Assembly: GCA_030037335.1 (NCBI GenBank)
Contig: JASHRN010000088.1
Location: 1-48,238, forward strand
Reading direction: 5' to 3'
Origin: Candidatus Acidiferrales bacterium
Lineage (GTDB): Bacteria > Acidobacteriota > Terriglobia > Acidiferrales > UBA7541
DNA length: 48,238 bases
Shown here: positions 1-48,238 of the stretch, piece by piece
Position numbering within the stretch: the stretch's first letter is position 1
Layout of the letters: every line of letters starts with the position of its first letter
The notes under the pieces: model-generated
The model's input: only the letters and a program-made list of their open reading frames with translations
What the model was told of the DNA's origin: nothing
Databases searched by the model: none
Translations under genes and position numbers: made by a program

Positions 1-2430
1 GCCGTCGCCGTTCTCACTCTTGCTCTCGGCATCGGCGCGAACACGGCGATGTTCAGCGTGCTATACGGTTTGGTCTTGCGCTCCTTACCGTACACCGATT
101 CGTCGCAACTGGTAATGTTGTGGGATTCGAACCGCAAGACTGGGGCAACGCATATCCCTGTCATGGAAGGTTCCTATCCAATCCTGCGGGACCAGGCGAA
201 TATCTTCGCAGGGATGGCCGCATTCGGTTCGCCTCTTCCGCCCGGCCAGGGTTTCACGCTTTGGGGAACGCAGGAGCATGTGAGCATGGCTGCGGCGACA
301 TCGCAGCTTTTCCCAGTCTTGGGAGTTACTCCGATTCTCGGAAGAGCATTCTTGCCGAGCGAAGATGTGATCACGCTAAGTGGGCAAAATTGGCAGTTTG
401 CCCGCGTGGCGATTTTGAACTACGCATTTTGGAGAGAACATTATGGGGCCAGCCGCGAGGTTATTGGAAAGACACTGAATTTGAACGAATGGGGCGAGCG
501 AAGGCAATACACGATCGTCGGTGTGATGCCGGCTGGCTTTGATTTTCCTTATCCGCTCGAGCCGTACAAACCGGATGTCTGGACTAGCATGGCGACCATC
601 CAGGGCATCATGGGGGGACACGATTTGGAAGTCGTGGGGCGGCTGAAACCGGGTGTAAGTCTTGCGCAAGCGCAGGCGCAGATTCACACCATCGCAAACC
701 GCATTCGCGCGAAGTATCCAACAGACTACAAAGATGAAGATGTGGACGTGGTGCCGTTGAGCAGCGAATTGACGCGGAACGTACGCAGCATTTTGTGGAT
801 TTTGCTGACGGCGTTCGTATTCATTCTGCTCATCGGCTGCGCGAATGTGGGTAATCTCTTGCTGGTTCGCGCGGTGTCGCGTGAAAGAGAGATGGCGGTT
901 CGCGCGACGTTGGGTGCGAGCCGATGGGCGCTGATCCGGCAAATGCTCGCAGAAGGAATGCTGCTGGCGGCAGCGGGGGGCGCTCTGGGATTACTGCTCG
1001 CTTACGGAAGTTTGCGAGTGTTTGTCGCGCTGCTGCCGCAATCGATTTACATTCCGCGACTAGATTCCGTGTCGCTGGATATGCGCGTACTGGTTCTTGC
1101 GGCGGGACTTTCGCTGCTTGCCGCGGGAGTTTTCAGCGTACTACCGAGTTTGCGTCTGGCGCGACCAAACCTGAATGAAACGATGAAATCGGGCAGCGCG
1201 CGCAAATCCTCGCCGACGCGGTCAGTATTGCGCAGGACGGGCAGCGCGCTTCTGGTTGTAGAAGTGTCTCTCGCGCTGGTTTTGCTGACCGGCGCGCTGT
1301 TGATGTTGAGAAGCATGCAGAAGCTGCTCGCGGTGAACGCACAGTTTCAGCCGCAGCATTTGCTGTCCGTGGGCGTAGATTTTTCGAACCCCTATGTAGG
1401 TTCGCTCTCGGATTACGGCTCCTTGGTTCCCTTGTTCCAGCAGTTTGAGCAACGCGTAAGAGGATTGCCTGGTGTGGAATCGGTCGCTCTGGCGGATTTG
1501 TTTCCACCGCCGCGTCAACAGCACACTTTACAGCAGGTTAAAGCTGACGATGGAACCGGGCTTATTGCGGAGGGATTTCAACCTGCGGCAGTACACGTCG
1601 TCACGCAGGATTATTTCGCGATGATGAACATGAACTTGGTTCGCGGGCGATGGTTCGAAGACTCAGATGGGCTCAATTCGCTGCCAGTAGCGGTGATTAA
1701 CGAAGCGATGGCAAGGCGCTACTGGCGCAATGGCGATCCAATTGGGTTGAAGATCGAGCCATTGATGCGATTCACGGCGAAAAAGATTGCTTACACGATT
1801 GTCGGAATCGTACATGAAGCGCCGCAACTCGGGAGCGGGGAAGCACCGGAGCCGGGGACGTACCTGGACTTCTCGCAGGCGCCATGGCCTCACGTTGTCG
1901 TAGTTACGCGGACCGCAGGGATGCCGCAAGGAATGGCGGCGGCATTGCGCAGCGCGGCCCTGCAAATTGCTCCCGGGCAAACTTTTGTTGGCAAGGTGGA
2001 AACGGGTAACGCGTTGGTTTCCGAAGCGACAGCGACGCCGCGATTCACTGCGCAACTATTGACCGCATTTTCGGGCTTGGCGCTGCTGCTCGCCTTGGTC
2101 GGCATCTACGGCCTTATCTCGTACTACACATCGCGAAGAACGCATGAGATTGGAATTCGCATGGCGCTGGGTGCGCAACGGGCGGACGTGATGCGGTTAG
2201 TGCTAAAGGAGGGCATGCTGATTGTAGGCCTAGGATTAGCCATTGGAGTCATGGCGGCTGTTGCGTTCGCTCGAACTCTGCAAAGCTTGCTGTACGGCGT
2301 GGCCGCGACGGATATTGATTCATTCGCGGCATCGGTGGCGCTGTTGCTGATCGTGGCGCTGGCGGCGTGCTGGATTCCCGCGCGCAGAGCGATGAAGATT
2401 GAGCCGATGGAGGCGCTAAGGTACGAGTAG
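1..2430 (+). CDS. MacB/FtsX-type ABC transporter permease (ADOP-like), N-terminus cut by window edge
   Basis: The frame is open from base 1 and begins with residues AVAVLTLALGIGANTAMFSV, the usual first membrane segment of this family, so the Met at 49 is internal and the true start lies upstream. The order seen is membrane segment, periplasmic MacB_PCD-like domain (up to about residue 240), an FtsX block (about 265-390, with the RAVSREREMAVRATLGAS coupling region), then a second periplasmic domain and a second FtsX block near the C-terminus (ISYYTSRRTHEIGIRMALGA). That tandem architecture is the one called ADOP in acidobacteria, where the permease often stands without its own ATPase. It sits in the inner membrane. 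The substrate is unknown; family members are linked to efflux of macrolides, peptides or lipoproteins. No ATPase gene is in view, though one could lie upstream. Confidence 0.93.
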   Translation, partial: AVAVLTLALGIGANTAMFSVLYGLVLRSLPYTDSSQLVMLWDSNRKTGATHIPVMEGSYPILRDQANIFAGMAAFGSPLPPGQGFTLWGTQEHVSMAAATSQLFPVLGVTPILGRAFLPSEDVITLSGQNWQFARVAILNYAFWREHYGASREVIGKTLNLNEWGERRQYTIVGVMPAGFDFPYPLEPYKPDVWTSMATIQGIMGGHDLEVVGRLKPGVSLAQAQAQIHTIANRIRAKYPTDYKDEDVDVVPLSSELTRNVRSILWILLTAFVFILLIGCANVGNLLLVRAVSREREMAVRATLGASRWALIRQMLAEGMLLAAAGGALGLLLAYGSLRVFVALLPQSIYIPRLDSVSLDMRVLVLAAGLSLLAAGVFSVLPSLRLARPNLNETMKSGSARKSSPTRSVLRRTGSALLVVEVSLALVLLTGALLMLRSMQKLLAVNAQFQPQHLLSVGVDFSNPYVGSLSDYGSLVPLFQQFEQRVRGLPGVESVALADLFPPPRQQHTLQQVKADDGTGLIAEGFQPAAVHVVTQDYFAMMNMNLVRGRWFEDSDGLNSLPVAVINEAMARRYWRNGDPIGLKIEPLMRFTAKKIAYTIVGIVHEAPQLGSGEAPEPGTYLDFSQAPWPHVVVVTRTAGMPQGMAAALRSAALQIAPGQTFVGKVETGNALVSEATATPRFTAQLLTAFSGLALLLALVGIYGLISYYTSRRTHEIGIRMALGAQRADVMRLVLKEGMLIVGLGLAIGVMAAVAFARTLQSLLYGVAATDIDSFAASVALLLIVALAACWIPARRAMKIEPMEALRYE

Positions 2431-2571
2431 TTGACAAGCGATAGTTGAATGTAGAGGGTTGAAAAGAAAAAGGCCAGTGAGAAACGTAGCCAATTAATTG
2501 TGAATTTTGACGCTCGCGGTGATTTTTTCGCACTTCACTGATTCCGCGCAAACTCAAAGCACCTCGCCTGT

Positions 2572-2577
2572 TATAAT
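2572..2577 (+). promoter_or_regulatory. Putative extended -10 element upstream of the GAF/SpoIIE phosphatase gene
   Basis: A perfect TATAAT hexamer preceded by TG one base upstream (T69 G70 N71 of the 2.5 kb block) fits an extended -10 site. No good -35 hexamer lies 16-18 bases upstream. It would give a leader of about 65 nt before the start codon at 2650. The assignment rests on pattern matching only. Confidence 0.4.
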
Positions 2578-2649
2578 GGGTCTTTCACCGTGCCATCCGG
2601 CGCAAACAACTGAGTCGCGGTGTGCGAAATTCACATCAAATAAGAGAAT

Positions 2650-4401
2650 ATGGATCCAACGAAACCAATTTCTGTCTCTGAACTGCCCGCTGAAGTTCTG
2701 TCGAAGATGGCGGAGATCGGCGAAACGATCAACGCCTCGCTCGATTTGGACGAAGTGTTGTCGCACGCCGCCGCGCAGATCAAGAGCCTGATCGATTACG
2801 AAGTTTTTGCCGTCGCGCTAGTGGACGAAAATTCGCGCGAGCTGATTTTTCGCTTTGCCATCGGCCATCGCCATGAAGTCGTCGAAAACTGGCGCATTCC
2901 GGTGGGGCAGGGAATCATCGGCACAGCGGCGGCGACCGGCCGTCCAGTGCGCGTAGGCGACGTGCGCCAGGATTCGCGTTATCTGAACGCGCTCGATTCG
3001 GTGCAGTCGGAACTGGCCGTGCCGCTTCTGCTTCAAGGCCGCGTCGTCGGCGTGCTGGACATCGAAAGCTCGCAGCGCGATTACTTCACCCGCGACCAGC
3101 AAAACATTCTGGCGATGTTGGCTACGCGAATTGCCAGCGCCATCGAAAACGCGCGGCTGTTCGAGCGTGCCAAGCATCAGGCGGACACGCTGCTCTTGCT
3201 CAACGAAGTGGCGCGTGAAACAAATACCTTGCTCGACGTGGAAGGAGTTTTGCGCCGCGCCGCGGAAATGGTGAAGCGCGTCATCGATTATCAGATTTTC
3301 GCCATTCTGCTTTATGACGAGCAGGCGCGAGTCTTTCGCCACAAAATAAACGTAAAATTCGGGCAGCGCATTCAGGAGCGCTCGGTGGTCGCGCCGCATG
3401 AGGGAATTGTCGGAGCAGCGGCGACGTTGCGCCGCCCCGTCGTTGTCCCCGACGTTTCCTTTGATCCGCGCTACATTTCGTTGAATGCGGAAACGCGCTC
3501 AGAACTGGCGATTCCGCTGCTGTACAAAAATCGCGTCATCGGCGTGATGGACATCGAGAGCCCTCAACTGAATTATTTCACTCCTGACCACGTGCAGGCG
3601 CTCTCGATTCTCGGCGCACATCTGGCGGTGTCCATCGAAAACGCGCGCCTCTACGAACAAGTGGCGAAAGATGAAGCGCGCATGGAGCGCGATCTGACGT
3701 CCGCGCGGCGCTTGCAATCCGCGCTTCTTCCTCCGGTTCCTGGAAAAGAATATGGACTGGACATCGCCGCGCGCGTGGTTTCTTCCCGCGAGCTCTGCGG
3801 GGATTTGTACGATTTTCTGTCGCACAATTCCGGCGAGCTGGACATTGCGCTGGGCGATGTAAGCGGGAAGGGCAGTGCGGCCGCGCTTTATGGCGCCGCG
3901 GGTGTTGGAATTCTGCGCAGTCTTTCGCCTCAGCGAATGTCTCCCGCGAAAGTCCTGCAGAAGTTGAATCAAGTGATCTGCGAGCGTCGCATTGAGGGTC
4001 GGTTCATGACCATGTGCTTTATGTCATGGAATCCGGCGGACCGCGTGCTGCGCATCGCAAATGCCGGACAGGAGCAGCCGCTGATTTTTCAAGGCGGCAA
4101 GTGCGAGAAAATTCCGCTGGTGGGTTTTCCTGTGGGCATGTTCGATGACTCTACCTACGATGAAATGCGCTTTGTGCTCTCGCCGGGAGACGCGCTGGTG
4201 CTCTATTCCGATGGAGTTACGGATGTGCAGGACGCTGCGGGCCAGTTTTATGGCTGGCAGCGCTTGCGCGATAAAATTTCGGAACATGGGGATTCATCCG
4301 CGGCGGAACTTGCAGATTTTCTGCTCGCAGACGTGGACGAATTTTCCGGCGGCGCGCATCCGTTCGATGACCGCACACTTGTCGTCCTAAAAGTGATATA
4401 A
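2650..4401 (+). CDS. GAF-GAF-SpoIIE (PP2C-type) serine phosphatase
   Basis: This is a 583-residue cytoplasmic regulator. Two tandem GAF sensor domains (about residues 30-175 and 205-345) share the pattern of an SELAVPLL or SELAIPLL strand followed by VGVLDIES or IGVMDIES. A short coiled linker (about 340-370, EARMERDLTSARRLQSALLP) leads into a SpoIIE/RsbU-like phosphatase domain (about 375-583). The metal-binding region is visible as ALGDVSGKGSAAALYGA and later LYSDGVTDVQDAAG. Family knowledge: such proteins dephosphorylate anti-anti-sigma factors (STAS proteins) in partner-switching stress cascades, with GAF domains sensing small ligands or redox state. No anti-sigma or STAS gene is adjacent, so the target is unknown. 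No transmembrane segment is seen. The start is the first ATG, with a weak AAGAGA upstream. Confidence 0.93.
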   Translation: MDPTKPISVSELPAEVLSKMAEIGETINASLDLDEVLSHAAAQIKSLIDYEVFAVALVDENSRELIFRFAIGHRHEVVENWRIPVGQGIIGTAAATGRPVRVGDVRQDSRYLNALDSVQSELAVPLLLQGRVVGVLDIESSQRDYFTRDQQNILAMLATRIASAIENARLFERAKHQADTLLLLNEVARETNTLLDVEGVLRRAAEMVKRVIDYQIFAILLYDEQARVFRHKINVKFGQRIQERSVVAPHEGIVGAAATLRRPVVVPDVSFDPRYISLNAETRSELAIPLLYKNRVIGVMDIESPQLNYFTPDHVQALSILGAHLAVSIENARLYEQVAKDEARMERDLTSARRLQSALLPPVPGKEYGLDIAARVVSSRELCGDLYDFLSHNSGELDIALGDVSGKGSAAALYGAAGVGILRSLSPQRMSPAKVLQKLNQVICERRIEGRFMTMCFMSWNPADRVLRIANAGQEQPLIFQGGKCEKIPLVGFPVGMFDDSTYDEMRFVLSPGDALVLYSDGVTDVQDAAGQFYGWQRLRDKISEHGDSSAAELADFLLADVDEFSGGAHPFDDRTLVVLKVI

Positions 4402-4412
4402 AACTCATCCGG

Positions 4413-5711
4413 ATGACGGCTCACATTTCCCGCAAAATCGAAGACCCTGCCACTTACACGCCCGGTTTTTCCTATCGTCACGGCGCGTTGGTCTGCGAAT
4501 CTGTGTCGCTCGACGCAATCGCTTCGCGCTCGGGAACTCCAGCATATGTCTACAGCCGCGCGGCCTTCACCTCAGCATATCGCACATTGGACCGCGCCTT
4601 TGGCAGCTTGCCGCACCGAATTTACTACGCCGTGAAGGCCAATTCGAATCTGGCTGTGCTGAAAGCCTTTGCGCGTCTCGGCAGCAGCTTCGATATAGTT
4701 TCCGGCGGCGAGCTTTTCCGGCTTCGGAAAGTCGGCGTTCGCGGCGAACGCATCATTTTTTCGGGCGTGGGCAAAACACGCGAAGAGATTCGCGAAGCAC
4801 TGCGCGCGCACATTTTGCTTTTCAACGTGGAGTCAGAAGCGGAACTGGATACTTTGGCGAGTGAAGCCTCGAAGGACGGACGGGCCGCGCCGGCTTCGAT
4901 TCGCGTGAATCCGGATATCCGAGCCGGTGGACATCCGCATATCGCGACGGGCCATCACCGTCACAAATTTGGAATTGACTGGACCGAAGCGCGGCGGCTC
5001 TATCTACGGCACAAAAATTCGCTGTGGATCGGGTGGCGCGGAATCAGCAGCCACATTGGTTCGCAGATCACCAGCGCCGAGCCTTTCCGCCGCACGGCGT
5101 CACGGTTGGCCAGATATTTTGTGGAATTGCGCCGAGAAGGAATCGCGCTGCGCTCGCTCGACCTCGGCGGCGGCATTGGCATTCGTTACACGAACGAGCG
5201 GCCGCTGGCGTTTGCGGAATACGCAAAAGCGCTTCCTCGCGCGCTGACGGTGCTCGCAAAAAATGGCACCGAGATTTTCATTGAGCCGGGCCGCTCTCTT
5301 GTCGGAAACGCGGGCGTGCTGTTAACGCGCGTGCTGTACACGAAGCGCAGCCGTGGAAAAACTTTCGTCATCGTGGACGCAGCGATGAACGACTTGATCC
5401 GCCCCGCGCTCTACGGCGCCACTCACTGCATCACGCCAGTGAAGCGGCGGTCCAATGCGGGTACTGAGCGCGTCGACGTTGTAGGGCCGGTATGCGAGTC
5501 TGGCGATTTCTTTGTGCACGATTGGCCCATGGCGCAAGTCGAAGCGGGAGATTTGCTCGCGATTTGGAGCGCAGGCGCGTACGGATTCGTTGAATCGTCA
5601 AACTACAATTCGCGGACGCGCGCCGCGGAAGTGCTGGTCGAAGGCGCAAAGTTCCGCGTCGTGAAACGCCGCGAAACGCACGCAGACCTGATTCGCGGCG
5701 AACGCACCTAG
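4413..5711 (+). CDS. lysA: Diaminopimelate decarboxylase
   Basis: The 432-residue protein would convert meso-diaminopimelate to L-lysine, the last step of lysine synthesis, using PLP. Family marks are present: YAVKANSN with the Schiff-base lysine, the SGGELFRL strand, HKFGID, the glycine-rich GGGIGI phosphate-binding loop, EPGRSLVGNAG, and CESGD, whose cysteine completes the active site from the second subunit. The length fits LysA (about 415-430). It starts 11 bp after the phosphatase gene and may be cotranscribed with it, though no functional link is evident. An ornithine/arginine decarboxylase of the same fold is the main alternative; the overall motif set favours LysA. Confidence 0.93.
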   Translation: MTAHISRKIEDPATYTPGFSYRHGALVCESVSLDAIASRSGTPAYVYSRAAFTSAYRTLDRAFGSLPHRIYYAVKANSNLAVLKAFARLGSSFDIVSGGELFRLRKVGVRGERIIFSGVGKTREEIREALRAHILLFNVESEAELDTLASEASKDGRAAPASIRVNPDIRAGGHPHIATGHHRHKFGIDWTEARRLYLRHKNSLWIGWRGISSHIGSQITSAEPFRRTASRLARYFVELRREGIALRSLDLGGGIGIRYTNERPLAFAEYAKALPRALTVLAKNGTEIFIEPGRSLVGNAGVLLTRVLYTKRSRGKTFVIVDAAMNDLIRPALYGATHCITPVKRRSNAGTERVDVVGPVCESGDFFVHDWPMAQVEAGDLLAIWSAGAYGFVESSNYNSRTRAAEVLVEGAKFRVVKRRETHADLIRGERT

Positions 5712-5744
5712 GCGGGCATACGTGCCTACGGCGTTTGCTGCGCC

Positions 5745-6767
5745 CTATCTGCCGGGATGCAGGAAGCTGTCGACGGCGCCAATGAATAAATCCGGCTGGT
5801 CGACGAAGGTCATGTGCCCGCTTTTCGGCAGAATCACCAAACGCGACCCGGCGATTTTGGCGTGCATTTCGCGCGAAAGCGATGGATCGCATTCATCATG
5901 ATCGCCGGCGATGATGAGCGTCGGCACGTGAATCGAAGGCAGCCGGTCAACGTACTCCACCGATTTCAGGTTCCCATCGATCACGAATTCTCCATCTGAA
6001 CCCCACATTTCACGGTAAAGCGTCCACGCCGTGTTCCCCTGCGCGATGGGATCGTAATTCGGATCGGGATGGTTCTGATAAATGTACGGAAAATATCCCT
6101 CGCCCCACGCCGCGATCATGTAAGCGTCCGTGTAGCGATTCTGCTGGTAGGGAAGCCCGTGGCCGAAGAGCCCCTGCTTTTCCATCGCATCAATTTTCGC
6201 GCGAAGCTCCGGCGACATCTTCTCCTTCATACGCACGAACACTTCATTCATCTGCTTTGTGCTCGGAAACGTGCTGCAAAGAATCAGGTGCATCAGGTTC
6301 TGCTGATATTTGAGCGCGTACGCTTGCGCGAGCACGCCTCCGTACGAGTGCCCGAGCAGCGTAATTTTGCCCAGGTTCAGCGCGGTGCGCACATCCTCCA
6401 CATCTTCAACCATGTTTTCGACGGTGTAGCCGGAGGGATCGGAAAGTTGCTGCGAACGGCCCGACCCGCGCTCATCAATAAAAACAAGTTCGTTGTGACG
6501 TGCGAGCGGCAGCAAATACGGAAGAAAATAATCGTGCGAAGCGCCCGGCCCGCCATGCACAATAAAAAGCGGTGCGCCCCGTCCAATCATCATGTAATAA
6601 ATCATCACGCCGTGCGCGTCCACGAAGCCCTCATGCATCGGATAAACGTTGGAGCTGTTTGCTGCGTAATGCGCAGCGCGGCGAACGCGATGCTGTCCGT
6701 AGGCAAAAGACATAGCAACCGCAAGGACAAAAAGAAGGATCGTGCTCCCCAGAAGCTTCATCTTCAT
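5745..6767 (-). CDS. Exported alpha/beta hydrolase, proline iminopeptidase-like
   Basis: The 340-residue protein begins with a signal peptide (MKMKLLGSTILLFVLAVAMS, cleavage likely near AYGQ), so it should act outside the cytoplasm. The hydrolase core shows the oxyanion HGGPGASHDYF motif of proline iminopeptidases (family S33), the nucleophile elbow GHSYGG, an acid in GDHDECDP and the catalytic histidine in SGHMTF. A strong AGGAGG lies 7 bases before the ATG and fixes the start. Classical iminopeptidases are cytoplasmic, so the signal peptide suggests a periplasmic peptidase or esterase. Exact substrate cannot be read from sequence. It lies convergent to lysA. Confidence 0.85.
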   Translation of the reverse strand: MKMKLLGSTILLFVLAVAMSFAYGQHRVRRAAHYAANSSNVYPMHEGFVDAHGVMIYYMMIGRGAPLFIVHGGPGASHDYFLPYLLPLARHNELVFIDERGSGRSQQLSDPSGYTVENMVEDVEDVRTALNLGKITLLGHSYGGVLAQAYALKYQQNLMHLILCSTFPSTKQMNEVFVRMKEKMSPELRAKIDAMEKQGLFGHGLPYQQNRYTDAYMIAAWGEGYFPYIYQNHPDPNYDPIAQGNTAWTLYREMWGSDGEFVIDGNLKSVEYVDRLPSIHVPTLIIAGDHDECDPSLSREMHAKIAGSRLVILPKSGHMTFVDQPDLFIGAVDSFLHPGR

Positions 6768-6846
6768 TGGCTGGCCTCCTGAAATGTCACAGAAAGTTCA
6801 TTCCGAGCAGCACAAGCTGTCCATCCGCATACGCTGAACGCAACCG

Positions 6847-7707
6847 CTAACGCTGGCCCCAGCGCAGCTTGTTGCGCAGAACTTTGTAGTATGTCTGTTC
6901 TTGGGGGCGCACAAGATTCACGCGATAGGGCGATTTGGAAATGGTGATGCGGTCGCCGCGCTTGAGCTCGTATCCGATCTGACCGTCAAGCGTCAAGTAG
7001 GCCTGCTCGTCGAGCGCGCTGAAATCCAGTTCGAGCTGCACGCTATCCGGCAGCACGAGCGGCCGATTCGTAAGCATGTGCGGGCAAATTGGCGTGAGCA
7101 CGAAAGCTTGCAGTACGGGATAAAGAATCGGCCCGCCTGCGGCAAGAGAATACGCCGTCGAACCTGTCGGCGTTGAGACAATGAGGCCGTCGGCGCGATA
7201 GCGCCCCAGGAAATGCGCGTTTACGGAAAGATCGAAATCGAGAATGCGCGAGAGTGCAGCCTTCGTCACCACAGCATCGTTGAGCGCCTGCTGCCGCTGA
7301 ATCACCTGGCCGTTGCGAATCAGTTCCGCCTTGAGCATCATCCGCGGGCTCAACCGGTGTTTTCCGGCGAGCACCTGCTCGAGCAGCGGAAACGCCTCAT
7401 CGAGCGTGACGCTGGTCATGAATCCCATGCCGCCGAGATTCACCGCCAGAATCGGCACTTCGCATTCCGTGAACTGCCGCGCTGCCCCGAGCAGCGTGCC
7501 GTCGCCGCCGAGAACGATAAGCATGTCCATTTTTGCGGACATCTCCGCGACGCTTGTTTCTTTCTCTGCAGGACGGAAGCACGATGCGCCCGTTTTGTCG
7601 AAAAGCACATCCACGCCGCCCTCCCGTAGCCACTGCGCGATGCGCGGAACCACGGCGCAGATTTCTTCTTTGTCAGGCTTGCAGCAAATTCCGGCGGCTT
7701 TGATCAT
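6847..7707 (-). CDS. nadK: NAD kinase
   Basis: The 286-residue protein would phosphorylate NAD to NADP. It contains the diagnostic GGDGTLLGAAR motif, the NLGGMGFMTSV segment, and the STPTGSTAYSLAAGGPIL signature that lines the nucleotide site. Length matches bacterial NadK (about 290). It starts 7 bp after tlyA on the same strand. The order prenyl synthase - tlyA - nadK is a conserved bacterial arrangement, often with dxs and recN, neither of which is present here. Confidence 0.95.
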   Translation of the reverse strand: MIKAAGICCKPDKEEICAVVPRIAQWLREGGVDVLFDKTGASCFRPAEKETSVAEMSAKMDMLIVLGGDGTLLGAARQFTECEVPILAVNLGGMGFMTSVTLDEAFPLLEQVLAGKHRLSPRMMLKAELIRNGQVIQRQQALNDAVVTKAALSRILDFDLSVNAHFLGRYRADGLIVSTPTGSTAYSLAAGGPILYPVLQAFVLTPICPHMLTNRPLVLPDSVQLELDFSALDEQAYLTLDGQIGYELKRGDRITISKSPYRVNLVRPQEQTYYKVLRNKLRWGQR

Positions 7708-7714
7708 GGTTGCA

Positions 7715-8485
7715 TCACGGCTCGCGAGTTGCGGAGGATTGTATCGAATCGCAGTGGCGCGCGTGGAGAAAATATTCCTGATTGCCTTCCGCGCCAGTGA
7801 CGTGGCTCGGCTGAACGCTCAGAATCGTAAGTCCGCATTTTTCCGCCGCAGCGCGCACGCTCGTGATGGCGCGTTCATGCAATTCCGCATCGCGAACGAT
7901 TCCACCTTTCCTCACGAGCTTCTTTTCCAGTTCGAATTGCGGTTTGATGAGGATCAGAAATTCTGCGCCGGCCTGCGCGATCGCCGCGACCGCCGGTAAA
8001 ATCTTCGTCACAGAAATAAAGGAAACATCTGCCGTGACAACCGCCACCGGCTCGCCGACATCAGCGGGCTTGAGAAATCGCGCATTCTTCTTGATTGTGC
8101 GCACACGCTCATCTCGCTGCAGCTTCCAATCAAGCTGCGCAATGTTCACATCAACCGCGTAAACGCACCTCGCACCGTGCTGAAGCAAGCAATCCGTAAA
8201 TCCGCCATTCGACGAGCCAACATCGAGGCAAACCCTGCCGCGCACATCCACAGAAAAATCCGCAAGCGCGCCTTCGAGCTTCGCGCCCGCACGGCTCGCG
8301 TACTTGGAATCAGCTCCGCTGATTTCGATTTGCGAGTCAACCGCCACGCTCTCGCCTGCTTTACGCGCGTTTTGGCCATTGACGCGTACTTGCCCTGCGA
8401 GAATCATCGCTTGCGCACGTTGGCGCGAAGGCGCAAGTCCGCGTTCAACCAGCAGCACGTCGATTCTGCACGTTTTCGTGCGCAT
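7715..8485 (-). CDS. tlyA: TlyA-family rRNA 2'-O-methyltransferase (hemolysin-A-like)
   Basis: The 256-residue protein has an N-terminal S4 RNA-binding domain (about 1-60, RIDVLLVERGLAPSRQRA) followed by an FtsJ-like SAM methyltransferase fold. YASRAGAKLEGAL and CLDVGSSNGGFTDCLL form the SAM site, and ADVSFISVTKILP is a conserved TlyA segment. Characterised TlyA proteins methylate the ribose of specific cytidines in 16S and/or 23S rRNA. The historical label hemolysin is not supported by any toxin feature. It is followed directly by nadK. No clear ribosome-binding site is visible; the ATG at 8485 opens directly into the S4 domain. Confidence 0.92.
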   Translation of the reverse strand: MRTKTCRIDVLLVERGLAPSRQRAQAMILAGQVRVNGQNARKAGESVAVDSQIEISGADSKYASRAGAKLEGALADFSVDVRGRVCLDVGSSNGGFTDCLLQHGARCVYAVDVNIAQLDWKLQRDERVRTIKKNARFLKPADVGEPVAVVTADVSFISVTKILPAVAAIAQAGAEFLILIKPQFELEKKLVRKGGIVRDAELHERAITSVRAAAEKCGLTILSVQPSHVTGAEGNQEYFLHARHCDSIQSSATREP

Positions 8486-8625
8486 GGGAAATTATCAGGA
8501 AGAATCCTCGGCCGCCCAGCGGCGGCAGAATAGCTGTCGAGTCGAGTAAGAAAATAACTTGTGCAACAGCGGGGGCGGTCATTGGCATCTACCGCCAATT
8601 CAAAACGAAAATCAGCTCGGTCAGA

Positions 8626-9507
8626 TCACGCGCGCCGCGAAAGCAAATAATTTGCCAGTTCGCGCAGCCGCGCCCCGCGATCACCGTAGCAATCCAGTTC
8701 ACGATGCGCGCGCTGGCTCAGTTCCTGCGCGAATGTGCGCGATTTCTCGATTCCAAAAACGGCTGGATACGTCGCCTTTTTCTGCACCTGATCTTTCCCG
8801 GCAGTTTTTCCTAACGCCACAGACGATTCTTCCACGTCCAGAAGATCATCAATCACCTGAAACGCCCAGCCAACCGCCTCACCAAATCGCCCCAGCCGCG
8901 CCACATCTTCATCATGTGCACCGCCTGCAATCGCGCCCGCTACAACCGAAGCGCGAATCAGCGCCGCGGTCTTCGACCGATGAATGTATTCGAGCGCCGC
9001 GCCGTCGACTTGCTTGCCCTCCGCTTCCACGTCCGCCACCTGTCCGCCGACCATTCCATTCACCGTCCCCGCAGCATGGCCAATTTCCGAAATGATGCGC
9101 ACGCGCCGCTCGGCCGCGATGTTCGCATTTGATAGCGTCTCGAACGCCAGCGTCAGCAGCCCATCTCCGGCAAGGATCGCCATCGCCACGCCGAATTTCT
9201 TGTGGCACGTCGGTTTTCCGCGCCGCAGATCGTCATTGTCCAGAGCCGGCAAATCATCGTGAATCAATGAATAGGTGTGGATGAATTCCAGCGCGCATCC
9301 AGCCGTCGCCGCCGCGTCGACGTGCTGCGAAAAAACGCGCGCGGATTCGTAGCAAAGAATCGGCCGGACGCGCTTGCCCCCGGCAAAAACGCTGTAACGC
9401 ATCGCCTGGTGAATTGTGCTGGGTCGCGTCGATTCAGCGGGCAGCAGCTTTTCGAGCGCGGATTCGATGACAGACTGGTCTTCTGCAAAAAACGAAGGCT
9501 GGCTCAT
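8626..9507 (-). CDS. ispA: Polyprenyl (farnesyl/geranylgeranyl) diphosphate synthase
   Basis: The 293-residue protein is a trans-isoprenyl diphosphate synthase. It condenses isopentenyl diphosphate with allylic diphosphates to supply quinone, undecaprenol and hopanoid precursors. The first aspartate-rich motif is LIHDDLPALDNDD, followed by the basic RRGKPTCHKKFG segment, and the second is FQVIDDLLDVEES. GGKRVRPILCY near residue 50 binds diphosphate. Its size and placement beside xseB match IspA, but product chain length cannot be settled by eye. It lies 46 bp after xseB; dxs, commonly next, is missing from this cluster. Confidence 0.93.
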   Translation of the reverse strand: MSQPSFFAEDQSVIESALEKLLPAESTRPSTIHQAMRYSVFAGGKRVRPILCYESARVFSQHVDAAATAGCALEFIHTYSLIHDDLPALDNDDLRRGKPTCHKKFGVAMAILAGDGLLTLAFETLSNANIAAERRVRIISEIGHAAGTVNGMVGGQVADVEAEGKQVDGAALEYIHRSKTAALIRASVVAGAIAGGAHDEDVARLGRFGEAVGWAFQVIDDLLDVEESSVALGKTAGKDQVQKKATYPAVFGIEKSRTFAQELSQRAHRELDCYGDRGARLRELANYLLSRRA

Positions 9508-9553
9508 GGAATGTTTTTGAAATATCGCAGCGTCCGCAAATAATTCGCAAAAT

Positions 9554-9835
9554 TCAACGCTGCGATGTCGGGGGTTCGTCGCCCGTGTCGAATGGCTCAG
9601 CCGCGAGCTTGCCGTCCGCCTTCCGCAGCAGAATTTCGACTTTACCCTCGGCCTCTTCGAGCTGCTTCTGGCAATCGCGCGAAAGGTTGACGCCCTCTTC
9701 GAAAAGCTTCATCGCTTCGTCCAAAGGCAGGTCCGTCGATTCGAGGCGCTTCACGACCTCTTCGAGCCGCGCAAGCGATTTTTCGAATTCGCCTTTGCGC
9801 GCCGGTTCCGGCGCCTTGTTCGGTGTGGCAGGCAT
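9554..9835 (-). CDS. xseB: Exodeoxyribonuclease VII small subunit
   Basis: The 93-residue protein carries the compact helical hairpin of XseB: FEKSLARLEEVVKRLESTDLPLDEAMKLFEEGVNL, then a charged helix with CQKQLEEAEGKVEILL. It associates with XseA to degrade single-stranded DNA; xseA is not in the window. An acidic, disordered C-terminal tail follows. It heads the xseB-ispA-tlyA-nadK run. No Shine-Dalgarno sequence precedes the ATG. A TTGCCT-N16-TAGAAT pattern on the minus strand ends 8 bases before the start codon, which could give a leaderless or near-leaderless transcript. Confidence 0.92.
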   Translation of the reverse strand: MPATPNKAPEPARKGEFEKSLARLEEVVKRLESTDLPLDEAMKLFEEGVNLSRDCQKQLEEAEGKVEILLRKADGKLAAEPFDTGDEPPTSQR

Positions 9836-9968
9836 GGACGCACATTCTATCGCACGAACGCATCAAGGCAAAATGGAGTTGCGCAGATTCGCCACACACA
9901 GTGAATACGCGCGTGACTCTTGACGCAAGCTAGCCTCGCTCTATCGCGCTTCGTCGCACCGCTCTTGC

Positions 9969-9974
9969 TACAAT
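9969..9974 (+). promoter_or_regulatory. Possible -10 hexamer for the CNNM/CorC-type gene
   Basis: TACAAT lies 31 bases before the start codon at 10006 in the divergent xseB/CNNM spacer. The -35 region is poor. A purine-rich GGGGGAAG follows, at ribosome-binding distance from the ATG. Confidence 0.3.
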
Positions 9975-10005
9975 CGCGATAGAGCTTGGGGGAAGCTTCG
10001 AATCA

Positions 10006-11517
10006 ATGATTGTCCTGCGCCTTTTTTCAATTTTGGTGCTGATCGCGATCAACGGATTTTTCGCGGCCGTTGAGTTTTCCCTCGTCGCCTTGCGCCAATC
10101 GCGGATTCGCCAGTTAGTCAAGCAAGGGAATGCGCGCGCAAAGATCGTCGAGGCGCTTGCCGCGGACATGGGCACGGTAGTTTCCGGCGTGCAGGTGGGA
10201 ATCACCCTGACCAGCCTGGCTCTCGGCTATCTGGGCGAGCTCACCCTGGCGCGATTTCTCGACCCTCTCTTCCGCGACGTTCCAGGGCGCTACGCAACTC
10301 TTGCCGCGCATAGTGCAGCTCTGGTTGTGGCCTTCGGCCTGCTGACCGTGCTGCAAGTCGTCCTCGGTGAACTGGTCCCGAAAAATCTGAGTCTCGCGCA
10401 GGCCGAGCGCGTCGCTCTTCTTGTCGCGCGTCCGTTTCAGTGGTTTTTGAACACGTTTCGCTGGGCGATTGAGCTTCTCGACGCCTTCGCCGGAAAATTT
10501 GTGAAGGCGCTCGGCGTCAAGAGCACTCGTGCTCATGCCGCGATTCGCTCCGAAGAAGAGCTGCGCATTCTCGTCGAGCAGGCCCGCGAACGAGGCGTAC
10601 TCGCTCCTGCGGAAGAGCGCTTTATCCACGGCGCGATGAATCTCGGCGACGTGCAAGTCCGCGAAATCATGGTTCCGCGCCCGGACATTCATGCACTTCC
10701 TGCCGATGCCTCTCTCGAAGACGTGATGAAAATCATTGCCATCACGCAGCGCTCCCGTATTCCTGTGTATCAGGGCACGCTCGATCACGTCCTCGGTTTC
10801 GTGCACATCAAGGATCTAATCTGGATCTTGCTCGATCGCGCCCGGCGCACCGAAGACGATCAGCCCTCATCGGAATTCCATCTGAAAAACATTCTCCGCG
10901 ACGTTCTCATCGTGCCGGAAACGAAGCCCGCCATCGAACTGCTGCTCGAATTTCGCACGCATCGCACGGGATTGGCGATGGCCGTGGACGAATTCGGCAC
11001 AATTCTTGGCCTCGTGACGCTCGAAGACATCCTCGAACAAATGGTCGGCGAGATTCACGACGAATTCGACGTGGTCGAGCATCCGCTCACTCTCGCCGAC
11101 GGCTCCATGATTTTTGATGCATCGCTCAAAATTCACGATCTGGCCCAATTTCACGTAAACTTGCCGGAAAACTTCGTCTACGAAACTCTCGCCGGCTTCG
11201 TCCTCAGCCATTTGGGATTCCTGCCGCGCGGCAGCGAAAGCTTTGAAGACCACGGCTATCGCTTCACCATCATGGAAATGGAGGGCCGCCGCATCTCGCG
11301 CGTGAAAATCAAGCGCCTCGACGACGTGAGTGCGCTCACGCCTTCCGTAGAAAAAGTTACCGTCGGCGCCTCGTCAACGCCTCCAGCGGCAGCTTCATCT
11401 GCGGGCGTGTCATCGCCGGCGCCCTCCGAATCCCGCAGCTCCTCGCGTCGCGCGCGCAGAAAGCGTCACCAAAACGCCCGCAAAGACGCTCAAGAAAACG
11501 CTCAGGAAGATCAATGA
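10006..11517 (+). CDS. CNNM/HlyC-CorC family membrane protein with CBS pair
   Basis: The 503-residue inner-membrane protein has an N-terminal DUF21/CNNM membrane domain (about 1-190, starting ILVLIAINGFFAAVEFSLVA). A paired CBS module follows (about 220-345, opening with MVPRPDIHALPADASLEDVM and containing DEFGTILGLVTLEDILEQMVG), then a CorC_HlyC transporter-associated domain (about 365-440). The Ala/Ser/Arg-rich tail is low complexity. Family members are linked to Mg2+/Co2+ export or homeostasis with nucleotide sensing by the CBS pair; the hemolysin name is historical. Its stop codon overlaps the start of the DppB-like permease (ATGA), implying coupled translation. Confidence 0.92.
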   Translation: MIVLRLFSILVLIAINGFFAAVEFSLVALRQSRIRQLVKQGNARAKIVEALAADMGTVVSGVQVGITLTSLALGYLGELTLARFLDPLFRDVPGRYATLAAHSAALVVAFGLLTVLQVVLGELVPKNLSLAQAERVALLVARPFQWFLNTFRWAIELLDAFAGKFVKALGVKSTRAHAAIRSEEELRILVEQARERGVLAPAEERFIHGAMNLGDVQVREIMVPRPDIHALPADASLEDVMKIIAITQRSRIPVYQGTLDHVLGFVHIKDLIWILLDRARRTEDDQPSSEFHLKNILRDVLIVPETKPAIELLLEFRTHRTGLAMAVDEFGTILGLVTLEDILEQMVGEIHDEFDVVEHPLTLADGSMIFDASLKIHDLAQFHVNLPENFVYETLAGFVLSHLGFLPRGSESFEDHGYRFTIMEMEGRRISRVKIKRLDDVSALTPSVEKVTVGASSTPPAAASSAGVSSPAPSESRSSSRRARRKRHQNARKDAQENAQEDQ

Positions 11518-12434
11518 CGCGCTACATCTCCCTTCGCCTCGCCTATTCGCTTCCTGCAATCTGGCTGATTATCACTATGGTTTTTGCGCTCGCGCACATA
11601 ATTCCCGGCGATCCTGTCCAGCAAATGCTCGGCGAAGGCGCAACTCTTTCCGATCAGGTGCAATTGCGCCACGCGCTCGGCCTCGATAAGCCCGTTCCCG
11701 TGCAGTACGGCGATTATCTGACTGGAGTCCTGCGCGGCAATTTTGGCAAATCGTTCCGCTTTCAGCAACCAGTCTTGGGTGTCGTCCTCGAACACTATCC
11801 CGCCACGCTCGAACTCGCCCTCGCCGCTCTGATTGTTTGCTGCGCGATTGGAATCCCTGCCGGAATCATCGCCGCGCAGCGCCGCGCTACGCTCACCGAC
11901 CATGCCGTCGGATTTTTCACGCTTCTCGGGCTCTCCGTTCCGAATTTCGCGCTTGGCCCGCTGCTCATTCTGATTTTTTCCGTACTGATTGGATGGCTTC
12001 CGGTCAGCGGACGCGGCGGCCTTTCTCATCTCATTTTGCCCGCCATCACGCTCGGCGCCGCGCTCGCTGCAATTTTGACCCGCATGGTGCGCACCTCCGT
12101 GCTCGAACAGCTTTCGAGCGATTACGTTCGCACCGCACGCGCCAAAGGGCTAAGCGAACGCGCCGTTTTGCTCCGCCACGCCTTCCGCAACGCATTGATT
12201 CCCATTCTGACGATTCTCGGTTTGCAATTCGGCACGCTTCTCGCCGGCACCATCGTCACAGAAACCATTTTCTCCTGGCCGGGAATTGGCCGCCTCGCGG
12301 TGCAAGCAATCGAAGCCCGCGATTATCCTCTTCTGCAGGGCTGCATCCTCGTCATCGCAATTTCCTACGTCCTCGTGAACTTGCTCACCGACATGGTTTA
12401 CGCCTTCGCTGACCCGCGGGTGCGACTGCAATGA
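11514..12434 (+). CDS. ABC transporter permease, DppB/OppB type
   Basis: The 306-residue multi-pass inner-membrane protein is a peptide/nickel-type ABC permease. It starts with a membrane segment (RLAYSLPAIWLIITMVFALA) followed by HIIPGDPVQQMLG, the usual N-terminal signature. The EAA cytoplasmic loop is visible as ARAKGLSERAVLLRHAFRNA, and WPGIGRLAVQAI is typical of DppB. It overlaps the preceding CNNM gene by ATGA and the next permease gene by ATGA, so all three are probably translated together. Neither the substrate-binding protein nor the ATPases (DppA, D, F) are present in the window. Confidence 0.94.
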   Translation: MTRYISLRLAYSLPAIWLIITMVFALAHIIPGDPVQQMLGEGATLSDQVQLRHALGLDKPVPVQYGDYLTGVLRGNFGKSFRFQQPVLGVVLEHYPATLELALAALIVCCAIGIPAGIIAAQRRATLTDHAVGFFTLLGLSVPNFALGPLLILIFSVLIGWLPVSGRGGLSHLILPAITLGAALAAILTRMVRTSVLEQLSSDYVRTARAKGLSERAVLLRHAFRNALIPILTILGLQFGTLLAGTIVTETIFSWPGIGRLAVQAIEARDYPLLQGCILVIAISYVLVNLLTDMVYAFADPRVRLQ

Positions 12435-13291
12435 AAGCTCTCCGCGAATTTCTCCGCCACAGCGCCCCGGGCGCAATTGGCTTCGCACTCTGCGTGCTGC
12501 TGTTCGTTCTCGCAATCGGCGCGCCGTGGCTCTCGCCGTACAATCCCAACTCGCAAAATCTCCCGCAGCGCCTCGAAGCGCCAAGCGCAACGCATTGGAT
12601 GGGCACCGACGAGCTCGGCCGCGACGTCCTTTCTCGCGTGATTTATGGCGCGCGCGTTTCAATGTCCGTCAGCGTGTGCGTGGTATTTGGTGCCGGAATT
12701 ATCGGACTCGCTCTCGGCGCGCTCGCCGGCTATTTCGGCGGCTGGTTCGACGGCATCGTGAATATCGTTCTCATCAACGCATTTCTTTCCTTCCCCGGTA
12801 TTTTGCTGGCGATTGCATTCGCCGCGTTTCTCGGCCCCGGCCTCGGCAACGTGATTATCGCGCTCACAATCACCGGATGGGCGGGATACGCACGCCTCGC
12901 CCGCGCCCAGGTCCTGCAAGCGAAGGAAATGGACTACGTCGCGGCCGCGCGTTCGCTCGGCGCGTCCCACTGGAGAATTTTGTGGCGGCATTTGCTGCCG
13001 AACATCATTCAGCCTGTGCTCGTGCAGGGCACCATCGCGCTCGCGGGCGCGATCCTCGCCGAATCAACTCTCAGTTTTTTGGGATTGGGCGTCCTCGCAC
13101 CCATGTCCAGCTGGGGCGCGATGCTCAACGATTCGCGCGGCCATCTTTTCGACGCGCCGCACATGGTGGTTTTCCCCGCGCTGGCGGTGGCCTGCGCCGT
13201 TCTCGCCTTCAACATGCTCGGCGACGCCCTCCGCGACTGGATGGACCCTCGCACCCGCGCCTACTTGATCGTCACCGATTTAGCGAGATAG
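12431..13291 (+). CDS. ABC transporter permease, DppC/OppC type
   Basis: The 286-residue partner permease has the OppC N-terminus (FLRHSAPGAIGFALCVLLFV), the conserved HWMGTDELGRDVLSRVIYGAR segment and the EAA loop AARSLGASHWRILWRHLLPN. SFLGLGVLAPMSSWGAML near the C-terminus is characteristic of DppC. With the upstream permease it forms the membrane channel of a di/oligopeptide or metal-chelate importer, or of a related exporter. The pair is orphaned from ATPase and binding protein here. Substrate unknown. Confidence 0.94.
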   Translation: MKALREFLRHSAPGAIGFALCVLLFVLAIGAPWLSPYNPNSQNLPQRLEAPSATHWMGTDELGRDVLSRVIYGARVSMSVSVCVVFGAGIIGLALGALAGYFGGWFDGIVNIVLINAFLSFPGILLAIAFAAFLGPGLGNVIIALTITGWAGYARLARAQVLQAKEMDYVAAARSLGASHWRILWRHLLPNIIQPVLVQGTIALAGAILAESTLSFLGLGVLAPMSSWGAMLNDSRGHLFDAPHMVVFPALAVACAVLAFNMLGDALRDWMDPRTRAYLIVTDLAR

Positions 13292-13312
13292 TACGAGATG
13301 AACGGCAGACAC

Positions 13313-13969
13313 TCAGCCTTTGAGTTCAACGTCACCTTTCCCGACGTTACAGACGTTGCAAAGCACTTGAAGATTTTCGAGCACTGTCTCTCCACCTTTG
13401 CTCCAGGGTTTTACATGATCAACGTGAAGGCGTACGCCGTCCCTTGGTGTTGCCCCACATAATCGACAACGCGCTCCGTCCCTCACCAAAACTAGCGCAC
13501 GCAGCCTCCAGTTGATATTCCGGGGCGTTCTCCTTCCTGCTTTCTCCTCACGCAGGTTGGATTCGGGCAGCAACTTACCTTCGTTGGCCCATTTGACAAA
13601 CTGTGCCAGCGCATTGCGCCATGTGCGAAATCGGCATGCGTAGGTGTTCCAAGAGAATCGAGACGGGCCGGGCCTCAAATCACGAGATCGAGGCTGTCGT
13701 CCGAGAGCGGTCCAAACCTCCACTAAGTTTACGAAAAGTTCTTCGTCCGAAATATTCCGATTGATTGTGCGCTGAAGATCGGCCTTATCGATGGCAGCGT
13801 TCCACGAGCCGAAACGCCCAGCCAGGGTGCTTGCCGTAAACCGCCCTTTGTCGTTGTACTCGCGAAAGGTTACTTGATTCTTGCCGAGCTCCCGCGCGAC
13901 GCGCCGCAGGTCGGTTAGCAGTTCATCGTTCGGAACGTCACGATGGAAGGGTTCTAGTTCGTAGCTCAT
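13313..13969 (-). CDS. HNH endonuclease with homing-endonuclease-associated repeats
   Basis: I chose the ATG at 13969, giving MSYELEPFHRDVPNDEL (218 aa); an in-frame ATG 12 codons upstream (14005) is the alternative. Two copies of a DNA-binding repeat are visible: LLTDLRRVARELGKNQVTF with FGSWNAAIDKA, and LFVNLVEVWTALGRQPRSRD with FRTWRNALAQFVKW. Both match the repeat often attached to homing endonucleases. The C-terminal domain is a zinc-type HNH nuclease: RDGARCRLCG, LHVDHVKPWSKGGETVLENLQ and LCNVCNVGKGD supply the His/Asn and the two Cys pairs. It is a free-standing gene, convergent with dppC, with no intron or intein obvious beside it. Role unknown: nuclease of a mobile element, or domesticated. 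Confidence 0.88.
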   Translation of the reverse strand: MSYELEPFHRDVPNDELLTDLRRVARELGKNQVTFREYNDKGRFTASTLAGRFGSWNAAIDKADLQRTINRNISDEELFVNLVEVWTALGRQPRSRDLRPGPSRFSWNTYACRFRTWRNALAQFVKWANEGKLLPESNLREEKAGRRTPRNINWRLRALVLVRDGARCRLCGATPRDGVRLHVDHVKPWSKGGETVLENLQVLCNVCNVGKGDVELKG

Positions 13970-14023
13970 CGTTGCATGGTACGAACATGCGCAACGCACC
14001 GTCAAATCGGCAAAAGGTGGGCA

Positions 14024-14815
14024 CTACGCGAATTCTACGCTGACTTCCGCGCCGCGACTCGCGCCTGTAGTTTTCGCAGCACTCCCTCGATTTACCGCCA
14101 CCTCAAAAAATCCGCTGGAGCCCAAAATCAGAATCGGTTCGTTCGGCGCGCCATTGCCAAAAGTCTGCGCCAGTCGCGAAATTTCCGCAGTCCCGACGCG
14201 CATCTTGAAATTCGATCCCGCGAGAACCTGCGGCAAATCCTCTTCTCTGAAATTCGTCAGCAAATTCCCAAAATTATCGGCTCGCAGCACCACGCCTTTC
14301 GCGCCATTCCCCGCGGGTTTCGGCTTCGGCAGCGTGAAGCGCACGAAATCCGTGATCTCCTCGCCGAACGAACCGCTCTGCCCGTTTTTCGATAGCCACG
14401 CCGCAACGGGAGAAAAAATGTCGCGTCCATGAAACGTGCTGCTCACCGGCTGCAAAAAATAATGCTCCGCGGTGATGTGCCGCACCGCGAGCGCTTCTTC
14501 GCTCTGATAAACCATCGACAGCACGCCATTATCCGGCGCGACAAAATAATGTTGCCCCGCGCTCACCAGCAGCGGACGCCGCTCCGTCCCAACGCCCGGA
14601 TCAACCACCACCACATGAATCGTCCGCGGCGGAAAAAATCTGTACGCCGTTCCAATCGCCAGCGCGCCGTCCAGTAAATCGTACGGCAGAATTTTGTGCG
14701 TGATGTCGATGATTTCCGCGTCCGGCTGAATGCTCAGAATCACGCCCTTCATCGAGCCGACAAGCGAATCCGCCGTGCCAAAATCCGTCGTAAGCGTGAT
14801 GACCGGTCGCGCCAA
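14024..14815 (-). CDS. SAM hydrolase (SAM hydroxide adenosyltransferase, DUF62)
   Basis: The 263-residue protein matches the family that converts S-adenosylmethionine plus water to adenosine and methionine, related to fluorinases and chlorinases. Motifs seen are TLTTDFGTADSLVGSMKG, VVVVDPGVGTERRP, APDNGVLSMVY and STFHGRDIFSPVAA. The DPGVGTERR triad region is typical of the hydroxide-using members, so halogenase activity is unlikely. The start is a TTG at 14815, well supported by AGGAG (14822-14826 on the minus strand) six bases upstream. The physiological role of this family is unclear in most bacteria. Confidence 0.9.
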   Translation of the reverse strand: MARPVITLTTDFGTADSLVGSMKGVILSIQPDAEIIDITHKILPYDLLDGALAIGTAYRFFPPRTIHVVVVDPGVGTERRPLLVSAGQHYFVAPDNGVLSMVYQSEEALAVRHITAEHYFLQPVSSTFHGRDIFSPVAAWLSKNGQSGSFGEEITDFVRFTLPKPKPAGNGAKGVVLRADNFGNLLTNFREEDLPQVLAGSNFKMRVGTAEISRLAQTFGNGAPNEPILILGSSGFFEVAVNRGSAAKTTGASRGAEVSVEFA

Positions 14816-15140
14816 ATTTGTCTCCTGAGTGATGCGAATACAATTCTGGAGCGAGATGCAACCCCAGTTGCACGATGCAATTCGCGCCGAACCTCAGTTT
14901 GTCAAACTTACCCATCGGACGCAATCCGCCGCCGCATTCCAATTTCCAGCTTTGAAATTTACAAGGGTGACGCAAATTACCTTTGGACTGTCATTCCGAT
15001 GAGCCTGCCCGCCGAACGCCAGCTAAAGAAACAAACGCCCCTACCATTGTCATTCTGAGGAGGATGCGACGAGCATCCGACGAAGAATCTGCATTTTGCC
15101 GACGAAATACGCGGACTGTGCGGAAGGTCGCACGCTGCTG
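14816..15140. other. Intergenic region holding a dispersed palindromic element
   Basis: This 325-bp stretch between the SAM hydrolase start and the egtD stop has no convincing gene. It contains the hydrolase ribosome-binding site, a short TGTCATTCCGAT sequence at 14989-15000 and one compact palindromic element at 15048-15093. The short reading frames crossing it have no recognisable content. Confidence 0.7.
15048..15093. repeat. Dispersed palindromic element, copy 1
   Basis: The block reads TGTCATTCTGAG (15048-15059), then a hairpin with perfect arms GGATGC (15062-15067) and GCATCC (15073-15078) around a 5-nt loop, then GAAGAATCTGCA (15082-15093). The same order (outer box, variable hairpin, GAGGAATCTGC box) recurs at 28917-28971. 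A lone partial box, TGTCATTCCGAT, sits at 14989-15000. The pattern suggests a REP-like non-coding repeat family. Confidence 0.65.
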
Positions 15141-16127
15141 CTACTCTGCCAGCAGCAAACTCTGCGCGTACGGCCACTCCGCGTCCACCCACTGCGCTTC
15201 GCACTGGAATCCCGCCCGCAATCCCATTTCTGCCGCTTCGTCGCAGCGATACTTATGCGAGCTCTCTGTCCATATCGTTTCGTCCGCATCAAGATGCACT
15301 TCAAGCGACGCGCCGACAACATGCGCCGTTTGCGCGCGCGTCGAGCGCAAATGCATTTCAATCCGCCGCTGTTCAGAGTTGTACCGCGCCTCATGCGTGA
15401 ACGAACTCAAATCGAAATTCCCATCGAGCTCGTGATTGATGCGAGCCAGCAGATTCAGATTGAATGCCGCCGTCACTCCTGCCGGATCATCGTATGCAAG
15501 CAGCAGCTCGCTCACCGATTTTTCCAGGTCCGTCGCGAGCAGCAGCGCATCACCGGGATGCAAAATCCCGCGAACTTCGCTCAGAAATTGCGTAGCAGCG
15601 GGACGGTCGAAATTTCCAATTGTGCTGCCCAGAAAAAGTACGAGCAGGCATTCCCCCGGTTTTCGCCGCGATGCCACGTCGAGCAAACCATCCAGATATG
15701 CGCGCTCGAATCCCACAATGCTCACGGAATCAATTCGCCCCAGCTCCTGCCAGCAGCGCGACAGCGCCGTACGCGAAATGTCGATCGGATAATATGTCAC
15801 CGGCTGCCGTCGCGAGAGCGCTTCCAGAATCCAGCGCGTTTTCGTTCCACTTCCTGATCCCAATTCCGCCACTGCGACAGGAGAAGGCAATCGGTCAATG
15901 ATTTCCTCCGAATGCCGCTTAAGCAAACGCGCGCCCGCACGTGAAAGTCCGTATTCCGGCAACAGCGTGATCACTTCAAAAAGCGCTGAGCCGATCTCGT
16001 CGTACAAATATTTAGAAGGCAGTTCCTTCTGCGGATGCTTCGTCAGTCCCGCGCGAACATCTTCGGCGAAATCCGCGCGCGCGTTTCCTAATACTCCATG
16101 CGTGTAAACTCTCGCCGGACTCGCCAT
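15141..16127 (-). CDS. egtD: L-histidine N-alpha-methyltransferase (ergothioneine synthesis)
   Basis: The 328-residue protein is EgtD, which trimethylates histidine to hercynine using three SAM. Family segments are LPSKYLYDEIGSALFEVITL and PEYGLSRAGARLL at the N-terminus, ELGSGSGTKTRWILEAL as the SAM-binding loop, YYPIDIS, LFLGSTIGNFDR, and the substrate-pocket region FNLNLLARINHELDGNF. Length matches characterised EgtD (about 320). It begins one base after the egtB stop codon, so the two are almost certainly one operon. The product acts in the cytoplasm. Confidence 0.95.
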   Translation of the reverse strand: MASPARVYTHGVLGNARADFAEDVRAGLTKHPQKELPSKYLYDEIGSALFEVITLLPEYGLSRAGARLLKRHSEEIIDRLPSPVAVAELGSGSGTKTRWILEALSRRQPVTYYPIDISRTALSRCWQELGRIDSVSIVGFERAYLDGLLDVASRRKPGECLLVLFLGSTIGNFDRPAATQFLSEVRGILHPGDALLLATDLEKSVSELLLAYDDPAGVTAAFNLNLLARINHELDGNFDLSSFTHEARYNSEQRRIEMHLRSTRAQTAHVVGASLEVHLDADETIWTESSHKYRCDEAAEMGLRAGFQCEAQWVDAEWPYAQSLLLAE

Positions 16128-16128
16128 G

Positions 16129-17472
16129 TCATCGCTCCACTGTACGGAATTTCGCGTAGACGTACGGATAATGCGGCTGGAACCAGTTGCGGAACGACCG
16201 CCGCAGCATGCACGCCGCTGTGCGCGGCGAACCGCCCTTCATCACAAAATGCTTGCCGTCAAAAAAATTCGCCGAGTAGCCGGGATAAAAAGGAAAAGCC
16301 GCGAATCCGGGAAATGGCCCAAATGCACTCGATGTCCACTCCCATCCATTGCCGAGAAGATCGTGCACGCTAAACGCGCTCTTGCCTGCGGGGTGCGCAT
16401 TCACCGGCGCAGCATCCCACCGCGAAAAATCAAAGTTCCCGCGTTCAGGCGTTGGCTCGACGTCTCCCCACGGATACTCGCACTCGCTCTCCGTTGGTGT
16501 GCCGTACGCCGCGCGATGCCACTGTGCTTCCGTCGGCAGCAACCGATTTTTCCACCGCGCGTATGCCGACGCTTCCGCGTAGCTCACGTATACCGGCCAA
16601 TCGAGCGGAAGCGGCAGCTCCTCGAACATTCCGCGATATTTCCAATTCGCGCCATCTCTCTTCCAGAATAGCGGATGGGAAATCTGCGCCGAATTCTTCC
16701 AGTTCCAATCGTCAAGCCGCCAGAGTTGATCATTTTCGTAGCCGCGCGCATTCACGAATTCCAGAAATTCACCGTTCGCCACTGGATACGCGCTGATGCG
16801 GAACTGCTCCACATTGGCGCGATTTGCCTCGAACTCGTTGTCCCATCCGAAGCGGCCGCGGCCGCTGTCGCGCCGCAAGCCAAGCGTCGCTGTGCCGGCG
16901 GGAATTTGCACCATACTGTTCGCGATAGAAGTGACACCCGCATCGCTTGTCGCTGCAGACTTGTAATCGCTGGGCGCATTCTTCTGCTCGTAATTCAATT
17001 GGTGCAGCAGATATGCCAGCGTCTCCGCGTGCATCAACCGGTGTTCGATCGCGATATTGAGCAAAGTCCCATTCGCAATTATTTCCGGTAAATAACTCGC
17101 AGGCTCGCTCAGCGCCGCGTCGATTCGCTCGCGCAGCCGCTCGTTGTATGCGTGGACTTCGTCGGCAACAGGCCAATCGCTTGGCACGTCATGCGGAAGC
17201 TGCCCATCCACCGGATCGATTCCAAACGCGAAGAGCTGTTCGTACTCGGCGTGAAAGCTCGGATGATGCAAGACGTCGCGGGCGATCAAATTCCAATCGA
17301 ATGCTTCCAAATGGCCGAGATAAAAAATCAGCCGGTGACGCTCAGGAATGGGCCGCTCGTAGATCGCTTCTGGACGAATAACCGCGAAGAGCGCGTCCGT
17401 TCGCTTTCGCGCGTCCGCCAGCCGCTCCAGCAGCGGCTGCAGAGACTCCTTCGCCATTTTCGCGATTGGCAT
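16129..17472 (-). CDS. egtB: Hercynylcysteine/hercynylglutamylcysteine sulfoxide synthase EgtB
   Basis: The 447-residue non-heme iron enzyme couples hercynine to a thiol and oxidises it to the sulfoxide. The N-terminal DinB-like domain holds the iron ligands: a histidine in YLGHLEAFDWN and the pair in EHRLMHAET (HxxxHxE). The C-terminal FGE-sulfatase domain shows WEWTSSAFGPFPGF, FVMKGGSPRTAACMLRRSFRNW and the final YPYVYAKFRTV. A GGGAG five bases upstream supports the ATG at 17472. Neither egtA nor egtC (gamma-glutamylcysteine synthesis and glutamyl removal) is in view. That fits the cysteine-using type of EgtB known from Chloracidobacterium, but thiol choice is inferred only. Confidence 0.95.
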   Translation of the reverse strand: MPIAKMAKESLQPLLERLADARKRTDALFAVIRPEAIYERPIPERHRLIFYLGHLEAFDWNLIARDVLHHPSFHAEYEQLFAFGIDPVDGQLPHDVPSDWPVADEVHAYNERLRERIDAALSEPASYLPEIIANGTLLNIAIEHRLMHAETLAYLLHQLNYEQKNAPSDYKSAATSDAGVTSIANSMVQIPAGTATLGLRRDSGRGRFGWDNEFEANRANVEQFRISAYPVANGEFLEFVNARGYENDQLWRLDDWNWKNSAQISHPLFWKRDGANWKYRGMFEELPLPLDWPVYVSYAEASAYARWKNRLLPTEAQWHRAAYGTPTESECEYPWGDVEPTPERGNFDFSRWDAAPVNAHPAGKSAFSVHDLLGNGWEWTSSAFGPFPGFAAFPFYPGYSANFFDGKHFVMKGGSPRTAACMLRRSFRNWFQPHYPYVYAKFRTVER

Positions 17473-17764
17473 CAGAACTCCCGGAGGGCCAGTTTCCTTT
17501 TTACCCCTTCATGCGTTTCGCCACAACCTAAACTTAGATTCACGCATGCACTCATTGGATGCGGCCAAATTCGCGTCCGCCAATTCCAGCACGGTGCGTG
17601 CGGCCACGCTGGCGGCGAAGATTAAAAATGTACGCGCAATACCTCTCGAATCGATACGAAAACACACTTCATCCAAGCTACGTTGTCCATATCCGGACAA
17701 AAAACTCGCAAACTCTGTATCGGGTCGGCAAACAGCGTATAATTTTCTAAAGGAATAAGAAGTC
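17473..17764. other. Divergent intergenic region between egtB and the radical SAM gene
   Basis: About 290 bp separate two divergent genes. It carries the egtB ribosome-binding site at the left end and a TATAAT (17738-17743) plus AAAGGA at the right end. Short reading frames in it lack family features and are not called. A promoter for egtB is expected here, but no clear hexamer pair was found. Confidence 0.6.
17738..17743 (+). promoter_or_regulatory. Putative -10 hexamer for the AmrS-type gene
   Basis: A perfect TATAAT lies 22 bases before the GTG start at 17765. The best 17-base-spaced -35 is CTGTAT, which is weak. A start site about 7 bases downstream would leave a very short leader containing AAAGGA at a usable distance from the GTG. 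Confidence 0.4.
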
Positions 17765-18889
17765 GTGCAGAGTTTACAAATTCTCCCGGAAACTGAATCC
17801 CTCCATGAAGCCCGCTGGTGGGACACCGACGCGAACGGCAAAATCCACTGCTATCTCTGCCCGCGCCATTGCCACATCGGGGAAGGGCAGGCCGGCTTCT
17901 GCTTCATTCGCGTCAATCGCGGAGGCAAACTCTACAGCCTCGGCTACGCCTCTCCCGCCGCCATTCAGATCGATCCCGTCGAAAAAAAGCCCCTCAATCA
18001 TTTTCTTCCCGGTACAAAAATCTTTTCCATGGGCACTGCTGGATGCAATATGGGCTGCTTTTTCTGCCAGAACTGGGACATTTCCAAATCCCGCAGCGAC
18101 CAGGTCCACTCCACGCACGCTGAACCGGAGCAGGTCGTCGAACTTGCCATTCGCTACGGTTGTCCCTCCATCGCCTTCACTTACAATGAGCCGACCATCT
18201 GGGCCGAATACGTCATCGACATTTGCAAAATCGCGCACGCCCGCGGCCTCAACACCGTGATGGTCTCGAATGGATACATCACGCAGGAAGCGTTTCATGA
18301 AGTCTACGATCACGTTGACGCCGCAAACATCGACTTGAAAGCTTTCACGGAAAATTTCTACGGCAAAATCACGCTCACGCATCTCGAACCGGTCCTCGAA
18401 ACTCTCGTGCGCTTGAAAAACGAAACCAATGTCTGGTTCGAAATCACCAATCTGATGATTCCCACGCTCAACGATGACGAAGCCGAAACGCGCAAGCTCG
18501 CCGAATGGATTCTCGCGCATCTCGGCCCCGACGTCCCTTTGCACTTCACCGCGTTTCATCCCGATTTCAAATTGCAGGACAAGCCACGCACGCCTCCCGA
18601 AACTCTGCATCGCGCGCGCAAAATCGCTCGTGAAGTTGGACTGCATTACGTCTACGAAGGAAATATCTTCAGTGATGGCGGCAATACTCACTGCCCGCAA
18701 TGCAACGCCCTCTTGATCGAACGCTCGTGGCACGACGTCCGCAAGAATATTTTGCGAGACGGCGCCTGCCCCAAATGCAATCTCCGCATCCCGGGTGAAT
18801 GGAAGAACCGTAGAGGATTCGCAGTAGATGCAATGCACACGGGGACCTCCCGTGCGTCACGCGATCTGTTCGACACCCTGAATTTGTAG
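17765..18889 (+). CDS. amrS: AmmeMemoRadiSam-system radical SAM enzyme (AmrS-type)
   Basis: The 374-residue protein is a pyruvate-formate-lyase-activase-like radical SAM enzyme. The cluster-binding motif CxxxCxxC is in GTAGCNMGCFFCQNWDISKS. An N-terminal cysteine-rich segment (CYLCPRHCHIGEGQAGFC, about 32-50) and a C-terminal zinc-ribbon pair (CPQCNALLIERSW and CPKCNLRIPGEW) are typical of AmrS. FTYNEPTIWAEY and MVSNGYI are conserved barrel segments. AAAGGA upstream supports the GTG start. In other genomes it is linked with AMMECR1 and MEMO genes; neither partner lies nearby. The reaction it catalyses is not established in the general literature I can rely on. Confidence 0.9.
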   Translation: MQSLQILPETESLHEARWWDTDANGKIHCYLCPRHCHIGEGQAGFCFIRVNRGGKLYSLGYASPAAIQIDPVEKKPLNHFLPGTKIFSMGTAGCNMGCFFCQNWDISKSRSDQVHSTHAEPEQVVELAIRYGCPSIAFTYNEPTIWAEYVIDICKIAHARGLNTVMVSNGYITQEAFHEVYDHVDAANIDLKAFTENFYGKITLTHLEPVLETLVRLKNETNVWFEITNLMIPTLNDDEAETRKLAEWILAHLGPDVPLHFTAFHPDFKLQDKPRTPPETLHRARKIAREVGLHYVYEGNIFSDGGNTHCPQCNALLIERSWHDVRKNILRDGACPKCNLRIPGEWKNRRGFAVDAMHTGTSRASRDLFDTLNL

Positions 18890-18906
18890 AAGAGGTTGAG
18901 GAAATA

Positions 18907-19548
18907 TCAGCGCCAGTGAGTGTAGTAGCCGGGGCCGACGCGCAAGTCGTGGTGCCACGCAACGGGAAAGCTCCACCAGGCAATCGTGCCGAGGATGGCT
19001 TGGATGACCGCGAGCGGCAGAATGTTTCTGTGGCGCGCGAAAAGCCAGGCGAAAACAATTCCGCCGACGAAGGTCAGGGGCACGAGAACTGGATTCGGCC
19101 AGTGGCACGAAGCAAAAATGATTCCGGTGAGCAGCTCCGCGATCCACTCGCGGCGCAAAAGTGAAAGGAAGCGATTATTGAGGAGGGAATTGAGGGCCAC
19201 CTGCTGCAAAAGGCAAAAAGCGAAGTAGCTCCAGAGCCGCGAAGGCGACCGCAGAGTCGCGGGAATGTGGCGCGGCTGGCCGAGGATCAGCCCCGTGGCG
19301 ATGAGCAGCGCGGCCATAATTACAAAAGCAACAAAGGCCCATTTCGTCGCAGCCCACAAATTGTCCGCGCGCCAGCCGAGCGTTTTCGGCGTATCGCGAT
19401 GCAACAAAAAACTCGCCGCGATCCACACCGGGAAAATAATCCACGAATAGCGCGCGGTGAACTCCAGCCGCCAAATGAACAGCAGGACGTAGATCGGGAT
19501 TCCGATTACGTCGATCAGCGAGAGGATGCGCAGCACGCGAGTTGTCAT
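18907..19548 (-). CDS. CPBP-family intramembrane protein with degenerate protease motif 1
   Basis: The 213-residue protein is predicted to be all membrane, with about 6-7 hydrophobic segments. The second and third CPBP (CAAX protease/bacteriocin-processing) motifs look preserved: FASCHWPN with a histidine after FxxxH spacing, and the later FARHRNILPLAVIQAILG. The first motif, normally EExxxR, reads QQVALNSLL, so the catalytic glutamates are replaced by glutamines. It may be an inactive relative or a divergent enzyme. It starts 4 bp after a small hypothetical gene on the same strand and is probably cotranscribed with it. Substrate unknown. Confidence 0.75.
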   Translation of the reverse strand: MTTRVLRILSLIDVIGIPIYVLLFIWRLEFTARYSWIIFPVWIAASFLLHRDTPKTLGWRADNLWAATKWAFVAFVIMAALLIATGLILGQPRHIPATLRSPSRLWSYFAFCLLQQVALNSLLNNRFLSLLRREWIAELLTGIIFASCHWPNPVLVPLTFVGGIVFAWLFARHRNILPLAVIQAILGTIAWWSFPVAWHHDLRVGPGYYTHWR

Positions 19549-19552
19549 GCAC

Positions 19553-19885
19553 TTAGTGGGATGCGCGTACGAGCTTTTCAGCCAGCACGAGCGCTGCGTC
19601 CAAATTTAATGCGGAATGCGCGGAGAGCGCGTCGCAGGAAATATCGGGGAAGCCGCGCCGCGTGAGCTCGGCAGGCAAATGCTCGAGAATTGTCCGCGAA
19701 TTGCGCGCAAGCAAGTCGCCGATCGCTTCAAACAGGATGCCATGATCGTTGTCGCGCCACGAATATTTCCGCAGCCGTTGGCATATTTCTCGCCGCTGCG
19801 CGATGTCTTTGCCGTCCGCACACAAGAATCGCAGCAGCTGTTCTTCGGTTTCAGCGCAGGAAACAGGATTGTTCTTCGAATGCAT
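19553..19885 (-). CDS. Small hypothetical protein
   Basis: I chose the ATG at 19885 (110 aa); an adjacent upstream TTG would add one residue. The sequence is mostly helical and charged (EEQLLRFLCADGKDIAQRREICQRLRKYSW, written here in pieces: EEQLLRFLC, RREICQRLRKYSW), without signal peptide or membrane segment. I do not recognise the family. It sits 4 bp upstream of the CPBP-like gene, divergent from the exported protein at 19978. A TTTCCA-N17-TAGAAT promoter pattern lies just upstream. Confidence 0.6.
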   Translation of the reverse strand: MHSKNNPVSCAETEEQLLRFLCADGKDIAQRREICQRLRKYSWRDNDHGILFEAIGDLLARNSRTILEHLPAELTRRGFPDISCDALSAHSALNLDAALVLAEKLVRASH

Positions 19886-19912
19886 CAAAGCTCGGCGTGA
19901 CCATCCTGCTCG

Positions 19913-19941
19913 ATTCTAGCTTGCATCGCAGCGCATGGAAA
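19913..19941 (-). promoter_or_regulatory. Putative sigma70-type promoter for the hypothetical/CPBP pair
   Basis: On the minus strand, TTTCCA (19936-19941) and TAGAAT (19913-19918) are spaced by 17 bases. The -10 matches consensus at five of six positions and the -35 at four. The start codon at 19885 lies about 28 bases downstream. Confidence 0.4.
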
Positions 19942-19977
19942 CATTTTGGCACTTCGGCGCGTACTTGCAATGTGCGC

Positions 19978-21549
19978 ATGAAAACCGTATTTCGAAGCTT
20001 CACTTGGGTCGCATTCTTTTGCGTTGCGGTGACGATTGTCACTGCTATGCCGCGAGCATGCTTCGCACAGTCAGCGGGCAAAATTATCGAGGCGTCGGTT
20101 CGCGCGCTTGGCGGCGCGAAAGCGATGCAAAGAATACGTTCGGCAGACTGGGAAGGAACGATCCGCGAGGATAACGGGGCCGATATCGGTGAATTTACTC
20201 TGATCACGGCTGCGCCCGGGGAGTTTTACCGCGAATTTGTGCTGGGGCCGGAGCAAATTGCGGAGGCGTGCAATGCGAGTTCTTGCTGGAGCGAACAGGG
20301 CAGCGGGAATCTTTACACCCTCTTCGGTTCGGAAGAGAAGCGCGCTGAAGCCACGGGCCGCTATTTGAATTTTTCACTGGCGAATTACAAGAAGCTGAAA
20401 ATTCAGGCGAGCTACGCCGGCACGGAGAATGTGGACGGAAAGCCCGCGGATGTTGTCGAACTGACGATTCCCCCTGGCGAGAAGCGCCGCGTGTATTTCG
20501 ACCGTGCGACGCATTTCATTGTGAAGGAAACGATTGAAGCAGCCGAAGGGCCGCCGAGCGAAGCAAAATCGTCGGGCCAGCTCTCGAAGGTCGCGAGCGC
20601 GGGCTCATTCGGCGGCGCGGAAGAAATTGACTATGCCGACTATTGCGCGGTACAAGGCGTGATGGAGCCGTTCCAGCTCACCATCCAACAAGACGGGCGC
20701 ACGTTTCAGGTTGCCGTCAATCGCATTTCTTTCAATGCCGCCGTGAATGCGTCCACTTTTGATTTTCCGAATCTCTCGAAAAAGCCGCTGCCGGATATTG
20801 CCGTGCTTCTCACGGCGGTCGATAAAAACCAGAAGCAGATCGATGAAATTCAGAAAGACTATGGGTGCATGAAATTGGAGGAAGACGACAACGTCAATGG
20901 AAAGGGTGAGATCACAAAGCGTACCACGACGCTCTACCAGATTTCCTATATTCACGGTAACGAAATGGCGCGAAAAATCGAGGTGGACGGAAAGCCGCTG
21001 AGCGCTGCCGAAGAACAAAAGGAAGATGAGCGCCTGCAAAAGGAGGTGGCGCGATACGACAAAGAAGCGGCGGACCCAAATCCGAAGAAGAACGACGATG
21101 ACGTCGGCATTTCGGATTTCTTGCGTGTATCGCGCTTCACCAATCCGCGATGGGAGCGTTTTCGGGGGCAGGATGTGGTGGTTTTCGACTTTGGGCCGAA
21201 TCCAAATTACAAACCGGAGAAGCTCGTCGACAAATTCATCTATGATCTGGTTGGAACGGTTTGGGTGGATCCGCAGGCGGAGGATATTGCGCGGCTCGAA
21301 GCGCGCTTCGACAATTCATTCAAGATCGGCGGCGGAGTGCTGGCGTCGCTGCAAAAAGGCTCAGCGTTCCAGTTTGAGCAGTCTCGCGTGAATAACGAAG
21401 TGTGGCTGCCATCGTATGACGAAGTTCACGTCGGCGCGAAATTTCTGCTCGTGAAAACATTTCGCGCCAACGTGATCGATCATTATTACGACTATCAGAA
21501 ATTCCATGTTGCAACACAGCAGAAAATCGCTCCGCCGCAAAAGCGATGA
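19978..21549 (+). CDS. Exported hypothetical protein, lipoprotein-sorting-like
   Basis: The frame extends upstream, but the ATG at 19978 gives a clear signal peptide (MKTVFRSFTWVAFFCVAVTI, cleavage near CFAQSAG) and avoids overlap with the divergent gene, so I use it (523 aa). The mature protein is beta-rich; its early part (IIEASVRALGGAKAMQRIRS, WEGTI, GEFYREF) resembles the LolA/LppC-like outer-membrane lipoprotein-sorting fold common in exported acidobacterial proteins. A charged central helix (about 275-400, rich in K, D and E) joins a second beta-rich half. No catalytic motif is seen. Periplasmic; function unknown. Confidence 0.75.
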   Translation: MKTVFRSFTWVAFFCVAVTIVTAMPRACFAQSAGKIIEASVRALGGAKAMQRIRSADWEGTIREDNGADIGEFTLITAAPGEFYREFVLGPEQIAEACNASSCWSEQGSGNLYTLFGSEEKRAEATGRYLNFSLANYKKLKIQASYAGTENVDGKPADVVELTIPPGEKRRVYFDRATHFIVKETIEAAEGPPSEAKSSGQLSKVASAGSFGGAEEIDYADYCAVQGVMEPFQLTIQQDGRTFQVAVNRISFNAAVNASTFDFPNLSKKPLPDIAVLLTAVDKNQKQIDEIQKDYGCMKLEEDDNVNGKGEITKRTTTLYQISYIHGNEMARKIEVDGKPLSAAEEQKEDERLQKEVARYDKEAADPNPKKNDDDVGISDFLRVSRFTNPRWERFRGQDVVVFDFGPNPNYKPEKLVDKFIYDLVGTVWVDPQAEDIARLEARFDNSFKIGGGVLASLQKGSAFQFEQSRVNNEVWLPSYDEVHVGAKFLLVKTFRANVIDHYYDYQKFHVATQQKIAPPQKR

Positions 21550-21625
21550 ACTGGGCGGACAGGTTCCGTGCTTGGCGGGGTGGCGAATTTGCAATCCCGC
21601 TGTGGTGGGACGCAGCCAGTTACGC

Positions 21626-21660
21626 TATAATCACGTCGAATTTGGCCTACTTGTAGGAGG
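21626..21660 (+). promoter_or_regulatory. Putative -10 and consensus ribosome-binding site for the exported TonB-C-like gene
   Basis: A perfect TATAAT (21626-21631) is followed by AGGAGG (21655-21660), five bases before the GTG start at 21666. The -35 region is not convincing. The ribosome-binding site decides the GTG start. Confidence 0.5.
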
Positions 21661-21665
21661 GCCAC

Positions 21666-22766
21666 GTGAGCCGTTCGCGCCTGCGTTTCGCTGTCGTTGC
21701 GTGTCTTGCCTCGCTTGTTCTCGCGCCCGCCGCCATTTGCCAGGCCGGAATTCCGACGGTGCCGGTGCCACCCGATCCTCTCGAACTCGTGAATAATGCG
21801 GTATCCCTCACTGAGCCAGAGCAGCGCGCCGCCGCATTGGAATTGCTCGAGCGAGCGCAGCAGAACTACAACTTCTATGCGCCGCACGCGCCAGCGTTCA
21901 TCCTGAAGGTTTCATTCAATTCCAACGGACAATTGCAATACGAGGGGCCGGGGTCGATGGAAGAAACGTACGTTGGACACGAGGAGCGATGGACCGCGGA
22001 GTTTGATGGAACTTCCGTGTCTCGCCTGCTGAATGGCACAGGCGTGGGGTACGGTGTTGGGGGCGTCATCCCGATGCGAGTGCAAATGGTGCGCAGCGCG
22101 ATTCTTTGGCCGCTCGGAACTATTGGGGCGAGGGCCATGATTCGGTCGGCGAACGTAAGCTACGATGGGATGCAGCTTACTTGTGTACTGACCTCGGGTT
22201 CCGTGCCGGACGCTCCAAGTCCGCGACAATGGGTTGAAAAGGAATACTGCATTGATCCGGAAACAGGGCTGCTGCACATTTGGTCGGAGGTCCCGGGCAT
22301 ATATATTTTGTATGACTATTCCAGCGCCATTCAATTCCACGGGCACACGATTGCGGGACGAATTACCGTGACGGAGAACGGGAGTCCGGTGCTACGAATT
22401 CGAGTGGACAGCCTCGCGGACGCAGGTCAGGTGGATCCGAGAGAGTTTATGCCGACACCGGAGATGCGCGCGCAGGGCCCCTTTGTTCTCTTATCGGGGC
22501 CGCGAAGAGAACCGCTTTTTGTGCGGCCATCTGCGAGCGAGAGGGCAACGATGATGCAGCCAGTCATTGTTCATGCGACGGTCAGCAGGGACGGCGACGT
22601 GATGGAAGAAGAAGCCCTGCAAAATTCGCCGGAACCGCTGGTTGAAAAAGCGCTGGAACTGGTGAAGAATCACAAATTCGCGTCGTCGGCTCGGCAGCTC
22701 GAAGTTTTTGTGAACGTCAAATTCTATTTGAGCCAGCCTTCTGAGGGCACGTCGAATTCCCAATAG
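21666..22766 (+). CDS. Exported protein with C-terminal TonB-like domain
   Basis: The 366-residue protein starts at GTG, fixed by AGGAGG five bases upstream. A signal peptide is evident (SRSRLRFAVVACLASLVLAP, cleavage near AICQAG). The long middle part is of unknown family. The last 65 residues (PVIVHATVSRDGDV, SPEPLVEKALELVKNHKF, EVFVNVKFYL) match the TonB/energy-transducer C-terminal fold, with the typical v.v.v..dG.v and a..wkF pattern. True TonB proteins keep an N-terminal membrane anchor; here the anchor looks cleavable, so energy transduction is doubtful. Acidobacteria encode many such proteins with unknown roles. Confidence 0.72.
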   Translation: MSRSRLRFAVVACLASLVLAPAAICQAGIPTVPVPPDPLELVNNAVSLTEPEQRAAALELLERAQQNYNFYAPHAPAFILKVSFNSNGQLQYEGPGSMEETYVGHEERWTAEFDGTSVSRLLNGTGVGYGVGGVIPMRVQMVRSAILWPLGTIGARAMIRSANVSYDGMQLTCVLTSGSVPDAPSPRQWVEKEYCIDPETGLLHIWSEVPGIYILYDYSSAIQFHGHTIAGRITVTENGSPVLRIRVDSLADAGQVDPREFMPTPEMRAQGPFVLLSGPRREPLFVRPSASERATMMQPVIVHATVSRDGDVMEEEALQNSPEPLVEKALELVKNHKFASSARQLEVFVNVKFYLSQPSEGTSNSQ

Positions 22767-22801
22767 GACAAAACCAGCACTGTGAAGGATAGATTTGGCG
22801 A

Positions 22802-25714
22802 TCAGGCGGCGCGGCCGCAGCACTTTTTGTATTTCTTGCCGGAGCCGCAGGGGCACGTATCATTGCGGCCGACTTTCGCGCCGGTGCGGACCTGCTTTGG
22901 CGCTTCGGCTTTTTCGCGGCCAGTCTGGAACTGCAAATTCTGCTGTGTGCGTTGCTGGCGGCGTTCGATCTGTTTGGCGTCTTCTTCGGGCCGCGCGGGC
23001 TGCATCAGGTAGAGAAAGCGCACTGATTCGCGGTCGATGCGATCCATCATGTCTTCGAATAGAGTGAAGCCTTCTTTTTTGAATTCGACGAGCGGATCAA
23101 TCTGACCGTAGCCGCGCAGGCCGATTCCTTCCTTCAGGTGATCGAGTGAGAGCAGATGGTCTTTCCATTGCGCGTCGACGATATCGAGCATGATGTGACG
23201 TTCGAGCCAGCGCATCATCTGGGTGCCGAATAGCTTTTCCTTTTCGTCGTAGCGAATCTTCGCCTTTTCGATGAGCGCGTCGAGCAACTGAGGTTGATTC
23301 ATTTGCAGCGGGTCGATGCCTGACGATTTAATGTCGATGCCGAATTGGTTGAGCACTTCGCCGTTGAGTTGCGTGAGATTCCACTGATCGGGATGCTGCT
23401 CGCGCGGGCAGTAAGACTCGAGAAGATCGGTCATCAGGTCTTCGGTGAGGCCGAGAACATCTTCCTTCTGGTCTTTGCCTTCGAGAATGGCGCGGCGAAT
23501 GGAGTAAATCGTCTCGCGCTGCTTGTTCATTACGTCGTCGTATTCGAGCAGGTGCTTGCGCGCTTCGAAGTTCTGCGCCTCGACGGTTTTCTGCGCGTTT
23601 TCGATGCGCTTCGAAATCAGCCGCGACTCAATGGGAATGCCTTCCTTCATGCCGAGCATGTACATGAACTTCTGAACTTTTTCGCCGCCGAAAATGCGGA
23701 GCAAATCGTCTTCGAGAGAAAGGAAAAATCGCGAAGAGCCAGGGTCGCCCTGGCGACCGGCGCGTCCACGCAACTGATTGTCAATGCGGCGGGCTTCGTG
23801 GCGCTCAGTGCCGAGAATGTGCAAGCCGCCAAGCGCGATTACTTTATCGTGTTCAGCGCGGCATTGCTCGGCGAACTGATCGTAAATCGGTTTCCATTGA
23901 TCGGCAGGCACCTGGAAAATTCTGCCTTCCTGCTGAAAAAGAACCATAGCAGGAGCCATTGAGCCGTTGCTGCCGGAAACGGCCTCCTTTGAGGCTTCGT
24001 CGGCGGTTTCGGTTTTGGTTCCGGAGGCGTTGTTGCCGTCGCCAATCACGGAGCCTGCGGGCGCGTAGGGAATTGCGAGCTTGTTTTTGAGACAGTACTC
24101 GCGGGTCATAGCTTCAGGATTGCCGCCGAGCAAAATGTCGGTTCCGCGTCCGGCCATGTTGGTGGAAACGGTGACGGCGCCTTTGCGTCCCGCCTGCGAA
24201 ACGATTTTCGCTTCGCGTTCGTGCTGCTTGGCGTTCAGAACTTGGTGCGGAATGCCGTGCTTCTTCAGTAACTCGGCAATTTTTTCGGATTTCTCGATGG
24301 AGATGCTGCCGATCAGCACAGGCTGGCCGCTTTCATGAAGCTGCTTAACGCCGGCGGCCTTCGAGCCGTCTTCCTGAATGATGCCGTTGACGACGGCTTC
24401 GAATTTCTCCTCTTCGGTGCGATAGACAACGTCGGGATTCTCGATGCGAATCAGCTCACGGTTCGTGGGAATCACGACCACGTCGAGGCCATAAATTTTG
24501 CCGAATTCTTTGGATTCGGTTTCCGCGGTTCCGGTCATGCCGGAAAGTTTTTTGTACATGCGGAAATAATTCTGAAACGTGACCGTGGCGAGAGTCTGAT
24601 TCTCGCGTTCGATTTTCACGCCTTCTTTGGCTTCGATGGCCTGATGCAAACCGTCGGACCAGCGGCGTCCCGGCATTTGGCGGCCAGTGAATTCATCGAC
24701 GATGACGACTTCGCCTTCCTTTACGACGTAATCGACGTCGCGGGTGAAAAGCGAATGCGCGCGCAGGCCCTGATAAACGTGATGAATGGTTTCGAGGTTC
24801 TGCGGATCGTACATGTTCGGCAAATTCAAGAGGCGCTCACATTTCGCGACGCCCTCTTCGGTGAGCGTAGCGGTTTTGTGCTTTTCGTCGAGCGTGTAAT
24901 CAATGTCCTTGATTAGCTTCGGAACAATTTTGTCGATTTTGTAATACTTGTCGGTGGATTCTTCCGCGGGGCCGGAAATGATCAGCGGCGTGCGCGCTTC
25001 GTCGATGAGAATGGAGTCAACTTCGTCGACGATGCCGAAGTTGTGTCCGCGCTGGACGCAATCTTTCAGATCGTACTTCATGTTGTCACGCAGATAATCG
25101 AATCCGAATTCGTTGTTGGCGCCGTAGGTGATGTCTGCGCCGTAGGCGGCGCGGCGCTGAACGTCATCGAGGTCATGCACAATCACGCCGACGGTGAGGC
25201 CGAGCGTGCGATAAATCGGGCTCATCCATTCCGCGTCGCGACGAGCGAGATAATCGTTGACGGTAACGATGTGGACGCCGCGGCCGGTGAGCGCGTTGAG
25301 ATAAGCGGGAAGAGTGGCAACGAGCGTCTTGCCTTCGCCAGTTTTCATCTCGGCGATTTTGCCGTCGTTGAGAACCATGCCGCCGATGAGCTGCACGTCA
25401 AAATGGCGCATGCCGAGCTTGCGGCGGCCGACTTCGCGGACCATGGCAAACGCGGGCACGAGGACCTGCGCGACTGCCTCCTGCATTTTCGGGCGGTACT
25501 CTTCGTCGCGAACCTCGATGCCTTCGAGCTTGGAAGTGACCTTGAGCTTCAGCTCGGCGGTGCGGACGCGAAAATCCTCATCGCTGAGCGCCTGCATTTC
25601 GGGCTCGAGCGCGTTGATGGCGGCAACAAGCGGATCGAGCTTCTTGATGTCGCGCTCGTGCTTCGTTCCGACGAAAATCGCTATTGCATTTTCAACTAGC
25701 TTCTCTGCATCCAT
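22802..25714 (-). CDS. secA: Preprotein translocase ATPase SecA
   Basis: The 970-residue motor drives protein export through SecYEG. Marks include [11 protein letters not shown], the Walker A region [66 protein letters not shown] and [19 protein letters not shown]. The C-terminus ends with the zinc-binding SEC-C motif [14 protein letters not shown]. Between the NPEAMTREY region and the next conserved block there is a Ser/Gly/Asn/Thr-rich low-complexity insert (encoded near 23930-24080). The length is at the long end for bacterial SecA. No strong ribosome-binding site or promoter was seen in the 5' spacer. Confidence 0.97.
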
Positions 25715-26026
25715 CGCTTATCTTTTTCTTTGGCTCCTTGCCATGTTCCAAACCATTTCCAAAACACGTCCCAAGAGTTCTTTTTAATTAGATGCGGCGC
25801 TCATCGCCGTTACACAACATTTTAGCGCACTCGTTCAGCAGGCTGTTATGTTACATGGATTGTGCCGCTTATCGTGACTGTCTGTCGCTGCTAATGTTCC
25901 TAAGTGAGTATCTATTGTACGCGTTCGGCACGATTGGCGCAAAGCGGCCTGTGCGGCGGATTTGCCCGTGCAGCGGACGCGCGTCCTATGATTCAATGCA
26001 ACTACCCGCGCAAAAGGAGGCTGCGA
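25715..26026. other. Divergent intergenic region between secA and the PLD-like gene
   Basis: This 312-bp spacer should hold promoters for both genes, but no hexamer pair is convincing. A small GGCG/CGCC hairpin lies near 25795-25810. At its right end AAAGGAGG (26013-26020) precedes the PLD-like start. Reading frames extending into it upstream of 26027 are not supported. Confidence 0.6.
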
Positions 26027-26686
26027 ATGCCATTTCAGATCACGACGACAGTGACATGCTATCTGCTGCCCGATGACGGCGCGCAGGCGAAGGCTGATTT
26101 CTTGGCGCATTTGCTCGATCCCGGCGAGACGTGGATCATTGCGTACGCGTTTACGCTGACAGGTATGATCAATGACTTGCTGGCGGCGCACAAGGCGGGT
26201 ATTCCGCTTCACATTTACCTGGATCACTCGCAGGAAGTTGGAACGGTGGAGAAGCCGCTGGTGCAGCAACTGGTGAGCGCAGGAGTGGAGGTGACGATTG
26301 GCACTTCGCCGGCGGGCTCGCAGTACATTTGCCACACGAAAGGAATGGTTTCTGATCCGGCGGCAAACGGTGGATCGCTGTGGTGCTGGGAAGGCTCGAC
26401 GAATTTTTCATTGAGCGCATGGAAGCAGGTGAATACGGCGCTGGTGTTCGCGTCGCAGCAGTGGCGCGACGAGTTTGTGGCGCAGTTCCAGGGGCTCGTC
26501 GAGTATGCGTGGACGAATGAGAAGAGCATGCAGTTGATGTCTTCGCCGCCGCCGGATGCGGGCAAAGCGCCAGCGGCGACACGTGCACGGTATGGATTAA
26601 GTCCTGCGCCGAAGAACGGCGGCGCGGCATCGACGCCCAGCATCCCGAGTCGAAATTCAAAAGCAAAAAGCGGCAAGCGGAGATAA
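26027..26686 (+). CDS. Phospholipase-D-like protein with a single HKD motif
   Basis: I start at the ATG at 26027 (219 aa) because AAAGGAGG sits six bases upstream; longer upstream starts lack this. Residues about 5-165 form one PLD half: WIIAYAFTLTGMINDLLAAHKAG, IPLHIYLDHSQEV, then HTKGMVSD with HxKxxxxD spacing and GSTNFS (GSxN). With only one HKD per chain it would have to dimerise, as in Nuc-like phosphodiesterases. The C-terminal about 50 residues are a basic, Pro/Ala/Ser-rich tail that may bind nucleic acid. No signal peptide is seen. Substrate could be DNA, RNA or phospholipid; not determinable here. Confidence 0.82.
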   Translation: MPFQITTTVTCYLLPDDGAQAKADFLAHLLDPGETWIIAYAFTLTGMINDLLAAHKAGIPLHIYLDHSQEVGTVEKPLVQQLVSAGVEVTIGTSPAGSQYICHTKGMVSDPAANGGSLWCWEGSTNFSLSAWKQVNTALVFASQQWRDEFVAQFQGLVEYAWTNEKSMQLMSSPPPDAGKAPAATRARYGLSPAPKNGGAASTPSIPSRNSKAKSGKRR

Positions 26687-26727
26687 GAAAGCAGCGGCGA
26701 AAGCACGCGCAAAGGAGACATGCGCAG

Positions 26728-26756
26728 TTGCGAGCGCAAGTAGCGCGTTCTATCAT
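26728..26756 (+). promoter_or_regulatory. Putative sigma70-type promoter for the Mrp gene
   Basis: TTGCGA (26728-26733) and TATCAT (26751-26756) are separated by 17 bases. The -10 matches five of six consensus positions. The start codon at 26787 would follow a leader of about 24 nt containing AAGGCGGA. Confidence 0.45.
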
Positions 26757-26786
26757 CAATGCGGACGACCGAAAGGCGGAGTTTTC

Positions 26787-27890
26787 ATGGCGGGCAATCC
26801 AGCGGAAAAGAAATTGACGGAACAGACGGTGTACGAGGCGCTGCGCACGGTGGAGGAGCCGGAGCATCATCGCAGCATATTGTCGCTGAACATGGTGCGC
26901 AGCTTGGTGGTGCGCGAAGGCGCGATTTCGCTGGTGGTGTCGCTGCTAAGGCCAGAGGAAGGATACCGCGTTGAGCTGGAGCGAAACATTCGCGCGACAA
27001 TTGGGCGATTGCAGGGCGTGCAAGGTTTTGATTTGAAGTTTGAAGCGACCACTCCCGGCGGGCGGCGATTGCAGGACAAGCAGCCCATCACGGGCGTGAA
27101 GCATTTGATCGCGGTCGCGAGCGGCAAGGGCGGCGTAGGCAAAACGACCGTCGCGGTGAATCTGGCGATTGCGCTGCGGAAATTGGGCGCGAAGGTCGGT
27201 TTGCTTGACGCGGATGTGTACGGGCCAAACGTCCCGCTGATGCTGGGAACGAACGAGCAGCCGCGTGCACTCGCGGAAAATGTAATCGTGCCGGTGGAAG
27301 CGTACGGGCTGAAAATTATTTCGATGGGGCTGCTGAATCCGGGCGACCGTCCGCTGATTTGGCGCGGGCCGATGCTGCACGGAGTGATGCAGCAATTCTT
27401 GCGCAGCGTGCAATGGGGCGAGCTGGATTATTTGATTATTGATTTGCCGCCGGGGACGGGCGACGTGCAGCTTTCGCTGGTGCAGTCGGTGGCGGTGACG
27501 GGCGCGATGATCGTCACTACGCCGTCGATTGTGGCGCTGGCGGACGTGCGCAAGGCGATTGAGATGTTCCGGCAAGTGAACGTGGAAATTCTCGGCATCG
27601 TCGAGAACATGAGCTATTTTTCGTGTCCGCACTGCGAGCAACGCATTGACGTGTTTGGCCACGGTGAAGGCGCGAGCATGGCGCGGACTTTTGGCGTGCC
27701 GCTGCTCGGGGAAATTGAAATTGATTCGCAGATTCGCATCGGCGGAGACACGGGCAAGCCGGTGGCGTCGTTGGGCGAAGACGCGCCCGGTGCGAAGAGC
27801 ATTTTCGCGATGGCGCGCGCCGTGGAAGCGAGGCTGACGGACACGAGCCGCGCCACAGCGGCCGCTGCGCCTAACGTGCAGATCCTCTGA
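26787..27890 (+). CDS. mrp: Mrp/ApbC-family iron-sulfur cluster carrier ATPase
   Basis: The 367-residue cytoplasmic P-loop protein has an N-terminal DUF59/MIP18 domain (about 1-95). The ParA/MinD-like ATPase follows, with the deviant Walker A VASGKGGVGKTTVAVNLA. LLDADVYGPNVPLMLG, IDLPPGTGDVQLSLVQS and a CxxC pair in SYFSCPHCEQ complete the family signature; the CxxC bridges a cluster at the dimer interface. It would load Fe-S clusters onto apo-proteins. It is followed after 2 bp by a cytochrome c gene, so both are probably cotranscribed. AAGGCGGA upstream supports the ATG. Confidence 0.95.
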   Translation: MAGNPAEKKLTEQTVYEALRTVEEPEHHRSILSLNMVRSLVVREGAISLVVSLLRPEEGYRVELERNIRATIGRLQGVQGFDLKFEATTPGGRRLQDKQPITGVKHLIAVASGKGGVGKTTVAVNLAIALRKLGAKVGLLDADVYGPNVPLMLGTNEQPRALAENVIVPVEAYGLKIISMGLLNPGDRPLIWRGPMLHGVMQQFLRSVQWGELDYLIIDLPPGTGDVQLSLVQSVAVTGAMIVTTPSIVALADVRKAIEMFRQVNVEILGIVENMSYFSCPHCEQRIDVFGHGEGASMARTFGVPLLGEIEIDSQIRIGGDTGKPVASLGEDAPGAKSIFAMARAVEARLTDTSRATAAAAPNVQIL

Positions 27891-27892
27891 GA

Positions 27893-28273
27893 ATGCGTTC
27901 GCGAACGTCGGCCACGTTGTGCGCGGCATTTTTGATGATGGCGGCGCTGGTGGCTTTTCTTGTGGCAGGTTGCGGGCCGAATCGGGCAGGCGAGTCCGAC
28001 GCGCAGCTTGGATTGAACGCGGAGCAATCGGTCGGCCGCGCGGTTTTCAACGAGCGATGCGCTTCCTGCCACTACCCCTATTCCTCAAGCAGCCTGCACG
28101 GACCGGGGTTGGACAAGCTATACCGGAAGAAATACTTGCCGAGCGGCCTGCCGGCAAACGACCGCTTCGTCACGCAGACGATTCTCAGCGGGCGCGGGAT
28201 GATGCCGGCGGAAGGTGCGACGCTCTCTGATGAGCAGCTCCGCGAGCTGATTGCGTATTTGCATACGCTGTGA
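27893..28273 (+). CDS. Lipoprotein c-type cytochrome, single heme
   Basis: The 126-residue protein has a lipoprotein signal (hydrophobic stretch ending in FLVAGC, with the cysteine as lipidation site), so it is membrane-anchored in the periplasm. The mature part contains one heme site, CASCH, and a likely methionine ligand in SGRGMMPAEG, followed by the helix LSDEQLRELIAYLHTL typical of class I cytochrome c. It starts 2 bp after mrp. It probably carries electrons to a terminal oxidase or another acceptor; no oxidase gene is nearby. Confidence 0.88.
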   Translation: MRSRTSATLCAAFLMMAALVAFLVAGCGPNRAGESDAQLGLNAEQSVGRAVFNERCASCHYPYSSSSLHGPGLDKLYRKKYLPSGLPANDRFVTQTILSGRGMMPAEGATLSDEQLRELIAYLHTL

Positions 28274-28366
28274 GCCAGCGCCTTTGGCCGCCTTGTCAGC
28301 CTCGGATGCGTGTGTTAATTTCGCAGGTCAGTTGAAAACGCTTCCAAGTCACACTCGGAGCACAAT

Positions 28367-28906
28367 TTGATACGCACGTACCGCGGGCGCGAGCCGCAGG
28401 TGGCCGCGTCGGCCTATATTGACGAAGCGGCGACAGTGATTGGCGATGTACAGATCGGCGAGGAGTCGAGCGTCTGGCCCGGCGTAGTCATTCGCGGCGA
28501 CGTGCACTACGTTCGCATCGGCGCCCGAACGAATATTCAAGACGGTTCGGTGCTGCACGTGATGCGCGACGAGCATCCGCTGGTGTTGGGCGACAATGTG
28601 ACGATTGGGCATGGCGTCGTGTTGCACGGCTGCACGATTGAGTCGCGGTGCCTGATCGGGATGGGCTCGATTATTCTGAATGGTGCGCGGATCGGCACAG
28701 GCTCGATTGTCGCGGCGGGGACGCTGGTGACCGAAGGCACGATTGTGCCGCCCGGGAGCTTGTTCATGGGGCATCCGGGGAAGTTGAAGCGCGCGTTGAC
28801 GGACGCGGAGCAGAAGGGAATTGACGGATACGCGGAGCGGTACGTGGAATATGCGAAAACGTATCGCGAAGAGGTGAAGGAGCAGGGAGGCAAAGAGTCG
28901 CGGTAG
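28367..28906 (+). CDS. Gamma-class carbonic anhydrase / hexapeptide-repeat protein
   Basis: The 179-residue protein forms a left-handed beta-helix of hexapeptide repeats (ATVIGDVQIGEESSVWPGVV, IRGDVHYVRIGARTNIQDG). Histidines in DGSVLHVM, GHGVVLHGC and the DVHY strand are placed like the zinc ligands of gamma carbonic anhydrases (YrdA/CaiE group). The C-terminal helix (IDGYAERYVEYAKTYREEV) is typical. The start is a TTG at 28367 preceded by GGAG six bases upstream; no better start is in frame. Many relatives lack measurable anhydrase activity, so the enzymatic role is tentative. Confidence 0.88.
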   Translation: MIRTYRGREPQVAASAYIDEAATVIGDVQIGEESSVWPGVVIRGDVHYVRIGARTNIQDGSVLHVMRDEHPLVLGDNVTIGHGVVLHGCTIESRCLIGMGSIILNGARIGTGSIVAAGTLVTEGTIVPPGSLFMGHPGKLKRALTDAEQKGIDGYAERYVEYAKTYREEVKEQGGKESR

Positions 28907-28916
28907 TTTTTTTTTC

Positions 28917-29047
28917 TGTCATTCCGAGCCCGTCCCGATGTATTGAATCGGGACGGTGCGAGGAATCTGCTGTCCGTATTTGTAAAAAAGCAAAAGCAGA
29001 TTCCTCACGCCGTTCGCCGAAGACGGGCGACCGGGTTCGGAATGACA
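28917..29047. repeat. Compound palindromic element, copy 2 (nested inverted repeats)
   Basis: The outer arms TGTCATTCCGA (28917-28927) and TCGGAATGACA (29037-29047) are perfect reverse complements (11 bp). Inner arms GAGGAATCTGCT (28960-28971) and AGCAGATTCCTC (28995-29006) match over 12 bp. Inside the left half lies a further hairpin, CCGTCCCGAT (28930-28939) with ATCGGGACGG (28947-28956). The left half has the same order of boxes as the element at 15048-15093, so both belong to one repeat family; here two units face each other. Confidence 0.85.
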
Positions 29048-29101
29048 ATGAGAGCGCGGAGCGGTTGGGAGATGAGCGTCAACGTGCTCTGCGAGTCGCG
29101 C

Positions 29102-29121
29102 GGGCAGGGCAAGCCCTGCCC
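29102..29121. repeat. Perfect hairpin repeat
   Basis: GGGCAGGGC (29102-29110) and GCCCTGCCC (29113-29121) are perfect reverse complements with a 2-nt spacer. The sequence is followed by CCTACGAAGG without a T-run, so it is not a standard intrinsic terminator. It could be a mobile repeat of its own type. Confidence 0.7.
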
Positions 29122-29151
29122 CTACGAAGGCCACGGCAAGGCGGCGTCGAG

Positions 29152-29178
29152 TTCCGGTTGCATGGCGTGCAACCGGAA
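29152..29178. repeat. Perfect 11-bp stem hairpin upstream of hisS
   Basis: TTCCGGTTGCA (29152-29162) and TGCAACCGGAA (29168-29178) form an 11-bp perfect stem with a 5-nt loop (TGGCG). It lies 53 bases before the hisS start codon and would be in the leader transcript if transcription begins upstream. Confidence 0.7.
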
Positions 29179-29231
29179 TCCGCGAAGCGGACCGCCGCAC
29201 TCCAAAGAAGCTGAGGCGAGTTGAAAGGCAG

Positions 29232-30851
29232 ATGAGCGAGGGAGCAAAACGCGAAAAGGACGAGCGGCCGGCGAAAGAGGTCCGCCAAGGCGGGCAGGAG
29301 CGGAGGCAGTTTCGCGCGATCAAAGGCACGCGGGACATTCTGCCTCCTGATACGGCGCTGTGGAACTGGTTTGAAGCGACGGCGCGGGAAGTGATAGAGG
29401 CGTACAACTTCGCGGAGATACGCACGCCGATTTTCGAGGAGACGGAGTTGTTTGCGCGGGCGGTTGGCGTGGAGACCGATGTTGTGAACAAGGAGATGTA
29501 TTCGTTTGAGGTATACGAGTCGGATGAACTTGTCGAACGTCGCTACATGGTTGCGAATTGGCCGTGGAATTTCGACCAATATGATTTCTTTAGACAGCAG
29601 ATTGCTCCCCGTTTTGTGGAGACCTTGAAAATTGCTGTGGATAAAGGCCAAATTGTCCGCGACGCTGCTAATCTCAGGATTTACGAAGAGATAAAAACAG
29701 CGATGGCGGATCTAATGGACACCGGCGTCCAGTATGGCAAGAACGCATTCGATCGTTTTCAATCGGCAGCACGCGCCCTTCTGATTGGTGAATCCATAAC
29801 GCTTCGGCCGGAGGCGACGGCGAGCGTGTGCCGGGCGTACATCGAGCATGGGATGCAGACGCGTCCGGGGGATCAGAAACTTTACTACGTGGGGCCGATG
29901 TTCCGGCGGGAGAGGCCGCAGAAGGGGCGTTACCGGCAGTTCTATCAGATTGGCGCGGAGGTGCTGGGCACGTCGGACGCACCGGCGATTGACGCGGAGC
30001 TGATCGAGATGCTGACCGTGTTGATCGGGCGCTGCAAGATTGAAAAATGGACGCTGCTGATTAATTCGATTGGGTGCCCCGATACGCCAGAACGAAAGGG
30101 CTGCCGCCCGAAATACGTCGAGCTGCTGCGCGCGGAGTTGCGCAAGCCGGAGATTTTTTCGAAGCTTGGGCCGGACAGCCAGAGGCGCGTGGAGACGAAT
30201 CCGCTGCGCGTGATGGATTCGAAGCTGCCAGAGGAGCAGCCGGTCATCGAGAAGCTGCCGAAGATTTCGGAGCATTTGTGCGCGGAGTGCCGCGAGCATT
30301 ATGAAAAACTGAAAAGCGAACTCGCGCTGCGAAAAGTCCCGTTCACGGAATCGCCGCGGCTGGTGCGCGGGCTCGACTATTACATGCGGACGACGTTTGA
30401 GATTACCAGTCCCGTGCTGGGCGCGCAGAATGCGTTGTGCGGTGGCGGGCGTTACGACGGGCTGGTGGAGATGCTCGGCGGGCCGAAGGGGATCAAGGGG
30501 ATTGGGTTTGCGCTGGGCGAAGACCGTTTTGTTGATGCGATTGTCGAGGCGAAGAAAATCGACGCGACGCGCGCGGTGGATGTTTTCGTCGCGTGGATGG
30601 GCGAGAAGGCGTATCCCGAGGCGGTGCGGCTGGCGCGCGTGCTGCGCGATGCGGGGCGCGCGGTGGAGTTGCCGGCAAGGGAAATGAAATTCGGCAAAGC
30701 GTTCGAGCGCGCGGATAAAATTGGCGCGCGCTACGTTTTGATTTTGGGTGACGATGAAATTGCATCGAAGCGGCTGACGATCAAGACGCTTGCCAGTGGC
30801 GAGCAGAAGCAAATGGGAGAGTCAGAGCTTCTGGATTATGTACGGCACTGA
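29232..30851 (+). CDS. hisS: Histidyl-tRNA synthetase with an in-frame insertion in the catalytic core
   Basis: The 539-residue enzyme charges tRNA-His. Class II motifs are intact: IKGTRDILPPD, the motif-1 region, motif 2 (TLRPEATASVCRAYIEHG, PMFRRERPQKGRYRQFYQIG), the histidine-specific LVRGLDYYMRTTFE and motif 3 (KGIGFALGEDRF), then the anticodon-binding domain. It is about 115 residues longer than typical HisRS. About 28 are a charged N-terminal extension. About 92 (residues 94-185) lie between MYSFE and GESITLRPE, where other HisRS have only a 3-5 residue loop. That segment has much lower GC than its flanks. It heads a long plus-strand gene run. Whether the enzyme tolerates the insert is unknown. 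Confidence 0.93.
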   Translation: MSEGAKREKDERPAKEVRQGGQERRQFRAIKGTRDILPPDTALWNWFEATAREVIEAYNFAEIRTPIFEETELFARAVGVETDVVNKEMYSFEVYESDELVERRYMVANWPWNFDQYDFFRQQIAPRFVETLKIAVDKGQIVRDAANLRIYEEIKTAMADLMDTGVQYGKNAFDRFQSAARALLIGESITLRPEATASVCRAYIEHGMQTRPGDQKLYYVGPMFRRERPQKGRYRQFYQIGAEVLGTSDAPAIDAELIEMLTVLIGRCKIEKWTLLINSIGCPDTPERKGCRPKYVELLRAELRKPEIFSKLGPDSQRRVETNPLRVMDSKLPEEQPVIEKLPKISEHLCAECREHYEKLKSELALRKVPFTESPRLVRGLDYYMRTTFEITSPVLGAQNALCGGGRYDGLVEMLGGPKGIKGIGFALGEDRFVDAIVEAKKIDATRAVDVFVAWMGEKAYPEAVRLARVLRDAGRAVELPAREMKFGKAFERADKIGARYVLILGDDEIASKRLTIKTLASGEQKQMGESELLDYVRH

Positions 30852-30989
30852 CTACTTCGCGCGGGTAAAGCGCGCGATAGGAAGAATTCATTCTGAAGTG
30901 CAGAGGGTTAGGTCACAAGACAGGGTCATGGCTCGGGGAGATGGGGCCGGCTTCCGGGGCTAACGGGCTGGATCACTTAGGGGGAACTG

Positions 30990-31406
30990 ATGCGGCGAGC
31001 TTGTTTGATTGCACTCCTGTTTGCGACCATGTCGGCCTTCGCGCAGAACAATCCTCCTGTGCAAATCGTCAAAGTGAGAGTTGACGCGACCGAACTGGAC
31101 CGGGATATGCTTATGAAAAGCCTGAACGAACACGGCAAGGGGCAGCATCTCGAATTTGTTCTGGCTGGCGCGGGCTATGGCTATCGGATTGAATTCGAGA
31201 CGGGACAGAAGCCAGTTGGGACCGTTTATGGAGACATTAACGCTTCTGGAGACTCCACCGCTGTCTATGACTCCCAGGGTAAGGAAATGTTCGAGTTTAA
31301 GCGAGAGGGGCGGTGGACTGACGCGGGCGCGACCAATGCTGCCGCGAAGGAAATCATCAAGCGTTTACAGCGTCTTTGGAAGCTCGAGTCGAAGGATAAG
31401 CACTAG
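30990..31406 (+). CDS. Small exported hypothetical protein
   Basis: The 138-residue protein has a clear signal peptide (MRRACLIALLFATMSAFA, cleavage before QNNPP). The mature domain is beta-rich in the middle (GYRIEFETGQKPVGTVYGD) and ends in a basic helix (AAKEIIKRLQRLWKLESKD). AGGGGGA upstream supports the ATG. I do not recognise the family. It lies between hisS and the DinB gene on the same strand. Confidence 0.7.
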   Translation: MRRACLIALLFATMSAFAQNNPPVQIVKVRVDATELDRDMLMKSLNEHGKGQHLEFVLAGAGYGYRIEFETGQKPVGTVYGDINASGDSTAVYDSQGKEMFEFKREGRWTDAGATNAAAKEIIKRLQRLWKLESKDKH

Positions 31407-31435
31407 CGACGGGCAGTCGCCGACGGGAGGGAAGC

Positions 31436-31984
31436 GTGAAGGCTGAGAGGAAGTTGGAAGAAGCCGATTTTGCAATTGGGCGTCCGAATACTCACGAGGC
31501 GGCGCCGTACTATTTCACGTACATCAACCAGGTGACGGATGACGATGTTGTGAGTCTGCTCGAGAAACAATCGCAAGAAGCGCCGGCATTTTTCGCAACG
31601 ATTTCCGCGGAGAAGTCGCTCTACCGCTACGCTCCGGATAAGTGGAGCATTCGCGAGACCGTGGGGCACCTGAACGACGCGGAAAGGGTGTTTGCGCATC
31701 GCGCGCTGTGGTTCGCGCGCGGGCATGAGAGCGCTCTGCCGAGCTTCGAGCAGAACATCGCCGCATCCAACGCCAAGGCAGATCAGATCGAATGGGCCGA
31801 GCATATTGAGGAGTTCCGCCACGTGCACCTTTCTTCCGTCTCGTTATTTCGCAATATGCCGGCAGATGCGTGGATGCGGCGCGGGACGGCCAGCGGCAAC
31901 TCCTTCACTGTGCGCTCGCTCGCGTTTATCATCGCCGGGCATGTGACGCACCACGTGAAGATTTTGCGCGAACGATATTTGTAA
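31436..31984 (+). CDS. DinB/YfiT-like metal-binding protein
   Basis: The 182-residue protein is a four-helix-bundle DinB-like domain. Its metal triad fits the histidine in ETVGHLNDAERVFAHRALWF and the pair in FIIAGHVTHHVKIL. PDKWSIRETVGHL is the family's usual second-helix signature. The GTG start at 31436 is preceded by GGGAGG five bases upstream. Relatives include thiol-S-transferases using bacillithiol or mycothiol; substrate here is unknown. An ABM-domain gene follows after 16 bp. Confidence 0.88.
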   Translation: MKAERKLEEADFAIGRPNTHEAAPYYFTYINQVTDDDVVSLLEKQSQEAPAFFATISAEKSLYRYAPDKWSIRETVGHLNDAERVFAHRALWFARGHESALPSFEQNIAASNAKADQIEWAEHIEEFRHVHLSSVSLFRNMPADAWMRRGTASGNSFTVRSLAFIIAGHVTHHVKILRERYL

Positions 31985-32000
31985 GCGCGGAGGCATCTCG

Positions 32001-32321
32001 ATGATTGTGCGAGTCTGGCGCGGGCGCGTTGCATCACAGAATGAGCGCGCTTACATCGAGCATCTCACGCGACGCGTTTTCCCCGCGTTTCGCACGATTG
32101 ACGGTTTTCTTGGAGGTTCTCTTCTCAAGGAGCAGCATGCGGACAGCGTGGAATTCATGGTGATGACGCGCTGGGCGTCGATGGACGCGATTCGCAAATT
32201 TGCAGGAGCGGATGTGACGAAGGCAGTGGTCGAGCCCGCTGCCGAGGCGATTCTTCTGAACTTTGACCGCGTGGTGAAGCATTATGAGCTGGCAACGGAA
32301 ATCTCGCGCGCGGGCAACTGA
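32001..32321 (+). CDS. ABM-domain (antibiotic biosynthesis monooxygenase-like) protein
   Basis: The 106-residue protein is a dimeric alpha+beta barrel type: MIVRVWRGRV opens the first strand, FPAFRTIDGFLGGSLL follows and EFMVMTRWASMDAIRKFAG matches the family's central strand and helix. Such proteins act as small monooxygenases or heme-degrading enzymes, but many have no known activity. CGGAGG seven bases upstream supports the ATG. It is in the same run as dinB and aspS. Confidence 0.8.
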   Translation: MIVRVWRGRVASQNERAYIEHLTRRVFPAFRTIDGFLGGSLLKEQHADSVEFMVMTRWASMDAIRKFAGADVTKAVVEPAAEAILLNFDRVVKHYELATEISRAGN

Positions 32322-32363
32322 GCGGTGGAGGCTTCAGACATTTTGTTCAACGGGAGATGAAAA

Positions 32364-34166
32364 TTGTTTGATTTGCTGGGAGAACTGAAACGCACGGGAT
32401 ACTGCGGAGATTTGCGCGTGGCGGACGCGGGACGCAACGTGATTCTGATGGGCTGGGTGCACCGGCGCCGCGATTTGGGGAATTTGATTTTCCTCGATCT
32501 GCGCGACCGCGCTGGCATTTGCCAGGTGGTGTGCAATCGCGACAAATATCCCGAAGCGCACGCGAAGGCGGACGAAGTGCGTCCGGAGTATGTCGTCGCG
32601 GTCGAGGGCCGCGTGAATCGCCGCGAAAAGCCGAATCCGGAGATTGCTACGGGCGACGTGGAAGTGCTGGCCACGCGCGTCTACATTTTGAACAACGCGA
32701 AGACGCCGCCGTTTCAAATTGAGGACGAGACCACGGCGAGCGAAGAGACGAGGCTGCGTTACCGCTATTTGGATTTGCGGCGCCGCAAACCGCACAAAAA
32801 TATCGCGCTGCGGCATCGCGTGGTGTTTGAAATTCGCAAGGTGCTCGACGAGTTGGGGTTCTACGAAATCGAGACGCCGATGCTGACGCGTTCGACTCCC
32901 GAAGGCGCGCGCGATTATCTGGTGCCGAGCCGCGTGCACAATGGGCAATTCTACGCCCTGCCGCAGTCGCCGCAGATCTTCAAGCAGATTCTGATGATCA
33001 GCGGAATGGACCGCTATTTTCAGATTGTGCGCTGCTTCCGCGACGAAGATCTGCGCGCAGACCGCCAGCCGGAGTTCACGCAACTGGATTTGGAGATGGC
33101 CTTTCCTCGGCAGCAAGACATTTTCGAAGTCATCGAGCGCGTGATGGAGCGCACGATGAGCGTCATTGGCGTAACGGTGCGGCGGTCATTCCGCCACATG
33201 CAATACAAAGACGCGCTGCGGCGCTACGGCTCGGACAAGCCGGATTTGCGCTTCGGCATGGAGTTGCAGGATGTGACGAAGTTCTTCGAGCCCGCGCGAG
33301 CGACGTTTGGTATTGAAGGCAACGTGTTCGCGCTCGTGGCGCAGGGCGCGGCGGCGTGGTCGCGAAAGCAGCTCGACGATTTGGGCGAACTCGCGAAGGG
33401 GTTGGGCGCAAAGGCAATTTACACCGTGAAAGTCGCGCCGGAAGGCGTTTCGTCTTCGCTCGAGAAAACGCTCGGCAAAGATGCGCTTACGCAGATGGCG
33501 AAAGCAGCCGGCGCAAAGCGCAATGATTTGATTGTCGCGGTTGCGGCAAAGGAGCAAGTTCCCGGGAGCGACGCGGCGGCAGTGGTTGCTGGGCAGTTGC
33601 GCCTGCGATTGGCGGAGCAGCTGGGTATCGCAAGCAAAGATCGGTGGGAGTTTGCGTGGATCACCGGCTTTCCGCTTTTTGAATGGAGCGAAACGGACAA
33701 GCGATGGGTGAGCGCGCAGCACCCGTTCACGGGAATTATTGAGGAGGATTTGGACAAGCTCGAAGACGAATCGAAGCGCGGCGAAATTCGCTCGAAGGGC
33801 TACGATTTGGTGCTGAACGGCGTCGAGCTTGGTTCCGGCAGCATTCGAATTCACAGGCAAGATGTGCAAGCGCGCTTGTTCAAGGCGCTGGGGCTTTCGG
33901 ATGAAACGGCGCAGCGGCGATTCGGATTTTTCCTCGATGCGCTGACTTACGGCACGCCTCCGCACGGAGGAATCGCGCTCGGAATCGACCGGATTGCTGC
34001 GCTGCTCGCGGGCGAAAAATCTTTGCGCGAAGTGATTGCGTTCCCGAAGACCACTGCGGCGCAGGACTTGATGGCCGAGTCGCCGAGCGAAGTGGAAGAA
34101 GATCAGCTGGAACAATTGGGAATTGCGCTGAAGCCGAAAGAGAAGCCCACGGCAAGTGGAGCATAG
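32364..34166 (+). CDS. aspS: Aspartyl-tRNA synthetase
   Basis: The 600-residue bacterial-type class II enzyme has an OB-fold anticodon domain (about 1-110, GWVHRRRDLGNLIFLDLRDR), motif 2 (QIVRCFRDEDLRADRQPEF), an inserted GAD domain (about 300-420) and motif 3 (GGIALGIDRIAALLAG). Length fits bacterial AspRS (about 590). The start is TTG at 32364; the only nearby ATG (32357) runs into a stop, and GGGAGATG gives a ribosome-binding site. It may be discriminating or also charge tRNA-Asn; no gatCAB genes are in view to decide this. Confidence 0.95.
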   Translation: MFDLLGELKRTGYCGDLRVADAGRNVILMGWVHRRRDLGNLIFLDLRDRAGICQVVCNRDKYPEAHAKADEVRPEYVVAVEGRVNRREKPNPEIATGDVEVLATRVYILNNAKTPPFQIEDETTASEETRLRYRYLDLRRRKPHKNIALRHRVVFEIRKVLDELGFYEIETPMLTRSTPEGARDYLVPSRVHNGQFYALPQSPQIFKQILMISGMDRYFQIVRCFRDEDLRADRQPEFTQLDLEMAFPRQQDIFEVIERVMERTMSVIGVTVRRSFRHMQYKDALRRYGSDKPDLRFGMELQDVTKFFEPARATFGIEGNVFALVAQGAAAWSRKQLDDLGELAKGLGAKAIYTVKVAPEGVSSSLEKTLGKDALTQMAKAAGAKRNDLIVAVAAKEQVPGSDAAAVVAGQLRLRLAEQLGIASKDRWEFAWITGFPLFEWSETDKRWVSAQHPFTGIIEEDLDKLEDESKRGEIRSKGYDLVLNGVELGSGSIRIHRQDVQARLFKALGLSDETAQRRFGFFLDALTYGTPPHGGIALGIDRIAALLAGEKSLREVIAFPKTTAAQDLMAESPSEVEEDQLEQLGIALKPKEKPTASGA

Positions 34167-34185
34167 ACAAAGTGGGCCGGGATTA

Positions 34186-36207
34186 ATGTCGCGTATACGG
34201 ATACTGCCGGAGACGGTGGCAAACAAAATTGCGGCGGGCGAAGTGGTGGAGCGGCCCGCGTCGGTGGTGAAAGAGTTGCTCGAAAATTCGCTGGACGCGG
34301 GCGCGAAAGCCATTCGCGTGGAAGTGGAATCGGGCGGAAAGCGGCTGATTCGCATTATCGACGACGGCTGCGGAATGCTGCACGATGACGCGCTGCTGGC
34401 GTTCGAGCGGCATGCGACTTCGAAGCTGAAGTCTGCCGACGACTTGCTGTCGATTTCGACGCTGGGCTTTCGCGGCGAAGCGCTGCCGTCGATTGCAGCG
34501 GTCTCGCGGCTGACGCTGGAAACGCGCGCGGCAGAAGAAGCGGAAGGCGCGCGCATCGAATTCGCCGGCGGAAAACTCGTCAGCGTGAAGCCCGCGGGCG
34601 CGCCGGCGGGAACGTCAATCAGCGTCGCGGATCTTTTTTACTGCGTTCCGGCGCGGCGAAAATTCCTGAAATCGGAAACGACCGAGCTGGGCCACATCGC
34701 TTCGCTCGTGACGCACTATGCGCTCGCGCATCCCGACAAACAATTTCTGCTGAAGACGCCGACGCAGGAAATCCTGAACGCAACGCCGACGGAGACGATG
34801 GCAGAGCGTGTCTATCAGGTGTTTGGGCGGCAGGCGGCGATGGAAATGGTGGAAATGACGCCGCAGGAAGCGCCAATTCGCGCGGCCATCACGGAAGCAG
34901 AGCTTGAGCCTGGAGAGGAATCGGCCCGGATCCGTGTTTCCGGATTCGTGTCGCGGCCGGAAATTCAGCGCCTGAACCGCAACGGCATTTACATTTTCGT
35001 GAACCGGCGGCTCATTCGCGACCGGCTGGTGCTCCACGCGATTAACGAAGCGTACCGAAATATTATGCCGCCGGGAGTTTTTCCGGCGGTGCTGCTGTTT
35101 CTGGAATTGCCATACGAAGAAGTGGACGTGAACGTGCATCCCGCGAAAATCGAGGTGCGCTTCCGGCATTCGCAGGTGGTGCACGATTTTGTCCGCGATT
35201 CGATCCGCATGGCGCTGTCGCATGCGCGTCCCGTGCCGAGTTTTGCGCCAGCGGACGCGCGCAAATCCGAAGCGGCGTTTGCCGCCGGTGCAGGCGCGAA
35301 TGCAGGAGCAGCTGGAGCTGAGAATCTTCCGCAAAGTTTCAGCATGGCAGCGCCAGCCCCTGCGCGGGAGAATGGATCGGCGGCAAACTTTGGCGTGGCT
35401 GAGCCCGCTGCTGTTCCGCCTTCGGCGCAATTCGAGACGCAGCTTGACGATGCATTTGCGCTTTCCGGCGCGCCGGAGCAGCCGATTCCGCAGCGATTGA
35501 ATTTCGAAATCGCCGAGACAATTGCGCTGCCGCGTGCGGTACCGGAATCGGGCGATGGATGCGAGCGGGCCTCGGCGTCAGCGGATATCGAATCGGAATC
35601 AGCGGGAGCACTGCCCGGGCCGCATGATATTGGGAACTTGAAGCCGCTTGGGCAAATCAACGCGAGCTATATTGTGGCGGTCAATAGGGAAGGTCTTTGG
35701 ATCATTGACCAGCATGTGGCGCACGAACGCGTGCTTTTCGAAAAGCATCTGGCGGCGCGGCGCGCGGGCGCGCTCGGCGGACAGCGTTTGCTGATGCCGA
35801 TTGTGGCGGAGCTTTCGCCGCATCAGATTGCGATTTTCGAGCAGATTGCCGAAGAGCTTCGCGCCAACGGCTTCGAAGCGGAAATGATGGGGCCGCGCAG
35901 TGTGGCGATTGCGGCGGCTCCGGCGGGAATCGCGAGCAGCAACGCCGAGAAACTGCTGGCGGAAATTCTGGATGGCGTGGCGCGTGAATCGCAGTCGATT
36001 TCGCTCGAATCGCTTCAGTCGCGCATCGCGGCTTCAACGGCGTGCCAGGCGGCGATCAAAGTCAACATGCCTCTCGACCAAACGAAAATGGAATGGCTGC
36101 TCGCGGAACTCGCGAAGGCAGATTATCCGATGAGCTGTCCGCACGGCAGGCCCGTGGTGCTGCGCTATTCGGTCCGAGAAATCGAGCGAGCATTCAAGAG
36201 GATTTAA
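34186..36207 (+). CDS. mutL: DNA mismatch repair protein MutL (endonuclease-type)
   Basis: I start at the ATG at 34186 (MSRIRILPETVANKIAAGE, 673 aa), the usual MutL N-terminus; a GTG ten codons upstream overlaps aspS. The GHKL ATPase motifs are present (AAGEVVERPASVVKELLENS, DDGCGM, RHATSK, GFRGEAL). A long Ala/Pro-rich linker (about 340-460) joins the C-terminal domain. There DQHVAHERVLFE matches the metal-dependent nicking endonuclease motif DQHA(x)2E(x)4E with Ala replaced by Val, and ACQAAIK and CPHGRPVVL complete it. So this MutL probably nicks DNA itself, as in bacteria lacking MutH. Confidence 0.95.
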   Translation: MSRIRILPETVANKIAAGEVVERPASVVKELLENSLDAGAKAIRVEVESGGKRLIRIIDDGCGMLHDDALLAFERHATSKLKSADDLLSISTLGFRGEALPSIAAVSRLTLETRAAEEAEGARIEFAGGKLVSVKPAGAPAGTSISVADLFYCVPARRKFLKSETTELGHIASLVTHYALAHPDKQFLLKTPTQEILNATPTETMAERVYQVFGRQAAMEMVEMTPQEAPIRAAITEAELEPGEESARIRVSGFVSRPEIQRLNRNGIYIFVNRRLIRDRLVLHAINEAYRNIMPPGVFPAVLLFLELPYEEVDVNVHPAKIEVRFRHSQVVHDFVRDSIRMALSHARPVPSFAPADARKSEAAFAAGAGANAGAAGAENLPQSFSMAAPAPARENGSAANFGVAEPAAVPPSAQFETQLDDAFALSGAPEQPIPQRLNFEIAETIALPRAVPESGDGCERASASADIESESAGALPGPHDIGNLKPLGQINASYIVAVNREGLWIIDQHVAHERVLFEKHLAARRAGALGGQRLLMPIVAELSPHQIAIFEQIAEELRANGFEAEMMGPRSVAIAAAPAGIASSNAEKLLAEILDGVARESQSISLESLQSRIAASTACQAAIKVNMPLDQTKMEWLLAELAKADYPMSCPHGRPVVLRYSVREIERAFKRI

Positions 36208-36211
36208 CTTC

Positions 36212-36559
36212 ATGGTGGCCGGTCTGAGGATCTCGCTATTGAGTGTGCTGTTCGGGATCGCGTCCGTTTCTTTCTTCTCATTTGTCGGGCTAGGCTGGAC
36301 TATGTGCAAGCTGTCAAACAGGAAACTGCCCGCAGAATCACGTTTTTCGCTTTGGCGAGCAGGTCGCTTGAAATGGATGGGGATGGAATACTGGTATTTC
36401 GATCCGTTCGCGGGATATAGCAGAGCATCCCGGGAATACAGGCGCCTATATCCCGCGAGTCGCGTGTATCCCCTGGCATTCGGATTCCTAATTACGTTCC
36501 TCGGTTGTGCTGCCGCGATTTTCTGCATTCGTTTTTTGCAAATAGCAATAAAGAAATGA
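36212..36559 (+). CDS. Small hypothetical membrane protein between mutL and cmk
   Basis: The 115-residue protein has two hydrophobic segments, near residues 7-32 (LLSVLFGIASVSFFSFVGLG) and 87-111 (YPLAFGFLITFLGCAAAIFC), with a basic, aromatic-rich loop between. It starts 4 bp after mutL, using GAGGA inside the mutL end as ribosome-binding site. Its stop overlaps the cmk start as ATGA. I do not recognise the family. Tight coupling at both ends suggests it is really translated. Confidence 0.6.
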   Translation: MVAGLRISLLSVLFGIASVSFFSFVGLGWTMCKLSNRKLPAESRFSLWRAGRLKWMGMEYWYFDPFAGYSRASREYRRLYPASRVYPLAFGFLITFLGCAAAIFCIRFLQIAIKK

Positions 36560-37266
36560 CGAATTTGCGATTGGTGATTGCCATCGATGGGCCAGTGGGG
36601 TCGGGGAAGAGCACGGCGGCGCGACGCGTTGCGGAGCTGCTCGGCTACACGTACATTGACACGGGCGCGATGTATCGGGCGGTGGCGCTGAAGGCTCTGC
36701 GGACAAAAATCCCAATGGATGCGACGGAAAAACTCCTGGCGCTGGCCGCGTCGGCGCGAATCGATTTGCGCCCTGGTGCTTTTGAGAATGGCGGAACGCA
36801 GCGCGTTTTGCTTGATGGAGAGGACGTCACCGCGGCGATTCGCACGCCGGAAGTTTCGCAAGCCGCTTCGAAAGTCGCGGTGATCGAAGGCGTGAGGCGC
36901 GTGTTGGTTGCCGAGCAGCGGCGCGCGGGCGCGAGCGGCGGCGTGGTGATGGAAGGGCGCGATATCGGCAGCGTGGTTTTTCCGGATGCCCAGCTGAAGA
37001 TTTTTCTGACCGCGTCCGATGAAGTGCGTGCGCGGCGGCGCTGGCTTGAGCATCAGCAAAAGGGCGACGCGATAGACCTGGCGCGTACTCTCGAGGAGAT
37101 TCGCGAACGCGACCGGCGCGACGCGGGACGCGAGCATTCGCCGCTAGTGCGTGCAGAAGGCGCGGTCTTTGTTGACAGCACGGCAATGGAACCGGAGGAA
37201 GTCGCGCGCTTGATCGCGATGCTCGCGCGAGAAATTACATCCCTGAAGCCAGCAGAAGCGTCCTAG
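36556..37266 (+). CDS. cmk: Cytidylate kinase
   Basis: I use the ATG at 36556 (MTNLRLVIAIDGPVGSGKST, 236 aa); the longer frame upstream overlaps the preceding gene and lacks homology. The protein phosphorylates CMP and dCMP. The P-loop DGPVGSGKSTAARRVAE, the CMP-binding IDTGAMYRAVALKAL, GRDIGSVVFPDAQLKIFLTA and the lid region RDRRDAGREHSPLVRAEGA are all typical. The ATGA overlap with the upstream small gene implies coupled translation. It ends 18 bp from the convergent rho gene. Confidence 0.95.
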   Translation: MTNLRLVIAIDGPVGSGKSTAARRVAELLGYTYIDTGAMYRAVALKALRTKIPMDATEKLLALAASARIDLRPGAFENGGTQRVLLDGEDVTAAIRTPEVSQAASKVAVIEGVRRVLVAEQRRAGASGGVVMEGRDIGSVVFPDAQLKIFLTASDEVRARRRWLEHQQKGDAIDLARTLEEIRERDRRDAGREHSPLVRAEGAVFVDSTAMEPEEVARLIAMLAREITSLKPAEAS

Positions 37267-37284
37267 AGCACACTCGAAAACCAC

Positions 37285-38544
<1,260 letters not shown>

Positions 38545-38743
38545 TGAATTCTTTCCTTGAAATTTATTTTTGGATCTTGTGAAACACTTTTGTTTTTGGA
38601 TTTCTAAAACAGCAAGTTTATCAACCTGAGGCTTCTCCGGCGCGGATGCGTTCGGGTGCTTCCTCGGGCGGGTGACTGCCTACAGCAGCCGGATACTTCC
38701 CCCTCCGGCCTGAAACTCTTCGTGGCGCATTTGGATAGCGGCG

Positions 38744-41149
38744 CTAATTCGTGAATTCATTATCCTGCGGCGCAGCGGTGTCGTAAGAGGGCGCCACTTC
38801 GGGCGCCGGGACGCTCGATGCTTCCAGGGGCCGTTCGAGAGCCAGGAGCAACACTTCGTCCATAGTCTCGACCAATTTCACCGACATCTGCGATTGAATT
38901 TCAGGCGGCACGTCCGCGAGGTCCTTTTCATTATCGCGCGGAAGGATGACCGTACGCAAGCCGAGACGATGCGCGGCGAGCAATTTTTCCTTGACGCCGC
39001 CAATGGGCAGCACCTTGCCGCGGAGAGTAATTTCGCCGGTCATGGCCAAATCGCAGCGGACGGGAATGCGCGTCAGTGCGCTGGCGATGGAAGTGCACAG
39101 CGTGATTCCCGCCGACGGGCCATCTTTCGGAATTGCGCCTTCGGGCACGTGGACGTGAATATCGAGATGGCGGTAAAAATCCTTCGGCAGCCCAAAGAGA
39201 TGGCTGCGCGACCGAACGTAGCTCATAGCGGCCTGCGCGGATTCCTGCATTACGTCGCCAAGCTTGCCGGTGAGTGTCAGGCGGCCTTTGCCCTGCATCA
39301 GCGTTGCTTCCGTGCTGAGGACCTGTCCGCCAACCTCCGTCCATGCGAGCCCAACGGCGAGGCCGACCTCATTTTTCTTTTCGGCCCAGACGTCGCGGAA
39401 TTTGAGAATGCCAAGATAATCGGAAACATTTGCCGGAGTGATCTCCACTTTTGGCAGCGATTTATCGATGACAAGCTTGCGCGCGACTTTGCGGCAAATG
39501 TTGGCGATTTCACGCTCGAGGTTGCGCACGCCGGCTTCGTGCGTGTAGTGACGAATCAGATGCAGGATTCCTTCTTCGGTGAAAGTTAGATTCTGCTCAG
39601 TGATGCCGTTGGCTTCATGCTGCTTGGGCGCGAGAAAGCGTCGCGCGATTTCGAGCTTTTCCTGTTCGGTATAACCGGGCAGGCGCAAAACTTCCATGCG
39701 GTCCTGCAAAGGTTGCGGAATCGTGTGCAGGACGTTCGCGGTGCAAACGAACATCACTTTCGAAAGGTCGTACTCGACATCGAGATAGTGATCGGTAAAG
39801 GCATGGTTCAATTCCGGGTCGAGGACTTCCATCAACGCAGCGGATGGGTCGCCGCGAAAGTCCGTGGACATTTTGTCCACTTCGTCGAGGACGAAAACCG
39901 GATTCACCGTGCCGGCCTTGCGCATCATCTGGATGATCTGGCCAGGAAGGGCGCCGATGTAAGTGCGGCGATGACCGCGAATCTCCGCTTCATCGCGCAC
40001 ACCACCGAGGGAGACACGAACAAATTTGCGCCCCGTGGCCTTACCGATGGACATCGCCAGCGAAGTTTTGCCGACCCCCGGAGGCCCGACAAAACAGAGA
40101 ATCGAGCCTTTGGGATTTTTGACGAGCTGGCGCACAGCAAGAAATTCGAGGATGCGCTCCTTGATTTTTTCGAGACCGTAATGGTCTTCGTTCAGGATTT
40201 CTTCGGCGCGCTTGATGTCGCGAATTTCGCGCGAACGCTTTTTCCACGGCACGGCAAGCATCCAGTCCAGATAATTGCGGGAAACCGTTGATTCGGCGGA
40301 CATCGGCGGCATCATCTCCAGCCGCTTCAGTTCTTGCAGGGCCTTATCCTGGACTTCCTTGGGCATGCCGGAAGTCTCGATTTTCTTTTTCAGTTGATCG
40401 AGTTCGCTGGCTTCGCCGCGGCCGAGCTCCTTCTGAATGGCCTTCATTTTTTCGTTGAGGTAATACTCTTTTTGCGCGCGCTCCATTTGCCGCTTCACGC
40501 GCGTATTGATGCTGCGATCCACGTTGAGCTTCTCGGTCTCGGATTCTAGAATCTCGCCGATGCGGTTCAGCCGTTCGAGCGGATCGAAAATCTCGAGGAG
40601 TTCCTGCTTTTCTTCCACCGGGATTTGCAAATTCGATGCAATTGCGTCGGCGAGCTTTGCAGGGTCATCGACGCGCACGGCGGAGATCACCGTTTCGTAA
40701 TTGAGCGATTGGGAAAGTTTGACGTATTGCTCGAAAAGTCCTGTGACTCTGCTGGCAGCCTGCTCGAGCTGCGGGCTCGGCTCGGTTTTGATGGGAATCA
40801 AACGAATGGTCGCGCGGAAAAACCCTTCGTCGTTCGAAATCTGCACGATTTTGGCGCGCTCGGAACCTTCGACCAGCACTTTGATATTGCCGTCGGGCAG
40901 CTTCACGCTCTGAACGATATTCGCCAGCGTGCCAACCTGATAGATTTCATCCGAACGCGGGTCATCGACCGACGCGTCGTGCTGCGTCGCGAGGAAAATC
41001 CTTTTTTCGCCGGCGAGCGCTTCTTCGAGCGCGCGCACGGATGCTTCGCGGCCCACGATGAACGGATTCATCATCTGCGGGAAAATAACAATCTCCCGCA
41101 CCGGCATCATCGGCACACGCTTCAATTCAGGCTTTTCCCGGTTAAACAT
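38744..41149 (-). CDS. lon: ATP-dependent protease Lon
   Basis: The 801-residue protein has the LON substrate domain (about 10-205, [19 protein letters not shown] region written as [20 protein letters not shown]), a coiled segment, the AAA+ module with Walker [18 protein letters not shown] and Walker [11 protein letters not shown], and the serine-lysine protease domain. The catalytic serine lies in [13 protein letters not shown] and the lysine in [14 protein letters not shown]. It degrades misfolded and regulatory proteins. It is the last gene of the tig-clpP-clpX-lon run, 25 bp after clpX. Confidence 0.97.
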
Positions 41150-41174
41150 AAATTGGTGATTCTCCCCGTCGCGG

Positions 41175-42425
41175 TTATCCGGCTTTCTCGAGCAGGCTCC
41201 AGTTGATTTCCCGGCTCTTGACCATTTCCGCGTTCACGATGAAGTCGCGCATTTTGCGCTGAGAGGGGAGGTGGTACATCAGGTCAAGCATCAGGTCTTC
41301 CAAAATCATACGCAGGCCGCGCGCGCCCACCTTGCGCTGCAGGGCCAGTTCCGCCACGGTTTCGAGCGCGTCGTCGGTGAATTTCAGTCGGACATTTTCA
41401 AACTCAAACAGCTTCTGGTATTGACGAATCAGCGCGTTCTTGGGTTCCTGCAGAATGCGAATCAGCGCGGATTTATCCAGATCGCTCAGCACGCCGACTA
41501 CAGGCAAGCGCCCGACAAATTCAGGAATCAGGCCGTAGCGAATCAAGTCCGTCGGCTGCGCCTGCTCGAGCATTTCAATGTTGCGGCGCGATGGCGTCGC
41601 TGGCGCGGCATCCGCATGAAAGCCAAGCGACTTCTGTCCCACGCGGCGCTCGATAATTTTTTCCAAGCCCACGAAAGCGCCGCCGCAAATGAAAAGAATG
41701 TTCGTGGTGTCGACGGGCGTAAATTCCTGATGCGGGTGCTTGCGGCCTCCCTGCGGCGGAACATTCGCCGTGGTCCCTTCCAAAATTTTTAGCAGCGCTT
41801 GCTGCACGCCTTCGCCGGAGACATCGCGTGTAATCGACGGGTTTTCGTCCTTCTTGGAAATTTTATCGATTTCGTCGATGTAGATGATTCCTTGCTGCGC
41901 CTTCTGCACGTCGCCATCGGCAGCTTGCAGGAGCTTCAGAATAATGTTTTCCACGTCCTCGCCAACGTAGCCCGCTTCCGTGAGTGTCGTTGCATCCACA
42001 ATGGCGAAGGGAACCTCCAGCATGCGCGATAGCGTCTGCGCCAGAAGCGTTTTTCCGGTCCCCGTGGGCCCGATCAGCAAAATGTTGGACTTGGTCAGCT
42101 CAACATCGCTCGGCGTACGGTTCAGGAAGATGCGCTTGTAATGATTGTAGACCGCGACGGCCAGCTTTTTCTTCGTCTTGTCCTGTCCAATCACGTAGCC
42201 ATCCAGGAACGACTTGATCTCCGGGGGGCGCGGCAGCCGGCGGCTGACCGGGCTCGTTTGCTCGCGCTTTTCCTCTTCCAGAATCTGCTGGCATACGCTG
42301 ACGCACTCGTTGCAAATGTAAGAGCGCGGATATTCCGAAGGCGAGCTGATCAATTTTTCTACCTGCTCCTGCGTCTTGTGGCAGAAGGAGCAGTGCAGCG
42401 TTTCCTCTGGGCTGAATCGTTTCAC
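41175..42425 (-). CDS. clpX: ATP-dependent Clp protease ATP-binding subunit ClpX
   Basis: The 416-residue unfoldase has the N-terminal zinc-binding domain ([17 protein letters not shown] and [13 protein letters not shown]), Walker [15 protein letters not shown], Walker [12 protein letters not shown] and the pore and sensor regions. Length matches ClpX (about 420). The start is GTG at 42425 with GGAGG about 10 bases upstream. It feeds substrates into ClpP, encoded just upstream. A possible own promoter is listed separately. Confidence 0.97.
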
Positions 42426-42475
42426 CGGCTTTCACCCCTCCGATCCGGTGCGGCATACCTGGGTACAGGCTGAAT

Positions 42476-42505
42476 TCTGTACGCTATTTTACGATAGTCC
42501 GTCAA
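42476..42505 (-). promoter_or_regulatory. Possible clpX promoter between clpP and clpX
   Basis: On the minus strand TTGACG (42500-42505) and TACAGA (42476-42481) are 18 bases apart. The -35 is strong, the -10 weak (three of six). The 128-bp clpP-clpX gap leaves room for a secondary promoter. Confidence 0.3.
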
Positions 42506-42553
42506 CGCTCGGCGCAAGCTCATCGCTTTAGCTACTAACCTTTTGGAACGCGA

Positions 42554-43174
42554 TTAACGGCTTTTCGAGATGATCTCATCGACAATGCCGTATTCCTTCG
42601 CCTGCTCCGCCGACATGATGAAATCGCGTTCGACATCCCTTTCAATTTTCTCTACGGACTGTCCCGTGTGGTGAGCAATGAGCTTGTTCAATCCGGCGCG
42701 TGTGCGCAGGATTTCTTTGGCGTGAATATCGATATCGGTGGCCTGGCCAGAAAGTCCGCTCAGCCAGGGCTGATGAATCAGAATTCGCGAATTGGGCAGC
42801 GTGTAGCGCTTCTTCGGCGTGCCCGCCATGAGCAGCACAGCGGCAATCGAAGCCGCCTGGCCCACACAATAGGTCACTACATCGGGCCGCACGAACTGCA
42901 TCGTGTCGTAAATCGCCATTCCGGCGGTAATCACCCCGCCCGGCGAATTGATATAGAGAGAAATATCGTGCTCCGGGTCTTCCGCCGCGAGAAACAAAAG
43001 TTGCGCGGTGACCAGATTGGCCACATGGTCGTCAATCGGCGTGCCGATGAAGATGATGTGGTCCTTCAGCAGCCGCGAATAAATATCGTAGGCGCGCTCG
43101 CCGCGGTTGGTCTGTTCGACCACCATGGGCACGAGCGTCGTGGAATACGGAATAGGAGCGTCCTTATCTCTCAT
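42554..43174 (-). CDS. clpP: ATP-dependent Clp protease proteolytic subunit ClpP
   Basis: The 206-residue serine protease has the nucleophile in [15 protein letters not shown] (the AAS-I version of the usual AASM), the catalytic histidine in [12 protein letters not shown] and the aspartate in the following helix ([19 protein letters not shown]). [19 protein letters not shown] is a family signature. It assembles with ClpX and lies 38 bp after tig. Confidence 0.97.
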
Positions 43175-43212
43175 TGGAAACCTTCCGGCGCGCTGAAGAC
43201 CCGTACCAGGAA

Positions 43213-44508
43213 TTATTTCTCACGTTTAGCGATGGTTTGAATTTGAGCCGTGCGGTAAAGCCAATCAACTGCTTTGTCGCTGCGCAATTTCGATTTCATC
43301 CTATCGAGCGCGTCTTCCTTTGTCAAGCGCGCACGAATCGCTGCTACGGATTCGCCACTCCTCTCCGCGAGACTCGCGATCTCTTTTTCCACATCTTCGT
43401 CGCTCGCTTCGATTTTTTCCGCGTCCGCGATGCGATCCAGCAGGATTTCGGCCTTTACATCGCGTTCGGCGCGATCGTGCTGCCGCTGGCGAATGGAAAC
43501 CCAGTCTACATTCACCGCGCGCGGGTCCACTCCCTGCAGGGCGAGCGAACGAACTACGCGTTCGAGCCGCACGTCCATCTGATGCTCGATCAGCGCCTCC
43601 GGAACAGGGAAGTCGTGGCGCTTCACGAGCTCTTCCAGAATTTTCTCGTTGGCCTGCGCATGCTGCTGCTCGTCGCGCGCGGCATTGAGCCGTTCGCGGA
43701 TTTTTTCGCGCAGCTCCGCGAGAGTCGTCGCGCCTCCCGCGCCTTCGCCCAAATCCTTCACAAACTCGTCGTTCAGTTCAGGCAGCTTTCTCTCTTTTAT
43801 CGAGCGGACTTCGACCGCGAAGTTGTAGCTCTTGCCCTTCAATTTTGCATCCGGATAATCGTCTGGATATTTTGTTTCAAATCGTCGCGTTTCGCTCGGC
43901 GAAGCGCCGCGCAGATTTTCGCTGAACGCGGGCAGCGTCTCTTCCGCGCCAATGTGGCAGGTAACATTATCATTGCGAATCGGATCTCCGCCGCCCGCCG
44001 GCGTGCCCATCAACTTCACCTGAACATAATCGCCATCCTGCGCGGACCGACCCTCGACAGGAACATACGTGACGCCTCGCTGGCGCATTTCTTCCAGCGT
44101 CTTGTCGATTTCCGCGTCGCCCACGTCGATGGCTTCCACTTCGACTGTCAAATTCTTGTAGTCGCCCAGCTCGAATTCCGGCAGCACTTCGAACGTAGCG
44201 CGAAATTTCAGCGGGCCAGCTTCCGTGAAATCGACGTTATCGATTTGCGGGCGCGTTATGGGATTGAGCTTTTTCTCCGTGAGCGCTTGCTGAAGATATT
44301 CCGGCGCCAGCGACTCCAGCACCTCGCCTTTAATTTCCTCCGCGAATCGCCGGCGAATCAGCGTCACCGGCGCTTTGCCGGGACGAAAGCCGGGGATTCG
44401 CGCCACGCGCGCAAGGTCCTTCGCGATTTTTTCGGTCGTTTTCTGCACATTTTCCGCGGGAATCTCGAGGTCAATCTCTCGGCGGCAAGTTGCTGTTCCT
44501 TCAGTCAT
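43213..44508 (-). CDS. tig: Trigger factor (ribosome-associated chaperone/prolyl isomerase)
   Basis: I start at the ATG at 44508 ([20 protein letters not shown], 431 aa); the upstream extension of 16 residues has no homology to the family. The N-terminal ribosome-binding domain has [18 protein letters not shown] (the conserved GFRxGKxP signature). The middle part (about 150-240) is the FKBP-type domain, [11 protein letters not shown] onward, and the rest is the long helical chaperone arm. It binds nascent chains at the ribosome exit. It heads the tig-clpP-clpX-lon run. Confidence 0.95.
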
Positions 44509-44641
44509 CGGTTGTCCAATTCGAATGAAATTCGCGCGTGAAAAATGCGGCAACAAAGCGCGGCGCTCGCGCTGCTAGCCTCTTCGGAAAATTTTCAGGA
44601 AGAAGGGCAGATGACCACCGGCCAAACCCACACCGAAAATC

Positions 44642-44670
44642 AGTATAGGTGAATGCAACAAGCCCGTCAA
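44642..44670 (-). promoter_or_regulatory. Strong sigma70-type promoter for tig
   Basis: On the minus strand TTGACG (44665-44670) and TATACT (44642-44647) are separated by exactly 17 bases; each hexamer matches consensus at five of six positions. Transcription would begin near 44635, giving a leader of about 127 nt before the tig ATG at 44508. Confidence 0.65.
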
Positions 44671-44751
44671 CTTTCCGGCGGGATAGGATACAGAAGCCCG
44701 CAAAGTTGCACCCCCCCTGTGCTTGGAAACTTGTCAAAATGTGAGGCGAAC

Positions 44752-44865
44752 ATGCGCACGGGCATGAAGCGACGAGCTGTCGCAGGAGCGAGACCCGTTA
44801 GCGCCTCCGAGGGCCCGCACGCCGCCACAGTTTATGTCAGCAAAGGTAAGTTGTTAACGAAATAA
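44752..44865 (+). CDS. Possible small ORF just upstream of the nucleotide-binding-domain gene
   Basis: The frame encodes 37 residues (begins MRTGMKRRAVAGARP, ends VYVSKGKLLTK) and has GAGG five bases before its ATG. Its stop lies 8 bp before the next start codon, so it could couple translation. It could also be chance, or the shifted N-terminus of the next gene. No family is recognisable. Confidence 0.3.
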   Translation: MRTGMKRRAVAGARPVSASEGPHAATVYVSKGKLLTK

Positions 44866-44873
44866 AACATAAA

Positions 44874-45980
44874 ATGATACCCTTGCTGGCGGGGTTTTTG
44901 GCCGAATTGGAAGTGGTCGAGGTGAATACGGAAATGGTAAAGAAGGCAAGAGTTAAGTGGACTTTTCCTAGAGCATCCCTCGAACAGGCGCTAAGACTCC
45001 CGAATGCACTCAAGGATTTCAATGGCGGCAATCCGTGGGAACCAGAAGAAATCCGTAAAGCGATTAGTGTTCCGGGCGGCAATTCATATTTTTATCTCAC
45101 AGCCGCCTCGCGAGACTACGGACTCACCGTTGGCACGCGCGATGCAGACAAGATTTCACTGGCCGATCTAGGTCGTGAGCTTGTGTATGCAGGGAGTCCG
45201 TCAGCCGAAGCAGAGCTGAAGATGCGGGCCTTCCTGAACATAGATGTCTTCAAGAGAGTTTTGGAATATTACAAGGGCAGCAATCTGCCAGAGATGAAGT
45301 ACTTGGGTAACACCCTTCAGAAGGAATTTGAACTCGATCCCGAAACCCATGAAGAATTTTCGCGAATCTTTCGTGAAAATTGCAAATTTCTCGGAATCAC
45401 GTCTGGAACAGTCTTGACACCTGCGGACACGCCTTTACTTGATTCAACAACTCAGGCGACCCAGCCAGTCACAGTCACACTCGCCGAGGTCGGCGGTACA
45501 TCGAAACTAACCGCGTTCGTAATCATGCCTTTTGTGGAGCGCGACCCGAAGCACGCCACTGGCTTTTTCCCCGAAGTTCTTCGGAGTCTAATCACTCCGG
45601 CAGCGAAGGACTCGAACTTTAACGTAAAGACGGCGAACCGTCAGGGAAGCGATCTCATTCAGTCCACAATAGTGAATGATCTGCTGGAAGCAGACCTAGT
45701 GATTGCTGATCTGACTGAACATAATCCAAACGTGATGTTTGAACTCGGAATGCGCATGGCCGCAGACAAGCCTGTCGTATTGATCAAGGCGCTCGGAACG
45801 GGGCCTCTGTTTGACGTTGATAATATGTTGCGTGTTTTTGAATACAGCCCCAATTTATGGCAAACGACAATCGAGAAAGACCTCCCAGCATTGCGTGATT
45901 TCATAAAGGGAGCTTGGGAGAACCGGCAGTCTGACAAAACGTATGTAAAGATACTTCGCTCAAGAACAAAACCGACCTAG
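44874..45980 (+). CDS. Predicted winged-helix plus deoxyribosyltransferase/TIR-like nucleotide-binding protein
   Basis: The 368-residue protein has two parts. Residues about 25-165 look like a DUF5343-type winged-helix domain: FPRASLEQALRLPNALKDF, YFYLTAASRDYGLTVGT, ISLADLGRELVYAG and an F..VLEYYKGSNLP stretch. After a Thr/Pro/Val-rich linker (about 175-205), residues about 210-340 form a Rossmann-like domain: LTAFVIMPFVERDP, IQSTIVNDLLEADLVIADLT, then EHNPNVMFELGMRMAADKPV and VLIK. That ADLTxxNPNVxxELG pattern is shared by nucleoside 2-deoxyribosyltransferase-like and TIR-like proteins. The Glu of ELG sits where the catalytic Glu of deoxyribosyltransferases lies. NAD or nucleotide cleavage is plausible but inferred. 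Stops just upstream in frame leave ATG 44874 as the first ATG. Low GC. Confidence 0.72.
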   Translation: MIPLLAGFLAELEVVEVNTEMVKKARVKWTFPRASLEQALRLPNALKDFNGGNPWEPEEIRKAISVPGGNSYFYLTAASRDYGLTVGTRDADKISLADLGRELVYAGSPSAEAELKMRAFLNIDVFKRVLEYYKGSNLPEMKYLGNTLQKEFELDPETHEEFSRIFRENCKFLGITSGTVLTPADTPLLDSTTQATQPVTVTLAEVGGTSKLTAFVIMPFVERDPKHATGFFPEVLRSLITPAAKDSNFNVKTANRQGSDLIQSTIVNDLLEADLVIADLTEHNPNVMFELGMRMAADKPVVLIKALGTGPLFDVDNMLRVFEYSPNLWQTTIEKDLPALRDFIKGAWENRQSDKTYVKILRSRTKPT

Positions 45981-46031
45981 TTTTCGGGCCGCGTTTTAGA
46001 TTTTCGTCGCGTTCGGTGGGGGGCGAGCGAG

Positions 46032-48238
46032 TCACATCAATTTCAGTTTTCGCAGAACGGAACCAATCAATTCACGGTGTTTTCGATGCGGTCTACGTTT
46101 TCCTGTACGTGCGTAGATGAGAGTTCGTCGGGATAGACCGGATTCCTTTTTCAGCAGGGTTAACGATGTTTTTTGCAGGGCGGGTCTTATCTTTGTTTCC
46201 CACTCATCGCGCTTGGGATCAACATATTCCGTGTAAATGTCCGTTTCCGAGTGAACCAATCCAGATTCTACGTCCTCGATGAGATTTGATTCCTTTCCAA
46301 TGTATTTGATTTGGTCGATGCGAACATGCCGTCTCTGTAATAAGCCAATCGTTTGTTTTCCAGATGGACTTCCGTTGGCATCTGCATTCTTTGTTTCTGG
46401 ATGAAATTCATATTCTGTCAGCACATCGTTATGTGTTTTTACCCGCGCAGTGCGCCGGTCACCATGATACCCATTCGTTGTAATGCCGTATTGCTTGCCT
46501 GAATATCGGTCAATCCATTTCATTGTCAGCCATCGTCTCGGATCGGATTCGTAGGGAGCAATCAGGTGGAATTCTTCAGGATCACAGCCGATTGGATGGC
46601 CGAAAGCGTTTATGTGGCAGGATAGAAGGAAATTGAATGGTTTAATTTGATCTTCGTATGATTTGCTTTCATTAAATTTTGCAAAAGGCCGCAGTACGGA
46701 AGGACTGCTCACGGTTATGCGTCCGATTGCCGGAAGGTTTTCAAATCCGAGCTTCTTTGCACGCAATCCGAGGGCTTTCTGAATTATGTTTAGCCATACT
46801 TGCGCAATCCATTTGCGATCTTCTTTTTGGGGATCAATGGGATTGAGAAGATGGCCGAGTCCGTGTTCTGACCATCTGTCTTTCTTGTTGTTAATTTTCT
46901 TTTGAAGAAGGACGGGATTCCCTCCGGCATCAAGCAGAAAAGGTGCATATCGTTTTGCTGAAATCGCGACGCAATAGAGCTGCCTTTGTTTGTGGGTTAC
47001 GGGGTCATAGTTATCTTCTTCGATTTTAAGAATTGATTCTGGGACGGCATCTTTTTCGTATGGATTCATGGCGGCGAACTTGTTTTTAATATCGTCTACC
47101 TGATCCCAAGACAATGCTTTCACAGCTTCCCGATTATTTTTTATGCGCAATTTTCCGCCGGGACACGGAATTGTTCCATCATGCTCAGCTGCGACGATTG
47201 CCATTGAATCTGTATCTTCCATGACGTATGTACCACCCAGCTCCGCAACGGAATACTCCAACAATGACAGCATTAGGCGGGCTGCGCCCGTTATCAGGGA
47301 CGCCATCGGCGGAAAACAGTATTCGCCCGGCACTTCAGGGTGCGCTGTGTTACAAACAAATGATTCCTCATCGATGCCGTAACATTGGGTTCTTACTTTT
47401 GCGTCCGATTCTTGCCGAATCATCTCGGCATAAATCCCGTAGCTTGCAGAATTCGCGAGAACCTTCAAAGCTAAATTGAACCGCTCCTTTTCTATTTCTG
47501 AAAGGTCTGTCCGCGTTTTGAGCCGATTTCGCTCCTCAATGACTACCTTAAAGAAATCCTGAGTTCGAGGATCGACCTCCACAGCGCCGCGCAGCTTGGT
47601 GGGTTTGAGATTCGTTAGAATTCCGTGAGGTTCAATCCGAAACGCATCCACTATCTTGGGAATCTTGCCAGTGTGGAGGACAGAAGCAATTGCGTCCGGC
47701 AATGAAAACCAGAGCGCATCCTCAGAATCGCGATTTTTGGAGTAAAGATGATTTATTCCCACTTGCCAGTCGCGGCTGGCCGCATTGTAGCGGGTACGAC
47801 AGGGCAAGATGTCGCCATCGGGAATGACTTTTACAAATGCAGGCATGTGTTCCCAACTCTCAGGCTTAAATAGATCGGCGGGCTTCAGTTGTTCAAGAAA
47901 CTGAATAATTTCGCTTTCGCAGTGTTCGACCACCCTAATTTCGCGAGCAATCACAAACCGCCACAGCTTCATTAAGCTGTTCACGGTTGGATACATCGAA
48001 AGGAAATCGGTATAAACAATCGGCATCGGGACTTTGCGGATATGTGCGCTAGTTCGCCCGCCGAAAAACGAAGACTGCGCATAGCCGAGATACTCTTTTG
48101 GAAAATTGGGCTGACGTTTCAGGATTGGCTCGATTCCCATCTCTCGCAGATATGCCTTGCCGATTGAGGCGGGTGAATATGCTTTTGTGACTTGAAGGGG
48201 CAGATCGTGCCTGTCGTATTCTTCAAGCAGCTTGAACG
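46032..48238 (-). CDS. Family-B DNA polymerase with C-terminal helix-turn-helix, N-terminus outside window
   Basis: The frame is open to the last base: upstream of the Met at 48140 it continues with SPASIGKAYLREMGIEPIL, so that Met is internal and the gene is partial here. PolB catalytic motifs are all present: motif A YTDFLSMYPTVN (47979-48014), motif B NLALKVLANSASYGIY (47430-47477), motif C YVMEDTDSMAI (47196-47228) and a KKRY-like thumb motif SAKRYAPF near 46938-46961. Both carboxylates of DTDS are intact, so polymerase activity is expected. The 3'-5' exonuclease domain, if any, would be in the missing part. The C-terminus (46032-46163) has LLKKESGLSRRTLIYARTG, a helix-turn-helix. It is convergent with the nucleotide-binding gene, 51 bp apart, and low in GC. 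It differs from PolB replicases such as Pol II in context and tail. Confidence 0.85.
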   Translation of the reverse strand, partial: FKLLEEYDRHDLPLQVTKAYSPASIGKAYLREMGIEPILKRQPNFPKEYLGYAQSSFFGGRTSAHIRKVPMPIVYTDFLSMYPTVNSLMKLWRFVIAREIRVVEHCESEIIQFLEQLKPADLFKPESWEHMPAFVKVIPDGDILPCRTRYNAASRDWQVGINHLYSKNRDSEDALWFSLPDAIASVLHTGKIPKIVDAFRIEPHGILTNLKPTKLRGAVEVDPRTQDFFKVVIEERNRLKTRTDLSEIEKERFNLALKVLANSASYGIYAEMIRQESDAKVRTQCYGIDEESFVCNTAHPEVPGEYCFPPMASLITGAARLMLSLLEYSVAELGGTYVMEDTDSMAIVAAEHDGTIPCPGGKLRIKNNREAVKALSWDQVDDIKNKFAAMNPYEKDAVPESILKIEEDNYDPVTHKQRQLYCVAISAKRYAPFLLDAGGNPVLLQKKINNKKDRWSEHGLGHLLNPIDPQKEDRKWIAQVWLNIIQKALGLRAKKLGFENLPAIGRITVSSPSVLRPFAKFNESKSYEDQIKPFNFLLSCHINAFGHPIGCDPEEFHLIAPYESDPRRWLTMKWIDRYSGKQYGITTNGYHGDRRTARVKTHNDVLTEYEFHPETKNADANGSPSGKQTIGLLQRRHVRIDQIKYIGKESNLIEDVESGLVHSETDIYTEYVDPKRDEWETKIRPALQKTSLTLLKKESGLSRRTLIYARTGKRRPHRKHRELIGSVLRKLKLM

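Follow-up and report, generated by a model that had tools for sequence, protein, structure and literature searches.

A divergent family-B DNA polymerase in a bacterial accessory locus raises the question of what such an enzyme serves. The gene lies at one end of the window analysed here, a stretch of 48,238 nucleotides that constitutes the entire contig G000:C239 of a draft genome in 255 contigs, with a completeness of 87%. The host is an acidobacterium that shares its class with Edaphobacter and Granulicella. The original prediction, made from the sequence, offered the replicative or repair core of a mobile element, or a part of a defence system. Our analysis specifies the former: the polymerase is very probably the replicase of a Cas1-integrated self-synthesizing transposon (casposon) that is inserted in the promoter of tig and whose inferred cargo comprises CRISPR-Cas9 and a TIR-like gene.

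The truncated polymerase and its relatives

The polymerase gene (PolB; 46032..48236, minus strand) is an open reading frame of 734 codons, whose 5' end is cut off by the contig end. Motif A (YTDFLSMYPTVN; 47979-48014), motif B (KVLANSASYG; 47436-47465), motif C (MEDTDSMA; 47199-47222), and an AKRY motif (near 46947) were located in the predicted order, and the full-length relatives, which are about 1010 residues long, retain all four. These relatives also contain the exonuclease motifs DTET, GFNLPFDLSR, and YNRRD. The window PolB shares 63% identity over 728 residues with the full-length PolB of L012 and 84% identity with that of L135, a Candidatus Acidiferrales MAG locus. The latter is its closest relative, and the two were grouped at full support in the tree. 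The GC content of the gene (48%, as compared with 57% across the remaining contig) agrees with the low value noted earlier.

The AlphaFold model of PolB is of modest quality and weak confidence (mean pLDDT 57.5). Among the matches listed, it aligned solely with B-family polymerases (phi29, KOD, Pol alpha, and E. coli Pol II), with the phi29 polymerase as the best match (Z 11.1), consistent with the family-B assignment. The final ~55 residues were modelled as four helices with a pLDDT of ~80, in line with the predicted C-terminal helix-turn-helix (HTH; 46032-46200); the region preceding them has a pLDDT below 50 and is not interpretable. BLAST yielded no alignment between the HTH of PolB and that of the casposase described below, and we do not claim homology of the two. 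The original prediction had noted an unfamiliar C-terminal half. As a fused HTH is a known trait of casposon family 2 PolBs (PMC4046053), this half does not point to a new class, and the polymerase is neither an orphan nor the founder of a new polymerase class.

The window PolB had no significant match in Pfam or NCBIfam and no solved structure related by sequence, and its relatives had no more than a sub-family Pfam match (DNA_pol_B_2, about 1e-6). A weak match to PHROG 1907, a family of phage DNA polymerases (E 1e-5), would favour an origin from a prophage, a plasmid, a pipolin, or Pol II, without relation to casposons. Such an origin is extremely improbable, as no PolB relatives were detected in 50,697 phage records, 72,556 plasmid records, or IMG/VR, the exonuclease motifs are present (DTET / FNLPFDLSR / YNRRD), and no pipolin-type neighbour was seen. 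The relatives carry Cas1 and terminal inverted repeats, and the core genes beside their PolB included none recognisable as a tyrosine integrase. The casposase adjoining PolB in the complete loci of close relatives, together with the terminal inverted repeats and duplications, also contradicts an ordinary Pol II or prophage polymerase, the outcome that had been named as a refutation. Separately, a short PolB C-terminal segment (EYxxHPE...GLLQRR...GKE) was observed alone in several MAG contigs (L140-L146), mostly from Acidobacteriota and Eremiobacterota, and is perhaps a separate domain or the remnant of decayed copies.

Casposon genes and element ends

Relatives were sought in 396 genomes of the phylum, and close full-length ones were found. 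Every complete locus displayed the gene row HTH-HNH-PolB, with PolB last, divergent from a Cas1 of 507-526 residues. This Cas1 matched the Pfam Cas1 family (1e-44 and 6.5e-41) and the solved M. mazei casposase (PDB 6opm, 1e-22). Its catalytic E, H, and D/E residues are invariant, and it contains a four-cysteine motif (CxxC..CxxC) and a C-terminal HTH. Thus, the inspection of homologues' neighbours, as suggested in the original prediction, revealed casposase, HTH, and HNH genes, which together with PolB represent the casposon gene set (PMC4046053). In L012, L013, L075, and L076, all five genes are present: Cas1 and PolB, both with a C-terminal HTH, the HNH gene, and two HTH genes.

Within the window, the casposon occupies 44680..48238 and continues beyond the contig end. 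Its terminal inverted repeat (44680..44716, plus strand) has its outer end at 44680, from which the element extends rightward, and its 37 bp are identical to G000:C108:6558-6594. The repeat is bordered by a 14-bp target site duplication (GTCAACTTTCCGGC; 44666..44679), the exact reverse complement of which lies outside the terminal inverted repeat at G000:C108:6544-6557. The terminal inverted repeats that bound the relatives follow the pattern GGGATAGGAKAYAG...AARNTGC, and pairs of these with perfect 14-bp duplications were found in L012, L013, L072, L073, L075, L076, L077, and L129. The pattern occurred 60 times in 40 of the 399 genomes of the class, and its reversed control once. The terminal inverted repeat of MetMaz-C1 (GGGATATAGG...) also begins with GGGATA, and its duplication is 14 bp long (PMC10359463).

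Casposase and PolB therefore share one island in the relatives, and terminal inverted repeats with target site duplications delimit it, as is characteristic of the casposon superfamily. Because the relatives hold the casposase gene set beside PolB within such ends, we identify the polymerase as a casposon PolB. No casposase was found in its own draft genome, where the middle of the element, with the casposase, HTH, HNH, and PolB N-terminus, is unassembled. L135 displays the missing section (casposase, HTH, HNH, and whole PolB), and by analogy with the relatives, including L135, the casposase of the window element would sit in the assembly gap. The lack of a visible Cas1, pointed out in the original prediction, is an effect of the contig end.

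Named relatives occur in Edaphobacter lichenicola M8UP30, Granulicella sp. L46, many Terriglobia MAGs, Eremiobacterota MAGs, and one Gemmatimonadetes MAG. A word search of the literature returned no report of casposons in Acidobacteriota; both words occurred together in one paper, in which casposon appears once.

Several variants of the element were also observed. Full terminal inverted repeats enclose short elements that lack casposase and PolB in L077:2667-4973 (2.3 kb; 14-bp duplication) and L084:12058-14900 (2.8 kb; duplication with 13/14 matching), which are apparently non-autonomous casposons. At one tRNA-Gln promoter, L072:2699-11506 and L073:2715-11441 contain a casposon with a truncated casposase and no PolB, a decayed but inherited element; a scan of the L072 genes detected a type III restriction-modification system in it. 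A second terminal inverted repeat variant (GGGTAGGGGGATAGGGACG..AAAAGTGCAC) abuts normal ones at shared targets (L074:12968-12998, L019:3777, and L142:9286), which suggests that these promoters also serve as targets for a second, related family of elements.

Insertion into host promoters

Few bacterial casposons have been described, and the known targets of casposons are mainly the 3' ends of genes. In the window, the duplication ends at the -35 box (TTGAC; 44666..44670, minus strand) of the promoter of tig, with the -10 box (TATACT) at 44642..44647 (minus strand). The downstream host gene tig (trigger factor; 43213..44508, minus strand) is followed by clpP, clpX, and lon, and the homologous region is found in relatives. 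The element-free relatives L031, L034, and L035 possess the same tig promoter, with the same -35 box and 18-19 bp between the boxes. A model in which the target is a tRNA 3' end was dropped, as no tRNA gene was found in the window and the promoter was identified as the target.

The outer flanks of the elements start with GTCAA on one side or finish with TTGAC on the other. On the GTCAA side, 23 of 31 ends had a TATACT-like -10 hexamer 18 or 19 bp beyond TTGAC, which fits a -35 box with a normal spacer of 17-18 bp. When repeated sites were merged and ends abutting another terminal inverted repeat were excluded, 19 of the 22 distinct sites showed a -10 box at the right spacing. The 2,274 TTGAC words of these loci, taken as a control, gave rates of 3.5% and 2% (about 5%; binomial 1.5e-21). 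The genes downstream of the targeted promoters are tRNA-Ala, tRNA-Gln, tig, acetyl-CoA acetyltransferase (three genomes), nuoB, and rplU, with the protein genes named by reading their translations. The tRNA genes are struck on the 5' side, not at the 3' end, and both element orientations occur. As read from these genomic insertion sites, the acidobacterial casposon lineage targets host-gene promoters. The Eremiobacterota MAG casposon L129:214-15580, which has the same terminal inverted repeat start and a target without TTGAC, indicates that target choice varies within the lineage.

Because the duplication leaves TTGAC on each side of the element, the promoter of the host gene is rebuilt. Characterised casposases suggest, by analogy, how insertion would proceed: the casposase would attach the element's 3' ends to the two target strands at a distance of 14 bp and would read the core promoter as its 'leader'. 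The filling of the gaps would then duplicate N9-TTGAC, such that the promoter is restored and the gene stays expressed, and PolB would copy or repair the element. The promoter may be recognised by the HTH of the casposase or by the accessory HTH proteins. Other casposases generate 14-15 bp duplications, and their integration requires a leader as well as the initial bases of the segment that is duplicated (PMC6614799). Insertion into sigma-70 promoters that leaves them working could provide a natural tool for integration at a defined and safe target, and its parallel to the way in which CRISPR Cas1-Cas2 recognises leader and repeat can be tested. In its working, the targeting is similar to that of yeast Ty1/Ty3, which insert just upstream of tRNA genes, at the transcription machinery (PMC5911963); these are retrotransposons associated with eukaryotic Pol III, with no kinship by descent.

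Casposon family 2 (A. boonei AciBoo-C1 and M. mazei MetMaz-C1; PMC4046053, PMC6614799, PMC10359463) resembles the present elements in the C-terminal HTH on both Cas1 and PolB, the HNH gene, the HTH genes (two here), the 14-bp duplications, and the tandem insertion at one target. In contrast, its hosts are archaeal, its target is the 3' end of a tRNA gene rather than a promoter -35 region, and CRISPR-Cas9 cargo is not reported for it in the searched literature. Family 3 (AceAut-C1, NitAL212-C1, HenMar-C1, and StrAlb-C1; PMC4046053) is bacterial and intergenic, as here, with HNH and HTH genes, and the Cas1-zinc finger-HTH order corresponds to that described for AceAut-C1. It differs in that neither Acidobacteriota hosts nor promoter targeting are reported for it in the searched literature. 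The gene content, compared with the published descriptions, fits both families, and the elements may belong to either. Neither promoter targeting nor CRISPR-Cas9 cargo was found in the searched casposon literature.

Cargo and the CRISPR-Cas9 locus at the probable other end

At the window end, the element carries a cargo gene (44874..45980, plus strand) with a C-terminal TIR-like / nucleoside 2-deoxyribosyltransferase-like domain, and a similar cargo gene is located at L013:16909-18075. The whole assembly contains two terminal inverted repeats, and the only one besides that of the window is at C108:6558. The ends on the two contigs are identical in both the duplication (14/14) and the terminal inverted repeat (37/37). 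Host genes, including pheA, lie outside the C108 repeat, which faces cas9. One genome of the same genus has pheA and tig on a single contig, ~8 kb apart and in the same orientation; the C108 host flank had no DNA match beside tig in the relatives, and this pheA synteny in one genome is the sole support for the adjacency.

Inward from the C108 terminal inverted repeat, we identified a tracr anti-repeat just inside it (C108:6750-6769; 19/20 bases), cas9 (C108:6816-9962; RuvC_III, HNH, and Cas9_a domains), cas1, cas2, and a 36-bp CRISPR repeat at the contig end. The type II-C features seen are cas9, cas1, cas2, the anti-repeat, and the first repeat, at which the contig ends; the array and any gene further along, csn2 or cas4 included, would lie past this point. 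Related Cas9 loci of the class contain arrays of near-identical repeats, and therefore contig C108 breaks within an array. The matching duplication and the identical terminal inverted repeats, and not continuous sequence, link C108 to the window. A type II-C CRISPR-Cas9 system is thus probably part of the cargo of this casposon, in this one case and across an assembly gap.

Alternatively, the CRISPR-Cas9 system might be a chromosomal locus beside a solo terminal inverted repeat, not moved by the casposon. The assembly gap leaves room for this arrangement, and related Cas9 loci of the class are usually outside casposons; among the Cas9 loci in 299 genomes, only that of C108 has a terminal inverted repeat within 1.5 kb. 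However, this repeat faces cas9, the duplication next to it agrees with that of the window end, and the pheA-side host genes are outside it, which renders a chromosomal locus quite unlikely. The two ends could also belong to two tandem casposons at one target, with the C108 end (Cas9) from one and the window end (PolB) from another. Tandem elements sharing one target duplication exist at L013:3016/3031, L074:2149/2164, and L078, tandem casposons at one target have been reported for M. mazei (PMC9939771, PMC10359463), and the duplication would match for one element or two. Nevertheless, the window and C108 repeats are identical over 37 bp, unlike the two repeats within each of L012, L013, and L076, which differ from each other, and the assembly has two repeat ends only. 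We consider the tandem arrangement unlikely, and even then Cas9 would be within a casposon terminal inverted repeat.

In the favoured single casposon, the defence cargo would consist of a complete type II-C CRISPR-Cas9 system by the C108 end and the TIR-like gene at the window end. The suggestion of a defence function does not hold for the polymerase itself, but it applies to this defence-like cargo. Such cargo is recurrent, as several copies carry restriction-modification, methyltransferase, or TIR-like genes: a type III restriction-modification system in L018 and L072, a IIG-like enzyme in L075, and methyltransferases in L012 and L129. Tn7-like and CAST transposons (PMC8649781) similarly spare the host by their targeting and carry defence cargo; they differ in the transposase TnsABC and their own targeting. 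CAST use CRISPR for targeting, whereas the CRISPR-Cas9 in the casposon looks like complete immunity cargo.

Taken as a whole, the elements likely constitute a bacterial casposon lineage whose integrase targets the core promoter (-35/-10), rebuilds the promoter by duplication, and ferries whole defence systems, with a complete CRISPR-Cas9 and two Cas1 integrases in this copy. If so, casposons with CRISPR-Cas9 and restriction systems as cargo would act as vehicles of immunity, and one cell and one element would contain both a casposase and a CRISPR Cas1, where cross-talk is testable. It is accepted that the enzymes of CRISPR adaptation derive from casposons; an element descended from those ancestral transposons would now be moving CRISPR.

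As a side observation, a DarT/DarG-like pair (ADP-ribosyltransferase and macrodomain, read from the translation) is located at L135:8150-9917, just outside the terminal inverted repeat and downstream of the promoter targeted by the L135 casposon.
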